NCBI GenBank assembly: GCA_024710005.1
Contig: JANJVQ010000032.1
Span: 1-64,000, forward strand
DNA from: Paludibacter sp.
GTDB lineage: Bacteria; Bacteroidota; Bacteroidia; Bacteroidales; Paludibacteraceae
Reading direction: 5' to 3'
Length of the DNA stretch: 64,000 nt
Numbering within the stretch: position 1 is the first letter of the stretch; the number at the start of each line of letters is the position of its first letter. The translations under genes and the position numbers were made by a program. Of the stretch, positions 1 through 64,000 are shown one piece after another. The notes below the pieces were generated by a model that did not search any database, had not been told where the DNA came from, and was given only the letters and a program-made list of their open reading frames with translations.

Positions 1-277
1 CCTCAATATCGTGTTTGAACCTTATCCCTTCAATAAAGTCAACATCAACGAATGAATAAAGATCACGTAGATTAACCGAGGGCAATTTTGAGAACAAAAC
101 AAAAATCACAGCGAACAACACAGCTTGCTGCTTATTTACAGATAAGTATTTAGCAAGTGTTTCACATTGTTGACTTATATCATTTAATGCTTCATCACTT
201 AACTGTGAATGCCTTACACCCTTAGCAATTGATGTAATTAATTCAATTAAATTATAGTTTAATTCGTCTTTCTCCAT
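1..277 (-). CDS. N-terminal fragment of a hypothetical protein (possible AAA+ ATPase), cut by window edge
   Basis: An open frame starts at the ATG at 275-277 on the minus strand and runs without a stop for 92 codons to the window edge, so only the N-terminus is visible. The residues read MEKDELNYNL... then a hydrophobic stretch (AVLFAVIFVLFS) followed by a VNLRDLYSF segment. This layout resembles the helical region that precedes the ATPase core in a group of Bacteroidetes AAA proteins, but no Walker motif is in view, so that is only a family impression. It lies in the same AT-rich block as the replication-like gene and the serine recombinase, and is probably part of the same integrated element. 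Confidence 0.5.
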   Translation of the reverse strand, partial: MEKDELNYNLIELITSIAKGVRHSQLSDEALNDISQQCETLAKYLSVNKQQAVLFAVIFVLFSKLPSVNLRDLYSFVDVDFIEGIRFKHDIE

Positions 278-641
278 AAATATTAAAATAATTTATTCAA
301 AAAGTTAATGAGAACAATAATTCATAAAGCATTTAAATATAGCACTTTAAATTGAATCCTGCAAGTTTTTTTAGTTAAATTTTGAGTAATTCTTCATACC
401 CTTCCTTCCGTACCAGGCCCCCTACATCTGCTATATTGCACCCCCTCCCTGGGTCTCTGAAATCTGGCGAACGGTTCACCGTGAAAAAATTTTCCACCAA
501 AAATTTTGGGATTTTTAAAATGAGGTTTTAAGTGAAAATTTATAATTTCAAAATCAGTTATAAATATATATAATCAAATTTATTACCTTTGAGTTTTGCA
601 AATCTAAAAAATCAATAACATAATTTTTTAAATTAAATGCT
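278..641. other. Non-coding leader of the integrated element with a GC-rich patch and small palindrome
   Basis: This 364-base gap separates divergent genes. It is AT-rich except for a C-rich patch at about 400-480. That patch ends in a perfect inverted repeat ACGGT-TC-ACCGT (471-482), followed by two direct copies of AAAAATTTT (485-493 and 499-507). A sharp GC patch with a hairpin and short direct repeats next to a replication-type gene would suit an origin or nick site, but no consensus was matched. A -7 box for the downstream gene lies at 584-591. Confidence 0.3.
584..591 (+). promoter_or_regulatory. Promoter -7 box for the replication-like gene
   Basis: TACCTTTG fits the Bacteroidetes -7 consensus TAnnTTTG and lies about 50 bases before the ATG at 642. 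No clear -33 TTG was found at the usual spacing. Confidence 0.45.
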
Positions 642-1688
642 ATGCAAGGAATTAAATTCAAGTATTCGATTGATAAATTGAAGGTCTGTTATCGAATAAA
701 ACCATTGACATACAATAAATTGACTGAAAACCCTTCTGAAAATCCTTTTTTTATTTTTTCATCCCCAAATTTTGAAGATGTATTTACGGAAGACTTTATT
801 TTAAAAAGAATAAAAAATAGTAAGTTTGATTTTGAAATTTATATTCTAAACGAAACAAAGGAAGGAAATTCACATTATGGAACTCTCAATATTAAATCGC
901 AAGATGACCCTGAATTATCAGGTATGTGTTTTATAACGCTGAATAACAAACGTTTATATGATCCATTTGTAATTGACAATGTTGTGACAGAATGGAAAGA
1001 ATCTAAACAAAAAATTGATTTTAGTAAACTGGGAAGTATTAGTAATTACACAAAAATTGAATCACAGCCCAGAATTCCTGCAAAAACTATTTCTGTTCAA
1101 TACAATTCTATATTTTTTTTAGAAGAGATAATTAGTCGACTGGGTTTATGCCTTATTAGTATATCATATATCGAAATTGCATTTGATAGTAATATTAATT
1201 TTGCAAAATTATTGAAGAAAACAGTTGCAAACGAAAATTATATTCCAGTTGTTAATCGAGTAAAATATCTTGATGTTGATTCAAGGGATGTTATTAACAA
1301 TGCAGTTCTAAAATACAATACTACAAGAAAACGGGCTGTTAATTTAGCCTATTATATTGAACAATCAAAAGGTAGGTTAGATCTAAAATGTTATAACAAA
1401 TCGAGAGAGATTGAAATTAAAAGCGGAAAGAAATACATATACAAATGGTTGGACATGTATAGAAACATTCATAGGATGGAAATAAAAGCGAAACGAGAGC
1501 CAATAAATTCATTTTGTAAGGTAAAAAAAATTTCACTTTCAGAATTCTTATATAATCTACATACTGGTGAAAATCTTAGTGAAGCTTTTAATGTTTGGTT
1601 AAATAAAATTATTCATTTTAAAAGGGTAGAAAATCCAAAAGGAAGGGATGTAACCGTTTTTGATTTGGTAAGAGTAAAAAGAAACTGA
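642..1688 (+). CDS. Probable plasmid/phage-type replication initiation protein
   Basis: A 348-residue protein from a low-GC gene. I do not recognise it by overall sequence. The middle contains an ISYIEIAFDSN strand (about residues 172-182) and later a LKCYNKSREIEIK segment followed by a RMEIKAKRE strand (about residues 245-285). The order hydrophobic-strand-with-D, then YxKxxE, then RxExxxxRE is typical of rolling-circle initiators of the Rep_trans and filamentous-phage gene II/X groups. No HUH motif is visible, which fits those groups better than pMV158-type initiators. It carries its own -7 box and a terminator-like hairpin downstream, so it is probably monocistronic. Its neighbour, a large serine recombinase, supports a mobile replicon that integrates. 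The function is inferred from pattern and context only. Confidence 0.5.
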   Translation: MQGIKFKYSIDKLKVCYRIKPLTYNKLTENPSENPFFIFSSPNFEDVFTEDFILKRIKNSKFDFEIYILNETKEGNSHYGTLNIKSQDDPELSGMCFITLNNKRLYDPFVIDNVVTEWKESKQKIDFSKLGSISNYTKIESQPRIPAKTISVQYNSIFFLEEIISRLGLCLISISYIEIAFDSNINFAKLLKKTVANENYIPVVNRVKYLDVDSRDVINNAVLKYNTTRKRAVNLAYYIEQSKGRLDLKCYNKSREIEIKSGKKYIYKWLDMYRNIHRMEIKAKREPINSFCKVKKISLSEFLYNLHTGENLSEAFNVWLNKIIHFKRVENPKGRDVTVFDLVRVKRN

Positions 1689-1723
1689 TAAATAAGTATT
1701 TCTATAAGTCTTTATAACAAACA

Positions 1724-1746
1724 CCCCCGAAAGGGCGATTTTTTTT
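1724..1746 (+). terminator. Rho-independent terminator of the replication-like gene
   Basis: A short GC stem (CCCCCGAAAGGG) is followed directly by a run of eight T at 1739-1746, 36 bases after the stop codon at 1686-1688. Confidence 0.7.
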
Positions 1747-1937
1747 AAGTAATATATTGAAATTCTTTATTTTACAATAAAAAAGTATGCGTATTAAAAT
1801 TTAATATATTTTTATGTTTTTATTGCAAAAGAAAATAGATAATTGATTGAAAAAATTGATAAAATATTATTGTATTACACATTAAAATTAGTTTATAAAT
1901 TGCCCCATCTTTCAAATGAAGTCTTAGCCAATACTAC

Positions 1938-3851
1938 TTATAAATATTTATCATTGTATTCAAAATCTTTATGACTTATTTTACAATTATTTCTTTCTAA
2001 CATATCTAAAAACTCTTCGATTGAATAGTCACCAGCCTTTTCGGTTTTTAGTAAGTTTTTATTTTTACCATTGTAATGAAATTTCTTATTCCGGTAATCG
2101 AAATTTATTGTTCTATTATTTTCTTCATTAGTATAAAATAACGCTATCCTTTCTGTACCTCCTGTAATTTCATTGAAAAACAATTCATCTTCATTTCTAT
2201 ATTTACCGGATTTAACAGTACCAGTAAATTCTGATCCATCAATGAAATATACTTGAACGAGTGAATACCTACCAACGAGAGGTGAAACAATAATTTTTTC
2301 AATGTATTTTTCAATCAATGCCTTAACGCCATCCTTGTCTTTTGTTAAGTTATTAAATATTTGCATAAAACTTGATTGATTGCTTAAATCTTTTAATTTT
2401 TGAATTTGTTCGGTAATATTATTTAATTCGATTTTATATTTACTTATTTTTCCGTCTATAAATTTATTGTTTTTTTTGTAGTCTTTGTTTACCTTTGAAA
2501 TTTCACTATCAGGAATATTGAACTTTATAGCCTTATTAAAATAATCAACCCATTTTTTTTCAATTGCTTTCTTAGATTCATTCAACTTATTGATTTCAAG
2601 TGTTAACGCTTCAAATTCTTTCATTAAATCTTGACTTTTATTCTTCGAATATTCGTCAAATCTAAAATCTGCAAATTTCCAATAAGAAAGTTGTAGTACT
2701 AATCCATTTAATGTTGATTGTCTAATATTTAAATTTTCATAACATTTTTTCGGCTTGCTTTTTCCGACACTGAACGAATTATAACATCTATAACTTTGAT
2801 ATTCATTTTGTTTTAAAACTGAGTAATTACCTCCACATGCACCACATTTTATTTTTGATTTTAATAAGTTCTTTATCTTGTAATTGTTGTTTTTGAAATT
2901 ATAATTTTCATATATTCTTTTCTGAACACTTTCAAATAAATCCTCATTAATTATTATATATTGAGGGAATGATAGTTTTACTTCTTCAAGTATTTTTCTT
3001 GTTTTTTTACTTTTTGAATTTTGATTTTCAGATTTAAATAATGGATCAATGTCATCGTCACTAAAACTTGGCATATGGAACAAAAAAGTTCTTTCACCAA
3101 TGTAAATTCTCGATTTTAGAATATTATTTATACTTCCTATATTCCAAGTATTTTCGAATTTTAATTCTGAGGTGTTTGATCCAATTTTTTTTCGTTTTAT
3201 GTTTAATTCATTAGTTCTTCTTGTGTAAATAGTATCAATATTTTCATTATTTAATGTCTGAGCGATTTCATAAGTACTTGCACCCTCATTATACATATTG
3301 AAAATCCTTTTTACCAGTTCTGCCTCTTTTTCATCAACAATCATTTTTTTTTCAATCACTTTGTAGCCAAGTGGTGGTAATCCCCCAACATATCCTTCTC
3401 CTTTTTTAATTTTTGATATTTTTCCTGAAATTGATCTTTCCACAAATAGTTGAATTTCACTTTCAGCACTGATAGATAAAAAAGTAAGCATTAATTGATT
3501 TGTTTTATCAATTTGTGATCCTATCGTAGTATTTTGTTTTTGAAAATAAAGTTCAATACCCAAAGAATTAAAACCTTTTACTAATTTATAAATTTCATTT
3601 TGACTACGTCCAAGTCGTGTGAATTCAGAAAAAAGTATCAAATTGAATTTATGTAATTTAGCATCATCAATTAGATTAAGTAATTCAACTCTATCAGAAG
3701 TAGAAGTAAAGCCAGATATTATATCCTTATATATTTTAAAAATCTTTAACCGAAATTTATTAGCATATTCTACTAATTCAGTCTCTTGTCTGTCTGTCGT
3801 TTGCATATGTGAACTAACACGCAAATATATTGCAACAACTTTTTCTTCCAT
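1938..3851 (-). CDS. Large serine recombinase (site-specific integrase)
   Basis: This 637-residue protein catalyses integration and excision of the element. The N-terminal resolvase domain has YLRVSS with the catalytic serine at about residue 13, and the conserved FTRLGRS segment. A recombinase domain follows (GGLPPLGYKV), then a zinc ribbon (CGAC...YRC...C) and a lysine-rich coiled coil, the order expected of large serine integrases. A longer reading (start at 3890) would add 13 residues, but the internal ATG at 3849-3851 immediately precedes the resolvase fold and has a well-placed promoter, so I chose it. The gene sits at the very edge of the AT-rich block, facing away from the neighbouring chromosomal gene, as integrases usually do next to their attachment site. 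Confidence 0.9.
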   Translation of the reverse strand: MEEKVVAIYLRVSSHMQTTDRQETELVEYANKFRLKIFKIYKDIISGFTSTSDRVELLNLIDDAKLHKFNLILFSEFTRLGRSQNEIYKLVKGFNSLGIELYFQKQNTTIGSQIDKTNQLMLTFLSISAESEIQLFVERSISGKISKIKKGEGYVGGLPPLGYKVIEKKMIVDEKEAELVKRIFNMYNEGASTYEIAQTLNNENIDTIYTRRTNELNIKRKKIGSNTSELKFENTWNIGSINNILKSRIYIGERTFLFHMPSFSDDDIDPLFKSENQNSKSKKTRKILEEVKLSFPQYIIINEDLFESVQKRIYENYNFKNNNYKIKNLLKSKIKCGACGGNYSVLKQNEYQSYRCYNSFSVGKSKPKKCYENLNIRQSTLNGLVLQLSYWKFADFRFDEYSKNKSQDLMKEFEALTLEINKLNESKKAIEKKWVDYFNKAIKFNIPDSEISKVNKDYKKNNKFIDGKISKYKIELNNITEQIQKLKDLSNQSSFMQIFNNLTKDKDGVKALIEKYIEKIIVSPLVGRYSLVQVYFIDGSEFTGTVKSGKYRNEDELFFNEITGGTERIALFYTNEENNRTINFDYRNKKFHYNGKNKNLLKTEKAGDYSIEEFLDMLERNNCKISHKDFEYNDKYL

Positions 3852-3856
3852 TTTAT

Positions 3857-3864
3857 TATCTTTG
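3857..3864 (+). promoter_or_regulatory. -7 box of the AlaX-like gene promoter
   Basis: TATCTTTG matches TAnnTTTG and lies 20 bases before the ATG at 3885. The nearest TTG upstream (3830-3832) is 24 bases away, slightly long. The box is inside the 5' leader of the divergent recombinase gene. Confidence 0.5.
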
Positions 3865-3877
3865 TATATTAAAAAGA

Positions 3878-3908
3878 CAAAAATATGCAAAATAATGGTA
3901 AAGACAAA
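3878..3908 (-). promoter_or_regulatory. Recombinase promoter, overlapping the start of the AlaX-like gene
   Basis: On the minus strand a -33 TTTG (3905-3908) and a -7 TATTTTTG (3878-3885) are separated by 19 bases, which is ideal Bacteroidetes spacing. The box lies about 27 bases before the recombinase ATG at 3851. The -33 element is inside codons 7-8 of the divergent AlaX-like gene. Confidence 0.55.
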
Positions 3909-4349
3909 TTTCAGAGTATGTTAATTGCTCCCATGCATACAGCAGAACATATACTAAACCAAACCATGGTGCGGATGTTTGGATGCGGCAGATCGGCAAA
4001 CGCCCATATAGAAAAGAAAAAATCGAAGTGTGATTATTATTTACCAACTGCTCCCACAGAAGAACAGGTGGTTGAAATACAAAGAAAGGTGAACGAAATC
4101 ATTAATCGTCACCTTCCTGTGTATGAAGAATTATTGTCGCGGGAAGAGGCTTCAAAAATAGCTGATTTATCCAAACTTCCTGCTGATGTATCGGAAACCC
4201 TTCGCGTTATCCGTGTGGGTGATTACGACGCCTGCGCCTGCATTGGACAACATGTTTCAAACACAGCTGAAATAGCAAAATTTGAAATCATCAGTCACGA
4301 TTTTGAGAACGGACGCTGGCGGGTAAGATTTAAATTAGTGGAAGATTAG
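3885..4349 (+). CDS. AlaX-like alanyl-tRNA editing protein
   Basis: A 154-residue stand-alone editing domain of the alanyl/threonyl-tRNA synthetase type, which hydrolyses mischarged tRNA(Ala) in trans. The metal-binding signature is present: HTAEH (HxxxH) near residue 18 and CIGQH (CxxxH) near residue 120. The protein is shorter than full AlaX proteins, as expected for the minimal form. The first ten residues (MQNNGKDKFQ) are low-complexity and lie next to the recombinase, so the beginning of the coding region could have been replaced by element sequence. A ferredoxin gene on the opposite strand overlaps its 3' end by four bases. Confidence 0.85.
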   Translation: MQNNGKDKFQSMLIAPMHTAEHILNQTMVRMFGCGRSANAHIEKKKSKCDYYLPTAPTEEQVVEIQRKVNEIINRHLPVYEELLSREEASKIADLSKLPADVSETLRVIRVGDYDACACIGQHVSNTAEIAKFEIISHDFENGRWRVRFKLVED

Positions 4350-4540
4350 TCTTCCTCAAATTTAATCACTTCAACCGGGCAACTATCGGCCGATTCCCTG
4401 ATCTCACTTTCGTAATCAGAGTAGTTCACGCCTTCTTTCGCGTGCGAGATATCTGTGATTTCGAAAACTTCAGGACATAAACTTTCGCATACGCCACATG
4501 ACGTACAATCTTCTTCAACCCATACTTTCTTGATTCCCAT
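4346..4540 (-). CDS. Small single-cluster 4Fe-4S ferredoxin
   Basis: A 64-residue cytoplasmic electron carrier. The cysteine pattern CTSCGVC...LCP near the N-terminus and a distal DSCPVEVI supply ligands for one [4Fe-4S] cluster. The C-terminal half is acidic, as is usual for ferredoxins. It is a plausible partner for the pyruvate:ferredoxin oxidoreductase and the ferredoxin-NADP reductase elsewhere in the window, though nothing in the local context ties them together. Its 3' end overlaps the AlaX-like gene tail to tail by four bases. Confidence 0.9.
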   Translation of the reverse strand: MGIKKVWVEEDCTSCGVCESLCPEVFEITDISHAKEGVNYSDYESEIRESADSCPVEVIKFEED

Positions 4541-4647
4541 AATTTTAAATTTTAAATTGATTTATAATTTTACCACATTAGTCAAATTAGTAACCCGGAG
4601 TAAATTGTTAAACACAAATATCAGAAAAATTTTTGAATAAAAAAGTA

Positions 4648-5319
4648 TTATTTTAATAGTTCCTCCACTTTTTGCCAATTAACTACCTGCCAGAATGCCT
4701 TGGTGTAATCGGCGCGCTTCGACTGATATTTCAGGTAATAAGCATGTTCCCAAACATCAATCGCCAGAACCGGTTTACCTTTAGCTTCTGCAAACGACAT
4801 CAGGGGATTATCCTGATTGGGTGTTGATACTATTTTCAATTTACCACTTTTGTCTTTGATTAGCCAGGCCCAACCGGAACCGAAACGGGTTGCAGCTGCT
4901 TTTTCAAATTCTGCTTTGAAATTATCTACAGAACCGAAGTTGGCAATCAATGCTTTTTCCACAACCGGTGTCATCTTGCTTTTGGATGCCGGAGAAAGTA
5001 ATTCCCAGAATAATAGATGGTTGTAATACCCTCCCCCGTTATTTCTTACCGCCGTTTGAATATCAGCTGGCAATTCTTCAAAGTTTTGGAAAATTTCAAC
5101 CAAATCCTTTTTGTACAATTCCGGATACTTGCTCAATGCTGCATTCAGGTTGTTGGTATAAGCCGCATGATGGTTGTTGTAATGTATATACATCGTTGTG
5201 CTGTCGATATAAGGCTCCAAATCGGCATAGCCATAATTTAACTGCGGTAATTTATACTGAGCCTGTGCAGTAAATACTAAGGTAAATACCACGAGTAATA
5301 ACAATTGAATCTTTTTCAT
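4648..5319 (-). CDS. sod: Superoxide dismutase (Fe/Mn family) with signal peptide
   Basis: A 223-residue Fe/Mn superoxide dismutase, converting superoxide to oxygen and hydrogen peroxide. All four metal ligands can be seen: His in YIHYNNHH, His in GGYYNHLLFW, and the Asp and His of DVWEHAYY. Unlike the common cytoplasmic enzyme it begins with a clear signal peptide (MKKIQLLLLVVFTLVF followed by TAQAQ), so the mature protein should be periplasmic or surface-exposed. The gene is monocistronic. A 30-base repeat (5343-5372) related to one upstream of topB lies 24 bases before the start codon. Whether iron or manganese is used cannot be told from sequence. Confidence 0.93.
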   Translation of the reverse strand: MKKIQLLLLVVFTLVFTAQAQYKLPQLNYGYADLEPYIDSTTMYIHYNNHHAAYTNNLNAALSKYPELYKKDLVEIFQNFEELPADIQTAVRNNGGGYYNHLLFWELLSPASKSKMTPVVEKALIANFGSVDNFKAEFEKAAATRFGSGWAWLIKDKSGKLKIVSTPNQDNPLMSFAEAKGKPVLAIDVWEHAYYLKYQSKRADYTKAFWQVVNWQKVEELLK

Positions 5320-5342
5320 AAATTTATTTGTTTGAATTTTTA

Positions 5343-5372
5343 ACCATATAAGTCATAAAAGGAACATATAAG
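5343..5372. repeat. Dispersed 30-bp repeat (single arm), related to the topB inverted repeat
   Basis: The sequence begins ACCATATAAGTCAT and ends ACATATAAG. It matches 27 of 30 bases of the arm at 53837-53866, in the same orientation relative to the downstream minus-strand gene. No inverted partner is present here. Confidence 0.6.
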
Positions 5373-5608
5373 ATTCGTAATTCACTCTTTACGCCTTTTG
5401 TGACTATATTTGATAACTATTTCAAGAACAAATTATATGCTGCATAGTTTATCATCTCACATCAATTTAACATATTTTTTTAACTAAATTACGAAAAGTA
5501 TTGTACTTTTTCCCGAAATAAACCGTTATTCATTCGAAACATCCCATCAGAAAAGCATTTCAATCAAAAGGATGTCCCGAATGGTTTTATCAGGCCGATT
5601 ATTTTTTT

Positions 5609-5616
5609 TATTTTTG
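5609..5616 (+). promoter_or_regulatory. -7 box of the ruvA promoter
   Basis: TATTTTTG fits TAnnTTTG and is 36 bases before the ruvA ATG. The -33 element is not obvious. Confidence 0.45.
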
Positions 5617-5652
5617 TGGGTTTTATAAACTACATGCTGATTTGATAAAAAT

Positions 5653-6243
5653 ATGATAGATTACATAAAAGGAGAAATTACCGAATTAAACCCGACCTAT
5701 GCTGTGGTAGAAACTGCCGGCATAGGTTATTTTATCAATATAGCCTTGCCGGTTTACTCGGCGCTGAACGGACAGAAAAACGGCAAACTATATGTATATG
5801 AAGTAATTCGTGAAGATGCGCATAGTTTATTTGGTTTTTTGAATCAGGCCGACAGGCAACTATTCCTGATGCTTATTTCAGTTTCGGGAATTGGCGCCAA
5901 CACAGCCCGGATGATTATGTCGTCGTACGCGGTTGCCGAAGTTCAACAAATGATTGCCACCGGTAATGCCGTTGCATTGAGTTCAATCAAGGGTATCGGT
6001 GCAAAAACAGCACAACGCATCATAGTCGACCTGAAAGATAAAATCATCAAACTGAATGTGATATCCGACATGGATCTACCGCAACAACAAATCTCCGGTG
6101 AAGTTCGCGACGAAGCTGTATCTGCTCTGGTGATGCTTGGTTTTGCCGCCAATGTTTCGCAAAAGGCTGTTGATGGTATACTGAAATCGCAATCGGATGT
6201 TTCGGTTGAACAACTCATCAAACTGGCGTTGAAAAATATCTGA
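5653..6243 (+). CDS. ruvA: Holliday junction branch migration protein RuvA
   Basis: At 196 residues it has the normal length. It forms the tetramer that binds Holliday junctions and recruits the RuvB motor during recombinational repair. The N-terminal OB fold starts MIDYIKGEI. The helix-hairpin-helix region reads VSGIGANTARMIMSS and later IKGIGAKTAQRIIVDLKDK, and the C-terminal RuvB-binding domain ends VSVEQLIKLALKNI. sprA begins 33 bases downstream on the same strand, an arrangement I regard as probably co-transcribed. Confidence 0.96.
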   Translation: MIDYIKGEITELNPTYAVVETAGIGYFINIALPVYSALNGQKNGKLYVYEVIREDAHSLFGFLNQADRQLFLMLISVSGIGANTARMIMSSYAVAEVQQMIATGNAVALSSIKGIGAKTAQRIIVDLKDKIIKLNVISDMDLPQQQISGEVRDEAVSALVMLGFAANVSQKAVDGILKSQSDVSVEQLIKLALKNI

Positions 6244-6276
6244 TACGTAGTCGGTTTCGTCATTTAGCAGCAAAGT

Positions 6277-9200
6277 ATGGTTCTGAAATCAAGGATATTA
6301 TTTCTCACCCTCTTTTTCCTGGTCATTTTAGGTTCTGTGTCGGGCGTACTGAACACATTATCTGAACCGGAGCTGCTTTATCAGGAGCCTGTCAGTCAGC
6401 CTGACAACAACACACAGGAAACGACAACACCTAAAGACTTTAGCATCAGCAAAACAACCCTGGATGATTTTGAAACAATCAAACAACAGGTACCCTTAGA
6501 TGCTCCCCTTCCCGACAACGTGAAAACGACAGTGGAATATGATATTCGTTCCGGAAATTATGTGATGCGCACCAAGGTGGGTGACATGGAAATAGCAACC
6601 CCCTTCACATTAACCGGTAAAGAATATTATGATTTTTCAGCTAAAAAAGAGCAAAACACTTATTGGAAAGAGCTGAATAGTAAAGCCGAAGTCGACAATG
6701 AAGAGAAATTCTCTATTACAGACATCAAATTTGACATTGGTAAAGCAGATAAAGTATTCGGTCCCGGTGGCGTACAAATCAAAACACAGGGTTCTGCTGA
6801 GCTCATTTTCGGTGTAAAAACCAACAAACTCGACAATCCCGCCTTGACTGAACGCATGCGTAAATCAACTATGTTCGATTTTGATGAGAAAATTCAGATG
6901 AATGTAACCGGAAGTGTTGGAGACAAAGTCAATTTCAACATGAATTACAACACCGAGTCGACCTTTGATTTTGATCAGAAATTAGTCAAGTTGAATTATA
7001 AAGGTAATGAAGATGATATCATACGGGCTATTCAGGCCGGTAATGTAAGCATGCAGCTCAACAGTTCGCTTATCACCGGTAGCACAGCGCTTTTTGGGTT
7101 ACGTACAGATTTACAGTTTGGCAAACTAAGCGTTTCAGCCATAGCTTCACAGCAGGAATCGGAAACCAAAACAGTAAGTTCACGTGGTGGTGCGCAAACA
7201 ACCAAGTATGAAGTTAACATTGACAATTACGACGAAAACCGGCATTTCTTTATCGGGCATCATTTCAGGGAAAATTTCGAAACAGCCATGAGTCGCCTGC
7301 CATTCATCTCTTCCGGTATCACCATCAACAGAATAGAGGTTTGGATAACAAACAAACGCGCCAACTACGATGAAGCCCGTAACATCATCGCTTTCATGGA
7401 TTTGGGCGAACACACCCGCATCGACAATTCGCACTGGCAACCAACAGGTTCCTCTTCCAATCCCTATAACGATGCCAACACACTCTATCAGGAAATTAAA
7501 AACCTGGGAGACGAAGTCCGTGATATTAAAAGAACAAACGCGGTACTCGCAGCCAACCTGGGAGCATTTGGCATCAACGGAGGCGAGGATTATGAAAAAA
7601 TTGAAAGCGCGCGCAGACTGAATCCTTCAGAATACAGTTTCAATCCAACCCTGGGAATTCTGTCACTAAGAAGCACCTTGAATCCCGATGAGGTAGTCGG
7701 GATAGCTTATGAATACACTCAGGGAGGGAATGTGTATCAGGTTGGTGAATTTTCGACCGACCAGGTTCAGGCTCCCAATGCCCTGATTGTAAAATTACTG
7801 AAAGGAACCTCTCAGTCGCCGCAACTGCCCACCTGGGACCTCATGCTGAAAAATGTGTATTATCTGGGCGCCATGCAGATGCAGAAAGAAAACTTCGAGT
7901 TAAACATTGTTTTCCGCAATGACTCTATCGGTACAAACTTACGTTATATCACCGAAGGGGATATCAAAAATCAACTGTTAATCAGGGTAATGAACCTCGA
8001 CCGGTTAGATTTAAAACAAAACACCAATCCCGATGGAAAATTCGACTATATCGAAGGTTATACTGCATTTTCTTCCAGTGGCAGGATTATGTTCCCTGTT
8101 TTAGAGCCCTTCGGTTCGCATCTGAAAAAAATGATTGGCAACGATCAGATAGCGGAGAAATACATTTTTCAGGAACTTTACGACTCTACGCTGGTTGTAG
8201 CCAGGGAACTCAGTGAGAAAAACAAATTCATGATTGAAGGAGAATACAAAGCCAGCAGCGGCTCTGAAATTCGACTTAATGCCATGAATGTGCCCAGAGG
8301 TTCTGTAACAGTAACTGCCGGGGGAGCTACTCTTCGTGAAAATGTCGATTACATTGTCGACTACACCATGGGTACAGTTAATGTCATCAACCAGTCGATT
8401 ATAGAATCGGGAACTCAGGTCGACGTGAAACTCGAGAATCAGTCGATGTTTAACATGCAGCGAAAAACCATGCTCGGCACCCACATGGAGTATCAGTTCA
8501 GCAAGGATTTCTCAGTAGGAGGAACGATTATGCGTCTCTCCGAAATGCCGCTGACCAAGAAAGTCAACACCGGCAACGAACCCATTGCCAATACCATTTG
8601 GGGATTGAATACGGCATGGAAAGGACAGTCGCAATGGCTGACCAACATGCTCGACAAACTACCATTTGTAGATGCAACTGCGCCTTCTACCATCGCCTTT
8701 AACGCGGAATTCGCACAATTACTGCCCGGTCACCACAAAGCCGTTGGCTCCGAAGGTTATGCCTATTTAGATGATTTCGAATCAACCAAAACCAGTTTTA
8801 ACATCAATTATCCTTTCAACTGGTATCTGGCAAGTACGCCTTCCATGTTTCCGGAATCTGCACTCAGCAACCAGGTAGCTTATGGTAACAACCGGGCTTT
8901 ACTGTCCTGGTATTTTGTCGACCCGTTGTTGAATCAGGATAAACCCTCGACCCCTGCCAACCTGCGTAACAACCTGGAGTCTCAGTCCAATCATTACACT
9001 CGTACCGTGTTGATTCCTGAAATATTTCCAAACAGGGACACTCCTTCTACCCTTACCACCAGTATGACGGTTATGAATCTGTCTTTTTACCCGACTGAGC
9101 GGGGTCCTTATAATCTCGACGTGGAAGGGATGGACGAAAACGGAAATTTAAAATTTCCGGATAAACGTTGGGGAGGCATCATGCGTAAATTAGATGTTAC

Positions 9201-12200
9201 CGATTTTGAAACTTCCAACATCGAATACATTGAATTCTGGATGATGGATCCGTTCATTTACAATGACGGAAGCGATAAAGGAGGAGAATTATACTTCAAC
9301 TTAGGCGATATCAGTGAAGATGTACTGAAAGATGGTAAAAAATTCTTTGAACACGGATTACCGCTGGATGATGACCCCGCCAAAACAGAACCAACAGTTT
9401 GGGGCGTAGTACCCCGTGTGCAGTCAACCGTAACTGCTTTCGACAACACAGCAGGAGCCAGAGCCAAACAGGATGTAGGATTAAATGGGCTCCCGACAGA
9501 AAAAGAATTTATATTTCCGACCTATCGCAGCTATGTCGATTCAATTCTGGCAAAAGTGAATGTAGCTACCCGCCAGCGGATGCAGCAAGACCCGTTTTCA
9601 CCACTCAACGACCCTGCCGGCGACAATTACAGTTTCTACCGTAATCCGGCTTACGATCAGCAGGAAGCTGGTATTTTAACCCGATATAAACGCTTTAACG
9701 GTACAGAAGGAAACTCACCGGATGCAACTAACAGTGATCTTTCCTACACAACAACAGCGACATCTTTGCCTGACAATGAAGACATCAACAACGACAACAC
9801 GCTGAATGAATATGAGCGATATTTCCAGTATCGTGTTGAGATAAAGCCGGAAAAAATGGTGGTTGGTACAAACTACATCACGGATAAGATTACCTCTAAT
9901 GTTAAGTTAGCCAACAACAACATCGAACAGGTAAGCTGGTACCAGTTTAAAATTCCATTGAGGGAGTTTGATGATAAGGTGGGTAATATCCGCAATTTCA
10001 AGTCAATTCGTTTCATACGCATGTTTATGACAGGCTTTGAACAGGAAAAGCACTTACGTTTTGCTGCACTTGATTTAGTAAGGGGTGAATGGAGAAACTA
10101 CACCAAAATATTGCACGAACCGGGTAAAACTCCCGTATCAGAAGGTAAGCTGGATGTTCAGGCAGTAAATATCGAGGAAAATTCAGAAAAAACACCGGTG
10201 AACTACATTTTGCCTCCGGGTATTACCCGTGCTACCGACCCGGGGCAACCCCAGCTGATTCAGCAGAATGAACAATCCATGCTGATGAAAATCACCGGAC
10301 TGGCTCCCGGCGATGCGAGAGCAGTGTATAAGAACACATCTTATGACATGCGTCAATACAAACGATTACAGATGTTTGTACATGCCGAAAAACTGATCAA
10401 TGACGAATATAATTTAAAGGACAATGAACTGACTTGTTTTATCCGCATCGGATCCGATATGGTCAATAATTACTATGAATATGAAGTGCCACTGATGTTA
10501 ACTCCTCATGGCATATACAGTTCAAGCAGCACGCGTGACCGTGAAGTCGTTTGGCACCCCGACAATATGATTGATTTTCCTTTTGAAGCCCTGACAGAAG
10601 TCAAACTAAGAAGAAACAAAGCCAAAGGTAATTCACAGGCGATATCAAATTTAACCCCGTTTACAGTTGCCGATCCTAAAAAGCCCAGAAACAGCATCAC
10701 GGTTGTAGGTAACCCTACCATTGCTGAAGTTGAAAACATCATGATTGGAGTCCGTAACAGGAGCAACAATTTAAAATCGGCTGAAATCTGGGTAAACGAG
10801 TTGCGCATGTCGCAATTCAATGAAGAAAGCGGTTGGGCTGCCCTCGCAAATCTGGCTTTAGGACTCTCTGATTTGGGGAGCATTAATTTGGCCGGTCGTA
10901 TCGAAACTGCCGGTTATGGTAGTCTCGAAAGCAACGTGATGGAAAGAAGAAATGACGACCTTTACCAAATGAATTTTTCAACTTCATTGGAGTTAGGCCG
11001 TTTTTTACCCAAAGAAGCCAAGGTACAATTACCTGCTTATTTCTCCTATACGAATGAAACGCTCAGTCCAAAATACAACCCGCTGGACCAGGATGTTACG
11101 CTGGAAGAATCTTTAAATAACCTGGACTCTGAAGCGGCAAGAGACTCCTTATTGCTGATCTCTCAAACCGTACATACATCTAAAAACTTCACGATATCAT
11201 CAGCCAAAGTAAATATCAAGAGTAAGAAACCGCAGTTTTACGATCCGGCTAACCTTTCTTTCTCCTATTCTTTTTCTGAAACCAACCAACACAGTGCTGA
11301 AGTGGAGCAAAATCTAATCAAACAGGAAAGAGCTTCATTAAACTACAACTTCAGTTTTGAAAACAAACCTTTTGAACCATTTAAGGAAACAAAAGGATTA
11401 GATAAACCGGCTGCCAAACTGATTAAAGAACTGAATTTTAACTACCTGCCCAATTCCATCGGGTTCAACACCAACATGAACAGACAGTATTCACAAATTA
11501 AACTCCGTGATTTCAATACTGATTTGGGTGGAAGCGCCGGAAACGACGCATTAGATGTTACTTTCAGTAAGGACTTTATGTGGAACCGGCAGTTCGACAT
11601 CAAATGGGATTTGACAAAAGCATTAAAACTAAGTCTGCAAACAGCCACCAATGCCATCATCGAAGAGCCATATTATACCCCTGAATTCGGACGGGAACAT
11701 TATGAGCTATGGCGTGACTCAGTCTGGTCCAGTATTCGCAAACTGGGAACTCCCTACACTTATCAGCAGGTCTTCACAGCTTCCTGGGCCATTCCGGTAA
11801 ATAAAATTCCGCTGTTCGACTGGATTAACTCTGTAAACACCTCATACAATGCAAACTACAACTGGAACCGTTCTGCCCGGTTGAAAGACATGGATGATTT
11901 TGGAAACACAGCGACCAGTACGCGTTCTTATCAGGTTGACGGACAGTTTAACATGGAAACACTGTATAATAAATCAGCCTATCTCAAAGAAGTCAATTCA
12001 AGATTTACAGGTAATCAAAGAAAAGTGCCTAACCCTAATTTCAAACCTAAAACCTACAATGAGGTAGTAAACATTGAGAAAGGTAAGAAAACGACCGTAC
12101 GACATCGCTTGGGTACCACTTATTTCAACCTGAATGCCACCGATAAACAAGGTAATAAGATAAAACTGAAATACAACACCGTAAACCCGTCGGATATAGA

Positions 12201-13716
12201 AATTTTGAGTTTAAACAGCCTTGACAGCGTATCGGTTACTTTGGTTACCTACGATCCGAATGTCAGGACGGTAACACAAAACATCACCGACATAGCTACC
12301 CGCGTATTGATGTCAATTCGCAGGGGTTCTATCACCTACCGTGAAACCAACAGCATGGTGATACCCGGATTTTTACCCAATGTCGAAATTTTCGGTCAGC
12401 AGGTGATGGATAACGGGACCTATGCTCCCGGTTTAGACTTTGCTTTTGGATTGCATAACAACAACACCATTAGCAATGCCATTGACCAGGGGTGGTTGTT
12501 TATGAGTGATTCGATTATCAACCCGGCAAACACGGCTATGACCTCCGATTTAGATCTGAAAATGAACCTGGAGCCTATACCCGGACTCAAAATTGACTTG
12601 AATGCCAAACGTTATGAAGCTTCCAATACAACGATTCAGTATATGTTCGCGGGTATGCCGACAACCTTCAACGGAAGTTTCAATATCACGCAGGTTGCGC
12701 TGGCAACAGCTTTCAAGCCCATAGGCACAGCTGAAAACAATTACAATTCGGATGTATTCAATCAGTTCCTGAGCAATCGTACATTTTTCAGGAATAAATT
12801 AAACGCCCAATATAAAGGCACCCGTTATCCTACAACAGGATTTTTAAGCAATTATCCCATAGAATTTTACGATGATGACCCCAACAAGAAAGAATTCAGC
12901 CTCAATTCATCAGAAGTATTGATTCCGGCGTTTTTATCAGCTTATACCGGACGAGATCCCGAAAGGATGGAAACCAAACCATTTCTGTCTTTCCTCAGCA
13001 TGTTACCGAACTGGCGTGCCAACTACGATGGTTTATCCCGCATTCCCTGGGTAAAGGATAAGTTCCGCTCTATCAGCATTACCCATGCCTACACCTGTCG
13101 TTACAGCATCGGTTCGTATACCTCCTACTCCACCTGGGTAGCCATGGGTAACGACGATAATGCACTTGGTTATATCCGCGATGTGCAATCCAACAACCCG
13201 ATTCCGGCATCGCCTTATGACATTTCTTCTGTGTCGCTGACAGAACAATTCAGTCCGCTTATCGGTATCAATGCAGCTCTCAAAAACAGCATGACCACCA
13301 AATTAGAGTATAAAAAACAACGTAACCTGGCCTTGAATCTATCCAACACACAAATGATAGATGCCATGACAGATGAATTTGTGATTGGTTTCGGGTATGT
13401 GGTCAAAGATTTTGATGTCATCCTGAAATTAAAAAACAGCACACAATCCAGGATTAAAAACGATTTGAAAATCAATGCAGATTTTTCGTATAAAGACATC
13501 AAATCCTTGTTGCGAAAAATTGATGAAGGATTGACTCAGGCTTCCAGCGGGAACAAGTTATTAACCATGAAAATCATGGCTGATTATGTATTCAGTTCGA
13601 AAGTCAACATTCAAATGTTTTATGACCGGCAAGTCAGCACACCGCTCATTTCTTCTTCTTTCCCTGTATCTTCCAGCAATTTCGGGGTAAGTTTTAAATT
13701 CATGTTAACAAGATAA
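6277..13716 (+). CDS. sprA: SprA/Sov family outer-membrane protein, type IX secretion translocon
   Basis: A giant protein of 2479 residues, which is the size class of SprA (Sov in Porphyromonas). In the family it forms the very large outer-membrane barrel through which type IX cargo leaves the cell, and it was first described as a gliding-motility surface protein. A hydrophobic signal segment (residues about 5-24) starts the protein. The rest is rich in alternating aromatic strands and N/T/S turns, and the C-terminus ends in a strand with a terminal-type motif (FGVSFKFMLTR), as expected for a barrel. The gene follows ruvA closely and is followed 33 bases later by an MFS transporter. No other type IX component is in the window. 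Confidence 0.93.
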   Translation: MVLKSRILFLTLFFLVILGSVSGVLNTLSEPELLYQEPVSQPDNNTQETTTPKDFSISKTTLDDFETIKQQVPLDAPLPDNVKTTVEYDIRSGNYVMRTKVGDMEIATPFTLTGKEYYDFSAKKEQNTYWKELNSKAEVDNEEKFSITDIKFDIGKADKVFGPGGVQIKTQGSAELIFGVKTNKLDNPALTERMRKSTMFDFDEKIQMNVTGSVGDKVNFNMNYNTESTFDFDQKLVKLNYKGNEDDIIRAIQAGNVSMQLNSSLITGSTALFGLRTDLQFGKLSVSAIASQQESETKTVSSRGGAQTTKYEVNIDNYDENRHFFIGHHFRENFETAMSRLPFISSGITINRIEVWITNKRANYDEARNIIAFMDLGEHTRIDNSHWQPTGSSSNPYNDANTLYQEIKNLGDEVRDIKRTNAVLAANLGAFGINGGEDYEKIESARRLNPSEYSFNPTLGILSLRSTLNPDEVVGIAYEYTQGGNVYQVGEFSTDQVQAPNALIVKLLKGTSQSPQLPTWDLMLKNVYYLGAMQMQKENFELNIVFRNDSIGTNLRYITEGDIKNQLLIRVMNLDRLDLKQNTNPDGKFDYIEGYTAFSSSGRIMFPVLEPFGSHLKKMIGNDQIAEKYIFQELYDSTLVVARELSEKNKFMIEGEYKASSGSEIRLNAMNVPRGSVTVTAGGATLRENVDYIVDYTMGTVNVINQSIIESGTQVDVKLENQSMFNMQRKTMLGTHMEYQFSKDFSVGGTIMRLSEMPLTKKVNTGNEPIANTIWGLNTAWKGQSQWLTNMLDKLPFVDATAPSTIAFNAEFAQLLPGHHKAVGSEGYAYLDDFESTKTSFNINYPFNWYLASTPSMFPESALSNQVAYGNNRALLSWYFVDPLLNQDKPSTPANLRNNLESQSNHYTRTVLIPEIFPNRDTPSTLTTSMTVMNLSFYPTERGPYNLDVEGMDENGNLKFPDKRWGGIMRKLDVTDFETSNIEYIEFWMMDPFIYNDGSDKGGELYFNLGDISEDVLKDGKKFFEHGLPLDDDPAKTEPTVWGVVPRVQSTVTAFDNTAGARAKQDVGLNGLPTEKEFIFPTYRSYVDSILAKVNVATRQRMQQDPFSPLNDPAGDNYSFYRNPAYDQQEAGILTRYKRFNGTEGNSPDATNSDLSYTTTATSLPDNEDINNDNTLNEYERYFQYRVEIKPEKMVVGTNYITDKITSNVKLANNNIEQVSWYQFKIPLREFDDKVGNIRNFKSIRFIRMFMTGFEQEKHLRFAALDLVRGEWRNYTKILHEPGKTPVSEGKLDVQAVNIEENSEKTPVNYILPPGITRATDPGQPQLIQQNEQSMLMKITGLAPGDARAVYKNTSYDMRQYKRLQMFVHAEKLINDEYNLKDNELTCFIRIGSDMVNNYYEYEVPLMLTPHGIYSSSSTRDREVVWHPDNMIDFPFEALTEVKLRRNKAKGNSQAISNLTPFTVADPKKPRNSITVVGNPTIAEVENIMIGVRNRSNNLKSAEIWVNELRMSQFNEESGWAALANLALGLSDLGSINLAGRIETAGYGSLESNVMERRNDDLYQMNFSTSLELGRFLPKEAKVQLPAYFSYTNETLSPKYNPLDQDVTLEESLNNLDSEAARDSLLLISQTVHTSKNFTISSAKVNIKSKKPQFYDPANLSFSYSFSETNQHSAEVEQNLIKQERASLNYNFSFENKPFEPFKETKGLDKPAAKLIKELNFNYLPNSIGFNTNMNRQYSQIKLRDFNTDLGGSAGNDALDVTFSKDFMWNRQFDIKWDLTKALKLSLQTATNAIIEEPYYTPEFGREHYELWRDSVWSSIRKLGTPYTYQQVFTASWAIPVNKIPLFDWINSVNTSYNANYNWNRSARLKDMDDFGNTATSTRSYQVDGQFNMETLYNKSAYLKEVNSRFTGNQRKVPNPNFKPKTYNEVVNIEKGKKTTVRHRLGTTYFNLNATDKQGNKIKLKYNTVNPSDIEILSLNSLDSVSVTLVTYDPNVRTVTQNITDIATRVLMSIRRGSITYRETNSMVIPGFLPNVEIFGQQVMDNGTYAPGLDFAFGLHNNNTISNAIDQGWLFMSDSIINPANTAMTSDLDLKMNLEPIPGLKIDLNAKRYEASNTTIQYMFAGMPTTFNGSFNITQVALATAFKPIGTAENNYNSDVFNQFLSNRTFFRNKLNAQYKGTRYPTTGFLSNYPIEFYDDDPNKKEFSLNSSEVLIPAFLSAYTGRDPERMETKPFLSFLSMLPNWRANYDGLSRIPWVKDKFRSISITHAYTCRYSIGSYTSYSTWVAMGNDDNALGYIRDVQSNNPIPASPYDISSVSLTEQFSPLIGINAALKNSMTTKLEYKKQRNLALNLSNTQMIDAMTDEFVIGFGYVVKDFDVILKLKNSTQSRIKNDLKINADFSYKDIKSLLRKIDEGLTQASSGNKLLTMKIMADYVFSSKVNIQMFYDRQVSTPLISSSFPVSSSNFGVSFKFMLTR

Positions 13717-13749
13717 ATCAAATAATCACTTAAAAACTTCACACATTGT

Positions 13750-15018
13750 ATGAATCAGGAAAAAATCACTAACCGATGGATACCGGTAATTGCCGCGGTA
13801 GTCATCCAGTTTTGTCTCGGAACAGCTTACATCTGGTCCGTTTTTCAAACCGGCATTGCCAACAAAGTATTCAATGGCGATAACGCGTCTGCTGCATTGA
13901 CATTTTCTCTGTTGCTGGGAACATTAGCATTCGGAAGTACCTTCGGAGGCCGACTTCAGGATAAAAAAACGCCGGGACCGGTTGTATTCTGGGGTGGATT
14001 GGTGTTGGGAGCCGGTTTTATTCTTGCATCGTTTACTTCTCCTTCATTTCCATGGTTATTGTGGATTGCTTATGGACTGTTGGGCGGTTTTGGCATGGGT
14101 ATGATTTACTCCAGTCTGATTGCTACCTGTCAGAAATGGTTTCCGGATAAACGCGGACTGATTACCGGTATCATCGTATCGGCATTGGGATTTGGCGGAG
14201 TCATCTTCACACCGATTGCCCGTGCATTGATAAAAAATGCAGGCGAATTACAAACTTTTATGTGGTTGGGTATCATTTTCATCGTCATATCGGTAATTGG
14301 TTCACTTTTTATTAAAAATCCTCCGAAAGGTTTTATCCCGAAAGGTTTTGATATGGACAGCATTGCCAAAAAGAACGGTACGAACTGTTTTACTTCCCGT
14401 GAGATGCTGAAAACGCCACAATTCTACCTCGTAGCTTTCACTTTTTTACTGGCTTGTATGGCGGGTCTGATGATGATAGGTTTCACAGCGCCTATTGCCA
14501 TTGCCAAAGGACTATCACCTGAAGTGGCTGCAACCGGTGTGATGATTATTGCTTTGTTCAACTCCTTCGGTCGGGTTTTCTGGGGCGGTATTTCAGATAA
14601 AATGGGACGCAGAACTACCTTGCTGACTTTGTTAATCATGACGGCCGTATTGATTTTGTTGGTCAATGTAGTCAACGGAATTATGTTATTGGTTTTAATT
14701 GCCTTAATCGGATTTTCATACGGTGGTTTTCTCGGCGTGTTTCCGGTTATCACAGCCGATTTCTGGGGCATGAAAAACATGGGATCCAACTACGGTATCA
14801 TCCTACTTGGTTTTGGACTGGGTGCTATCATCTCATCTTACATCGCCGGTTATTTTAAAAACTTAGCAAATGTAACCGAAACAATCGATGGTATAACCAA
14901 AGTGGTAGCCGTTGACCTGACAAAGATGCAACCTGCATTTATCATTGCATCAGGTGCAGCGGTAGTTGGAGCGATATTAATCGCGTTGCTGAAAAAGCCG
15001 AAGCATATTAGCGAGTAA
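13750..15018 (+). CDS. OFA-family MFS transporter (oxalate/formate antiporter-like)
   Basis: A 422-residue inner-membrane transporter with about twelve hydrophobic segments. The N-terminus (NRWIPVIAAVVIQFCLGTAYIWSVF) has the tryptophan-rich first helix typical of the oxalate:formate antiporter family. The inter-helix loop GGRLQDKKTPG matches the MFS signature region, and GRVFWGGISDKMGRR repeats it in the second half. Members of this family exchange small carboxylates such as oxalate, formate or lactate; the substrate here cannot be read from sequence. It lies 33 bases after sprA and faces dnaB convergently with a short gap and no evident terminator. Confidence 0.85.
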   Translation: MNQEKITNRWIPVIAAVVIQFCLGTAYIWSVFQTGIANKVFNGDNASAALTFSLLLGTLAFGSTFGGRLQDKKTPGPVVFWGGLVLGAGFILASFTSPSFPWLLWIAYGLLGGFGMGMIYSSLIATCQKWFPDKRGLITGIIVSALGFGGVIFTPIARALIKNAGELQTFMWLGIIFIVISVIGSLFIKNPPKGFIPKGFDMDSIAKKNGTNCFTSREMLKTPQFYLVAFTFLLACMAGLMMIGFTAPIAIAKGLSPEVAATGVMIIALFNSFGRVFWGGISDKMGRRTTLLTLLIMTAVLILLVNVVNGIMLLVLIALIGFSYGGFLGVFPVITADFWGMKNMGSNYGIILLGFGLGAIISSYIAGYFKNLANVTETIDGITKVVAVDLTKMQPAFIIASGAAVVGAILIALLKKPKHISE

Positions 15019-15050
15019 TGACAAGCAAGATGACCTGAGACTGTCGACCT

Positions 15051-16601
15051 TTAAAACGGTGTTTCATCACTTTTTGCATACCCGCCAAAAGGTGAAGCCG
15101 AACCAAATTCTTTATTGGCATGTCCATTGAATGTGCTGTCGTTCATTTTAGATGAAATAGTCTGGTATCCTCCGTGTACCGGACTATTTTCATCATCATC
15201 GTCATCTTTATTCATGAATTTGGCATACACATTCTTGAATTTCAATTGAATATCTCCTGTAGCCCCGTTACGGTGTTTTGCCACAATAATTTCAGCAATA
15301 CCCAACAGGGAATTTCCTTGCGCATCTTCTGTAAGTTTATAATATTCAGGGCGGTGGATAAAGCATACCATGTCAGCATCCTGCTCAATTGCACCGGATT
15401 CACGCAGGTCAGACAACTGCGGACGCTTACCTTCAATCCCGGTACGACCTTCCACCCCACGGTTCAACTGTGAAAGTGCGATGATGGGAATATCCAGTTC
15501 CTTTGCCAGTCCTTTTAACGACCGGGAAATAATACTAACTTCCTGCTCCCTGCTCCCGAAACTCATTCCTGATGCATTCATCAACTGAAGGTAGTCGATG
15601 ATGATGCATTGTATTTTGTGTTCGCGAACTAATCTGCGCGCTTTACTTCTCAGTTCAAATATAGATAAACTGGGGGTATCATCGATAAAAACTGGTGCAT
15701 CCATCAACTGCGTTACGTCTCTGTCGAACTTTTCCCATTCGTAGGCATCTAACTGACCGTTTTTGATTTTCTCACCTTCGAGCTGACAAACATTCATAAT
15801 TAAACGGTTTACCAACTGCACATTCGACATTTCAAGAGAAAATACGGCAACAGGCGAATTGTAATCAACTGCCATGTTTTTGGCCATAGAAAGAATAAAG
15901 GCTGTTTTTCCCATCGCAGGACGGGCAGCAATAATGATTAAATCCGATCTTTGCCAGCCGGACGTAATTTTATCCAGACTGTGGAAACCACTTGGAACAC
16001 CACTCGCACCCTGCTTTTTAGCCGCCTGAATCATCCTGTTTCTGGCTTCCTCAATAACCGGATTGATCTGTACGACATCTTTTTTGAGGTTACGTTGCGA
16101 AATTTCGAACAACATACCTTCAGCCTCTTGCATGAGGTCGTCCACGTCCGTTTTGTCATCAAAAGCCTTGGTTTGAATTTCCGAGGAAACACGGATTAAC
16201 TCTCTTGCCAGATACTTCTGAACAATAATTCGGGCATGGTATTCAAGGTGGGCAGCTGAATTGACTTTGGCTGTGAGCAAGGTAATGTAGTAAGGACCGC
16301 CGACCTCATCAATGGTTCCATCCTTCCTGAGCTGTTCCGTTACCGTATGCATATCAACCGGTTGCTGATGGACAGCCAGCGATTGAATGGCTTCAAAAAT
16401 CCGCTGATGGGCAATTTTATAAAAACATTCCGGTTTAAGAATCTCCGATACCATCGAATAGGCATCCGTTTCGAGCATGATTGCACCCAGCACGGCCTCT
16501 TCCAGTTCAGGCGCCTGTGGCGGAAGTTTTCCAAATTCGTTGGCTGCAATTATCGGTGACTGATTCTGTCGTTTGTTATTATACGGTCTTTTTTCCGCCA
16601 T
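15051..16601 (-). CDS. dnaB: Replicative DNA helicase DnaB
   Basis: This 516-residue protein is the hexameric helicase of the replisome. The N-terminal domain (LPPQAPELEEAVLGAIML) is followed by the RecA-like domain with Walker A ARPAMGKTAF (about residue 225) and the Walker B region IIIDYLQLM. The SREQEVSIISRSLKGLAKEL and QLSDLRESGAIEQDAD motifs are conserved. No intein is present. The acidic low-complexity tail (DDDDDENS...) varies between Bacteroidetes. A textbook promoter lies 23 bases upstream. Confidence 0.97.
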   Translation of the reverse strand: MAEKRPYNNKRQNQSPIIAANEFGKLPPQAPELEEAVLGAIMLETDAYSMVSEILKPECFYKIAHQRIFEAIQSLAVHQQPVDMHTVTEQLRKDGTIDEVGGPYYITLLTAKVNSAAHLEYHARIIVQKYLARELIRVSSEIQTKAFDDKTDVDDLMQEAEGMLFEISQRNLKKDVVQINPVIEEARNRMIQAAKKQGASGVPSGFHSLDKITSGWQRSDLIIIAARPAMGKTAFILSMAKNMAVDYNSPVAVFSLEMSNVQLVNRLIMNVCQLEGEKIKNGQLDAYEWEKFDRDVTQLMDAPVFIDDTPSLSIFELRSKARRLVREHKIQCIIIDYLQLMNASGMSFGSREQEVSIISRSLKGLAKELDIPIIALSQLNRGVEGRTGIEGKRPQLSDLRESGAIEQDADMVCFIHRPEYYKLTEDAQGNSLLGIAEIIVAKHRNGATGDIQLKFKNVYAKFMNKDDDDDENSPVHGGYQTISSKMNDSTFNGHANKEFGSASPFGGYAKSDETPF

Positions 16602-16623
16602 GGTTGAATTATTAATTGGGAGG

Positions 16624-16653
16624 CAAATTTACACTTTTTACCCGCAAAGCCAA
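16624..16653 (-). promoter_or_regulatory. dnaB promoter
   Basis: On the minus strand a -33 TTG (16651-16653) and a -7 TAAATTTG (16624-16631) are separated by exactly 19 bases. This gives dnaB its own start in the gap after ispE. Confidence 0.7.
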
Positions 16654-16663
16654 TACAGAAATC

Positions 16664-17491
16664 TCAAAAGCTATCAACAAAAGTGAAATACTTATCAAAC
16701 GTTTTTAAACCATCGGGTATATCCTCAAATAAACCATAGACCGATGAACCTGAGCCTGACATGGATGCATAAACTGCTCCCATATTATATAAGGTATCTT
16801 TAATATTCTTAATAACAGGATATTTATTAAATACAGCCGTTTCAAAATCATTTTTCAGATACTTTTTCCATTCGGATACCGGCTCCGTAATTATTTCCAG
16901 TATCTTAGTCTCAGGATAACGGGGAGTAACAGCTGCATATGCTTCTGGTGTCGAAACATGCACATCCGGTTTAACCAAAACAAAATGATAACCCGCCAAC
17001 GAGATATCAACGGGAGAAAACACATCCCCTATTCCACTGGCAAATATAGGTCTGTTTCGAACAAAAACCGGACAATCAGCTCCCAGCTTCACTGCATACT
17101 TTTCCAATTCTCCATCAGAGAGATGCAGGTTAAACAATTCATTCAGCGCTTTCAGCATAAAGGCAGCATCAGAAGAACCTCCTCCAAGTCCGGCTCCAAA
17201 AGGAATATTTTTACGCAACTGAATATCTACCGGCTCAATATCAAAATCTTTCTGAATCAACCGCAATGCTTTTATAATCAAATTCTTTTCCGGGTCATCA
17301 GTAACCTCAGTCCCAAAAACTTCGAGGTTGTAGTCTATCTTGCGTGAATAAACGGTTTCACTCTTTGCAACATATAATTCATCTTTCAGTCCGATAGGAT
17401 AAAATATCGTTTCGATATTATGGTAACCGTCTGATCTCTTTTCAACGACATTCAATCCAATGTTTATTTTGGCATTAGGCAACAGGTGCAT
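16664..17491 (-). CDS. ispE: 4-diphosphocytidyl-2-C-methyl-D-erythritol kinase
   Basis: A GHMP-family kinase of 275 residues that phosphorylates CDP-methylerythritol in the MEP pathway to isoprenoids. The first motif LPNAKINIGLNV, the glycine-rich ATP loop PFGAGLGGGSSDAAFML and the C-terminal SMSGSGSSVYGLF are all present. A start at 17551 is possible but would add twenty residues (SSIQYFSIYY...) not found in the family, and it would precede the predicted promoter. I therefore take the ATG at 17489-17491. Confidence 0.93.
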   Translation of the reverse strand: MHLLPNAKINIGLNVVEKRSDGYHNIETIFYPIGLKDELYVAKSETVYSRKIDYNLEVFGTEVTDDPEKNLIIKALRLIQKDFDIEPVDIQLRKNIPFGAGLGGGSSDAAFMLKALNELFNLHLSDGELEKYAVKLGADCPVFVRNRPIFASGIGDVFSPVDISLAGYHFVLVKPDVHVSTPEAYAAVTPRYPETKILEIITEPVSEWKKYLKNDFETAVFNKYPVIKNIKDTLYNMGAVYASMSGSGSSVYGLFEDIPDGLKTFDKYFTFVDSF

Positions 17492-17548
17492 GTTAATATA
17501 CTGAAGTTGTTTTAAATAATATATGCTGAAATATTGTATTGATGACTG

Positions 17549-17556
17549 CAAAAATA
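17549..17556 (-). promoter_or_regulatory. -7 box of the ispE promoter
   Basis: TATTTTTG on the minus strand, 57 bases before the chosen ispE ATG and just downstream of the strong terminator at 17572-17603. This suggests ispE is started separately from the transcript that the terminator ends. Confidence 0.4.
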
Positions 17557-17571
17557 ATAATAATAACCGAT

Positions 17572-17603
17572 AAAAAAACCCGGGAATTAAATTAATTCCC
17601 GGG
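17572..17603 (-). terminator. Strong minus-strand terminator upstream of ispE
   Basis: A perfect 25-base palindrome with CCCGGGAATTAA arms (17579-17603) is followed on the minus strand by seven T (17572-17578). It has no T-run on the plus side, so it works on the minus strand, although no annotated gene lies immediately upstream on that strand. Confidence 0.75.
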
Positions 17604-17694
17604 CAAATAAACTATCAGAAAAATTCTCGGTTGTATATAATCAAGTGTTGTACACGATTTCGAAATTTGTCCAAATATGTCAGATGCAACAATC
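17572..17694 (-). ncRNA. Candidate small RNA (~120 nt) between the AraC-type gene and ispE
   Basis: On the minus strand a -7 box TACTTTTG lies at 17700-17707, and the strong terminator ends at 17572, giving a predicted RNA of roughly 120 bases. No AUG-initiated frame is visible in it. It begins with a small hairpin (TCAGAT and ATCTGA arms, 17681-17698). It could be an independent sRNA or an attenuated leader. This is inferred from signals only, and no known RNA family was recognised. Confidence 0.35.
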
Positions 17695-17729
17695 TGATGC
17701 AAAAGTAAAATGTAAATCTATTTCAGGTA

Positions 17730-17766
17730 GGACAATTGGTAAAAAAAAGAGGACAATAGGTAAAAA
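17730..17766. promoter_or_regulatory. Tandem 16-bp direct repeats, candidate AraC-type operator
   Basis: GGACAATTGGTAAAAA at 17730-17745 and GGACAATAGGTAAAAA at 17751-17766 are identical except for one base. They start 21 bases apart, two turns of the helix. They sit just upstream of the -7 box (17783) of the AraC-family gene, a position suited to an activator that binds as a tandem dimer. Confidence 0.5.
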
Positions 17767-17782
17767 GTATCTTTTTTTTATG

Positions 17783-17790
17783 TACGTTTG
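17783..17790 (+). promoter_or_regulatory. -7 box of the AraC-type regulator promoter
   Basis: TACGTTTG fits TAnnTTTG and lies 16 bases before the ATG at 17807. No -33 TTG is seen at normal spacing, which would be consistent with activator dependence. Confidence 0.5.
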
Positions 17791-17806
17791 CAACAAATTT
17801 CAGCTT

Positions 17807-18955
17807 ATGATAAAAACTATACTATTGTTAAATCCGGTATATGTCACTTTGTTTTGGGCAATTCTTCTCAATATATCCGGTAGAAATGCCAGTCCGGCCA
17901 GAACTTTTCTCGGTAAATTCATGATTTTTGCCGGCATTGTATACTTCTCCCACTTTATATTTTATTATCCGCTGAAAGAAATCTACCCTTATATCGATCC
18001 CTTATATCAGTTTTCATCGCTCATTGTATATCCGATGTATTATGTATATTTAAGATTACTGACTGTTGATGAAAAATTTTCCTGGAGCATCCACTGGAAA
18101 TTTCTCATAATTCCAGCTATATTAGTCCTTCTTTATACAGCCGGCATATTAACAGGAGAATTTGCCGATTTTAAAACCTGGATTTTTGATAAAAACATTA
18201 CACCGGCATCACCCGCTCTCAAATTTGTAAAATACATTCTTTTCTCCATGCGATTTCTATTTATTGTGCAGGTACTATTTTTAATGATAGAGAGTAGCAG
18301 ACTGTTGAAACAATATGCATCCAAAGCTGAACAATTTTATTCTGATATTGAGGATGGAAGAAACAGAAATGTAAAAATTCTGAATATCTCAATGATACTA
18401 ACCGGTATATTCTCAGTAATCATAGCTTCTCTGGGCAGGGATTTCTTTAAAAACGAACTTACTTTAACCGGATTTGCATCCGTAATTTTCAGCGGTTTAT
18501 TGTTTATAGTCGGCTACATGGGATACAAACAAAAATCTGTATATCAACTTAGACCTGTTTTACCGGAAGAGCCCGACAGCTCAGCACACGAAGAACAAGC
18601 GCAATTGGAGATCTCCGGTAATATACTTATTAACAAAATCATACACCTGTTTGAAGAACAGAAAATCTACCTGAACGAAAGTCTTACCATTGTCGATTTA
18701 GCCAACATTACCGGAACTAACCGGACTTATATTTCCCACCTCATCAATCAACATTACCAACAGAATTTTTGTACCTTTGTGAACAATTTCAGGGTCGAAG
18801 AGGTTAAAAGAATCATACTCAAAGATCCTTCCGCCACCAATCAGATTTTGGCGGAAAAATGTGGATTCAGTTCGGCAGACTCATTGAAAAGGGTCATTAA
18901 AAACATGACAGGAATGTCGGTTACCGAGCTGAAAAACTTTTTACTAAAAAAATAA
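17807..18955 (+). CDS. Membrane-anchored AraC-family transcriptional regulator
   Basis: A 382-residue protein. The first ~240 residues hold about seven hydrophobic segments (TILLLNPVYVTLFWAILL, FMIFAGIVYFSHFIF and others). The C-terminal ~100 residues form an AraC double helix-turn-helix: SLTIVDLANITGTNRTYISHLI and then NQILAEKCGFSSADSLKRVIKNMTG. Such proteins are thought to sense a signal at the membrane and regulate nearby or own promoters. An upstream start at 17645 would add 54 non-membrane residues and run across the -7 box and the operator-like repeats, so the ATG at 17807 is preferred. lipA begins three bases after the stop, so the pair is likely co-transcribed, but I see no functional link. 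Confidence 0.85.
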   Translation: MIKTILLLNPVYVTLFWAILLNISGRNASPARTFLGKFMIFAGIVYFSHFIFYYPLKEIYPYIDPLYQFSSLIVYPMYYVYLRLLTVDEKFSWSIHWKFLIIPAILVLLYTAGILTGEFADFKTWIFDKNITPASPALKFVKYILFSMRFLFIVQVLFLMIESSRLLKQYASKAEQFYSDIEDGRNRNVKILNISMILTGIFSVIIASLGRDFFKNELTLTGFASVIFSGLLFIVGYMGYKQKSVYQLRPVLPEEPDSSAHEEQAQLEISGNILINKIIHLFEEQKIYLNESLTIVDLANITGTNRTYISHLINQHYQQNFCTFVNNFRVEEVKRIILKDPSATNQILAEKCGFSSADSLKRVIKNMTGMSVTELKNFLLKK

Positions 18956-18958
18956 ATT

Positions 18959-19801
18959 ATGGAACATGTACGCAAACCGGAATGGTTACGCAACAAATTA
19001 TACAGTGAAGCAAAATACGCTAATGTACACGGACTTATCAAAGAAAAAGGATTAAACACCATCTGTACCAGCGGTCGTTGTCCGAACCAAAGTGAATGCT
19101 GGAGCAGAGGCACTGCCACCCTGATGATCCTGGGAGATATTTGTACACGCGCCTGCAAATTTTGCAACACAATCACCGGCCGACCGCTTCCTCCCGACCC
19201 TGCTGAACCACAGAAAGTGGCCGACACAATCAAGCAATTAAACCTGAAGCATACGGTTATTACATCAGTCGACCGCGACGACCTGCCGGATGCAGGTGCC
19301 GGTTTCTGGGCTGAAACCATCCGGGCAATTAAAACAACCAACCCCGGCACTACATTAGAAGTACTGATTCCTGATTTCAGTGGTAATACTGAATTAATTG
19401 ACCTGATTATTGCAGAAAAACCCAATGTAATTTCGCATAATCTGGAAACAGTCAGACGGCTTACTCCCCAGATTCGTACCAAAGCAAAATACGATACAAG
19501 CCTGAAAGTAATTGAACACATTGCATCAAGAGGTTTCAGAGCTAAAACAGGCATCATGCTTGGACTGGGCGAAACGGAAGAAGAAATTCTGGAACTGATG
19601 GATGATGCGCTGGCGCATAACTGTTCCATCCTTACCATCGGCCAGTATATGCAACCTTCGCGTAAACACGCACCGGTTTCGGCCTATATCCATCCGGACA
19701 AATTCAAAGAATACAAAGAAATTGCGTTAAAAAAAGGATTTAAGATGGTAGAAAGCGGACCGTTTGTGAGGTCATCTTATCATGCTGAGAAGCACGTGTA
19801 G
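18959..19801 (+). CDS. lipA: Lipoyl synthase
   Basis: A radical-SAM enzyme of 280 residues that inserts two sulfurs into protein-bound octanoyl groups. The auxiliary cluster cysteines lie in CTSGRCPNQSECW (CxxxxCxxxxxC), and the radical-SAM cluster in CTRACKFC (CxxxCxxC). The C-terminal RSSY motif that ligates the auxiliary cluster is present. The length is typical. It sits three bases after the AraC-type regulator, and the ATG at 18959 follows the short gap. Confidence 0.96.
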   Translation: MEHVRKPEWLRNKLYSEAKYANVHGLIKEKGLNTICTSGRCPNQSECWSRGTATLMILGDICTRACKFCNTITGRPLPPDPAEPQKVADTIKQLNLKHTVITSVDRDDLPDAGAGFWAETIRAIKTTNPGTTLEVLIPDFSGNTELIDLIIAEKPNVISHNLETVRRLTPQIRTKAKYDTSLKVIEHIASRGFRAKTGIMLGLGETEEEILELMDDALAHNCSILTIGQYMQPSRKHAPVSAYIHPDKFKEYKEIALKKGFKMVESGPFVRSSYHAEKHV

Positions 19802-19817
19802 GTGAATAATTCTAATT

Positions 19818-20129
19818 TCAAAATTCAATTGAGATATTTACCTTTCCACCCAAACCTTTTTCAACGATTTCAAATAGCGTTTTCAGCGTAATATTGCTTC
19901 CGTCATTTTCTACCCTGGAAATGTAGGATCTTTTTTTATCTAATATTTTACCTAATTCTTCCTGTGTTAACTTTCGGGATTCCCTTGTTTTTCTTAGAAG
20001 CAAACCAATTTTGAGGGCTTCAGTTTCTCTTTCAAGGTTATCACGTCTCTCTGTTCCTTTTTGCCCGTAAACCCTGTCTTTAATATCTGACCAGGAGTTA
20101 ATACCTTGTATTTTTTCTTTTGTTTTCAT
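19818..20129 (-). CDS. higA: HigA-type XRE antitoxin
   Basis: A 103-residue DNA-binding protein. The helix-turn-helix covers about residues 48-85 (LRKTRESRKLTQEELGKILDKKRSYISRVE). It follows the toxin gene by 17 bases, the toxin-first order that distinguishes higBA from most other type II systems. The predicted role is to neutralise HigB and repress the operon, probably through the palindrome at 20513-20528. The gene converges on lipA. Confidence 0.85.
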   Translation of the reverse strand: MKTKEKIQGINSWSDIKDRVYGQKGTERRDNLERETEALKIGLLLRKTRESRKLTQEELGKILDKKRSYISRVENDGSNITLKTLFEIVEKGLGGKVNISIEF

Positions 20130-20146
20130 ACGCTCAAAATTTTATT

Positions 20147-20485
20147 TTACTTTGATTCGAAATACTCTTTCATAAGCTTTGCAGCTTTATCAATCTCGCG
20201 TCCTGATGTTTTTTGTGTTTTTTTTCTGAAACCGCTTAATAGTATCACAAGCTTTCCTTCATCAAAGAAACAGAATACACGCCAAATATCGCTTCCCAAT
20301 TGAATTCTGGCTTCATAAAGGCCATTTGTTCCGGTAATTTGTTTTAAATAGTTCGACGGAATTCTTTCCAGGGTTTCTACCGCTTCTAATACCTTAAATA
20401 TCTTATCTTGCACTTTCTGAGGTTGTTTTGATAAAAAATCCTCAAAATAGTGCTTATAAGCAATAATCTTCCGAATCTTCTCCAT
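20147..20485 (-). CDS. higB: HigB-like (RelE/ParE superfamily, Gp49 type) toxin
   Basis: A 112-residue predicted ribosome-dependent mRNA interferase. The GLYEARIQLGSDIWRVFCFFDEGKLVILLSGFRKKTQKT stretch, split here over residues about 50-90, is characteristic of phage-derived Gp49/HigB toxins: an ARI strand, then WRVFCFF, then a GFRKK-T basic segment. The C-terminal helix (REIDKAAKLMKEYF) is also typical. Translation starts 23 bases after a -7 box. The toxin precedes higA in the operon. Confidence 0.87.
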   Translation of the reverse strand: MEKIRKIIAYKHYFEDFLSKQPQKVQDKIFKVLEAVETLERIPSNYLKQITGTNGLYEARIQLGSDIWRVFCFFDEGKLVILLSGFRKKTQKTSGREIDKAAKLMKEYFESK

Positions 20486-20507
20486 AATTATGTTTGGTTT
20501 TCAATCG

Positions 20508-20539
20508 CAAAGGTAACTTATAAGTTACAAACAAACAAA
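20508..20539 (-). promoter_or_regulatory. higBA promoter with a perfect 16-bp palindromic operator
   Basis: On the minus strand TTTG (20536-20539) and TACCTTTG (20508-20515) are 20 bases apart. Between them, and touching the -7 box, lies the perfect palindrome GTAACTTATAAGTTAC (20513-20528). An operator placed this way would block polymerase, which fits autorepression by HigA. Confidence 0.65.
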
Positions 20540-20590
20540 TTTTTTATTGGGATTTTTTGAAGCAATACATAAAATTGCCTCTTTTTTTTG

Positions 20591-20598
20591 TAAATTTG
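20591..20598 (+). promoter_or_regulatory. -7 box of the prfC promoter
   Basis: TAAATTTG matches TAnnTTTG, 52 bases before the prfC ATG. A TTG at 20575-20577 is only 13 bases away, so the -33 element is uncertain. Confidence 0.5.
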
Positions 20599-20650
20599 CG
20601 CTCTTTTTGGACAAACTTACGATCAAATTTGCATATATACCTCATCAACA

Positions 20651-22228
20651 ATGAGCTTACAATCAGAAATTAAACGTCGCAGAACTTTTGCTATCATATC
20701 CCATCCAGATGCTGGAAAAACCACACTAACAGAAAAGTTGCTGCTTTTCGGAGGTGCTATACACGTTGCCGGAGCTGTTAAATCAAATAAAATCAAAAAA
20801 ACAGCGACATCCGACTGGATGGAAATTGAGAAACAGCGTGGTATTTCGGTTGCGACATCGGTTATGGGTTTCGAGTATAGGGACTATAAAATCAACATCC
20901 TCGACACACCCGGTCACCAGGACTTTGCCGAGGATACTTACCGTACGCTGACGGCCGTTGATTCTGTAATCATCGTTGTTGATACCGCCAAGGGGGTTGA
21001 AGCGCAAACACGCAAGCTGATGGAAGTCTGTCGCATGCGCAAAACGCCGGTGATGATTTTCGTGAACAAAATGGATCGTGAAGGCAAAGATGCTTTTGAT
21101 TTGTTGGATGAACTGGAAAAGGAACTGGGTATCCACGTACGCCCGCTAAGCTGGCCCATCAACCAGGGATATGCTTTTAAAGGTGTGTATAATATATACA
21201 AGGACAATCTCGAACTTTTCACGCCTAACAAACAAACCATCAGTGAATCGGTTCAACTGGCGGACATTAACAGTCCGGAACTGAACAAACTCGTTGGCGA
21301 CAACAACGCTGAAAAGTTGAGAGAAGACCTTGAACTCATCGAAGGAGTGTATACTGCTTTTGACATTGACAAATATCTTGCTGGTGATTTGGCTCCCGTT
21401 TTCTTTGGCTCAGCCCTGAACACTTTTGGAGTAAAGGAATTGCTGGATTGCTTTGTAGAGATTGCTCCTTCTCCCCGACCCGTTCATACATTGGAGCGTG
21501 AAGTTAATCCACATGAAGAAAATTTATCGGGATTTATTTTTAAAATACATGCCAATATGGATCCAAACCATAGAAGCTGTATAGCTTTCTTAAAGATCTG
21601 TTCCGGAAAATTTGAAAGAAACGTGAATTACAAACACGTCCGTCATGGCAAATTGATGCGTTTTTCTGCACCGACAGCCTTCATGGCACAAAAGAAAGAA
21701 ACCGTTGACGAGGCTTATGCAGGCGACATCGTGGGTTTGCCGGATACAGGCACATTTAAAATCGGAGATACCCTGACATCCGGTGAAAATCTGCATTTCA
21801 AAGGACTACCCAGTTTTTCTCCCGAGATGTTCAAGTACATTGAAAATGCCGACCCGATGAAAACCAAGCAACTGGAAAAAGGCATTAATCAGTTGATGGA
21901 CGAAGGAGTTGCGCAGCTATTCGTGAATCAGTTTAACAACCGCAAGATTATCGGCACAGTCGGACAACTTCAGTTTGAGGTTATCCAATACAGACTCCTC
22001 CACGAATACGGTGCACAATGCCGTTGGGAGCCCATAAACCTGTACAAAGCCTGCTGGATAGAAAGCGACAACCTCACCGAACTCGAAAACTTCAAAAAAC
22101 GCAAGGCACAATTCATGGCAATTGATAAGGAAGGACGCGATGTTTTTCTGGCTGATTCAAATTATGTATTGCAAATGGCGCAAAATGATTTTAAAAATAT
22201 TAAGTTCCATTTTAGTTCGGAGTTTTGA
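20651..22228 (+). CDS. prfC: Peptide chain release factor 3
   Basis: A 525-residue translational GTPase that releases RF1/RF2 from the ribosome after termination. G1 is [14 protein letters not shown]3 is DTPGHQDF and G4 is NKMDRE. The protein continues through the RF3-specific middle ([27 protein letters not shown]) and C-terminal domain ([19 protein letters not shown]). The length is normal and the gene stands alone with its own promoter signal. Confidence 0.96.
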
Positions 22229-22339
22229 TAAACGTCATCAAAATAGAGTCAATGAGCACAAAATGTAAACTTATTTACGACAGATTTATTACCAACTGTT
22301 TTTTATTCAAATTTTAACTATCATTTTGTCTTTATTTTC

Positions 22340-22369
22340 TTGCCACACCCAATCTTTTTTGTACTTTTG
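22340..22369 (+). promoter_or_regulatory. Promoter of the fused carbamoyl-phosphate synthase gene
   Basis: A -33 TTG (22340-22342) and a -7 TACTTTTG (22362-22369) are separated by 19 bases. The start codon at 22406 follows after 36 bases. This placement rules out the earlier in-frame start at 22340. Confidence 0.7.
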
Positions 22370-22405
22370 CAGGAATTTTGGACTTATAAAAACCGCTTAA
22401 CATTT

Positions 22406-25400
22406 ATGCAAACGCACAAACCTTTTCATCTTGTTTTAGAAGATGGAACCGTTTTTAAAGGGAAATCCTTTGGTTTCGAAAAACCGGTAGCCGGTGAAGT
22501 TGTTTTCAACACTGCCATGGTTGGCTATCCCGAGAGTTTAACCGACCCATCTTACGCCGGACAGCTCTTAGCAATCACCTTCCCGTTGGTCGGCAATTAC
22601 GGTGTTCCGGGTGATGTCATACAAAACCAATTATCCACATTTTATGAATCGGAAAAAATCCAGGTAACAGGCTTGATTATTTCCGATTTTTCTTTTCAAT
22701 ACAGTCACTGGAACGCTGCCAAGAGTTTGAGTGAATGGCTGATTGAAAATGAAGTGCCGGGAATATACGGGATTGATACCCGAGAACTCACGAAGATGGT
22801 GCGTGAGAAAGGAACCATGAAAGGTAAATTAGTTTTTCCGGATGGAGACGACATTGACTTTATCAATCCAGATGATGAAAACCAGGTTGCCAAAGTGAGT
22901 TGCACAGAAGTCATAACCTACGGAAACGGGAAGAATAAGGTGGTTATGGTTGACTGCGGTGTGAAACAAAATATCATTCGCTGCTTGCTGAAAAGGGACA
23001 CTACGGTCATACGCGTACCCTGGGATTATGATTTTAATCAGCTTGATTACGATGCCTTGTTTATCTCAAACGGTCCGGGCGACCCTGCCTATTGCGATGT
23101 TACGGTAAGTAATATCAGAACTGCCATGCAAACCGACAAGCCGATTTTTGGCATCTGCATGGGAAACCAACTGCTTTCGATTGCCGGAGGAGCAAAAACA
23201 TATAAACTGAAATACGGTCACCGCTCCCATAACCAACCGGTTCAACTGTGCGGAACCCAACGGGCTTTCATCACGACCCAGAATCATGGGTTCGCGGTTG
23301 ATAACAATACGCTGAGCGCCGACTGGGAACCCTTGTTCATCAACATGAACGACGGCACAAACGAAGGTATCCGTCACAAAACGAAACCCTGGTTCTCGGC
23401 ACAATTCCACCCGGAAGCAGCTTCTGGTCCGACCGACACGGAATTTCTCTTCGACGTATTCATCAAAACACTTGCTGAAAACAATAAATCCATTCCCCAA
23501 CTCATTGAAGAGGAAATGGATGCAAGATTGGTTCGTAAACAGGAATATCAGGGAGCTGAAAAAGGAACCATCAACAAAGTGTTGGTGTTAGGCTCAGGTG
23601 CGCTCAAAATCGGGGAAGCCGGTGAATTCGACTACTCAGGCTCGCAGGCGCTGAAAGCCCTTAAGGAAGAGGGTATTCAAACTGTATTGATTAACCCGAA
23701 CATCGCCACGGTGCAAACATCAGAAGGTATAGCCGACAAAGTTTATTTCCTTCCTGTCACTCCTGATTTTGTTGAAAGGGTGATAGAAAAGGAACGTCCC
23801 GATGGCGTGTTCCTTTCGTTCGGCGGACAAACTGCACTGAATTGCGGAGTTGCATTGTACAAAGCGGGTATCTTCGAAAAATACAACATCAAGGTGCTGG
23901 GAACTCCGGTTCAGTCTATCATCGATACCGAAGACCGGGAAATTTTCAATAGCAAACTGGCAGAAATAGATGTTAAATACATCAAATCAGAAGCGGTTAC
24001 TAATTTTGCTGCTGCCAAAAGAGCGGCCAATGAACTGGGATATCCGGTCATCGTGAGAGCAGCTTATGCCTTGGGTGGTTTAGGCTCAGGTTTCTGTGAC
24101 AACGACGAAGAATTGAAAACCATTACCGACAAAGCTTTTGCTTATTCTCCCCAGGTATTGGTAGAAAAATCGCTGAAAGGATGGAAAGAAATTGAATATG
24201 AAGTCGTGCGTGACCGTTATGACAACTGTATCACGGTTTGTAACATGGAAAACTTCGACCCGCTGGGTATCCATACCGGTGAAAGTATCGTGGTAGCGCC
24301 ATCGCAAACCCTTTCGAACAACGAATACCACAAACTTCGGGAACTGGCCATTCGCATTATCCGCCACATCGGCATCGTGGGCGAATGTAACGTGCAGTAC
24401 GCATTGGATCCATATTCAGAAGACTATCGGGTGATTGAAGTAAATGCGCGTCTGAGTCGTTCATCAGCATTGGCTTCGAAAGCTACCGGATATCCGCTGG
24501 CCTTTGTGGCAGCGAAACTCGGACTCGGCTACGGACTACCCGAATTGAAAAACTCAGTAACCAAAGATACATCTGCATTTTTTGAACCTGCTCTCGACTA
24601 CATCGTGTGTAAAATTCCACGCTGGGACTTGGGTAAATTCCAGGGTGTCAGTCGACAATTGGGTTCCAGCATGAAATCAGTGGGTGAAATCATGTCGATA
24701 GGACGTACTTTCGAAGAGGTAATTCAAAAAGGTCTGCGGATGATTGGACTCGGCATGCACGGTTTTGTCGCCAACAAAGATTTGTATGCTGAAAACTTAG
24801 AAAAAGAACTTTCGGAACCCACAGACAAACGTGTATTCCTGATAGCGCAAGCATTGGAAAGCGGCTATTCCGTGGAAAAAATTCACGAACTGACCAAAAT
24901 CGACCTGTGGTTCCTGCACAAACTGGCTCGAATCAAGGAAATTGAAAAACAGCTGCAAGCTGCAAAATCACTTGAAACCCTTGCTGATGAATTGCTGAAA
25001 GATGCAAAAGTAGCTGGCTTTTCTGATTTCCAGATAACAAGATTAGTTACTAAATGCAGCAACGACGAACTGGATGATCAAATCAAAATAACCCGTGCAC
25101 ATCGTAAATCAAGGGGCATTCTGCCGGTTGTAAAACAAATTGACACCCTGGCTGCCGAATATCCGGCACAGACTAATTACCTGTACCTTACCTACAGCGG
25201 TGTGGCGGGTGACATGAAATACCTCGGCGATCACCGCTCGGTAGTGGTGTTGGGTTCGGGCGCTTATCGCATCGGTTCATCGGTGGAGTTCGACTGGTGC
25301 GGGGTGAATGCGCTGATGACCATTCGGAAAGAAGGTCTTCGTTCGGTGATGATTAACTACAACCCCGAAACGGTTTCGACCGACTACGACATGTGCGACC

Positions 25401-26776
25401 GTCTTTATTTCGATGAATTGAGCTTCGAACGGGTGATGGACATCATGGAACTGGAAAACCCGATGGGGACGATTGTTTCGACCGGTGGTCAGATTCCGAA
25501 CAACTTAGCATTAAAGCTGGCTGCTGAAAATGTGAATATCCTGGGCACCCAGGCAAAAGACATCGACAGGGCTGAAGACAGGCATAAATTCTCTTCCATG
25601 CTCGACGAACTGGGCATTGACCAGCCCCGCTGGAAAGAGCTGACTACTTTCGAAGATGTACATGAATTCGTGGAAAGAATCGGTTTCCCTGTGTTGGTGC
25701 GTCCTTCTTACGTGCTTTCTGGAGCAGCGATGAATGTTTGTCACGATGCATCTCAGCTCGAAAACTTCCTTAAATTAGCAACCGAAGTTTCCAAAAAACA
25801 TCCGGTGGTTATTTCAGAATTCATTGAAAGATGCAAGGAAATTGAAATTGACGCAGTGGCAAAAGACGGTGAAATTCTGCTCTATGCCATTTCCGAGCAC
25901 GTGGAATTTGCAGGCGTTCACTCCGGTGACGCGACAACCCAATTCCCTCCGCAGAAAATTTACGTGGAAACGATACGCCGCATCAAAAACATTGCCCGTG
26001 AGATTGCAAAATCGTTGAATATCTCGGGACCGTTCAACATCCAGTTCTTAGCCAAAGACAACTATATCAAGGTAATCGAATGTAACCTGCGTTCTTCACG
26101 ATCGTTCCCATTCGTTTCGAAAGTATTGAAAATCAATTTCATCGAGTTGGCAACCAAGGTGATGCTGGGCATTCCGGTAGAGAAACCGGAAAAATCCGCC
26201 TTTGATCTGGATTACGTGGGCATCAAGGCATCGCAATTTTCCTTCCACCGTTTGCAATTGGCCGACCCGGTACTGGGTGTCGATATGGCTTCAACCGGTG
26301 AGGTAGGTTGTATTGGCGATGACTTCTCTGAAGCTATTCTGAAGTCCCTGTTATCAGTAGGATTCAGAATTCCTCAGAAAAATATCCTGATTTCCTCCGG
26401 AGAACCCAAATCGAAGGTTGAATTATTAGATGCTTGTAAGACAATGGCAAATAAAGGATTCAAACTGTATGCAACCAGAGGAACATCCCGATTCTTAGCA
26501 GAAAATGGCATTGAAAGCATCGCCGTACAATGGCCGGATGAAGAAGGAGAACTGAATGTAAAGCAGATGTTATCACAGAAAGCATTTGACTTAGTCATCA
26601 ACATCCCGAAAAACACAACTAAACGGGAGTTGGCCAATGACTATACCATTCGTCGCGGGGCAATCGACTTCAATATTCCTTTGCTTACGAATGCACGATT
26701 GGCATCGGCATTTATCACAGCCATTTGTACAAAATCGGTGGAAGATATCCAGATCAAAAGCTGGGATGAATATTGA
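22406..26776 (+). CDS. carAB: Fused glutamine-dependent carbamoyl-phosphate synthase (small plus large subunit)
   Basis: One chain of 1456 residues covers both CarA and CarB. The amidotransferase part (about 1-375) has the nucleophile in FGICMGNQLL near residue 251 and the FHPEA histidine-glutamate near residue 335. After a short linker the synthetase begins at about residue 389 (NKVLVLGSGALKIGEAGEFDYSG) and shows two ATP-grasp halves, the second restarting near VVVLGSGAYRIGSSVEFDW. It ends in an MGS-like allosteric domain (GFKLYATRGTSRFLAENGI). It makes carbamoyl phosphate for pyrimidines and arginine. In E. coli these are two proteins; the fused form is best known from eukaryotic CPSases. 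The start at 22406 is chosen from the promoter. mutY overlaps its stop codon. Confidence 0.93.
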   Translation: MQTHKPFHLVLEDGTVFKGKSFGFEKPVAGEVVFNTAMVGYPESLTDPSYAGQLLAITFPLVGNYGVPGDVIQNQLSTFYESEKIQVTGLIISDFSFQYSHWNAAKSLSEWLIENEVPGIYGIDTRELTKMVREKGTMKGKLVFPDGDDIDFINPDDENQVAKVSCTEVITYGNGKNKVVMVDCGVKQNIIRCLLKRDTTVIRVPWDYDFNQLDYDALFISNGPGDPAYCDVTVSNIRTAMQTDKPIFGICMGNQLLSIAGGAKTYKLKYGHRSHNQPVQLCGTQRAFITTQNHGFAVDNNTLSADWEPLFINMNDGTNEGIRHKTKPWFSAQFHPEAASGPTDTEFLFDVFIKTLAENNKSIPQLIEEEMDARLVRKQEYQGAEKGTINKVLVLGSGALKIGEAGEFDYSGSQALKALKEEGIQTVLINPNIATVQTSEGIADKVYFLPVTPDFVERVIEKERPDGVFLSFGGQTALNCGVALYKAGIFEKYNIKVLGTPVQSIIDTEDREIFNSKLAEIDVKYIKSEAVTNFAAAKRAANELGYPVIVRAAYALGGLGSGFCDNDEELKTITDKAFAYSPQVLVEKSLKGWKEIEYEVVRDRYDNCITVCNMENFDPLGIHTGESIVVAPSQTLSNNEYHKLRELAIRIIRHIGIVGECNVQYALDPYSEDYRVIEVNARLSRSSALASKATGYPLAFVAAKLGLGYGLPELKNSVTKDTSAFFEPALDYIVCKIPRWDLGKFQGVSRQLGSSMKSVGEIMSIGRTFEEVIQKGLRMIGLGMHGFVANKDLYAENLEKELSEPTDKRVFLIAQALESGYSVEKIHELTKIDLWFLHKLARIKEIEKQLQAAKSLETLADELLKDAKVAGFSDFQITRLVTKCSNDELDDQIKITRAHRKSRGILPVVKQIDTLAAEYPAQTNYLYLTYSGVAGDMKYLGDHRSVVVLGSGAYRIGSSVEFDWCGVNALMTIRKEGLRSVMINYNPETVSTDYDMCDRLYFDELSFERVMDIMELENPMGTIVSTGGQIPNNLALKLAAENVNILGTQAKDIDRAEDRHKFSSMLDELGIDQPRWKELTTFEDVHEFVERIGFPVLVRPSYVLSGAAMNVCHDASQLENFLKLATEVSKKHPVVISEFIERCKEIEIDAVAKDGEILLYAISEHVEFAGVHSGDATTQFPPQKIYVETIRRIKNIAREIAKSLNISGPFNIQFLAKDNYIKVIECNLRSSRSFPFVSKVLKINFIELATKVMLGIPVEKPEKSAFDLDYVGIKASQFSFHRLQLADPVLGVDMASTGEVGCIGDDFSEAILKSLLSVGFRIPQKNILISSGEPKSKVELLDACKTMANKGFKLYATRGTSRFLAENGIESIAVQWPDEEGELNVKQMLSQKAFDLVINIPKNTTKRELANDYTIRRGAIDFNIPLLTNARLASAFITAICTKSVEDIQIKSWDEY

Positions 26777-27843
26777 TGGATGAACTGAATTCCATATCGG
26801 CAACGCTCATCCAATGGTATGAGAAACATAAGCGCGAACTACCCTGGCGGGATACGAAAGATGCGTATAAAATATGGATTTCAGAGATTATATTGCAACA
26901 GACACGTGTTAATCAGGGACTTGATTACTACTACCGGTTTATCGAACGTTTTCCGGAGGTACAAAGTCTGGCCGCAGCAACAGAAGATGAAGTGTTGAAA
27001 TACTGGCAGGGATTAGGTTACTACTCCCGTGCCAGAAACCTGCACAAAGCCGCTCAACAAGTTGTTAGCCGGTTTGGCGGTAAATTTCCGGATCAATATG
27101 CCGATGTACTCAGTCTGTCGGGAGTTGGAGATTACACCGCGGCTGCCATTTGTTCTTTTGCCTACAATTTACCTTTTGCGGTAGTCGATGGCAATGTGTT
27201 TCGCGTGTTATCGAGGCTATTCGGAGTTGACACGCCGATTGATTCCGGTCGGGGAAAGAAGGATTTCAAACTTCTGGCTGAAGAGTTATTGGATAAGAAA
27301 CATCCCGGGCAGCACAATCAGGCCATCATGGAATTCGGCGCTTTGCAGTGCACGCCGGTCTCACCAACTTGCGACACATGTCCCCTCTCCGTTCAATGTA
27401 TTGCATTAGCATCCGGTAACGTATCCACCTTACCGGTAAAAACGCAAAAGGTAAAAACAAAGGCTCGCTACTTCAACTACCTCTTTATCAAACACAACAA
27501 CAAAACGTATCTGCAAAAAAGAACAGGTAACGATGTCTGGAAAAACCTGTATGAATTCCCTTTGATTGAAGCTGACAGCTTATTGGAAGAAAGCGAGATT
27601 TTTCAGCACAGTTATTTCAGCAACATAACAGCAGGAATCAATGCTGAAATCAGCATCAGTTTATTATCAGCTCCTCTGAAACACGTGCTGACCCATCAGC
27701 AGATATATGCGCAGTGTTTTATTGTTGAAATAAATGAAGAAAGTAAGTTCTTAGAACAGTTTGAAAAAACTGAAATCGAACACATCGGAGATTACGCCGT
27801 ATCAAGACTGATGGAGATACTGATTCAAAATCATATCGGATAA
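26776..27843 (+). CDS. mutY: A/G-specific adenine DNA glycosylase
   Basis: A 355-residue repair enzyme that removes adenine mispaired with 8-oxoguanine. The helix-hairpin-helix region LSGVGDYTAAAICSFAYNLPFAVVDGNVFRVLSR carries the catalytic Asp. The iron-sulfur ligands appear as CTPVSPTCDTCPLSVQC (CxxxxxxCxxCxxxxxC). The C-terminal part is NUDIX-like and recognises 8-oxoG. Its ATG overlaps the stop codon of the synthase gene by one base (TGATG), so translation is probably coupled. A TTG codon three bases earlier is in frame but less likely. The last 42 bases overlap the convergent DUF2520 gene. Confidence 0.95.
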   Translation: MDELNSISATLIQWYEKHKRELPWRDTKDAYKIWISEIILQQTRVNQGLDYYYRFIERFPEVQSLAAATEDEVLKYWQGLGYYSRARNLHKAAQQVVSRFGGKFPDQYADVLSLSGVGDYTAAAICSFAYNLPFAVVDGNVFRVLSRLFGVDTPIDSGRGKKDFKLLAEELLDKKHPGQHNQAIMEFGALQCTPVSPTCDTCPLSVQCIALASGNVSTLPVKTQKVKTKARYFNYLFIKHNNKTYLQKRTGNDVWKNLYEFPLIEADSLLEESEIFQHSYFSNITAGINAEISISLLSAPLKHVLTHQQIYAQCFIVEINEESKFLEQFEKTEIEHIGDYAVSRLMEILIQNHIG

Positions 27844-28578
27844 ATCCTGATAGAGTTTCTTTAATGAGGGATGTTCATCACCCAACACATCCAGGTGCTT
27901 ATTGATTACCCCCTGGTCATTTCTTTTCGCCGGACCAGTCTGCGCTTCCTCAGGAGATAACTGCATCACTTTTTGAGCAGTTTCGAGAATAAGCGGCTTC
28001 AACACCTCAAAAGGCAAATCGGCCGATTTAACCATTTCAGAAGCAATATGATACAGGTGATTTACAAAATTACAGGCAAAAACGGCCGACACATGTAATT
28101 TCAGTCTTTGTTCAGAATTCGTTTTATAAACCTGTTCACTAACAGCATGGGCAATCTTGAACAATGTCGATTCCACTTCCGGAGATGAAGCCTCTATAAA
28201 TACCGGAATCATCTTAAAATCAACTTGTTTATTTTTTGAGAAAGTCTGCAAAGGGTAAAAAACACCGTAATTTGACTTTTTGCCTACAAACACATCCATC
28301 GAAACACTTCCGGCAGTATGCACATGTATCGCATCCGGTGCGAACGGTAATTGCAGCAGACTTTCTAAAGCATCATCACTAATGGCATAGAAATACACAT
28401 CGGCATCAGCAACAATCTCATCGGTATGAGTTGTAAAAGGCACTTTCAACAAGTCCGCGAGCTCCGAAGCCGAAATTGCCGTCCTGCTGAAAATCTGCAC
28501 AATTTCCTGTCCCGCTTCCTGCAAAGCGAAGGAAAGATGTGTTGCGAGGTTACCTGCTCCGATGATTACTATTTTCAT
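27802..28578 (-). CDS. Rossmann-like and DUF2520 domain protein
   Basis: A 258-residue protein with an N-terminal NAD(P)-binding fold (VIIGAGNLATHLSFALQEAG) and a DUF2520 C-terminal helical domain, similar in plan to pyrroline-5-carboxylate reductase and F420-dependent oxidoreductases. Its substrate is unknown. The start overlaps the end of phoH by 29 bases, which suggests translational coupling in a minus-strand operon phoH-DUF2520. Its 3' end overlaps mutY tail to tail. Confidence 0.88.
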   Translation of the reverse strand: MKIVIIGAGNLATHLSFALQEAGQEIVQIFSRTAISASELADLLKVPFTTHTDEIVADADVYFYAISDDALESLLQLPFAPDAIHVHTAGSVSMDVFVGKKSNYGVFYPLQTFSKNKQVDFKMIPVFIEASSPEVESTLFKIAHAVSEQVYKTNSEQRLKLHVSAVFACNFVNHLYHIASEMVKSADLPFEVLKPLILETAQKVMQLSPEEAQTGPAKRNDQGVINKHLDVLGDEHPSLKKLYQDLSDMILNQYLHQS

Positions 28579-29497
28579 ACGCTTCCACGATACGCTGCAC
28601 CAGTTTATGCCGCACTATATCAGATTTATCGAAATCGACCCGGGAAATACCTTTCACATTTTTGAGTACTTGCATAGCCTCTATCAAGCCAGACTTTTGT
28701 GAAACAGGTAAGTCAATCTGGGTGATGTCACCCGTAACAATCATCTTGGTGTTTAATCCCATACGGGTAAGAAACATCTTGATTTGTTGGGTAGTGGTAT
28801 TTTGCGCTTCATCCAGAATCACTACTGCATCGCTTAGCGTACGACCACGCATAAAAGCCAGCGGAGCAATCTGAATGGTGCCGTTTTCGAGGTATTCCTT
28901 GAGCTTCAGGGGAGTAATCATATCCTGCAACGCATCATACAAGGGTTGCAAATAAGGATCTATCTTTTCTTTCATATCACCCGGGAGGAAACCCAGCTTC
29001 TCCCCTGCTTCAACAGCCGGACGACTTAAAATAATCTTCCTGATCACTTTACTTTTCAGCGACTTAACTGCCAGTGCGATAGCCGTATATGTTTTACCAG
29101 AACCTGCAGGACCAATCGCGAAAAGCAAATCATGGGTACTGAAATCCTTTACCAATCTCTGCTGGTTGGCAGTCCGCGCCATGATAGATTTACCATTTAC
29201 ACCATGTAAAATCAAATGATCGAACCTGATTTCCGCCGGTTCACTGCCTTTGACAATCTGTATAATAACCTCTTCATTGAGTGAGTTATTGTCGATACAG
29301 TATTTCTCTATCTTTTGAAGATAATTAAGTAAGGTATTGACTTTTTCTTCCTCTCCTTCAATTTTAACCGTACGACCCCTTCCCACCATCCTCACATGAG
29401 GAAACAGGTTCTTCAGTAAATGCAGATTTACATTGTTTACCCCGAAAAAAACGAGGGTATCCGTATGTTCGGAAAGTTCAAAAATTTGTTCGAGCAT
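28550..29497 (-). CDS. phoH: PhoH-family ATPase
   Basis: A 315-residue cytoplasmic protein of the PhoH/PhoL group, linked in many bacteria to RNA handling and ribosome maturation. Walker A is FAIGPAGSGKTYTAIALAV and Walker B is AVVILDEAQNTTTQQIKMFLTRMG. A KH-like N-terminal part (RTVKIEGEEEKVNTLLNYLQ) is visible. It lies upstream of the DUF2520 gene and downstream of glyA, all on the minus strand. Confidence 0.93.
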   Translation of the reverse strand: MLEQIFELSEHTDTLVFFGVNNVNLHLLKNLFPHVRMVGRGRTVKIEGEEEKVNTLLNYLQKIEKYCIDNNSLNEEVIIQIVKGSEPAEIRFDHLILHGVNGKSIMARTANQQRLVKDFSTHDLLFAIGPAGSGKTYTAIALAVKSLKSKVIRKIILSRPAVEAGEKLGFLPGDMKEKIDPYLQPLYDALQDMITPLKLKEYLENGTIQIAPLAFMRGRTLSDAVVILDEAQNTTTQQIKMFLTRMGLNTKMIVTGDITQIDLPVSQKSGLIEAMQVLKNVKGISRVDFDKSDIVRHKLVQRIVEAYENSNHRSR

Positions 29498-29539
29498 TTA
29501 AATTATATTGTATGTATCACTCACGACCCCACAGCAAAA

Positions 29540-29592
29540 TTCAGCAATCGAGCGACCTTAATCGCGAAGCGATTTCGACGCGAGATGCTGAA
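29540..29592. repeat. REP-like hairpin region between phoH and glyA
   Basis: The stretch is bracketed by TTCAGCA and TGCTGAA arms and contains an inner stem AATCGC-GAA-GCGATT (29560-29574). It has no T-run and looks like an extragenic palindrome rather than a terminator. No second copy was noticed in the window. Confidence 0.4.
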
Positions 29593-29611
29593 TGATGCGT
29601 ACTATATTAAA

Positions 29612-30892
29612 TTAATATGCAAACAACGGATACTTCACCATGGTGGCATTCACCCTATGACGAACAGAAGCAATCACCTCCTCGTTATCCACATTCGACA
29701 ACACCGTTTCGATTAATTCTGCAATCTCGACCATCAGATCCTCTTTAGCACCACGAGTTGTAATCGCCGGAGTACCCAAACGGATACCTGAAGTTTGGAA
29801 AGCCGAGCGACTGTCGAAAGGAACCATATTTTTGTTGCAGGTAATATCCGCTTCAACCAGTGCTTTTTCAGCCACTTTGCCAGTTAAATCCGGATACTTG
29901 GAACGCAAGTCAACCAGCATCGAATGGTTATCCGTTCCACCGGAAATAATCGTAAAACCACGGGCAATCAAAGATTCAGCCAACACTTTCGCATTTTTTT
30001 GCACCTGAATCTGATACTCTTTATATTCAGGTTGCAAACATTCACCAAAAGCAACTGCTTTAGCAGCGATAACATGTTCCAGCGGTCCGCCCTGAATTCC
30101 GGGGAACACTGCCGAGTCGAGCAAAGCCGACATCATTTTCACTTCACCTTTAGGAGTCGTTTTGCCCCATGGATTTGGGAAATCCTTACCGATAAGGATA
30201 ATACCACCACGAGGACCGCGCAAAGTTTTGTGCGTGGTAGAAGTCACGATATGTGCATATTTCACGGGATTTTCAAGTAATCCCGCAGCAATCAAACCAG
30301 CAGGATGCGCCATATCAATCATCAGGATAGCGCCAACTTTATCCGCGATTTCGCGCATGCGTTTGTAATCCCACTCACGGGAATAAGCCGAACCACCACC
30401 AACAATCAGTTTAGGTTGTTCACGCAATGCCACTTCTTCCATTTGATCATAGTCCACCCGTCCGGTTTCCTGTTTTACATTGTATTCACAGGGACGATAC
30501 AAGATACCCGAGCTGTTTACCAAAGAACCATGCGATAAATGTCCCCCGTGTGCCAGATTCAATCCAAGAAACTTATCACCAGGATTAAGGCAAGCCAGAA
30601 AAACAGCTGCATTCGCCTGGGCACCCGAGTGAGGCTGCACGTTTGCCCATTCGGCACCAAAAACCTCTTTGATACGATCGATGGCAATCTGTTCCGATTC
30701 GTCCACTACTTCGCATCCACCATAATATCTTTTTCCGGGATATCCTTCAGCATATTTGTTAGTCAACACCGAACCCATAGCTTCCATTACCTGGTCGCTC
30801 ACAAAGTTTTCCGATGCAATCAGTTCAATACCTTTCATCTGACGCTGTTTCTCCCGGTCGATGATGTCAAAAATTAAATTGTCTCTTTTCAT
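29612..30892 (-). CDS. glyA: Serine hydroxymethyltransferase
   Basis: A 426-residue PLP enzyme that interconverts serine and glycine while charging tetrahydrofolate with one-carbon units. The PLP lysine lies in [15 protein letters not shown], and the N-terminal [11 protein letters not shown] and [15 protein letters not shown] motifs are conserved. The length is normal. Instead of a recognisable promoter, a ~105-bp dispersed repeat (30904-31006) lies 12 bases before the start codon. Confidence 0.97.
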
Positions 30893-30903
30893 TTTTGTAT
30901 ATT

Positions 30904-31006
30904 ATTTATATGTCTACAGTCTGTCATTGCGAGAAGTTCACGAAGTGAACGACGTGGCAACCCTATCTAAATCTGCATTTGGTCATTCAACCCTCCGTTT
31001 TCCGCT
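30904..31006. repeat. Dispersed ~105-bp repeat, copy 1 (5' of glyA)
   Basis: It is nearly identical in reverse complement to 54944-55060, including the perfect palindrome GTTCAC-GAA-GTGAAC (30936-30950) and the segment TAAATCTGCATTTGGTCATT. It resembles the widespread CATTGCGAG...GTGGCAA family of bacterial interspersed repeats. Both copies abut the start codon of the next gene in the same orientation. Confidence 0.75.
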
Positions 31007-31032
31007 TCCCGCTTTTAGTTCTCCACGATTCA

Positions 31033-31608
31033 CTACTTCTTCTTCACCGTCCACCCAAACTTACCAATCTCTTCTCCCAGTTTATAATAATTTCCGTGAG
31101 AATACGCGATTAGTTTTGCCTTTGCCATATCAAAGCTATCGGTTTCCGGATCAATGAATTGTTTGTCCGCTTGAATATTGATAACTTCAGAGATAAACAT
31201 ATCGTGTGTTCCCAATGTAACGATTTCTTTCACCCGGCATTCGATGCACAAAGGAGCCTCTTTTATAATTGGCGCATATACCTTTTCAGCCATGACCGGT
31301 GTCAGGTTCATTTCTTTGAATTTATTATAATCTCTCCCACTCCTGACTCCGCACCAGTCGGCAGCAAAAGCCAATGCTTCGTTGGTCAGATTAATCACGA
31401 ATTCTCCGTTGGCTTTAATAATTTCATACGATTTACGTTCGCGGCGAACCGATATGTAACACATAGGGGGACTGGAACAAAGCGTACCAAGCCAACTGAT
31501 GGTCAGCACATTAAATTCATCCGGAGTTTTACCACAGGAAACAAGGGCAGCCGGAAGGGGATAAATCAGCGTTCCCGGTTTCCATGAGACATGAGATTTT
31601 TCGTTCAT
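31033..31608 (-). CDS. Flavin reductase family protein (FMN-binding split barrel)
   Basis: A 191-residue protein. The N-terminal WKPGTLIYPLPAALVSCG and NVLTISWLGTLCSSPPMCYISVRRERKSYEII segments form the FMN-binding core of the split-barrel flavin reductase family. Its physiological electron acceptor is unknown. I take the ATG at 31606-31608; a GTG two codons earlier would overlap the pyrI stop codon. It is the third gene of an apparent pyrB-pyrI-flavin reductase operon on the minus strand, but no role in pyrimidine synthesis is implied. Confidence 0.82.
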   Translation of the reverse strand: MNEKSHVSWKPGTLIYPLPAALVSCGKTPDEFNVLTISWLGTLCSSPPMCYISVRRERKSYEIIKANGEFVINLTNEALAFAADWCGVRSGRDYNKFKEMNLTPVMAEKVYAPIIKEAPLCIECRVKEIVTLGTHDMFISEVINIQADKQFIDPETDSFDMAKAKLIAYSHGNYYKLGEEIGKFGWTVKKK

Positions 31609-31613
31609 CTGCA

Positions 31614-32075
31614 CTATTTCTTTTTCAATTTAATTTCATCCTGAGCTATCTCTCTTTCACAATACCTGCATTTGAGATGCACTTTATTGCCCTCCTGAAT
31701 CACATAAAACCGGGTGGGCACCGGCTGATGATTGGTGATGCAAACCGGATTTACACAATGCATCACGTCATTAATTTCGTCACCCAACACCAGATCACGT
31801 TTTTCAATGACCTGATATTCTTTGATGATATTAATTTTTGCATTGGGTGCAATCAGTGCGATTTTACTGGTCTCATCTTCAGCTAAAAACCGGTCTGAAA
31901 TTTTGATGATTCCTTTCACACCCATTTTTTTACTGTCGAAGTTATTACCGATGGTCAACGGGTGATCATAGTACTTCAACCGCAGGATTGAAACCACCTG
32001 AAATAATTTATCAGCCGGAATGTGATCGATCACGGTTCCGTTTCGCAATGCTGCTACCTTTAATTCTTTTTCCAT
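31614..32075 (-). CDS. pyrI: Aspartate carbamoyltransferase regulatory subunit
   Basis: A 153-residue allosteric subunit that binds CTP/ATP and joins catalytic trimers. The nucleotide-binding N-terminus (LKVAALRNGTVIDHIPADKLFQ) is followed by the zinc site: CVNPVC, then CRYC about 22 residues later, giving four cysteines. An ORF start at 32144 would translate a 7-bp tandem repeat region, so the ATG at 32073-32075 is preferred and gives the normal family length. It is separated from pyrB by about 73 bases that contain that repeat. Confidence 0.95.
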   Translation of the reverse strand: MEKELKVAALRNGTVIDHIPADKLFQVVSILRLKYYDHPLTIGNNFDSKKMGVKGIIKISDRFLAEDETSKIALIAPNAKINIIKEYQVIEKRDLVLGDEINDVMHCVNPVCITNHQPVPTRFYVIQEGNKVHLKCRYCEREIAQDEIKLKKK

Positions 32076-32084
32076 ATGTTTTTT

Positions 32085-32133
32085 GTCTCCAGTCTCCAGT
32101 CTCCGGTCTCCAGTGTCTGGTGTCCGGCGTCCG
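32085..32133. repeat. Heptanucleotide tandem repeat between pyrB and pyrI
   Basis: Seven consecutive 7-bp units of the GTCTCCA / GTGTCCG type fill most of the intra-operon spacer. They degenerate gradually toward pyrB. Confidence 0.75.
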
Positions 32134-32148
32134 GTGACAATCATACCA

Positions 32149-33048
32149 TTATAAAAGTACTTTTGATAATATCGCCTGTCTCACATACAACCCGTTTTGC
32201 GCCTGTTGAAAATAATAGGCTTTTTCATTTTTATCCACGTCCATACTGATTTCGTTGACACGGGGAAGCGGATGCAGGATTCTCAGATTCGGTCTGGTAT
32301 GTTCCAGCATTTCATTTTGCAGGGTATATACATTTTTCACCCGTTCATATTCCATCAAATCCTGAAATCTCTCTTTTTGAACCCGGGTCATATACAGAAT
32401 GTCAGCATCATTAAAATTATCATTTAATTCGCATGACTCAGCAAATGAAATATTGTTTTTTCTGCAGAAAACCCTGTATTCTTCAGGAATTTTCAATTCA
32501 TCCGGCGCGATAAATTTAAAAGTCGGATTGAAATGCGACATGGCCTGAATAAGCGAATGCACTGTTCTGCCGTATTTCAGATCTCCTACCATACAAATAT
32601 TCAGGTTTTCAAGCGTACCCTGTGTTTTCAGTATCGAATACAAATCCAGTAGAGTCTGCGAAGGATGCTGGTTAGCTCCATCGCCGGCATTGATAACAGG
32701 CACGGGAGATACTTCCGACGCATACCTGGCTGCTCCTTCCAGCGGATGTCGCATTACAATAGCATCAGCATAACAACTCACCATGTGAATCGTATCATTC
32801 AGGGTCTCTCCTTTTGAGGCACTTGAGGTAGCAGCATCTGAAAAACCGATAATTTTGCCTCCTAACCGGATAACTGCCGTTTCGAAACTCAGTCGCGTAC
32901 GGGTGGACGGTTCAAAAAACAAGGTTGCAACCACTTTCCCATCCAATGATTTCCGGTTGGGGTTTGCTTCAAAATCTTTTGCAGAGTCAAGAATGGAAAG
33001 AATTTCCTCCTTACTGTAATCGGTAATCGAAACCAAGCTGTTATTCAT
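32149..33048 (-). CDS. pyrB: Aspartate carbamoyltransferase catalytic subunit
   Basis: A 299-residue enzyme for the committed step of pyrimidine synthesis, condensing carbamoyl phosphate and aspartate. The carbamoyl-phosphate loop [13 protein letters not shown] and the HPLPR motif near the C-terminus are intact. pyrI follows on the same strand, so the holoenzyme is probably of the class B (c6r6) type. The 5' leader of about 160 bases contains an attenuator-like structure. The substrate carbamoyl phosphate would come from the fused synthase at 22.4-26.8 kb. Confidence 0.97.
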
Positions 33049-33084
33049 AGGTAGTTGAATTGAAATGACACAAAATTATTAAAC

Positions 33085-33124
33085 AAAAAAACCAACACAA
33101 ATCGCTATTGATTTACATTGGTTT
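33085..33124 (-). terminator. Attenuator-like terminator in the pyrB leader
   Basis: On the minus strand a 15-bp stem (AAACCAATGTAAATC with GATTTGTGTTGGTTT, fully paired if G-U is allowed) with a 6-base loop is followed by T7. It lies between the promoter (-7 TACCTTTG at 33212-33219) and pyrB, about 37 bases before its ATG, so pyrB transcripts must read through it. Confidence 0.7.
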
Positions 33125-33202
33125 ACCGATAACTCCACACTTACAACTATCTTGATTTAAAACATATAAATCCTGATGATATGTTGAATTAAGCTGTTTC
33201 AT
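33113..33202 (-). CDS. Possible 29-residue pyrBI leader peptide
   Basis: An ATG at 33200-33202 opens a frame of 29 codons beginning MKQLNSTYHQ and ending CGVIGKPM. It begins only nine bases after the -7 box, and its stop codon (33113-33115) is inside the 5' arm of the terminator stem. This is the layout of a transcription attenuator coupled to leader translation, as in enterobacterial pyrBI. The frame is short enough to occur by chance, so the call is tentative. Confidence 0.4.
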   Translation of the reverse strand: MKQLNSTYHQDLYVLNQDSCKCGVIGKPM

Positions 33203-33211
33203 ACTTGCGTG

Positions 33212-33219
33212 CAAAGGTA
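33212..33219 (-). promoter_or_regulatory. -7 box of the pyrBI leader promoter
   Basis: TACCTTTG on the minus strand. No -33 TTG was found at 17-23 bases. The predicted transcript begins close to the leader ORF start. Confidence 0.5.
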
Positions 33220-33250
33220 TTAAAAATCTATCAGAAATAAAATACATTTT

Positions 33251-33847
33251 TCAGGAAATAATAACCCGACTGGCAACTTTTTCAAGTTTATCAAACAAGA
33301 TTGTTTTATTTGCTACCGGAACGATAAGCCGGATAAAGCATTTTTCGTTAAATTCCTGTTTGTTAATTTGTGCCTGATGCTGTTTTATTGCATTCATAAC
33401 TACATCCATAACAGGATATTCAAAAAACACCTCCAGGGTACAATCAACTGTGAGTTCAATAATTTCAGCCTGCTCAAGTGCATCCGAAGCTGCTTCTTTA
33501 TAAGCGGTTATGAGACCTCCGGTCCCCAGCAATATCCCACCGAAATAGCGTACTACAATTACCAGCACATTGGTCAGTCCGCGCGAATTAATCTGACCAA
33601 GAATTGGTTTTCCGGCTGTACCAGAAGGCTCTCCGTCATCATTGGCCCTGAAATCTTCTCTTTCAGCACCTAACATATAGGCATAACAAACATGTCTTGC
33701 ATCGTGGTATTCTTTTTTATAAGCAGTCAGCTTCATTTTCACTTCTTCTATATCCTTTACGGGCAAAGCAAAAGATAAAAACCTGCTACCTTTTTCTTTG
33801 TATATACCATTTGATTGTTTATGAATAGTCAGATACGTTTCAGTCAT
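33251..33847 (-). CDS. YigZ/IMPACT family protein
   Basis: A 198-residue protein of the UPF0029/IMPACT family. The conserved KGSRFLSFALPV, ARHVCYAYMLG, NDDGEPSGTAGKPILGQI and VVRYFGGILLGTGGLITAYKEA segments are all present, followed by the small C-terminal DUF1949-type domain. Members are implicated in translation or stress responses, but the precise function is not known. It carries a -7 box (TAATTTTG, 33870-33877 on the minus strand) 22 bases before its start. Confidence 0.92.
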   Translation of the reverse strand: MTETYLTIHKQSNGIYKEKGSRFLSFALPVKDIEEVKMKLTAYKKEYHDARHVCYAYMLGAEREDFRANDDGEPSGTAGKPILGQINSRGLTNVLVIVVRYFGGILLGTGGLITAYKEAASDALEQAEIIELTVDCTLEVFFEYPVMDVVMNAIKQHQAQINKQEFNEKCFIRLIVPVANKTILFDKLEKVASRVIIS

Positions 33848-33898
33848 GCTTCAAAAATTAAAATTGCACCAAAATTACACATTTTATAATAAATAATT

Positions 33899-33906
33899 TA
33901 TCTTTG
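33899..33906 (+). promoter_or_regulatory. -7 box upstream of the bile-acid-type symporter
   Basis: TATCTTTG on the plus strand, 50 bases before the ATG at 33957. It is divergent from the -7 box of the YigZ gene. Confidence 0.45.
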
Positions 33907-33956
33907 TCAGACTAACATGGAGCAGAAACTCACTGCTACCTCAAAAAAATGGTAAT

Positions 33957-34910
33957 ATGTATGAATCATTGTTAGAACTGGATCCTGTCAGAATTAATTT
34001 CAACGCGGCAGGCATGCACATCATCAACATCATCCTCAGTTTTGTCATGTTTGGTGTTGCACTCGGTATCAAACCGCAACAATTTGCTGATATGATCAAG
34101 AAACCCAAATCAACCATTTTGGGTTTAATTTCACAATTAGTTGCCTTACCACTCTTAACATTTCTGATTGTCGTAACATTTAGCAATCTGATAACACCAA
34201 CCGTTGCAATGGGAATGATATTGGTAGCTTCCTGTCCGGGAGGTAATATTTCCAATTTCATGTCATCATTATCAAAAGCAAATACCGAATTGTCGGTCGG
34301 ACTTACAGCCTCCACCACCATGTTGTCGGTTATAACCACTCCCGGAAACTTTGCTTTATGGGGAGGTTTGTATGTACGCTATATAAACAGACATGCTACA
34401 CACGTACTCCAACCCCTTGAAATTGATAAATGGCAGATGTTCGAAACCGTGTTTATCTTATTGGGTATACCGCTGGTGCTGGGAATCCTGTTTGCCCATT
34501 TCCTGCCTAAAGCAACGCAAAAGATAAAAAAGCCCATTCAATACCTGTCTATCATATTCTTCTTAGCCATGGTCGTACTGGCATTTTCCAACAACTTCAG
34601 TCTATTTTTAAAATACATTATTTTCGTATTTTTCATAGTTCTTGTACACAACGCACTGGCATTGGGAACCGGATACAGTATAGCCAGAATATTCAAATTA
34701 CCTGATGCCGACAAACGAACATTGACCATTGAAACCGGCATTCAGAACTCCGGACTGGGTTTGGTTCTGCTTTTCAATCCCAAAATATTCCCTCCGGAAC
34801 TTCAATTGGGCGGTATGTTATTTATCACGGCCTGGTGGGGTATCTGGCACATTATTTCTGGTCTGGGTATTTCAGCTTATTGGAGCCACAAACCAGTCAA
34901 AACATCTTAA
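33957..34910 (+). CDS. Bile acid:sodium symporter (BASS) family transporter
   Basis: A 317-residue membrane protein with about nine to ten hydrophobic segments. The family signature VASCPGGNISNFMSSLSKANTELSVGLTASTTMLSVITTP, covering about residues 92-131, matches the crossover region where sodium binds in BASS proteins. Later EXGIQNSGLGL-type sequence (ETGIQNSGLGLVLLF) repeats the second crossover. The substrate could be an organic anion; bile acid itself need not be meant. The acyltransferase gene starts 30 bases downstream. Confidence 0.88.
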   Translation: MYESLLELDPVRINFNAAGMHIINIILSFVMFGVALGIKPQQFADMIKKPKSTILGLISQLVALPLLTFLIVVTFSNLITPTVAMGMILVASCPGGNISNFMSSLSKANTELSVGLTASTTMLSVITTPGNFALWGGLYVRYINRHATHVLQPLEIDKWQMFETVFILLGIPLVLGILFAHFLPKATQKIKKPIQYLSIIFFLAMVVLAFSNNFSLFLKYIIFVFFIVLVHNALALGTGYSIARIFKLPDADKRTLTIETGIQNSGLGLVLLFNPKIFPPELQLGGMLFITAWWGIWHIISGLGISAYWSHKPVKTS

Positions 34911-34940
34911 TTACACAAATTGCTCCGAAATCAAAATGAT

Positions 34941-36299
34941 ATGTCAAAAATATTCAAGAATACCCTACCCTATCTTATTGGAAAGTCATACGTGGTTTGG
35001 TCATTCAGACAATATTATGATAAAATTATTGTTCAGGGACTGGAAAACATACCGGAGAACGAACCGGTAATATTTGCACCTAATCACCTCAATGCATTAA
35101 TGGATGCTCTGGCAATACTATCGTTACCTCCATTTAAACAGGTGAAAGTCTACCTGAGCCGTGCCGATTTATTCAAATTGCCTAAACCAATTGTAAGTTT
35201 TATCCGTTTTGCCAAACTGATGCCTGCCTTCAGAATCAGAGATGGATATGAGAATCTGACCAAAAACAAAGCGTCATTTGATGAAGCTGATGAGGTTTTG
35301 CTTCATAACGCCGCAATTTGCATCATGCCGGAAGGAGATCAGGGAACAGAGCGGAAAATCAGACCGTTGGTCAAGGGTATTTTCAGGATTGCCTTCAGTG
35401 CCCAACAAAAATTACCGGAAGGCAAATCAGTACATATATTACCTGTTGGAATTGATTTGGGAGATTTCATGCGGTTTGGTCAGCACCTGATCATTAATAT
35501 TGGTAAACCCATCAGGGTCGCAGATTATCTTGACAACTATCTTGAGAATCCGGCAGTCGCTACCAATGCTATCAAACAAAAGCTACAATCGGATCTCGAA
35601 GATTTAGCGTTGCATCTGGGCTCTGAGAAATACTATGAATGTTTTGCAACTGCTGTTGAGGCTGCAAATACCCCGATGATTCATGCATTAGCGCTTGAGA
35701 ACAACACCCTGAACCGTTTTCTGGCAAGAAAAAAAACAGGAAAATTATTGATGAGCTTAGAAAAGGAGGAGCCGGAAGTATTAGAACTATTAGATTCAGT
35801 ATGCAAAGAGTACAAATTGGGACTGCAAAAGGTAAAAATCAATAATGACCTTCTTGAAAAACCGATACCTTCAACATTTAAAAGTCTTATAAATTGCTTC
35901 AACATTTTATTGTCTTTTATACTTGCATTACCCGGTATCATACTGAATGGTTTTCCATTTATCCTGTCTTCACAGACACCAAAAATCCTTAAAATTGAAT
36001 TTAAGGGCTTTTATAGTTCAGTATTTTATGGTTCAGGTATTGTACTTTTTCCTTTGTTTTATTTTCTGCAGAGTCTGCTATTCACACTGACATTAAGCCT
36101 GCCCTGGTGGTACCTGATTATATTAATACCCGTACATTTCTTTACAGGAAAGCTTTCTTTTCACCTTTATAGAATTGTTAAATCAGCTTATTCAAATCTG
36201 AAACTATATAGCGTTTCAAAACGGCAACCCAAAGAACTGAAAAGGCTACAAAAACTGAGACAGCAAATCACTGAAACACTTATCAGTAAAGCTTTTTAA
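34941..36299 (+). CDS. PlsC-like 1-acyl-glycerol-3-phosphate acyltransferase with C-terminal membrane region
   Basis: A 452-residue protein. The acyltransferase catalytic motif NHLNALMD (NHxxxxxD) lies near residue 45, and IMPEGDQG supplies the EGxxG-type glycerol-phosphate site. After the catalytic domain there is an extra C-terminal half with hydrophobic stretches (LLSFILALPGIILNG, SSVFYGSGIVLFPLFYFLQSLLFTL), giving a larger protein than typical PlsC. An upstream TTG start at 34920 is possible, but the ATG at 34941 begins the conserved part. It may acylate lysophospholipids or another acceptor. Confidence 0.82.
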   Translation: MSKIFKNTLPYLIGKSYVVWSFRQYYDKIIVQGLENIPENEPVIFAPNHLNALMDALAILSLPPFKQVKVYLSRADLFKLPKPIVSFIRFAKLMPAFRIRDGYENLTKNKASFDEADEVLLHNAAICIMPEGDQGTERKIRPLVKGIFRIAFSAQQKLPEGKSVHILPVGIDLGDFMRFGQHLIINIGKPIRVADYLDNYLENPAVATNAIKQKLQSDLEDLALHLGSEKYYECFATAVEAANTPMIHALALENNTLNRFLARKKTGKLLMSLEKEEPEVLELLDSVCKEYKLGLQKVKINNDLLEKPIPSTFKSLINCFNILLSFILALPGIILNGFPFILSSQTPKILKIEFKGFYSSVFYGSGIVLFPLFYFLQSLLFTLTLSLPWWYLIILIPVHFFTGKLSFHLYRIVKSAYSNLKLYSVSKRQPKELKRLQKLRQQITETLISKAF

Positions 36300-36352
36300 T
36301 TAATGCACTCAGAATTGATTCAAGACATTCATTTCAAAACAACACAACATAC

Positions 36353-36386
36353 TTGTTTTTGCGCAAAAAAAACATTATTTTTGCGC
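36353..36386 (+). promoter_or_regulatory. ppdK promoter with palindromic element
   Basis: A -33 TTG (36353-36355) and a -7 TATTTTTG (36376-36383) are 20 bases apart. Between them is the perfect palindrome TTTTTGCGCAAAAA (36357-36370, give or take one base). Its left half TTTTTGCGC recurs across the -7 box at 36378-36386, two helical turns away. Confidence 0.6.
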
Positions 36387-36425
36387 CACATAATTTTGAA
36401 ATCAAACTAAAAACAAATAACAATT

Positions 36426-39152
36426 ATGAGCAACACGAAAAGAGTGTACACCTTTGGGAACGGAAAAGCCGAAGGTAGTGCAACCATGAAAAATCTGCTT
36501 GGAGGCAAAGGAGCCAACCTGGCTGAAATGAACCTGATCGGTGTACCTGTACCTCCGGGATTCACTATCACCACTGATGTATGTAATGAATATTACACAC
36601 TTGGAAGAGAAAAGGTGATTGAATTATTGAAACCTGAAGTGGAAAGCGCCATTTCCGGCGTTGAAGTTTTGATGAATTCAAAATTCGGTGACATTGAAAA
36701 TCCTTTGCTTGTATCGGTTCGTTCGGGAGCCCGTGCTTCCATGCCCGGTATGATGGACACCATCCTCAACCTGGGATTAAACGATGCTGTTGTGGAAGGT
36801 CTGACACGCAAAACCGGCAATCCAAGATTTGTTTGGGACTCATACCGCCGTTTCGTTCAAATGTACGGAGATGTAGTGCTGGGCATGAAACCTGAAAATA
36901 AAAACGAACACGATCCTTTTGAATTAATCATCGAAGAACTGAAAGAAGAAAAAGGCGTTCATTTAGATACCGACCTTTCAGTTGATGATTTGAAAGAACT
37001 GGTTGCCCGCTTTAAAAATGCCGTAAAAAAACAAACCGGTAAAGATTTTCCGAACTCTGCCTACGAGCAATTATGGGGTGCCATTTGTTCAGTATTCGAC
37101 TCCTGGATGAATGATCGTGCTATCCTGTATCGCAAGATGGAGGGTATTCCTGCTGAATGGGGAACTGCCGTTAACGTACAGGCGATGGTATTCGGTAACA
37201 TGGGACAAACATCTGCAACAGGGGTATGTTTCAGTCGTGATGCAGCAACCGGCGAAGACCAGTTTGTAGGTGAATACCTCATCAATGCACAGGGCGAAGA
37301 CGTAGTTGCAGGTATCCGTACACCGCAACAAATCACCAAAATCGGTTCACAACGCTGGGCTGAACTGGCAGGTGTTTCTGAAGCAGACAGGTTGGCAAAC
37401 TATCCTTCAATGGAAGAAGCTATGCCTGAGATTTACAAAGAGCTGGATGCTATCCAGACCAAACTGGAAAACCACTACAAAGATATGCAGGACATGGAGT
37501 TTACCGTACAGGAAGGTAAATTATGGTTCCTGCAAACACGTAACGGTAAACGTACCGGCGCTGCCATGGTAAAAATCGCGATGGACATGTTCCGTCAGGG
37601 TATGATCGACGAGAAAACAGCCATTTTGCGTGTTGATCCCTTGAAATTAGACGAATTGTTGCACCCTGTATTCGATAAGGCTGCATTGAAAAACGCCAAA
37701 GTGATTGCCAAAGGATTAGCTGCTTCTCCGGGAGCTGCTACCGGAAAAATTGTTTTCAACGCTGATGACGCTTCTGCATGGGCTGCTGCCGGTGAGAAAG
37801 TAATCATGGTTCGCGTGGAGACTTCTCCTGAAGACTTAGCCGGTATGGCTGCTGCCGAGGGAATCCTGACCGCCCGTGGAGGTATGACCTCACACGCTGC
37901 CGTTGTGGCACGCGGTATGGGAAAATGTTGTGTTTCCGGAGCCGGTGCACTTAAAATCGACTATACAGCAAAATCAATGACTGTTGATGGTTTAGTTTTG
38001 AAGGAAGGAGATTACATTTCATTGAATGGTTCAACAGGTGACATCTATTTAGGTCAGGTTGCTACTCAGGAAGCTGAATTAGATGCAGATTTCGCAGCTA
38101 TCATGGAACTTTCTGACAAATACACCAAAATGGCAGTACGTACCAATGCTGATACTCCACACGATGCGCAAGTGGCCCGTAAGTTTGGTGCAACTGGTAT
38201 CGGTTTATGCCGTACGGAACACATGTTCTTCGAAGGTGACAAAATTAAAGCCATGCGCGAAATGATTCTGGCCGAAAATGCTGAAGGTCGCCGCAAAGCT
38301 TTAGCAAAAATTCTCCCTTATCAGCAGGCCGACTTCGAAGGTATTTTCGAAGCCATGGAAGGCTGTCCGGTGACTGTTCGATTGCTCGATCCTCCTTTGC
38401 ATGAGTTTGTTCCTCATGACGAAAAAGGTCAGCAGGAAATGGCTCAGGCCATGGGTGTTTCAGCACAGGCAATCAAAGAACGTGTTGACTCCTTACACGA
38501 AATGAACCCGATGCTTGGTCACCGTGGTTGTCGTTTGGGTAACACTTTCCCTGAGATTACTGAAATGCAGACCCGTGCTATTTTGGGTGCTGCCCTTACC
38601 CTCAAAGCAAAAGGTATCAAAGCAATTCCTGAAATCATGGTTCCACTGGTTGGTATCAGCCATGAATTTATCATGCAGGAAAAAGTAATCCGTGAAACTG
38701 CTGCAAAATTATTTGAAGAAAAAGGCGACAAAGTTGAGTTCAAGGTAGGTACCATGATCGAAATTCCCCGTGCTGCTCTGACTGCTGAGAAAATTGCTGC
38801 AAGAGCAGAATTCTTCTCTTTCGGGACCAATGACCTGACACAAATGACCTTCGGTTACTCACGTGATGACATCGCGACTTTCCTTCCGATCTATCTGGAC
38901 ATGAAGATTCTGAAAGTGGATCCTTTCCAGGTACTGGATCGCAATGGTGTTGGTCAGTTAGTAAAAATGGCTACTGAAAAAGGTCGTGCTGTTCGTCCGG
39001 ATTTAAAAGTAGGTATTTGCGGTGAACATGGTGGTGAACCATCTTCTGTTGAGTTCTGCCACATGGTTGGACTGAACTACGTAAGTTGTTCTCCTTTCCG
39101 CGTTCCAATCGCGAGACTCTCAGCTGCACAGGCTGCAATCAAACATGGTTGA
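36426..39152 (+). CDS. ppdK: Pyruvate, phosphate dikinase
   Basis: A 908-residue enzyme that interconverts pyruvate + ATP + phosphate and PEP + AMP + pyrophosphate. The ATP-grasp domain (GGKGANLAEMNLIGVPVPPGF) is followed by the swivelling domain with the phosphorylated histidine in GGMTSHAAVVARGMGKCCVSG near residue 490. The PEP/pyruvate TIM barrel (GIGLCRTEHMFF, FSFGTNDLTQMTFGYSRDD, GICGEHGGEPSSV) ends the protein. In anaerobic Bacteroidetes it links glycolysis to gluconeogenesis. It lies near the biotin-dependent carboxyltransferase and nifJ, which use the same metabolites. Confidence 0.97.
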   Translation: MSNTKRVYTFGNGKAEGSATMKNLLGGKGANLAEMNLIGVPVPPGFTITTDVCNEYYTLGREKVIELLKPEVESAISGVEVLMNSKFGDIENPLLVSVRSGARASMPGMMDTILNLGLNDAVVEGLTRKTGNPRFVWDSYRRFVQMYGDVVLGMKPENKNEHDPFELIIEELKEEKGVHLDTDLSVDDLKELVARFKNAVKKQTGKDFPNSAYEQLWGAICSVFDSWMNDRAILYRKMEGIPAEWGTAVNVQAMVFGNMGQTSATGVCFSRDAATGEDQFVGEYLINAQGEDVVAGIRTPQQITKIGSQRWAELAGVSEADRLANYPSMEEAMPEIYKELDAIQTKLENHYKDMQDMEFTVQEGKLWFLQTRNGKRTGAAMVKIAMDMFRQGMIDEKTAILRVDPLKLDELLHPVFDKAALKNAKVIAKGLAASPGAATGKIVFNADDASAWAAAGEKVIMVRVETSPEDLAGMAAAEGILTARGGMTSHAAVVARGMGKCCVSGAGALKIDYTAKSMTVDGLVLKEGDYISLNGSTGDIYLGQVATQEAELDADFAAIMELSDKYTKMAVRTNADTPHDAQVARKFGATGIGLCRTEHMFFEGDKIKAMREMILAENAEGRRKALAKILPYQQADFEGIFEAMEGCPVTVRLLDPPLHEFVPHDEKGQQEMAQAMGVSAQAIKERVDSLHEMNPMLGHRGCRLGNTFPEITEMQTRAILGAALTLKAKGIKAIPEIMVPLVGISHEFIMQEKVIRETAAKLFEEKGDKVEFKVGTMIEIPRAALTAEKIAARAEFFSFGTNDLTQMTFGYSRDDIATFLPIYLDMKILKVDPFQVLDRNGVGQLVKMATEKGRAVRPDLKVGICGEHGGEPSSVEFCHMVGLNYVSCSPFRVPIARLSAAQAAIKHG

Positions 39153-39191
39153 TTAAACAGGAAACAGGAGTTATCCTGTAATATTAAAACG

Positions 39192-39233
39192 AAGCCAACT
39201 ATTCCGAAAGGAGGGTTGGCTTTGTTGTTTTTA
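39192..39233 (+). terminator. ppdK terminator
   Basis: An 8-bp stem (AAGCCAAC with GTTGGCTT) closes over a GC-containing loop and is followed by TGTTGTTTTTATT, 40 bases after the ppdK stop. Confidence 0.75.
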
Positions 39234-39512
39234 TTACCTGTTTTCAACTTTTTTTAAAGAAATTTCATTTTTAACCTTAATTAAAGAAATATTTCCGTAT
39301 TCATATTCAGCCACTTGACTCAAAACACACCCTAAATACCATGATATAAGGGATATAGACCCCAAATCAAGCATTGCCATATAAAACAAATGAAGTACTT
39401 TTGCAGCATCAAAATGAATAATTAAAACATTTTTATAAACAACGGCATGTTCGTTTACAAATTAACAGCAAAGAATTTTACATGCAAAATTCAAAACTAA
39501 GAAACATCAGGT
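39234..39512. other. Leader region of the biotin carrier/carboxyltransferase operon
   Basis: This stretch between the ppdK terminator and the next ATG contains an ideal promoter: -33 TTG at 39374-39376, 19 bases, and -7 TACTTTTG at 39396-39403. It predicts a 5' leader of roughly 100 bases without an obvious fold or ORF. Confidence 0.55.
39374..39403 (+). promoter_or_regulatory. Promoter of the biotin carrier / carboxyltransferase operon
   Basis: TTG (39374-39376) and TACTTTTG (39396-39403) with a 19-base spacer match the Bacteroidetes consensus exactly. Confidence 0.7.
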
Positions 39513-39893
39513 ATGAAAAAGTATTTAATCAAGGTTAATCAAAACCAGTATGAAGTAGAAGTTGTTGAAGTAAAACAGGGTGCAATAGCATCAGTTGAAA
39601 CCCGAAAAACCTCAGAGACTCCTAAACCCAAAACATCCATTTCAGAAACAAAAATTAAGGAGAACAATGCCCCGCAAAACAGCAAGAAGGTAATTGCTCC
39701 GATGCCGGGTAATGTGATGAAAGTGCTTGTAGCACCCGGCGAACAGGTTAAAAAAGAACAAAAGTTATTGGTTTTTGAATCCATGAAGATGGAAAATGAA
39801 CTCACCTCTCCATTCGAAGGTACAGTAATGCAGATTAACACATCTGAAGGTTCTGTTATGTCAGCCGGTCAACTTTTGTTGGTTATCGCATAA
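39513..39893 (+). CDS. Biotin carboxyl carrier protein
   Basis: A 126-residue biotin/lipoyl-attachment protein. The biotinylated lysine is in ESMKMENE near residue 92, and IAPMPGNVMKVLVAPGEQVKKEQ is the conserved domain start. A charged, flexible segment (about residues 28-55) precedes it. It probably carries CO2 between a biotin carboxylase or decarboxylase and the carboxyltransferase encoded 43 bases downstream. Neither biotin carboxylase nor a membrane beta subunit is in the window, so the exact complex is unknown. Confidence 0.92.
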   Translation: MKKYLIKVNQNQYEVEVVEVKQGAIASVETRKTSETPKPKTSISETKIKENNAPQNSKKVIAPMPGNVMKVLVAPGEQVKKEQKLLVFESMKMENELTSPFEGTVMQINTSEGSVMSAGQLLLVIA

Positions 39894-39936
39894 CTTTTTT
39901 TCGAATTAACAACTCAATACACTGATATTTAACAAA

Positions 39937-41490
39937 ATGGCCAAAGTGAAAATTACCGAGACCGTGTTGCGTGACGCACATCAATCGCTGATAGCAACCC
40001 GCATGAGAACAGAAGAAATGTTGCCAATCATTGAAAAGCTGGATGACATTGGTTATCATTCGTTAGAAGCATGGGGTGGTGCAACATTCGATGCCTGTAT
40101 TCGCTTTCTGAATGAAGATCCCTGGGACAGACTAAGGAAAATCAAGGCTTTGGCAAAAAAAACTCCCCTGCAAATGCTGCTCAGGGGGCAAAACCTGCTG
40201 GGTTATAAACACTATGCCGATGATGTGGTTGAGTATTTCGTACAAAAGGCGATTGCCAACGGTATGGACATTATCCGCATCTTTGATGCCCTGAATGATC
40301 CACGAAACATAGAAACAGCCATCAAAGCCTGTATCCGGGAAGGAGGTCATGCACAGGCCTGTATTTCCTACACAACCAGTCCGGTTCACAGCCTGGAACT
40401 ATTTGCAAAAGATGCTAAAACGCTGGAAAACATGGGAGCCCACTCTATCTGTATCAAAGATATGGCGGGATTATTGAAACCTTATGATGCATACGAGTTA
40501 ATCCGTGCCATCAAATCATCGGTTAAAATCCCGGTTCAGTTACATACACATTACACCAGCGGTGTTGCCTCCATGACTTTACTGAAAGCCATTGAAGCCG
40601 GTGTAGATGTAGTGGATACAGCCATTTCACCCATGGCATTGGGGACTTCCCAGCCAGCCACCGAACCTTTGGTTGCTTCATTGCAAGGTACTGCATGGGA
40701 CACAGGCCTCGATCTTGTAAAACTGAGTGAAGTAGCCGAGTACTTCAGACCCATGAAAGAAAAATGGATTGAAACCGGTCTACTCGACACCAAGGTAATG
40801 GGTGTTGATGTGAACGCACTGATCTATCAGGTACCCGGAGGTATGTTGTCAAATCTGGTATCGCAATTGAAACAAGCCAATGCAGTTGATAAATACGAAG
40901 AAGTATTGAGAGAAGTTCCAAGGGTACGTGAAGACTTTGGTTTTCCACCATTGGTTACCCCATCAAGCCAGATTGTCGGTACACAGGCTGTATTCAATGT
41001 ACTGACCGGTGAACGCTACAAAATGATTCCCAAAGAATCGAAAGGAATCGTAAAAGGAGAATACGGAAGGTCACCTGCTCCAATCTCCGAAGAAATTAAA
41101 AAGAAGATATTGGGTGATGAAGAACAAATTACCTGCAGACCTGCAGATTTGATTGAGCCTGAACTTGAAAGTACCCGTGCGAAAATTGCTGAATATATGA
41201 TTCAGGATGAAGATGTACTGACTTATGCTCTCTTGCCACAGGTAGCTGAAAAATTCTTTAAACTCCGAAAATCAGGCGAACTGAACAAACCTGAAGTGCA
41301 ACAAGAACCGGTTAAATCACAAGAAACAAAAGCAGAAGAAACACCATCATCCAAAAAAGAAAATGAGGATGAAATTGCGGCAGTAATTTCTGCTGCCGTT
41401 GCAACCATGGAAGCAGAACACGGAACCCGTTACGCCATTAAAAGTATCAGACAACTCAGTCCGTGGGTTCTATCGGGAAGGTTGTTTTAA
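39937..41490 (+). CDS. oadA: Oxaloacetate decarboxylase alpha / pyruvate carboxylase carboxyltransferase subunit
   Basis: A 517-residue carboxyltransferase with the HMGL-like TIM barrel. The N-terminus (ETVLRDAHQSLIATRMRTEEM) and the metal-site region QLHTHYTSGVASMTLLKAIEAGVDVVDTAI are characteristic, and the conserved carboxylase domain PGGMLSNLVSQLKQ follows. It exchanges CO2 between biotin and pyruvate/oxaloacetate. Unlike many relatives it lacks a C-terminal biotin domain (supplied by the preceding gene). Instead it ends with EIAAVISAAVATMEAEHG, then an IKSIRQLSPWVLSGR tail like the C-terminus of OadG/MmdD gamma subunits. Whether it acts as decarboxylase or carboxylase cannot be decided here. 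Confidence 0.88.
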   Translation: MAKVKITETVLRDAHQSLIATRMRTEEMLPIIEKLDDIGYHSLEAWGGATFDACIRFLNEDPWDRLRKIKALAKKTPLQMLLRGQNLLGYKHYADDVVEYFVQKAIANGMDIIRIFDALNDPRNIETAIKACIREGGHAQACISYTTSPVHSLELFAKDAKTLENMGAHSICIKDMAGLLKPYDAYELIRAIKSSVKIPVQLHTHYTSGVASMTLLKAIEAGVDVVDTAISPMALGTSQPATEPLVASLQGTAWDTGLDLVKLSEVAEYFRPMKEKWIETGLLDTKVMGVDVNALIYQVPGGMLSNLVSQLKQANAVDKYEEVLREVPRVREDFGFPPLVTPSSQIVGTQAVFNVLTGERYKMIPKESKGIVKGEYGRSPAPISEEIKKKILGDEEQITCRPADLIEPELESTRAKIAEYMIQDEDVLTYALLPQVAEKFFKLRKSGELNKPEVQQEPVKSQETKAEETPSSKKENEDEIAAVISAAVATMEAEHGTRYAIKSIRQLSPWVLSGRLF

Positions 41491-41497
41491 TAATTTT

Positions 41498-41524
41498 TTG
41501 TGCTTACCTGCATCTTGGTAAGCA
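41498..41524. other. Stable hairpin after the carboxyltransferase gene
   Basis: TTTGTGCTTACC and GGTAAGCACAAA form a 12-bp stem over an 8-base loop (41498-41529 at most). The T-run is on the 5' side only, so it is not a canonical terminator on either strand. It may protect the mRNA end or be a small palindromic repeat. Confidence 0.4.
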
Positions 41525-41614
41525 CAAACACCATATTCTACAATATTTTCAGGAATAAGATCGCATTCCACCTTATCTTTAACATTCAGTAATGCTATTT
41601 TTGCAATCCCGACA

Positions 41615-41645
41615 TTGCAAAATACAAAAAAATATCGTACATTTG
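41615..41645 (+). promoter_or_regulatory. Promoter of the AAA ATPase gene
   Basis: TTG (41615-41617), 20 bases, TACATTTG (41638-41645). The ATG at 41661 follows 15 bases later, which argues against the upstream start at 41592. Confidence 0.6.
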
Positions 41646-41660
41646 CGGCAAATTAATCCC

Positions 41661-42836
41661 ATGAAGTCGTTTTACAATACACATCTCGATTTAGTGGCAA
41701 ATGTGCACGCACCGGTCAGGCGTCTGTTGATGGACGAAATCGACTGGTCGCACCGTCTCATCGGGATTAAAGGCAGTCGTGGCGTAGGGAAAACCACTTT
41801 CCTGCTGCAATACGCCAAAGAGCGATTTGGCAACGACAAAAAATGTCTTTACATCAATTTTAACAACCTGTATTTTACGGAGCACAGTCTGGTGGAATTT
41901 GCAGGCAAGTTTTACGAACAGGGAGGCAGAACGTTGTTGATTGACCAGACATTCAAGTACGAGAACTGGTCACAGGAACTCCGGATCTGTTACGATTCAT
42001 ACCCTGAATTACAGATAATATTCTCAGGTTCTTCGGTGATGCGTCTGATTGAAGACAACAAAGACATTCAGGACATCGTGGCGTTATACAACCTCAGGGG
42101 CTTTTCTTTCAGGGAATTTATCAACCTGAAAACAGGACTGAACCTGCCACCTCATTCGCTGGATGACATGCTGGATGATCAGGTTAGCATTAGCAAAAGC
42201 ATCAGGGGAAAGGTTAACCCTATGAGTTTCTTTCAGGATTACCTGGTATATGGATATTATCCCTTCTTTCTGGAAGACAGAAATTACTCGGAAAACCTGC
42301 TGAAAACGATGAATATGATGATGGAGGTTGACATCCTGCTTATCAAGCAAATTGACCTGAAATACCTGTCGAAAATCAGGAGGTTGTTGTACCTGATCAT
42401 GAACAATGCCCCGGGACCTGCCAACATCAGTCAGCTTGCCGTGGAAATAAACACCTCCCGCGCCACCATCATGAATTACATTAAATATCTGAAGGATGCG
42501 CGTTTGCTGAACACTCTCTACGTGGATGGTGAGGATTACCCAAAGAAGCCTAAACAGCTTTATGTGCACAACACCAACCTGATGCATGCTGTCTTTCCGG
42601 ATAACACGAGTCAGGAAGCAGAAAGAAAAACATTCCTTTACAATGCTTTACACGCAAAACACAAGGTAAATACCGGCAGACACCACAGTGATTTTTGCGT
42701 TGACAAGAAAGTTAACTTTAAATACGACACAAGGTCAACTAACCGGCATGGTTCAAAAATATACTTTGCAGTGGATGCAATGGAAACAACCAATAAAAAT
42801 GAAATACCGCTATGGTTATTCGGGTTTCTGTATTAA
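41661..42836 (+). CDS. AAA family ATPase (DUF4143-type)
   Basis: A 391-residue protein. Walker A is GIKGSRGVGKTTFLLQYAKERF near residue 35, and the ELQIIFSGSSVMRLIEDNKDI stretch gives the sensor region. The helix-turn-helix-like segment NISQLAVEINTSRATIMNYIKYLKDARLLN and the C-terminal nuclease-like DUF4143 portion complete the usual plan. Proteins of this family are common in Bacteroidetes and have no defined role. The start at 41661 follows a good promoter. It sits between the carboxyltransferase and nifJ, but nothing suggests a metabolic function. Confidence 0.85.
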   Translation: MKSFYNTHLDLVANVHAPVRRLLMDEIDWSHRLIGIKGSRGVGKTTFLLQYAKERFGNDKKCLYINFNNLYFTEHSLVEFAGKFYEQGGRTLLIDQTFKYENWSQELRICYDSYPELQIIFSGSSVMRLIEDNKDIQDIVALYNLRGFSFREFINLKTGLNLPPHSLDDMLDDQVSISKSIRGKVNPMSFFQDYLVYGYYPFFLEDRNYSENLLKTMNMMMEVDILLIKQIDLKYLSKIRRLLYLIMNNAPGPANISQLAVEINTSRATIMNYIKYLKDARLLNTLYVDGEDYPKKPKQLYVHNTNLMHAVFPDNTSQEAERKTFLYNALHAKHKVNTGRHHSDFCVDKKVNFKYDTRSTNRHGSKIYFAVDAMETTNKNEIPLWLFGFLY

Positions 42837-42880
42837 ATTAATTCTGTAGATAAAAACTAACACAATAATTATTTTACAAG

Positions 42881-45800
42881 ATGGCTAAACAAAAAAAATT
42901 CTTAACCTGTGACGGAAATCAGGCTGCTGCACACATCGCTTACATGTTCAGCGAAGTAGCCGCGATTTACCCCATCACACCTTCGTCAACTATGGCAGAA
43001 TATGTTGATGAATGGGCTGCCAAAGGCCGGAAAAACATGTTCGGCGAAACGGTGCAAGTGCAGGAAATGCAATCCGAAGGGGGTGCTGCTGCTGCCATGC
43101 ACGGTGCCTTGCAGGCAGGAGCGCTGACTTCTACCTTCACTGCTTCCCAGGGGCTGTTGCTGATGATTCCGAATATGTACAAAGTTGCCGGTGAATTATT
43201 GCCGGGCGTATATCACGTTTCGGCTCGTGCCCTTGCTTCTCATGCGCTTTCAATCTTTGGTGACCACCAGGATGTGATGGCTGTTCGTCAGACCGGTTGC
43301 GCCATGTTTGCTACCGGTTCGGTACAGGAAGTGATGGATTTGGCTGCCGTAGCACATTTGGCTTCTATCAAATCACGCATTCCGTTCGTTCACTTCTTCG
43401 ATGGTTTCCGTACTTCACACGAAATTCAGAAAATTGAAGAAATCGACCAGGATGCGGTGACTGCATTGATTGATCAGGATGCATTGGCTGATTTCCGTAA
43501 TCGCGCGCTGAACTCTGAAAGTCCTGTTGTTCGTGGTACTGCTCAGAACCCCGATATCTACTTCCAGGCTCGCGAGGCTTGCAATCCATTCTACGATGCA
43601 GTTCCGGGAATTGTTGAAAACTATTTGGACGAACTGGCTAAAATTACCGGTCGCAACTATGGTTTATTCGATTATTATGGAGATCCTGAGGCAGATCGCG
43701 TGGTAATTGCCATGGGTTCAGCTACAGAAGCTATCCGCGAAGGCATTGATTACCTGATGGCTAAAGGCGAAAAAGTGGGTTTGGTTTCAGTTCACCTGTA
43801 TCGTCCGTTCTCGGCTAAACATTTCTTATCGGTATTGCCGAAATCAGCCAAACGCATTTGCGTGCTTGACCGCACCAAAGAACCGGGAGCTGGTGGCGAA
43901 CCCTTGTACTTGGATGTAAAAGATGTTCTTTACGGTGCAGAAAATCAACCATTGGTTGTAGGTGGTCGTTATGGTTTGTCTTCGAAAGACTTTACCCCAT
44001 CTCAGGTGTTGTCAGTATTCGAAAACTTAGCGTTGCCTTCTCCAAGAAATCAATTCACAGTAGGTATCGTGGATGACGTAACTTTCACTTCTTTACCAAT
44101 GAAGGAAGAAATTCCGATGGGTGGTGAAGGTATTTACGAAGCCAAGTTCTACGGTTTGGGTGCTGATGGTACAGTGGGTGCAAACAAGAACTCCATCAAA
44201 ATCATCGGTGATAATACTGACAAATACTGTCAGGCATATTTTGCCTACGACTCAAAAAAATCCGGAGGTTTTACCTGCTCACACCTGCGTTTTGGTGACA
44301 CACCTATTCGTTCGACTTACCTGGTTACAACGCCCGACTTCGTGGCTTGCCACGTGCAGGCTTACCTGCGTTTGTACGACGTAACCAAAGGTCTGAAAAA
44401 GAATGGCACATTCCTGTTAAATACCGTTTGGACTGCTGAAGAAGTGAAAAACAACCTTCCAATCAATGTAAAAAGGTATTTAGCTAAAAACAACATTAAA
44501 CTCTTTATCATCAACGCGACAAATATCGCGCAGGAAATTGGTCTTGGTCATCGTACCAACACCATCTTACAATCAGCATTCTTCAAAATTACCAACGTGA
44601 TTCCTTACGAACTGGCAGTAAAAGAAATGAAGAATGCCATCGTGAAGTCCTATGGTAAAAAAGGTGAGAAGGTTATCAACATGAACTATGCAGCTGTTGA
44701 TCGCGGTGGTGAATATACCGTGGTTGATGTTCCTGCTGAATGGGCTAATCTGGTTGATGAGAATGATATTATCGACAGCAACATCCCTGATTTCATCAAA
44801 AACATCGTGGTTCCGGTAAATAAACAGGCCGGTGATGACCTTCCTGTCTCTGTATTCAAAGGCCGTGAAGACGGAACCTGGATTCAGGGAACGACCAAAT
44901 ACGAAAAACGTGGTGTAGCTGCCACTGTTCCGGTTTGGGAAATGGAAAACTGTATCCAGTGTAATCAATGTGCTTATGTTTGTCCTCACGCTGCCATCCG
45001 TCCGTTCATTTTAGATGAAGCAGAACAGGCCAACGCTCCTTTCGCCAGTCTGAAAGCCAACGGAAAACAATTTGCTGGTATGACTTACCGCATTCAGGTT
45101 GACGTGCTCGACTGTATGGGTTGCGATAACTGTGCTGAAGTTTGTCCGGGTAACAAGAATGGCAAAGCCCTGAAAATGGTGCCTATCGAAACACAATACG
45201 AAAATCAGGATAACTGGGATTTCTGCGTGGAAAATGTGAAAACAAAACAGCATTTGGTTGATGTAAAAGCCAACGTGAAAAACTCTCAGCTGGCAACGCC
45301 ACTGTTCGAATTCTCTGGTGCTTGTGCCGGTTGTGGTGAAACTCCGTATGTAAAATTAGTTTCTCAGCTGTTCGGCGAGCGTCAGATTGTGGCCAATGCA
45401 ACGGGATGTTCTTCTATCTACTCCGCATCAGCTCCTTCTACTCCATATACTACCAACGACGAAGGTCGCGGACCAGCATGGGCTAACTCCCTGTTCGAGG
45501 ACAATGCCGAATTTGGTTTGGGTATGTTATTCGCGAACGAGCAAATGCGTGATCGTATTGAGCGTTTGATGACTGCTGCTATCAACGAGAACTGCTGTTC
45601 TGATGAACTGAAAGGCTTGTTCGCCGAATGGATTGAAAACAAAAATGATGGCGACAAAACACTGGAACTTGCTGCTAAAATCAAACCGCTTGTAAAAGAA
45701 GGTAAATGCGCATACTGCAAGGAAATCAGCGGTTTGTCGAAATACTTGGTTAAACAGTCACAATGGATTATCGGTGGCGACGGTTGGGCTTATGACATCG

Positions 45801-46438
45801 GCTTCGGCGGATTAGACCACGTGCTTGCTTCCGGTAAAAATGTGAACATCTTAGTATTGGATACTGAAGTTTATTCGAACACAGGTGGACAGGCATCCAA
45901 ATCGACTCCGGTTGGTGCCGTTGCCAAGTTTGCAGCATCCGGAAAACGTGTTCGCAAGAAAGACCTGGGTATGATTGCTGCCACTTATGGATATGTATAT
46001 GTAGCTCAGATCGCGCTGGGAGCTAATCAGGCTCAGGCATTGAAAGCCATCCGCGAAGCAGAAGCATATGACGGACCATCTGTAATCATTGCTTACTCAC
46101 CTTGTATCAGTCACGGACTCGTTGCCGGTATGGGCAGTTCAAACGGCGAACAACAGGAAAAAGCTGTAAAATCAGGATATTGGCATCTGTATCGTTATAA
46201 TCCGGCTTTGGAAGAAGAAGGTAAAAACCCGATGCAGCTGGATTCGAAAGAACCGCAATGGGATATGTTCCAGGACTTCCTCCGCAGTGAAGTGCGTTAC
46301 ACCTCTCTGTTGAAGCAGTTCCCTGAAGCTGCCAAAGAACTGTTCCTCGCAGCCGAAGACAATGCCAAATGGCGTTACGCGTGGTACAAACGCATGAGCG
46401 AACAACATTTTGCGGCACCGGTTGTTGAGACACCCTAA
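42881..46438 (+). CDS. nifJ: Pyruvate:ferredoxin (flavodoxin) oxidoreductase
   Basis: A single-chain PFOR of 1185 residues that oxidises pyruvate to acetyl-CoA and reduces ferredoxin, the anaerobic alternative to pyruvate dehydrogenase. The N-terminal YPITPSSTMAEYVDEWA motif, two [4Fe-4S] motifs (CIQCNQCAYVCPHA near residue 690 and CMGCDNCAEVCPG near 745), the distal CAGCGETPY and the TPP-binding GDGWAYDIGFGGLDH are all seen. The last codons GAG ACA CCC TAA are the beginning of a REP palindrome (46427-46449), so the C-terminal residues ETP and the stop were supplied by the repeat. Confidence 0.97.
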   Translation: MAKQKKFLTCDGNQAAAHIAYMFSEVAAIYPITPSSTMAEYVDEWAAKGRKNMFGETVQVQEMQSEGGAAAAMHGALQAGALTSTFTASQGLLLMIPNMYKVAGELLPGVYHVSARALASHALSIFGDHQDVMAVRQTGCAMFATGSVQEVMDLAAVAHLASIKSRIPFVHFFDGFRTSHEIQKIEEIDQDAVTALIDQDALADFRNRALNSESPVVRGTAQNPDIYFQAREACNPFYDAVPGIVENYLDELAKITGRNYGLFDYYGDPEADRVVIAMGSATEAIREGIDYLMAKGEKVGLVSVHLYRPFSAKHFLSVLPKSAKRICVLDRTKEPGAGGEPLYLDVKDVLYGAENQPLVVGGRYGLSSKDFTPSQVLSVFENLALPSPRNQFTVGIVDDVTFTSLPMKEEIPMGGEGIYEAKFYGLGADGTVGANKNSIKIIGDNTDKYCQAYFAYDSKKSGGFTCSHLRFGDTPIRSTYLVTTPDFVACHVQAYLRLYDVTKGLKKNGTFLLNTVWTAEEVKNNLPINVKRYLAKNNIKLFIINATNIAQEIGLGHRTNTILQSAFFKITNVIPYELAVKEMKNAIVKSYGKKGEKVINMNYAAVDRGGEYTVVDVPAEWANLVDENDIIDSNIPDFIKNIVVPVNKQAGDDLPVSVFKGREDGTWIQGTTKYEKRGVAATVPVWEMENCIQCNQCAYVCPHAAIRPFILDEAEQANAPFASLKANGKQFAGMTYRIQVDVLDCMGCDNCAEVCPGNKNGKALKMVPIETQYENQDNWDFCVENVKTKQHLVDVKANVKNSQLATPLFEFSGACAGCGETPYVKLVSQLFGERQIVANATGCSSIYSASAPSTPYTTNDEGRGPAWANSLFEDNAEFGLGMLFANEQMRDRIERLMTAAINENCCSDELKGLFAEWIENKNDGDKTLELAAKIKPLVKEGKCAYCKEISGLSKYLVKQSQWIIGGDGWAYDIGFGGLDHVLASGKNVNILVLDTEVYSNTGGQASKSTPVGAVAKFAASGKRVRKKDLGMIAATYGYVYVAQIALGANQAQALKAIREAEAYDGPSVIIAYSPCISHGLVAGMGSSNGEQQEKAVKSGYWHLYRYNPALEEEGKNPMQLDSKEPQWDMFQDFLRSEVRYTSLLKQFPEAAKELFLAAEDNAKWRYAWYKRMSEQHFAAPVVETP

Positions 46439-46561
46439 TAGGGCGTCTGCATGTGTCAATGCGATAAAAAATATAACACCGTAGAGACGCCCTAATAGGG
46501 CGTCTCTTTTATTAACGAAATGCAAATGTGCATGACAGAGACGCCCTAATAGGGCGTCTCT
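46427..46561. repeat. REP palindrome array left of the RAYT gene
   Basis: Three palindromes with the core GACGCCCTAATAGGGCGTC lie at 46427-46449 (one change, GACACCC), 46483-46507 and 46537-46561. The last two are preceded by ATATAACACCGT and by GCAAATGTGCATG respectively, sequences that recur in the array right of the RAYT gene. Confidence 0.9.
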
Positions 46562-46619
46562 ACGTTTGTGCAATATTGAAAATGATGCAAAATTGATTTG
46601 AAAATAATGCGCAATACAA

Positions 46620-47258
46620 TCATCGTTCAAAAAATTGGTCATCAACCCATTTCAATGGATTATTGATAATGTATTGTTCTATACGAACATATGATTCATG
46701 ATTTCTGATGATATGGTCGTAAAAACGGGTTTGCCATGCAAAATGTGGATTGATTCTGCGTATATCGATGGTTATTTTCCGTTTGTACTGATTGATAATA
46801 ACGCCCAATGTTTCAGGTTTCCATTTTTTTGATGCCGCCTTTGTTTGTTTTATTGTAGAGACGCCCGAATCGGGCGTCTCTAGGTTTTGCAAATCGGGCG
46901 TCCGTACGTTTTGCAAATCGGGCGTCCGTGCGTTTTGCGAATCGGGCGTCCGTACGTTTTGCGATTCGGGCGTCCGTACATTTGGTTTATCAATTATCAC
47001 AATCCCATGAATATGATTCGGCATAATCACAAATGCACCTAAATGTACATACGGAAAATGTGCCGGAATTTCTGTCCAATATTGTTGTGCAATTTTTCCA
47101 ATTTCTGATAATTCAATTTTCCCCTCAACGATTTTCCCAAAATAACATGTGTGTTTTTGTGTGCAGATGGTTACAAAATAGGGGGCATTCCACCCATAAT
47201 CCCAATTCTGCATACGTGTAGATAGTATACGAAATCGATTGAAAAATTTTTCATTCAT
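46620..47258 (-). CDS. REP-associated tyrosine transposase (RAYT), IS200-like
   Basis: A Y1-type transposase of 212 residues (ATG at 47256-47258; an upstream start at 47297 is also open). The first half has the NWDYGWNAPYFVTICTQKHTCYFG start typical of Bacteroidetes RAYTs and the HUH motif in VIMPNHIHGIVII. The second half carries INQYKRK with the probable catalytic tyrosine, followed by WQTRFYDHIIRNHESYVRIEQYIINNPLKW. Between them sits a repeat-derived linker of about 40 residues built from five NVRTPDLQ-like octapeptides. The gene lies in an array of REP palindromes it probably mobilises, between convergent nifJ and surE. Confidence 0.93.
   Translation of the reverse strand: MNEKFFNRFRILSTRMQNWDYGWNAPYFVTICTQKHTCYFGKIVEGKIELSEIGKIAQQYWTEIPAHFPYVHLGAFVIMPNHIHGIVIIDKPNVRTPESQNVRTPDSQNARTPDLQNVRTPDLQNLETPDSGVSTIKQTKAASKKWKPETLGVIINQYKRKITIDIRRINPHFAWQTRFYDHIIRNHESYVRIEQYIINNPLKWVDDQFFER
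46857..46980. repeat. REP palindrome and 24-bp tandem repeats inside the RAYT reading frame
   Basis: A complete palindrome of the GACGCCCGAATCGGGCGTC kind (46857-46881) is followed by four 24-bp units (46885-46908, 46909-46932, 46933-46956, 46957-46980). Each unit contains TCGGGCGTCCGTA, one arm of the palindrome. As 24 is a multiple of three the frame stays open and encodes octapeptides such as NVRTPDLQ. Confidence 0.92.
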
Positions 47259-47327
47259 GATTTGTAATAGGTTAATTTGTTTGTAAACAGGATGCAAATA
47301 TAATCAAAATTGATTATATAACACCGT

Positions 47328-47463
47328 AGAGACGCCCTACCAGGGCGTCTGTTTAATAAATGTGCAAATTGGTGGTATTATTGTAGAGACGCCCTAATAG
47401 GGCGTCTATTATATTATGGCAATGCAAATGTGCATGGTAGAGACGCCCTAATAGGGCGTCTCT
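47328..47463. repeat. REP palindrome array right of the RAYT gene
   Basis: Palindromes at 47328-47350 (core GCCCTACCAGGGC), 47385-47407 and 47439-47463. The first is preceded by ATATAACACCGT and the last by GCAAATGTGCATG, in the same order as on the left. The two flanks therefore form a direct duplication around the transposase. Confidence 0.9.
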
Positions 47464-47465
47464 AC

Positions 47466-47527
47466 ACGTTATCGCGTTATTGAATTATCGCGTTATTAAA
47501 TTATCGAATAATTGAATTATCGAATTA
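47466..47527. repeat. 8-bp tandem repeat running into the 3' end of surE
   Basis: About eight consecutive units of the type TTATCGCG, TTATTGAA and TTATCGAA. The last ones include the stop codon and final codons (AIIR) of surE. Confidence 0.75.
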
Positions 47528-48293
47528 TGGCATCCATCACCCCCCGCAATTCCCCCAAATATTCATGCGCCGTCATATCAATCTTGGTCGGTACAACAGA
47601 CACGTAATCATTGGCCAGCGCCCATTCGTCGGTATCCTGCGCTTCGGGTTCGTGGTTATCGAAGTAGCCGGTTAGCCAATAGTAGTTGCGACCATGGGGG
47701 TCGGTGGCCCTTGCAAATTCCTTTGTCCAGTGCCCCTCGCACTGACGGGCTATCTTCACACCTTTAATCGCAGCTTTAGGTGCGTTTACATTCAGACAGA
47801 TACCATAAGGTAAACCGTTTTTCAATATCTGTCGGGCTATTTGGAGTATATAAGGTTCAAAAGCAGAAAAATCAGCATCCGGATCGAAATTGGAGATGGA
47901 ATAACCTATCGATGGTATAGCATTCTCACATCCTTCCAGCACAGCCCCCATCGTTCCTGAATAAATAACATTGATAGCTGCATTGGAACCGTGATTGATT
48001 CCGGATACCAGTAAATCGGGCTTCCGGTGTAACACCTCATTCAACGCCAGCTTCACACAGTCTGTGGGAGTTCCGTTGCAGGAGTACCGAATCAGTCCGG
48101 GTTTATCTTCCAGCTTCTTAAAACGAATCGGATGGTTTACAGTAAGCGCGTTCGATTGACCAGAACGGGGTCCATCCGGCGCCATCACCACAACATCTCC
48201 AATTTCCATCATCAACTTTGTTAATACATTAATTCCTTTGGCTGTATCGCCATCATCATTGGTAATCAGGATCAACGGTTTCTTTTCTGACAT
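47517..48293 (-). CDS. surE: 5'/3'-nucleotidase SurE
   Basis: A 258-residue phosphatase acting on nucleoside monophosphates. The metal site begins with ITNDDG at residue 10, and the SGINHGSN and SGTMGAVLEG segments are conserved. The length is typical. It is the last gene of a minus-strand operon with lpxH, a DUF59 gene, a thioesterase, an O-methyltransferase and an M16 peptidase. Its 3' end merges with an 8-bp tandem repeat. Confidence 0.95.
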   Translation of the reverse strand: MSEKKPLILITNDDGDTAKGINVLTKLMMEIGDVVVMAPDGPRSGQSNALTVNHPIRFKKLEDKPGLIRYSCNGTPTDCVKLALNEVLHRKPDLLVSGINHGSNAAINVIYSGTMGAVLEGCENAIPSIGYSISNFDPDADFSAFEPYILQIARQILKNGLPYGICLNVNAPKAAIKGVKIARQCEGHWTKEFARATDPHGRNYYWLTGYFDNHEPEAQDTDEWALANDYVSVVPTKIDMTAHEYLGELRGVMDAIIR

Positions 48294-48322
48294 GCTTTAT
48301 AATAGATATTTTTGTTTTTATA

Positions 48323-49060
48323 CTATGCTTCAAAATATTCGAGATTGAATTCTTTTCCATTAAATACTCCGTAGGAAAAGATACTTACAAAATCTCCCAG
48401 AATGATGACCTGGGAATCGTTTTTTAACTTTAAATTGAGATCAATATGCCGGTGACCAAAAACAAAATAATCAATGTGTGGCTCAGACTGGTAATTTTTG
48501 GCGAAAACAACCAATTCTTCTTTATCCTCTCCCTGATAACTGTTGTCTTCATCCGTAATCTTCTCCCGATTCAGTTTCGACCAGGTATAACCGAGCGTTT
48601 GTCCAATCCGTGGTGGCACCCACCCGAATAGCTTCTGCGTAAACTTACTGTGAAACATGCTTCTCAGAAAGTTGAATTTCATATCTGATTTCACGAGCCC
48701 ATCCCCATGAGCCAAAAAGAAATTTTTCCCGCTGTGTTCCACAATTACCGGTTCGTAATGCACCTTCAGCCCGATCTCATTTTCTAAATAATCGAATGTC
48801 CACAAATCGTGGTTACCGATGAAGAAATGAATTTCAATACCGGCATCCGTCATTTCTGCCAGCTTGCCTAACAACCTAACAAAGCCTTTGGGAACCACGG
48901 TTTTATACTCATACCAGAAATCGAAAATATCACCCAGAAGGTAGATGATCTCTGCATCTTTTTTAACCATATCAAGCCAGCGCACCAGCTTCAGCTCATG
49001 CGAACGGGGATCTTTTTCCAACAAAGAACCAAGGTGGGCATCCGAGACAAAGTATATCAT
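48323..49060 (-). CDS. lpxH: UDP-2,3-diacylglucosamine diphosphatase (LpxH type)
   Basis: A 245-residue calcineurin-like phosphoesterase. The metal ligands lie in FVSDAHLGS, LLGDIFDFWYEY, FIGNHDLW, FLAHGDGL and FGHRHIDL. Enzymes of this kind remove UMP in lipid A synthesis. The C-terminal basic region RREKITDEDNSYQGEDKEELV is looser. Two neighbours, SurE and DUF59, have no direct connection with lipid A, so the assignment rests on the motifs. Confidence 0.85.
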   Translation of the reverse strand: MIYFVSDAHLGSLLEKDPRSHELKLVRWLDMVKKDAEIIYLLGDIFDFWYEYKTVVPKGFVRLLGKLAEMTDAGIEIHFFIGNHDLWTFDYLENEIGLKVHYEPVIVEHSGKNFFLAHGDGLVKSDMKFNFLRSMFHSKFTQKLFGWVPPRIGQTLGYTWSKLNREKITDEDNSYQGEDKEELVVFAKNYQSEPHIDYFVFGHRHIDLNLKLKNDSQVIILGDFVSIFSYGVFNGKEFNLEYFEA

Positions 49061-49072
49061 AGGCTTCGCTAA

Positions 49073-49396
49073 TTATAAAAATCCAAGTTCAAGCTGCGCT
49101 TCTTCCGACATCATGTCTTTATCCCAGGGTGGATCAAACACAATCTCCACATCTACACTATTAACGCCTTCCACACTCGCTGTTTTCATGCGTACATCCT
49201 CCACAATGAAGTCCACAGCAGGACAATTTGGCGCAGTCAAAGTCATGTCAATGGTCAAATGACCATCCTCATTCAGGTCAATCTTGTAAATCAGTCCGAG
49301 ATCGTAGATATTGACTGGTATTTCAGGGTCGTACACTGTTTTCAGCATGCGTACGATATTTTCTTCTACGGTCAGAAATTCATTTGTATCACTCAT
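49073..49396 (-). CDS. DUF59 / MIP18-family Fe-S cluster assembly protein (SufT-like)
   Basis: A 107-residue protein of the DUF59 family, whose members help mature iron-sulfur proteins. The characteristic VYDPEIPVNIYDLGLIY and the reactive cysteine in LTAPNCPAVDFI are intact. It starts just upstream of lpxH in the same operon, with a 12-base gap. A single-domain protein of this size is normal for Bacteroidetes. Confidence 0.88.
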   Translation of the reverse strand: MSDTNEFLTVEENIVRMLKTVYDPEIPVNIYDLGLIYKIDLNEDGHLTIDMTLTAPNCPAVDFIVEDVRMKTASVEGVNSVDVEIVFDPPWDKDMMSEEAQLELGFL

Positions 49397-49479
49397 ATTT
49401 TTTTACTTTTTACTTCGTTATTATGTATGTTATCGTGTGGTTTTCACACGATACTCAAACAACTGAAAACTGAAATAGT

Positions 49480-49878
49480 TTATGAATTCATCACCAGTTT
49501 ATCAAACTCCGGAACGGCTGAAACCAATTTTCCATTCACCGTCACCACCGCATCCACACGAGCCTTCAGACTCAGCTTCATATCTGCTTTGCGATAGATA
49601 ACCTGATGAAACACATATTTTACGCCTTCTTTCTGCACATTGATTTTGACAACAAAATCATCTCCCGGTCGCAGCGGTGTTTTAAAAGCCATTTCAATCC
49701 TGGCCACTACTGCATCCACACCACGATTGTGCATTTCAGCAAAGCTCACCTCGTTGCTGCGCAGGTACTCATGACGGGCATGTTCCAGATAGTTTTGATA
49801 GACCGAATTATTCACTATGCCCTGGATGTCACACTCGTAATCGCGCACTTTCATTTCTATTTCGTAAGGGTACTCCAT
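49480..49878 (-). CDS. Acyl-CoA thioesterase (4-hydroxybenzoyl-CoA thioesterase family)
   Basis: A 132-residue hotdog-fold protein. The start YEIEMKVRDYECDIQGIVNNSVYQNYLEHARHEYL contains the catalytic Asp region of the family. The remaining strands (DFVVKINVQKEGVKYVFHQVIYRK) complete the fold. The acyl-CoA substrate is unknown. It lies between the DUF59 gene and the O-methyltransferase gene on the minus strand, the latter ending two bases before its ATG. Confidence 0.88.
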   Translation of the reverse strand: MEYPYEIEMKVRDYECDIQGIVNNSVYQNYLEHARHEYLRSNEVSFAEMHNRGVDAVVARIEMAFKTPLRPGDDFVVKINVQKEGVKYVFHQVIYRKADMKLSLKARVDAVVTVNGKLVSAVPEFDKLVMNS

Positions 49879-49880
49879 AT

Positions 49881-50507
49881 TTACTTTTTTCTTATCAACG
49901 TCAAACCATCTCTTAACGGCAATATCAGCTTTTCCACGCGTGAATCTGCCGCTACATAATCATTAAACTTTCGAATAGCTTCTGTCTGATTGTCCTTCTC
50001 ATCCACTTCCTGCAACACTTTCCCATCCCACAAAGTGTTATCAACCAGCATAAAGCCTCCTTTTTTCAGTTTTGGAAATACAGCATCATAATACACCTGA
50101 TACTCCCTTTTATCAGCATCTAAAAAAACCAGATCAAACATTACATCCATTTCATAAATCAGCTTTTTGGCATCACCAATATGCAATACAATTTGCTCCT
50201 GATAGGGTGAGCTTTGGATGTTCTCACGGATAAAATCTTCCAGTTCGTCATCACACTCGATGGTATGCAATTTACCTTTTGCTGATAATCCTTCAGCCAG
50301 ACAAAGCGCTGAATAAGCGGTATAAGTCCCTACTTCTAAGATACGTTCCGGCTGAATCATCTTGCTTAGCATCGACAATACCCTGCCCTGCAAATGACCG
50401 GATAACATCCTCGGATTAATCATCTTCAGGTGCGTTTTCCGGTTGATCTTCGCTAAGTAATCCGGTTCAGCATCGCCATGTGCCAGTATATATTCTTCCT
50501 GTTCCAT
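49881..50507 (-). CDS. SAM-dependent O-methyltransferase (caffeoyl-CoA type)
   Basis: A 208-residue class I methyltransferase. The SAM motif is ILEVGTYTAYSALCLAEGL, followed by LVFLDADKREYQVYYDAVFPKLKKGGFMLVDNTLWDG, the metal-binding region of catechol-type O-methyltransferases. A TTG start nine bases upstream is open, but the ATG at 50505-50507 is preferred. The acceptor substrate is unknown. It is sandwiched between an M16 peptidase gene and a thioesterase gene in one operon. Confidence 0.9.
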   Translation of the reverse strand: MEQEEYILAHGDAEPDYLAKINRKTHLKMINPRMLSGHLQGRVLSMLSKMIQPERILEVGTYTAYSALCLAEGLSAKGKLHTIECDDELEDFIRENIQSSPYQEQIVLHIGDAKKLIYEMDVMFDLVFLDADKREYQVYYDAVFPKLKKGGFMLVDNTLWDGKVLQEVDEKDNQTEAIRKFNDYVAADSRVEKLILPLRDGLTLIRKK

Positions 50508-50524
50508 TACGTCCAATCAATTTT

Positions 50525-51742
50525 CTAATAATATTTCAGGGTCGAAAGCTGACTTTCATCAAATACCTGACGGGCGATTTCCTGCAACTTTTCGCTATTG
50601 ACTGACATGATGCGTTCACGAATGATTTCCATTTTATCCACTTTCCCGTAACGCAACAAGCTCTTTCCGAGTCCGATTGCATGATTTTCTTTCTGTTCCA
50701 TAGAAATAGCCATTTGCCCAAGCAACTGCAACTTGTATTTTTTCAGCTGACTTTCCGATATCTTCTCCTCTCTCAACTTCCTGAGTTCCTGTTTGACGAG
50801 TCGCTCACATTTTTTGAAATTATCGGCATCACAACCGAAGTACACTGTCCACATCCCGGTATCGGTCATCGGCTGATAAACAGAGTCAACATTATACACA
50901 AGTCCGTTCTTTTCCCGCAACGATAAATTCAGCAGACTGTTCATCCCCGGACCACCCAGTATGTTATTCAGCAGGTACATCCCGATGCGATCGGCATGAT
51001 GCATATCAAAACACCGGTTGCCCAGCATGTAATGCACCTGAAAAGTATCTTTTTTGTACGACCGATGCGCTGGCTTGTACGTCCCCGGACTCACCCGGTT
51101 ATGATTGCTTTCCCGGTTGCTGCCATTGACCAGAAATTTCTCCGCCCAGCGAAGCAATTTGGCTTCCTTGATATTTCCCAGCACGAAAAACACCATTTCT
51201 CCCGGCAGGTAAAAGCGATCCACGAAACTTTTCGTATCGACTGACTGATATCGCTCCAGTAATTCCGCTTTTCCCAGGATGTTATGTCCAATCGGGTAAT
51301 CAAAAAGTATTTCTTCAAAATCATCGTAAATCAACTCCGAGGGACTGTCATTATACGACTGTATTTCATCTATAACAATGATTTTTTCCTTATCTATTTC
51401 TTTCTGCGGAAAAGTGGAATGAAAAACGATATCGCCAATCAAATCCATGGCTTTATCGAGATGCTCATTTAATACTGCTGCATAAACCACCGTTTCTTCT
51501 TTCGAAGTATAAGCATTCAACTCCCCTCCTACATTCTCCAACCGGTTGATGATGTGGCCCGAACGTCTTTTAGCAGTACCCTTGAACAACAGATGTTCTA
51601 CAAAATGCGCCATCCCCTGCTCTGTCTCCGTTTCATCCCGCGAACCCGCGTTAATCACCATCCCACAATAGGTCACCGCCATGGTGTCGGGCTTGTGTAT
51701 CAACCTCAACCCGTTCGACAAAGTATATATCTGATATTCCAT
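50525..51742 (-). CDS. M16-family zinc peptidase
   Basis: A 405-residue inverzincin-type protease. The inverted zinc motif HFVEHLLFKG (HxxEH) is near residue 46, and the third ligand falls in ELNAYTSKEETVVYA. The C-terminal M16C domain (GMNSLLNLSLREKNGLVYNVDS) is also present. Such single-unit M16 proteins act as dimers. It opens the six-gene minus-strand operon that ends with surE, with a -7 box (TAACTTTG, 51778-51785 minus) 35 bases before its start. Confidence 0.94.
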   Translation of the reverse strand: MEYQIYTLSNGLRLIHKPDTMAVTYCGMVINAGSRDETETEQGMAHFVEHLLFKGTAKRRSGHIINRLENVGGELNAYTSKEETVVYAAVLNEHLDKAMDLIGDIVFHSTFPQKEIDKEKIIVIDEIQSYNDSPSELIYDDFEEILFDYPIGHNILGKAELLERYQSVDTKSFVDRFYLPGEMVFFVLGNIKEAKLLRWAEKFLVNGSNRESNHNRVSPGTYKPAHRSYKKDTFQVHYMLGNRCFDMHHADRIGMYLLNNILGGPGMNSLLNLSLREKNGLVYNVDSVYQPMTDTGMWTVYFGCDADNFKKCERLVKQELRKLREEKISESQLKKYKLQLLGQMAISMEQKENHAIGLGKSLLRYGKVDKMEIIRERIMSVNSEKLQEIARQVFDESQLSTLKYY

Positions 51743-51828
51743 TAATTATTCAATGCACGTTTTATAAAAAACAGATGCAAAGTTAACAGTTTTTTTTGGT
51801 TATAAAAGTGATTGAGAATAGATTGATT

Positions 51829-51849
51829 GGTGGTTAGTGGTTAGTGGTT
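51829..51849. repeat. Short heptamer array (AGTGGTT) after topB
   Basis: Three 7-bp units of (A/G)GTGGTT lie between topB and the M16 gene. They are the same heptamer as in the larger array at 55461-55544. Confidence 0.6.
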
Positions 51850-51862
51850 GGTTCTGGTAAAG

Positions 51863-53824
51863 TTAGGAAAAGGGTTGCCGGAAGTTGCATCCATTTTTCC
51901 ATTCGCTGCATCCGTAGGCGGTATTTCCTTTGATGATTTGCCCTTTGCGGCATAGCGGACAAACCGTACCAATAATTTCATCACCAGAGAAAGATGCTAC
52001 AACTGATGCCTGCATCAACTGCTCTCGTGTGCGGTTATCAGTTTTCACGTTTTTGACGATTCGCACCACCATTTCTTTCAATTCTTCCAGAAACTGTCCG
52101 GCTTCAAAAGCGCCTTTTTCTATTTCACGTAGCTTTTTCTCCCAAATACCGGTCAACTCAGCCGATTTTAATAAATCTTCCTGAATAATCTGAATCAACT
52201 CGATGCCGGTAGCAGTGGGAATCAAATTTTTCTTTTCCTTACGGATATAATCTCTTTTGAACAAAGTTTCGATAATAGCCGCACGGGTCGATGGACGACC
52301 AATGCCATTTTCTTTCATGGCATCTCTTAATTCTTCATTATCAACCAATTTACCGGCAGTTTCCATGGCACGCAGCAAAGTCGCTTCGGTATAGGGACGA
52401 GGTGCTGAAGTCCATTTCTCGTTCAAGCCGGGCGTGTGCGGCCCCCTCTCCCCTTTCTCAAATAAAGGCAGGATGCCGGATTCTTCCGTGCTTTCCTGTT
52501 CGTCTGTATTCTCCTTGTTATTAACAACATCCTTATTTGGCTCTTCAAAAACCACCCGCCAACCCGGTTCCAAAATTTGTTTACCCGTGACTTTAAACTC
52601 CAGTTCAGCGGCTTCACCCAGCACAGTCGTGGTAGAAATCTTACATTCTGGATAGAAATTGGCAATAAAGCGTTTGGCAACGAGGTCGAAGACCTTTCGT
52701 TCATCAGTTGTGAGGTTTACAGGATGTACGCCTGTCGGGATGATGGCATGGTGATCGGTCACCTTTTTATTATCAAAAACCTTTTTTGTCTTGGGTAATT
52801 TGCCGGTCAGCAGAATTTCAGTCAGCGTGGCATAATCTTTCAGTCCCTTCAGGATTCCCGGAATTTTCGGGTAGATATCTTCACTCAGGTAAGTCGTATC
52901 CACCCGCGGATAGGTAGTGATTTTTTTCTCGTAAAGCGATTGAATGAGTTTCAGCGTTTCGTCTGCGGAGAAAGCAAATTTCTTATTGCATTCAACCTGT
53001 AAAGATGTTAAGTCGAACAGGCGTGGAGCTGATTCATTGCCTTTTTTAATAGCAATATCAATAATCTGAAAATCTGACTCTTGTATCTTTTGCAGCAAGT
53101 CCTTTCCTTCCTCTTCCGAAGCAAATTTACCTTTTGAGCAGGAAAAAACCGTATCGCGGTACACCGTTTTGAGTTCGAAGTATTTTTCAGGTTTGAAGTT
53201 CTCAATTTCGAGGTGGCGGTTCACAATCAATGCCAAAGTAGGTGTTTGCACGCGACCAATTGACAACACTTGTTTATTTCTTCCATATTTTAATGTGTAC
53301 AATCGTGTAGCATTCATCCCGAGCAACCAGTCTCCAATTGCCCTCGACAAACCAGCCTCGTACAAACGCTGATATTGTTTCTCGTCTTTTAAACTTTTAA
53401 AACCTTCGCGAATCGCATCTTCGGTCAGCGATGAAATCCAGAGACGTTTCACCGGTGCTTTACACAAAGCTTTCTGCAACACCCAACGCTGTATAAGTTC
53501 TCCTTCCTGTCCCGCATCCCCGCAATTAACCACCCCATCAGCAACAGCGACCAAACTCTTGATGACGTTGAACTGCTTTTGCACCCCGCTGTTATCCATC
53601 ACTTTGATGCCGAAACGCTGCGGAATCATGGGGAGCATACTCAGCGCCCATGCTTTCCATTCCGGAGCATATTCGTGTGGCTCCAGCAATCCGCACAAAT
53701 GCCCGAATGTCCAGGTTACCTGATAACCATTACCTTCATAATAACCGTCCTTCTTAGTTTTAGCGCCAAGAATATCAGCCAGATCACGGGCAACAGAGGG
53801 TTTTTCAGCAATACAAACTATCAT
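51863..53824 (-). CDS. topB: DNA topoisomerase III
   Basis: A 653-residue type IA topoisomerase that decatenates DNA. The TOPRIM domain opens the protein (VCIAEKPSVARDLADILGA), the catalytic tyrosine is in TTYPRVDTTYLSE near residue 304, and GRPSTRAAIIETLFKRDY is conserved. The C-terminus ends in a zinc ribbon (CPLCRKG...CSEWKNGC). The protein is about the length of TopB in Bacteroidetes, where several copies may occur. The start codon lies 13 bases downstream of a perfect 30-bp inverted repeat arm. Confidence 0.94.
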   Translation of the reverse strand: MIVCIAEKPSVARDLADILGAKTKKDGYYEGNGYQVTWTFGHLCGLLEPHEYAPEWKAWALSMLPMIPQRFGIKVMDNSGVQKQFNVIKSLVAVADGVVNCGDAGQEGELIQRWVLQKALCKAPVKRLWISSLTEDAIREGFKSLKDEKQYQRLYEAGLSRAIGDWLLGMNATRLYTLKYGRNKQVLSIGRVQTPTLALIVNRHLEIENFKPEKYFELKTVYRDTVFSCSKGKFASEEEGKDLLQKIQESDFQIIDIAIKKGNESAPRLFDLTSLQVECNKKFAFSADETLKLIQSLYEKKITTYPRVDTTYLSEDIYPKIPGILKGLKDYATLTEILLTGKLPKTKKVFDNKKVTDHHAIIPTGVHPVNLTTDERKVFDLVAKRFIANFYPECKISTTTVLGEAAELEFKVTGKQILEPGWRVVFEEPNKDVVNNKENTDEQESTEESGILPLFEKGERGPHTPGLNEKWTSAPRPYTEATLLRAMETAGKLVDNEELRDAMKENGIGRPSTRAAIIETLFKRDYIRKEKKNLIPTATGIELIQIIQEDLLKSAELTGIWEKKLREIEKGAFEAGQFLEELKEMVVRIVKNVKTDNRTREQLMQASVVASFSGDEIIGTVCPLCRKGQIIKGNTAYGCSEWKNGCNFRQPFS

Positions 53825-53836
53825 GTTTCAGATTTT

Positions 53837-53955
53837 ACCATATAAGTCATATAAGTTACATATAAGTTTTACTTTCGATATGGTTATTTAATTAAGTAAA
53901 TATTTTTCAACTATATTGGAACAAGCTTATATGTAACTTATATGACTTATATGGT
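53837..53955. repeat. Perfect 30-bp inverted repeat (MITE-like) upstream of topB
   Basis: The arm at 53837-53866 is the exact reverse complement of 53926-53955, with a 59-bp AT-rich spacer. Each arm is built from 9-bp CATATAAGT-like units. The left arm shares 27 of 30 bases with 5343-5372 near sod. The whole unit is 119 bp and resembles a small inverted-repeat element; no target duplication could be fixed. Confidence 0.85.
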
Positions 53956-54046
53956 TTATAATATTGATTTTTGAATACAAAAGTAAGCAAAAAGATCCAC
54001 ATCCGGCTTTCAAAATTACATTTATAGACTTTTACAATCAGTTCAA

Positions 54047-54079
54047 TTTGCATTTGTTTACAAAAAAATAATATCTTTG
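54047..54079 (+). promoter_or_regulatory. Promoter of the ferredoxin-NADP reductase gene
   Basis: -33 TTTG (54047-54050), 21 bases, -7 TATCTTTG (54072-54079), then the ATG at 54117 after 37 bases. Confidence 0.6.
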
Positions 54080-54116
54080 CATGTAAATTTTAAATTCAAT
54101 ATTTAACAGGAAGAAA

Positions 54117-54920
54117 ATGGAAGAATTAAATGCAATTGTTCAACAGGTGGTACAGGTTTCACCAATCATGAAAGTATTTAGAATCGCACCGCTCGGATGG
54201 GAGTTGCCGGATTTTAAACCGGGTCAGTTTGTGGGTATCGGTTTACCGCCAAGCAGCCCGAAATGTCCCGAGGCAACCGACGAAGTGGTAGAACCAGCAC
54301 CCGATAAATTAATCAAGAGAGCTTATTCTATTGCATCATCAAACGTATCAAAAGATTATGTTGAATTTTATATTACCCTGGTGCATTCAGGTGCGTTGAC
54401 ACCGCGTTTGTTTAACCTGCAAATTGGTGATAAAATTTGGGTTGGACAACGTTTCGTGGGCATGTTCACGCTGGATGAAGTGGATGAAAATCAGAATATT
54501 GTATTGATTGCAACCGGAACCGGTGTAGCGCCTTACATGAGCATGTTGCGTTCGGATGCCCTGAAAAGAAAAGGCAATATCGTGGTAATTCACGGCGCGG
54601 CCAATTCGTGGGATCTGGGTTATTCTTCTGAATTGAACCTGTTGGAAACCATTGCTCCTCATTTCGATTATATTCCAACAATCACAGAACCTCACAAGGA
54701 ACACGTAACCTGGAAGGGAAAAACGCAGTTTATCCAGGAAATCTGGGAAGAAGGTACCGTTGAAAAATTGTGGGGCTTCAAACCGACACCCGAAAACACC
54801 CACGTTTTCCTTTGCGGTAATCCCAATATGGTGAACGGCATGATCGAATGTCTGGGTAAAGATGGCTTTATCGAACACAGCCGCAAGCAAGCCGGACAGA
54901 TACACGTGGAGAAGTTCTAA
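54117..54920 (+). CDS. Ferredoxin--NADP(+) reductase
   Basis: A 267-residue FAD enzyme that transfers electrons between ferredoxin and NADP(H). The FAD motif RAYSIASS and the NADP-binding GTGVAPYMSMLRS are visible, and the C-terminal FLCGNPNMVNGM and EKF end match the family. It could serve as electron outlet for the ferredoxin reduced by the PFOR in this window; that is inferred from general metabolism, not from gene order. Confidence 0.9.
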   Translation: MEELNAIVQQVVQVSPIMKVFRIAPLGWELPDFKPGQFVGIGLPPSSPKCPEATDEVVEPAPDKLIKRAYSIASSNVSKDYVEFYITLVHSGALTPRLFNLQIGDKIWVGQRFVGMFTLDEVDENQNIVLIATGTGVAPYMSMLRSDALKRKGNIVVIHGAANSWDLGYSSELNLLETIAPHFDYIPTITEPHKEHVTWKGKTQFIQEIWEEGTVEKLWGFKPTPENTHVFLCGNPNMVNGMIECLGKDGFIEHSRKQAGQIHVEKF

Positions 54921-54922
54921 TT

Positions 54923-54950
54923 AGCGAATAGTGAATAGCGAATAGCGGAA
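54923..54950. repeat. Heptamer array after the ferredoxin-NADP reductase gene
   Basis: Four 7-bp units (AGCGAAT, AGTGAAT, AGCGAAT, AGCGGAA) immediately after the stop codon, continuing into the dispersed repeat. Confidence 0.6.
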
Positions 54951-55060
54951 AACGGAGGGTTGAATGACCAAATGCAGATTTAGATAAGGTTGCCACGTCG
55001 TTCACTTCGTGAACTCCTCGCAATGACTGACTGCGACTGTAGACCGTAGACATTATAAAT
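54944..55060. repeat. Dispersed ~105-bp repeat, copy 2 (5' of the DUF2721 gene)
   Basis: The reverse complement of the repeat at 30904-31006, differing by a short insertion near the TCTAC end and several substitutions. It ends directly at the ATG of the DUF2721 gene, just as copy 1 ends 12 bases before the ATG of glyA. Confidence 0.75.
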
Positions 55061-55462
55061 ATGGAAGAACTTACACTAATAACACCGACATTTTTATTTT
55101 CAGCGGTTTCGTTGATACTGTTGGCATACACGAATCGTTTCTTGTCGTATGCCCAATTGGTTCGAAACCTGAAGGATAAGTACATGGTGGATCGTTCGGC
55201 CATTACCAAAGCACAGATTATGAACCTGCGTAAAAGGCTGGCCCTGACAAAATACATGCAACTTTGCGGTGTGGTGAGTTTATTGCTGTGCGTGGCAACG
55301 ATGTTCCTGATTTACCTGGGATCGCAGATTCTTTCAGCATATATATTCGGACTGGCCCTACTGTTATTAATCATCTCACTGGGATTGTCGGCCTGGGAAA
55401 TACAGATTTCTGTAAAATCGCTTAAGCTGCATTTGAGTGATATGGAAGAGCGAACAGAATAG
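55061..55462 (+). CDS. DUF2721 family membrane protein
   Basis: A 133-residue small membrane protein with three hydrophobic segments (ITPTFLFSAVSLILLAYT, LCGVVSLLLCVATMFLIYLG, and YIFGLALLLLIISLGLSAW), which is the DUF2721 plan. Function is unknown. The C-terminal stop codon overlaps the first unit of a heptamer tandem array. A dispersed repeat fills the whole upstream spacer, so its promoter is unclear. Confidence 0.85.
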   Translation: MEELTLITPTFLFSAVSLILLAYTNRFLSYAQLVRNLKDKYMVDRSAITKAQIMNLRKRLALTKYMQLCGVVSLLLCVATMFLIYLGSQILSAYIFGLALLLLIISLGLSAWEIQISVKSLKLHLSDMEERTE

Positions 55463-55544
55463 TGGTTAGTGGTCAGTGATTAGTGATTAGTGGTCAGTGG
55501 TTAGTGGTTAGTGGTCAGTGGTCAGTGGTCAGTGGTTAGTGGTT
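55461..55544. repeat. Heptanucleotide tandem array (12 units)
   Basis: Twelve 7-bp units of AGTGGTT, AGTGGTC or AGTGATT run without interruption from the DUF2721 stop codon toward nadE. Only two unit positions vary. Confidence 0.9.
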
Positions 55545-55590
55545 CTTACATGACATACATGGTTGCAAAAATCGTCAAACAGTAAATATA

Positions 55591-57489
55591 ATGAAGCATG
55601 GTTTTATCAAAGTAGCCGCTGCCATTCCTGAAGTAAGGGTGGCAGACTGTAAATTCAACAGTTCGAAGATTATGGAACTGATTGAACAGGCGGAACGGGA
55701 ACAGGTCGAAATCCTGTGTTTCCCCGAACTGGGCATTACCGGATACAGCTGTGCCGATTTATTTTTGCAACAACAATTACTGGCTGATGCCGAAGTTGCA
55801 TTAAATGATATCCTACTGAAAACCTATGCGTTGGGGGTTATCGTCATAGCCGGTATGCCCCTGCGTGTACACAACCAACTTTATAATGTAGCCGTTGTTT
55901 TTCAGTCGGGTAAGCTGCTGGGCATCGTTCCGAAGTCCTATCTTCCTAACAACAACGAGTTTTATGAAAAACGGTGGTTTGCTTCGGGTATTGCCGACAA
56001 GCCGGAAATCATCCGGCTGAATGAAACCGCTGTTCCTTTTGGAACCAACCTGTTGTTTAACTATCAGGATGTGCTGTTTGGAGCGGAGATTTGCGAAGAC
56101 TTGTGGGTTCCGCTGCCGCCTTCCACGCAACATTGTCTGCACGGCGCTGAGTTAATATTCAACCTCTCTGCTTCCAACGAACTGATAGGTAAACACCGTT
56201 ATCTCCGACAACTGATTGAACAACAATCCGGTCGATGCCATGCCGGATACATCTATGCTTCTGCCGGTTTCGGAGAATCATCTACCGATGTGGTGTATGC
56301 CGGTAACGGAATTATTGCTGAAAACGGGGTCATCATTCAATCATCTGAACGCTTCTCATTCGAATCACAATTGGTTGTTGCTGAAATCGATACCGAGAAA
56401 TTAAAGGCAGAGAAGCTCAGAAATTCCAATTTCTATCAGGCTAAGTCGGATGCAATGTATCAAACCATCCCATGCAAGTCGTCGGATATACCTTTTGAGC
56501 GCCTGCACAGGAGCATAGAGAAACATCCGTTTGTGCCTCCTACTGCCAACCGGGATGCGCATTGCGAAGAAATTTTCTCTATACAGGTAGGCGGACTGGC
56601 ACAACGCTGGAAGCATACCAAAGCGGAGACGATGGTAGTTGGCATTTCCGGCGGCTTGGATTCGACACTGGCTTTGCTGGTTTGCGTGAAAACGGCCGAC
56701 AAGCTCGGTTACGACCGCAAAAAAATAATCGGCATCACCATGCCCGGCTTCGGCACGACCGACCGCACGTATAACAACGCCATCAGTTTGATGCAATCGT
56801 TGGGCATCACGATGCACGAAATTTCGATTAAGGAGGCTTGTATCCAACATTTCAAGGATATAAAACACGACCCGAATCAACACGATGTAACCTACGAAAA
56901 TACCCAGGCACGTGAACGTACGCAAATCCTGATGGACATGGCCAACAAAACCAACGGTCTGGTTGTAGGTACAGGAGATTTATCAGAATTGGCTCTCGGT
57001 TGGGCTACCTACAATGGCGACCATATATCGATGTACGCTGTCAACAGCGGCATCCCGAAAACCTTAGTCAGGTATTTAGTCGAATGGGCTTCGCATCAGT
57101 TAGATGCATCATCCGAAGCAGTGCTACAAGATGTGCTGGACACACCGGTTAGTCCGGAATTGCTACCTGCCGACCACAATGGTAACATTGCTCAAAAAAC
57201 AGAGCATTTAGTTGGACCGTACGAACTGCACGACTTCTTCTTGTATTATTTCGTACGTTTCGGTTTCAGTCCCGATAAGATTTTCTTCTTGGCCAATCAG
57301 GCCTTTAAAGATATTTATACTGAAGAGGTAATATCCAAGTGGCTGAAGGTTTTCCTGAGAAGATTCTATGCGCAACAATTCAAACGCTCCTGCATGCCTG
57401 ATGGACCGAAAGTCGGTTCGATTAATTTATCGCCACGTGGTGACTGGCGGATGCCGAGTGATGCTGTGGGGCCGGAGTGGAATAAATAG
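55591..57489 (+). CDS. nadE: Glutamine-dependent NAD(+) synthase
   Basis: A two-domain enzyme of 632 residues for the last step of NAD synthesis. The N-terminal nitrilase-type glutaminase has its Glu-Lys-Cys triad in CFPELGITGYSC, VPKSYLPNNNEFYE and FGAEICEDLW. The C-terminal synthetase binds ATP through GISGGLDSTLALLV and continues with GTGDLSELALGWATY. The length is normal. A heptamer array fills the space between it and the preceding gene. Confidence 0.96.
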   Translation: MKHGFIKVAAAIPEVRVADCKFNSSKIMELIEQAEREQVEILCFPELGITGYSCADLFLQQQLLADAEVALNDILLKTYALGVIVIAGMPLRVHNQLYNVAVVFQSGKLLGIVPKSYLPNNNEFYEKRWFASGIADKPEIIRLNETAVPFGTNLLFNYQDVLFGAEICEDLWVPLPPSTQHCLHGAELIFNLSASNELIGKHRYLRQLIEQQSGRCHAGYIYASAGFGESSTDVVYAGNGIIAENGVIIQSSERFSFESQLVVAEIDTEKLKAEKLRNSNFYQAKSDAMYQTIPCKSSDIPFERLHRSIEKHPFVPPTANRDAHCEEIFSIQVGGLAQRWKHTKAETMVVGISGGLDSTLALLVCVKTADKLGYDRKKIIGITMPGFGTTDRTYNNAISLMQSLGITMHEISIKEACIQHFKDIKHDPNQHDVTYENTQARERTQILMDMANKTNGLVVGTGDLSELALGWATYNGDHISMYAVNSGIPKTLVRYLVEWASHQLDASSEAVLQDVLDTPVSPELLPADHNGNIAQKTEHLVGPYELHDFFLYYFVRFGFSPDKIFFLANQAFKDIYTEEVISKWLKVFLRRFYAQQFKRSCMPDGPKVGSINLSPRGDWRMPSDAVGPEWNK

Positions 57490-57527
57490 GTTGATTGCCT
57501 ATTGGTATGTTTAATCAAAAATTTATG

Positions 57528-57948
57528 TTTTTAAATTGAACAACCATTCGCCACCAACGATTAATATGCCCCGACAATATCGGATACCCCCGTAGGGGCA
57601 GGGTTCACCCCTGCCCTGATAATATCATTTGCAATAGGGGTAATGTCATCCCCATTTGGGGCAACCATGTTTCCATTTGGGGAAACCGTGTTCCCAATAT
57701 AGGGGCAACCGCAAGGGTTTGCCCCTACGGCGGCGGGATTCGTCAATAATATGATGGCATGGATATGGTTTGGCATTATTTGAAACACGTCCAATTCTAT
57801 ATTTGGGTAACGTTCGGGTAATTTCATCCATTCATCAAATGCAATTTGCCCATATTGATTCACTTCACACTGATACCTGTTATCTGCAATCTCGCTGAAA
57901 CGGTATTTGCCAACTACAATCCCACGCTTTCTTTTTCGATTTTTCTCC
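57528..57948 (-). pseudogene. RAYT (IS200-like) pseudogene with REP-type insertions
   Basis: Reading 57948 to 57561 on the minus strand gives GKYRFSEIADNRYQ, QIAFDEWMKLPERYPNIELD and the HUH motif MPNHIHAIILL, followed by a repeat-filled linker and SDIVGAY, then a TAA stop (57561-57563). The frame continues past it with SLVANGC before a second stop. The family sequence GAYKSLVANGC indicates that a lysine codon AAA became TAA. The N-terminal part before GKYRF (the usual FITICVQNR region) and the whole C-terminal catalytic half are missing. The linker contains palindromes of a GTAGGGGCA...TGCCCCTAC type. Confidence 0.8.
57588..57735. repeat. GTAGGGGCA-type palindromic repeats in the dead RAYT
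   Basis: GGGCAGGG-TTCA-CCCCTGCCC near 57594-57617 and GGGGCAACC-GCAA-GGGTTTGCCCC near 57702-57727 are strong hairpins. Two imperfect direct repeats of CCATTTGGGG lie between them. This is a different repeat family from that at 46.4-47.5 kb. Confidence 0.75.
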
Positions 57949-57955
57949 TTGTTTC

Positions 57956-59062
57956 TTACATCCGTATCGGTTCTAATTGATCAAAGTTCACTTTTATTTT
58001 CAACCTGTTTAAATTGAAATCATTATAAACCTTCGTTTGTCTTTGAATTTGAGAAACTATGATTGACGGATTTCTGCCATATTTTCTACTAAAAGCCAAA
58101 ATTAACTCCGGAGATAAATCTGAGTGTTGAAATAATTCATTTCTCTCCTTTTCTGACAATAACATCCGTGCAGCAAAATCATCGGCTTGCTTTTCCTTTT
58201 CATCGTCAGGTGCTATATTGTCCAGACTAATAAATACATCCTTTTTGCCATGATATAAAATGTGAGCCAATTCGTGAAAAAATGAAAACCAGAATGCATT
58301 GTAATCTTTCTGACGATCTGTAATTTGAATTAACGGCTTCGAATAGTTTTTTATCCATCTTGAAGCACCATAAATGGGTGCTTTCGAAATACAGGGAGTA
58401 TATACTAATGCAATACCACATTCACTACATATATCTTGTAATTTACTCATCCAGTTGTCAGGCATTTGGTAACATAAAGTTTGGATTTCATGCATTCGTT
58501 CACGAATTAACTTTTTATCAAAATCCATAGTTTGTATTTTTTCTGCCTGAATTTCTCCCAGACGCAACCATACTGAAATGGCTTGTGGTTCAGCAGTATA
58601 TCGGAGGTCAATTTTGAATGCTAATTCATTATTGGTGTATAAGCTCGCCCATTGATTGGGAGAAGCAACCCTGAAAAATTTTAACAGGCTCTCTGCCAAC
58701 ACACGCTTTTCATTTGTTACAGGCAATATACCCATTTTTTTCATGGCTGAAACCGGAAATGCATTTAGCCATTCAACACATTGTTCCAGGAACTCCATTT
58801 GTTCAATTTCCAGTAATTCGTCCTGATAGTTTCTTTCTAAACTGAGCCAAAAGCTCGCCGGAATACCCAATACATATTCGAGCTTGGTGGCTGTTTCTTT
58901 GGTTATCGGGGCTTTACCTTTTATCAGTTCGTTAAGTTTCGGGACTGACCTGCCTAATCGTTCGGCCAATTCGGCCTGCGACATTCCTATAGCATCAATA
59001 TGCTCCTGAATGGTATCGCCGGGGCAGGATAAAAGTTGTTTTTTTGCTTCTGAATTAGTCAT
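57956..59062 (-). CDS. HigA-type antitoxin with ImmA/IrrE-like peptidase domain
   Basis: A 368-residue protein. The N-terminal XRE helix-turn-helix lies at about residues 20-75 (IGMSQAELAERLGRSVPKLNELIKGKAPITKETATKLEYVLGIP in pieces). A DUF955 metallopeptidase-like domain carries HELAH at residues 263-267 and the downstream KEKQADDFAARMLLSE. It follows the HigB-like gene by 11 bases. The peptidase part may act on another regulator or stabilise the complex; this is unknown. Its stop codon directly abuts the RAYT pseudogene. Confidence 0.88.
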   Translation of the reverse strand: MTNSEAKKQLLSCPGDTIQEHIDAIGMSQAELAERLGRSVPKLNELIKGKAPITKETATKLEYVLGIPASFWLSLERNYQDELLEIEQMEFLEQCVEWLNAFPVSAMKKMGILPVTNEKRVLAESLLKFFRVASPNQWASLYTNNELAFKIDLRYTAEPQAISVWLRLGEIQAEKIQTMDFDKKLIRERMHEIQTLCYQMPDNWMSKLQDICSECGIALVYTPCISKAPIYGASRWIKNYSKPLIQITDRQKDYNAFWFSFFHELAHILYHGKKDVFISLDNIAPDDEKEKQADDFAARMLLSEKERNELFQHSDLSPELILAFSRKYGRNPSIIVSQIQRQTKVYNDFNLNRLKIKVNFDQLEPIRM

Positions 59063-59073
59063 GATTGTGTGTG

Positions 59074-59406
59074 TTAATGTGGGTCTTCTACTGAAACAAT
59101 TTCTATGACAGTAATTTGTGTTAGATTTACACCTCCATCTTCTTTTTGGGGAATAGGACTTTGTGCAATTTCAAAAACTATTCGCCAGTTATCTTTGATA
59201 TCAACAGACCATTCGCCAACCCGATTCCCTTTGTACGGATGCAATCGCAAAGCAGGAAGTAATGCAATGACCGACAGGTTTTCTGCTGCAGTAAGCTGCT
59301 TTATTCTTTCTTTAATCTTTTTGGCCAGCTCACCGTACGACTTTATAAGCTCCTTATCATGGGTGAGTGATTTTTCGAGTTTGTTGTTCTTATAATAAAT
59401 TTCCAT
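59074..59406 (-). CDS. HigB-like type II toxin (RelE/ParE superfamily)
   Basis: A 110-residue predicted mRNA interferase. The basic N-terminus (MEIYYKNNKLEKSLTHDKEL) and the segment LRLHPYKGNRVGEWSVDIKDNWRIVFEI fit the HigB family, and the VEIVSVEDPH-like end (EIVSVEDPH) is characteristic. It precedes its antitoxin gene. The ATG follows the -7 box by only two bases, so the transcript would be leaderless or nearly so. It differs from the HigB at 20147-20485, so the window holds two unrelated pairs. Confidence 0.87.
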   Translation of the reverse strand: MEIYYKNNKLEKSLTHDKELIKSYGELAKKIKERIKQLTAAENLSVIALLPALRLHPYKGNRVGEWSVDIKDNWRIVFEIAQSPIPQKEDGGVNLTQITVIEIVSVEDPH

Positions 59407-59408
59407 CG

Positions 59409-59416
59409 CAAAGGTA
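59409..59416 (-). promoter_or_regulatory. -7 box immediately before the HigB-like start codon
   Basis: TACCTTTG on the minus strand ends two bases before the ATG (59404-59406). Transcription would start within or beside the start codon. No -33 TTG was found. Confidence 0.5.
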
Positions 59417-59552
59417 CAAAATTATTTACTTTTAAGGTTAATGAATTTACGTTTTTATGAATTATTGTGTTAATTCATGCTTTCTGATACACCAGATTAT
59501 ATCTACTCATTCTTTAATATAAGGGGTTGTAATGATACTTTAATCCCATGAT

Positions 59553-62500
59553 TTATTCTACCTCTATCCTCCCATACTCCTCCTCACTGATCTTTCCCTC
59601 TATCTCCGGGTCAATTACTCTTACTTCTGAATAGGTTAGGTCGTAAAGTCGGTAAACGAGGAGGTCTAGTTGGGTTTTTAAAGTCATATAATCAAGTTTT
59701 TCGTCATCATTTTTCAAATCAATTATTCTTTTCACTAATGATTCTATAGTCTTTTCAAATTCATTGGTTTTAGGTAGTTTTATAGGTAGTTTTTTTAAAT
59801 GTATTCCCTTTATATATGGGAAAACATCTGGGTTTGTAATCATTTTTTTGTTAAAGTAGTATTCCAACAATTGTGAATTCAAAAGACCAACTAAAACTAC
59901 AAGATTAACTACTTTCCCTTTTTTAGGATATAAATTATAAATGCTTTGATCTGTATAGAACTGGCTACGGTCTATTGCTGCAATCAGTTTATTACCAGTT
60001 TTCCTAACTAATATCTTTTCATTTTGCATATAGACGTTCTCGTCAGTATTACTATGAAGTAACTCTACTGTAAAGTTAATATATAAATTGCTTGGGCATA
60101 TTGTAAAGTTATTAATATGCTTACCTTGAAGATATTTTTTGTGCATTGAACTTTCTTGTTCAGTAGAAAGAAACTTTTTAATTCCACTTGCTACAATACC
60201 AACATATACTTCAAGAAAGTCATCAATATATTGACATTCATTTTCAATTTTCTTTAATAATAGACAATCATCATCATCTGTTTTAATATTAATTACATAG
60301 TCATTAAATTGATCGTTCCAAATCTCTGTTTTGAATGTTCTATAATTGTTATTTTGTGTAAAATCAAGATTGTTTTTTCTAATAACTGTTGTAAAGGATT
60401 CAATTGAATGGTTGTTTTCTACTATAAGTATGATAGAGTCTGTAACTGCTTCAAAAACTTTATTTTCAAAACTAACTATCTGTGAAATATGAAAATTTTG
60501 AATTAAGTATTTTCTTATCTTTTTTAAATATTCATTTTGTAAGATAGTACTTGGAATAATAAAATTTAGAACACCGTTTGGTCTTAATAGCCCAACCCCC
60601 AACTCTGTGAAAAGGGCATAGCTATTTACTTTGTACTCAGCAGAATTAGAATATGTATTTATTAATAATTGAAGTTCTTCATTACTAATTGAAACAATTT
60701 GTTTACCCCTGTAGGTTATATACGGCGGATTCCCAATCACCACATCAAAATACCCCCCTCCATTTTCATCCGGCTTCAATCCAAACATCCATTCCGGATC
60801 GAAAAACTCTGAATGATTATTTTGGTCGTAAGGGTTCCAGGAAGTGAGTTGTTCGGCTAAACGGACTACTGAGTTCAGGCGCGAATAATTGCTGCCGGCT
60901 TCGATGCTGTTGTTCAGCATTTTGATTTGTTGCTTTAGTTCTTTGCGCCTTTTCTCGGTGTAGTTGTACGATTCGGTTTGTTCGTTGCCAAACAAATCGG
61001 TACTGGTGGAAGTACGAATATCATCGTGACTTTTTTCCAGAATTGCAAGTTCTCTCTCAGCCAATTTCAACTGCATTTTGTAGCGGCTGAGATTCTCATC
61101 GGCATGGAGTTTATACAAACGAGCAACTTCGTTTACAATTTCATGCCGGAGTGCTTCGTCTTTATACCGGAGTTCCTTTTTCTTGCTGGCATTGGTTACC
61201 GAGAATTGCCTGTGACGCAGGTGGTTCAACCGCTTAATCATGTGGTTAATCTGATCTTCTTTCAGATATTGTATGTCTTCTTGGGGTTTTTCAATACCTA
61301 TGAGCGTGTTAGCAGCCACAAACTTAGTTTCTAAATTGGGTAGTGGTCTGATACCGTAATTATTTTCAGGATTGTTGTTGCGTTTTTGCTCACAAATCAG
61401 CGAGATAAAAAAACGCAGTTTACTGATTTGCACGGCAATGCTCTGTATATCTACCCCATAAATGCAGTTTTCAATCAAATACAGTTTGCGGGTATAGTCA
61501 GGAAACTGCATGTTTGTATCGAAGGTGTTGTAAATCTCTTCCCGTAATACTAATTTATCTTCGTCAGTCTCTTTTTCAGCTTCATCAAACTCCTGCATCG
61601 ATTTGTTGAGTACCAACTTGCTCCAATGGGTGTTTTGTGGGTCAAGTTTACCCAACACATGCACCATTTGTTGTAGAATACCCATGGGGAATGCGCCGGA
61701 ACCACAGGCAGGGTCGAGTATCTTGCAGTCGAATGTTGCCTGAATAAGCGCTTCCCGTTTGGATTCAGGAATATCAAAAGTTTTATCTTCGTAGCTGAAC
61801 AATGCCCGCAGATTTTCTTCATTCACTTCAGGCACTTTAGTTTGGTAGTAGGCTATCAAACTTTCGTTCACCATGTAGTTGACAATTTCGCGGGGGGTAT
61901 AGAACGAACCTGTTTGTTTGCGGGCAGTTTCTTGTGTCTCCGGATTGTAGGCCCCCAGCAAATTTTCGAACACTTTACCCAACAATTCCGGGTCTAAGGC
62001 AACTTCTATTTCAACCGGCGTGTTTTCCTCAACGGTAAAATTGTACTTCTTCAAAATTTCAATGATACCGGAAACCTTCACCGACTGCATTTTCTTGTCG
62101 TTATACTCTTTGCTGATGTCAACAATCCTTTCTTGGGCAAAGAATAATTCGTTGGGTACGATGGCTTGCCGACTTGTTTTTCTACTGAAACCATCCCAAT
62201 AAAGTATTTTCCCATCTTTCACTTTGTCATCTAAACATTCAAACAAACCACCATTCAGGAAAGGCACTTCACTGAAAAGTTGTAATACCTTGCTGGTATC
62301 ACATTGAAATTCGTCCTCGTAACGATACAGGTTTTTGATATTGTAAGTACTTCTGTTTTTAAGGAAACCTTTATTACCTGCAAAACCCCTTTTACCTATC
62401 TCCTGGTTGAGCGTAGCAAAGAATAAGTTCTGCAGGATGGCGCGGTAATAATGGTGCTGCAAAGGGCTTTCAGGTTCAAAGTCTTTCAGCAAGGTTTTCA

Positions 62501-63224
62501 ATACTTCAGGATTAAACAAATCAGGACTAACCAACTCTTTCTGTTTGATAAACCATACAAATATCAGTCGGGTGATCAGCCGGATGATATTTTCAGTATT
62601 GTATTTATCATTATCGGAATCATCATTGATATCATTTGGGAAAGTAACTTTTTTAACAGCCCAAAAATACCAGTTCGACAATTCGCGATAGAATTCTTTG
62701 GTAAGCACTTCCACCGAAAATCTTTCCTGCAGGTCTTTGAAATAATCGCCATCAACCGGTTTCAGTTTGCCTTTTTGAAGCAGGTATTGTTCCGGTGTTT
62801 TTATGTGAGCATTTTCACCCAGCAGGAAAGAGTATCGGCGTGGGTTGGAATAACTACGTTTAATTCGGGCAGTCTGATCATTTACTTCTGCTTCAATCTG
62901 AATCAAGGAAAAACGGTACTGTTTGCTGCCTTCCGGTACAAAAAGTACCAGAGCACGGTTGTTGTAACTTTTTCGCAATAATACCTGAAACGCATCTTTC
63001 GAAATTCCTACCCGGGCATCGTGTGTGGAGGTATGTGCTATTTCGTAAACATCTAATCCCAAATGTTTAGAACTGCCTAATTTATAAACATCTTTACAAA
63101 ACTGAGTTTTGAAATCATCCACCGATAATTTTTCTTCAACTAACCTAAAGTCGTCGGGCAAAAAGTTATTTTCAAGAAAACCTATAAATTCAGTTCTGCG
63201 ATAAGGTGCATTAAGATTTAACAT
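59553..63224 (-). CDS. Eco57I-type DNA methyltransferase/restriction protein
   Basis: A very large protein of 1223 residues. Its gamma-class N6-adenine methyltransferase core has the SAM motif ILDPACGSGAFPMGILQQM near residue 505 and the catalytic VVIGNPPYITYRG near residue 830. A long N-terminal domain of ~450 residues precedes it and a C-terminal target-recognition-like region (EVYVGIVASGIKKFL, then HINNFTICPSN) ends it. The size fits restriction systems in which methylation and specificity are on one chain. A nuclease motif could not be assigned. The gene upstream ends 15 bases before its start, so they are an operon. Confidence 0.85.
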   Translation of the reverse strand: MLNLNAPYRRTEFIGFLENNFLPDDFRLVEEKLSVDDFKTQFCKDVYKLGSSKHLGLDVYEIAHTSTHDARVGISKDAFQVLLRKSYNNRALVLFVPEGSKQYRFSLIQIEAEVNDQTARIKRSYSNPRRYSFLLGENAHIKTPEQYLLQKGKLKPVDGDYFKDLQERFSVEVLTKEFYRELSNWYFWAVKKVTFPNDINDDSDNDKYNTENIIRLITRLIFVWFIKQKELVSPDLFNPEVLKTLLKDFEPESPLQHHYYRAILQNLFFATLNQEIGKRGFAGNKGFLKNRSTYNIKNLYRYEDEFQCDTSKVLQLFSEVPFLNGGLFECLDDKVKDGKILYWDGFSRKTSRQAIVPNELFFAQERIVDISKEYNDKKMQSVKVSGIIEILKKYNFTVEENTPVEIEVALDPELLGKVFENLLGAYNPETQETARKQTGSFYTPREIVNYMVNESLIAYYQTKVPEVNEENLRALFSYEDKTFDIPESKREALIQATFDCKILDPACGSGAFPMGILQQMVHVLGKLDPQNTHWSKLVLNKSMQEFDEAEKETDEDKLVLREEIYNTFDTNMQFPDYTRKLYLIENCIYGVDIQSIAVQISKLRFFISLICEQKRNNNPENNYGIRPLPNLETKFVAANTLIGIEKPQEDIQYLKEDQINHMIKRLNHLRHRQFSVTNASKKKELRYKDEALRHEIVNEVARLYKLHADENLSRYKMQLKLAERELAILEKSHDDIRTSTSTDLFGNEQTESYNYTEKRRKELKQQIKMLNNSIEAGSNYSRLNSVVRLAEQLTSWNPYDQNNHSEFFDPEWMFGLKPDENGGGYFDVVIGNPPYITYRGKQIVSISNEELQLLINTYSNSAEYKVNSYALFTELGVGLLRPNGVLNFIIPSTILQNEYLKKIRKYLIQNFHISQIVSFENKVFEAVTDSIILIVENNHSIESFTTVIRKNNLDFTQNNNYRTFKTEIWNDQFNDYVINIKTDDDDCLLLKKIENECQYIDDFLEVYVGIVASGIKKFLSTEQESSMHKKYLQGKHINNFTICPSNLYINFTVELLHSNTDENVYMQNEKILVRKTGNKLIAAIDRSQFYTDQSIYNLYPKKGKVVNLVVLVGLLNSQLLEYYFNKKMITNPDVFPYIKGIHLKKLPIKLPKTNEFEKTIESLVKRIIDLKNDDEKLDYMTLKTQLDLLVYRLYDLTYSEVRVIDPEIEGKISEEEYGRIEVE

Positions 63225-63239
63225 TATTCAGTTATTTTG

Positions 63240-64000
63240 TTAGTTCTCATTTTCAATAGACTCAATCTCTTCAGCTAAAATAAGCGTTTCGGTTCCAAGC
63301 AATAAATGATCGTAAGTATAAAGTGCTTTTTGGACGTATTCTTTGCTTACAATATCGGGCAGACTGGTATAAGCCGAAGTTTTTAGTTTGTTAATTTGGC
63401 GCAAAGCATATCCCGAAATGGCATCATATTCAATCGCTGTTTTCACATCTTCGAGGTATTCATGATCAACGCTGTTCGATTGTATGATTAACCTTATTTT
63501 ATCGAGTGCATCTCGTTTCGACTTTTCGGTGTCAGATTCAGTGGAGCTTGCAAACAATGCTTTTTTTGTTTCGCTATACATGGCTTCAAATCGTTCCGAG
63601 ACTTCATAACCCTTTTCGTCAGGTGTACTCTGAAGTATGCTGAATGCATCTTGTGGTGAAATATCAACAGGGGTATTTCCCGGGGAATTGAACTTAAAAA
63701 CGTAGTCATTGCCTTTTCGGGCAAAAACAAGCACGCCATCTTTGCCTTTGTCAACCCGCCTTCTGGTTTTTGAACGAAGTGGTAAACTCAACGCTTCTTT
63801 CATCGCAGCTGATCCAATAAACTGATTAAGGAGTGCCCTGTATGCTGTGTCCCACGATTTTTGTTCATCGGTTTCGTTTATTTTTTTATACTGTTCGATA
63901 AAAAATGCACGCAATTGCTCCTCAGAAGTAAGCACTTTCGTATCTTCACCCATAATGGCATGAATCATGGCCATTTTAAGGGTTGAAATTTCTTGGGTAC
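63240..64000 (-). CDS. C-terminal part of a protein upstream of the methyltransferase (probable helicase partner), cut by window edge
   Basis: The frame is open to the window edge (253 residues visible). The visible part begins TQEISTLKMAMIHAIMGED and includes DEQKSWDTAYRALLNQ, LPLRSKTRRRVDKGKDGVLVFARKGNDYVFKFN and a helical end. It contains no motif I can assign. Sequence of this kind occurs at the C-terminus of SNF2-type helicases found beside Eco57I-type methyltransferases in Bacteroidetes, but that is a recollection, not a demonstration. It likely forms one defence operon with the methyltransferase. Confidence 0.7.
   Translation of the reverse strand, partial: TQEISTLKMAMIHAIMGEDTKVLTSEEQLRAFFIEQYKKINETDEQKSWDTAYRALLNQFIGSAAMKEALSLPLRSKTRRRVDKGKDGVLVFARKGNDYVFKFNSPGNTPVDISPQDAFSILQSTPDEKGYEVSERFEAMYSETKKALFASSTESDTEKSKRDALDKIRLIIQSNSVDHEYLEDVKTAIEYDAISGYALRQINKLKTSAYTSLPDIVSKEYVQKALYTYDHLLLGTETLILAEEIESIENEN

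Follow-up and report, generated by a model that had tools for sequence, protein, structure and literature searches.

Within the window, i.e., the whole 64,000-nucleotide stretch of Paludibacter sp. DNA that was analysed, a gene for a REP-associated tyrosine transposase (RAYT) lies among REPs that share one stem and itself contains a REP and a tandem array (Table 1). The ORF runs on the minus strand from the ATG at 47258 to the stop codon at 46620-46622, with no internal stop. A TTG start listed at 47297 is not needed, and several relatives start near the equivalent of the ATG.

Table 1. Features of the RAYT locus (positions in the window; TRF, tandem repeat search)
Feature	Position	Strand	Basis
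REP overlapping the nifJ-like gene at its final codons and stop	46424..46449		repeat search, locus comparison
Flanking REP pair, inverted orientation	46481..46563		repeat search; 46475-46570 folds with z -12.1
RAYT (TnpA-REP) gene, 212 aa, HUH (MPNHIHG) and Tyr (EQYIINNP) halves	46620..47258	-	ORF, NF047646, motifs, structure
Linker between beta3 and alphaC holding REP and array, 59 residues (90-148)	46815..46991	-	alignment, AlphaFold2
Complete in-frame REP palindrome, 27 bp, 13-nt arms, 1-nt centre, TAGAGACGCCCGAATCGGGCGTCTCTA	46856..46882		direct reading, repeat search
Array of four 24-bp units, each made of one REP arm and a spacer, VRTPDLQN-like octapeptides	46884..46979	-	direct reading, TRF
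Lone flanking REP with a TACCA centre, upstream of the gene	47326..47350		repeat search
Second flanking REP pair, other side of the gene	47383..47465		92% direct repeat of 46481-46563

The NCBIfam profile NF047646 (REP-associated tyrosine transposase) matched the predicted protein over two stretches, with an E value of 4e-13 and 49.5 bits. The 80-bit cut-off of this profile was not reached, a shortfall that is one of score threshold and not of any trait that defines a RAYT. A Pfam search of the protein returned no match at E 1; PF01797 matches 24 of 39 aligned family members. Both the HUH motif (at MPNHIH) and the single tyrosine with NP (in YIINNP) that mark a RAYT are present, and in a 39-row alignment N81, H82, H84, Y196, I197 and N200 are invariant, with P201 found at 90% or more. 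In an AlphaFold2 model built on these 39 rows, the core blocks are mostly above 95 pLDDT. The Y1 transposase fold expected of a RAYT was recovered, with the top PDB match being 4ER8, the structure of a RAYT in complex with a REP hairpin (TM-scores 0.47 and 0.59; 15% identity), followed by the ISDra2 and IS608 transposases. These results bear out the preliminary description of the locus, which had named the gene as a RAYT with both catalytic halves.

The likeness to the E. coli TnpA-REP (4ER8) thus extends to the Y1 HUH fold and to the flanking by REPs. Insertions between beta3 and alphaC are, however, confined to subclasses 2.3 and 2.4, with the E. coli enzyme belonging to subclass 2.2 (PMC6006769). 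The NHIH, AWQ and YIINNP of the window protein fit the motifs NH[IFV]H, WQ and YIxNNP given for subclass 2.4 in that paper, and an insertion of the variable kind, with an in-frame REP, likewise lies between beta3 and alphaC. The named closest relatives are mostly Bacteroidota MAGs. The gene is best read as an intact RAYT belonging to the kind termed subclass 2.4 (group 4), sitting among its REPs.

Same-stem REPs around the gene and elsewhere

Seven REPs with the same stem are found at the locus when the internal copy is counted. Six lie outside the gene, including two 83-bp pairs that bracket it as 92% direct repeats. At up to two mismatches, 13 sites were found in the genome, namely, the seven at the locus and six dispersed copies; as is characteristic of a RAYT, REPs that flank the gene hence also occur dispersed. 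Judged by the longest frames (100 aa or more), all six dispersed copies are intergenic, with plausible genes on either side; one of them falls within an apparently spurious stop-to-stop frame of 159 aa.

The centres of the external REPs at the locus are TATTA (or its complement TAATA) in five of six cases and TACCA in the copy at 47326. The internal REP is instead centred on GATTC, differing from the external centres on both arms. In the frame of the internal copy, a TATTA centre would be read as TAT TAG, and TAATA as TAA, so that either would bring in a stop; with GATTC, different on both arms, pairing and frame are preserved alike.

With exact arms, this REP type occurs in two of 48 genomes of the genus, that of the window (G000; nine sites) and G052 (11 sites), both of which carry this RAYT. 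In G052, the five flanking REPs have a TATTA or TAATA centre, as do all 10 exact-arm sites of that genome other than the internal copy. Across the exact-arm sites, the stop-free GATTC centre was found in the internal copies of the two genomes and at only one intergenic site, on contig C25 of G000. No GAGAC-GTCTC palindrome was found around the neighbouring gene of the C25 site in three relatives, where the intergenic DNA is unalignable. Comparison of the site itself did not trace the C25 REP to the internal copy, as the intergenic DNA of G052, G010 and G057 fails to align over it and the G059 contig begins too late.

For the history of the RAYT site, 44 matches were obtained in 43 genomes and 30 fetched loci were examined. 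In G052 (nifJ end 96% identical), the RAYT and REPs are present downstream of the gene; in G059 (93%), nifJ adjoins surE, with neither a RAYT nor REPs between them. The other 27 of the 30 loci end early or show no surE, RAYT or REP-stem match downstream, and are not comparable at this site.

Several minor features were noted here as well. The end of the nifJ-like gene differs in G052 and G059, with no REP at that point in either. At 46481-46515, a REP followed by TTTTATT resembles an intrinsic terminator, and G059 has a different hairpin and T-run between nifJ and surE; the REPs may have replaced a terminator. Beside a flanking REP pair, an AT-rich tandem repeat of 8/16 bp spans 47469-47528.

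The palindrome and 24-bp array inside the gene

The preliminary description had placed a complete REP palindrome at 46857-46881 and four 24-bp units at 46885-46980. Palindrome and units are real, although both sets of coordinates needed correction (Table 1), that of the array by one base. The insert also corresponds, as claimed, to the REPs of the RAYT itself, its stem being that of the flanking REPs. By TRF, the array has a 24-bp period and 4.8 copies over 46868-46983 (91% matches; score 176). The internal REP has a GTAG foot on the plus strand (46855-46858), the sense strand bearing CTAG instead. Each unit comprises one REP arm and a spacer: comparison with the intact-foot REP arm (AATCGGGCGTCTCTAC) revealed 14, 13, 14 and 13 of 16 bases in common, with the remainder of each unit being spacer. 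On the sense strand, the unit feet are GTAC in three cases and GCAC in one, with none being GTAG. Given that a CTAG foot lowers and GTAC abolishes cleavage in S. maltophilia (PMC8266576), the one-arm units are probably no substrate of the enzyme.

The frame survives the array, as had been noted earlier, the ORF being open end to end and encoding the octapeptides VRTPESQN-VRTPDSQN-ARTPDLQN-VRTPDLQN-LETPDSGV. The internal REP is read as LETPDSGVST, and the four units adjoin it on the amino-end side. Three codons vary among the four units and every one of these changes is amino-acid-changing, as expected for a free linker. Modelling of the linker, which had been proposed together with a comparison of orthologs, predicts disorder (pLDDT below 50 at residues 97-109 and 113-143).

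The insert goes beyond what chance would yield, given that region 46845-46990 folds with z-scores of -4.4 and -5.6 for the two strands, that 60 dinucleotide shuffles of the window linker all fell short of its 13-nt arm and that seven REPs of the same stem lie in the locus.

Only one other close ortholog, that of G052, was found among the fetched loci, sharing 92% and 95% identity with the window RAYT in the two halves; the next, that of G059 (L148), shares 73% and 60%. In terms of octapeptide number, the G052 ortholog (L138) has the same GATTC-centred internal REP, accompanied by two one-arm units instead of four. The internal REP of L148 is of a different type, showing that the REP type is able to change or be replaced. 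Over 151 core codons, comparison of the window gene with the G052 ortholog yielded a dN of 0.028 and a dS of 0.150, values that point to a core evolving under purifying selection; the corresponding linker comparison covers 43 codons.

Internal REPs in related RAYTs

From 139 profile-matching ORFs, removal of 17 lacking a motif and 11 duplicates left 111 distinct intact relatives, the loci comprising the best 80 of 443 confirmed and further sets, four loci of the window's own genome among them. A linker palindrome with an arm of at least 8 nt was found in 82 of the 111, as opposed to four of 111 in each of the equal-length upstream and downstream stretches of the same genes, a prevalence that may be inflated in that the query alignment rows came mostly from loci already known to hold palindromes. 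In the remaining 29, both catalytic halves are still present. The longest linker palindrome arm averaged 10.7 nt, compared to 4.8 in dinucleotide shuffles. Tandem arrays with a TRF score of at least 50 were detected in the linkers of 44 of the 111 relatives, compared to one upstream and no downstream stretch, and in 43 of these 44, the period is a multiple of three; lowering the cut-off to 30 gave 51 linkers and 11 and three of 111 controls. Arrays in which each unit holds only one REP arm were also seen in L138, L137, L066, L055, L069, L086, L097 and L028. The half-REP array is hence not confined to the window.

The manner in which the internal palindromes are read was next considered for 78 linker palindromes with arms of at least 9 nt, whose centres fall into phases of 42, 18, 16 and two. 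Of the 60 with even length, 42 share one phase (mostly VET..SL) and the other 18 a second (mostly RD..VST); among the 18 with odd length, 16 share one phase (often VET..VST) and the other two a further one. Two of the six possible phases are empty; in those, the TAG of the GTAG foot would be a stop. Five palindrome cores are read in two phases across relatives, with one 20-nt core giving VETRHALSLQ in some and RDKACLVS in others. It is therefore common DNA, and not a common peptide, that explains the internal REPs. On the core tree, phase changed at least 19 times, below the mean of 32 for shuffled labels, such that reading phase is partly inherited. Presence of a palindrome (arm of at least 9 nt) changed at least 23 times, the same as the minimum among 100 shuffles (mean 28.7).

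Internal REPs share on average 0.74 identity with their own flanks, as compared to 0.59 with those of other loci, a value matched in none of 10,000 permutations in a test that ignores kinship. Identity to the own flank was 0.9 or higher at 27 of the 78 loci, as opposed to 1.6% of foreign comparisons. At 51 of the 78, the flank of some other locus matched the internal REP better than did its own, because REP types recur. At 46 of the 78, no cognate was found at 80% identity within 1 kb, although cognates more distant or with diverged centres would escape this search. In G006, a genome that is 95% complete, the sole copy of its internal REP found at up to two mismatches is that inside the RAYT (C21:19443-19464). 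Stem pairing is 0.97 in internal REPs and 0.90 in flanking cognates, a comparison biased upward by the internal ones having been chosen for pairing.

In-frame REPs inside the gene had already been published for subclass 2.4 TnpA-REPs (Quentin et al., 2018; PMC6006769). The central claim of the preliminary description, which had presented the arrangement as exceptional, is accordingly a class feature of subclass 2.4 that was already known, and the palindromes seen in most relatives speak likewise. With subclass 2.4 (Bertels group 4) as portrayed in that paper, the window RAYT shares its motifs, the variable insert between beta3 and alphaC, in-frame REPs, double-foot REPs, short repeats in the insert domain and Bacteroidetes hosts. 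Going beyond the passages of PMC6006769 that describe the subclass are the one-arm 24-bp array, the use of palindromes in two phases and internal REPs without flanking cognates; for the one-arm array, no paper was found among the open-licence PMC literature. New here are the controlled quantification, the two-phase test, the ortholog array comparison, the empty site in G059 and the internal-only loci. In-frame palindromic repeats in coding genes are also described for intragenic REPs and the Rickettsia palindromic elements (PMC3733652 and works cited therein). Those treated in PMC3733652, however, sit in unrelated host genes, whereas here the host is the presumed transposase of the repeat itself, and unlike those intragenic elements, the dispersed copies in the window genome are intergenic.

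Probable origin and possible retention of the internal REP

The best explanation for the locus, and one considered likely, is that an intact subclass 2.4 RAYT underwent in-frame insertion of its cognate REP, followed by slippage of one arm in 24-bp steps. Tolerance of the disordered loop for 3n-base inserts would have let a cognate REP enter it in frame, either through the activity of the RAYT or through conversion with flanking REPs as the source. One arm would then have been duplicated and subsequently amplified through slippage, with only 3n changes surviving in the loop.

As to why internal REPs are present, an explanation given somewhat less than an even chance is neutral tolerance in cis, whereby REPs land most often near the gene of their own transposase and in-frame hits survive in the disordered loop, where they pile up and decay without being used. 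The concentration of palindromes and arrays in the linker, the amino-acid-changing nature of all three varying unit codons and the frequent changes in palindrome presence on the tree are all in line with such tolerance, and the authors of PMC6006769 suggest there to be little impact on protein activity. Continual resupply is not seen, however, at the 46 loci without a detected cognate within 1 kb or in G006 with its single copy, and the well-paired internal stems, albeit selected for pairing, also sit poorly with decay.

It is conceivable, if tentative, that the internal REP is instead kept as a frame-locked copy of the presumed substrate of the enzyme, one that moves along with the gene and is able to seed REPs anew. 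Those same 46 loci and the internal-only G006 were counted for a retained seed, as they reflect persistence without flanks. More doubtful is the full version, in which selection would hold the enzyme and its REP family together across transfer or REP loss, with the gene serving as the donor that refounds dispersed REPs; the GATTC centre at a lone intergenic site offers a hint of the gene acting as donor. Against purposeful retention stand the 29 relatives without a palindrome, the frequent changes on the tree and the 51 loci with a better foreign flank, as do the missing foot of the window's internal REP, the amino-acid-changing unit codons and the other REP type of L148. The matching of REP families to their transposases, and the way in which such families start anew once lost or transferred, could be tested directly in a subclass that often carries its presumed substrate in its own frame, and the internal-only loci show where selection on the internal REP could be tested.

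Autoregulation, in which the internal hairpin, as single-stranded DNA or mRNA, would be bound by the enzyme and so limit expression or direct the enzyme to its own locus, is improbable. A strong hairpin does lie inside the gene and linker palindromes recur in most relatives in several phases, yet a sizeable minority lacks the palindrome, and RAYTs are not known to bind RNA, which also counts against this proposal.

Still less credible is the idea that selection maintains the octapeptides encoded by the REP as a protein module. Although the octapeptides are alike within the window, the reading of one core in different phases and the predicted disorder of the linker largely refute a function at the peptide level, which was set aside. 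The notion of a dead copy, with the array as the sign of a transposase in decay, for which a RAYT relic some 10 kb away might be cited, was likewise set aside as very improbable, since the frame is open, the conserved motifs are kept and core dN/dS relative to the G052 ortholog is about 0.19.

Other repeats and RAYT copies were also encountered. The relic (L010; window 57546-57899, minus strand) is a second RAYT, truncated and with a stop; in its linker are REP-like palindromes of a different type, together with a tandem array of 21-bp units at 57651-57710. Elsewhere in the same genome, on contig C17, a second open RAYT frame (L008) contains an internal REP of a different type, GGGGCAGGG...CCCTGCCCC. 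Finally, a 7-bp tandem repeat, TAGTGGT, is present in about 12 copies at 55460-55544 of the window.
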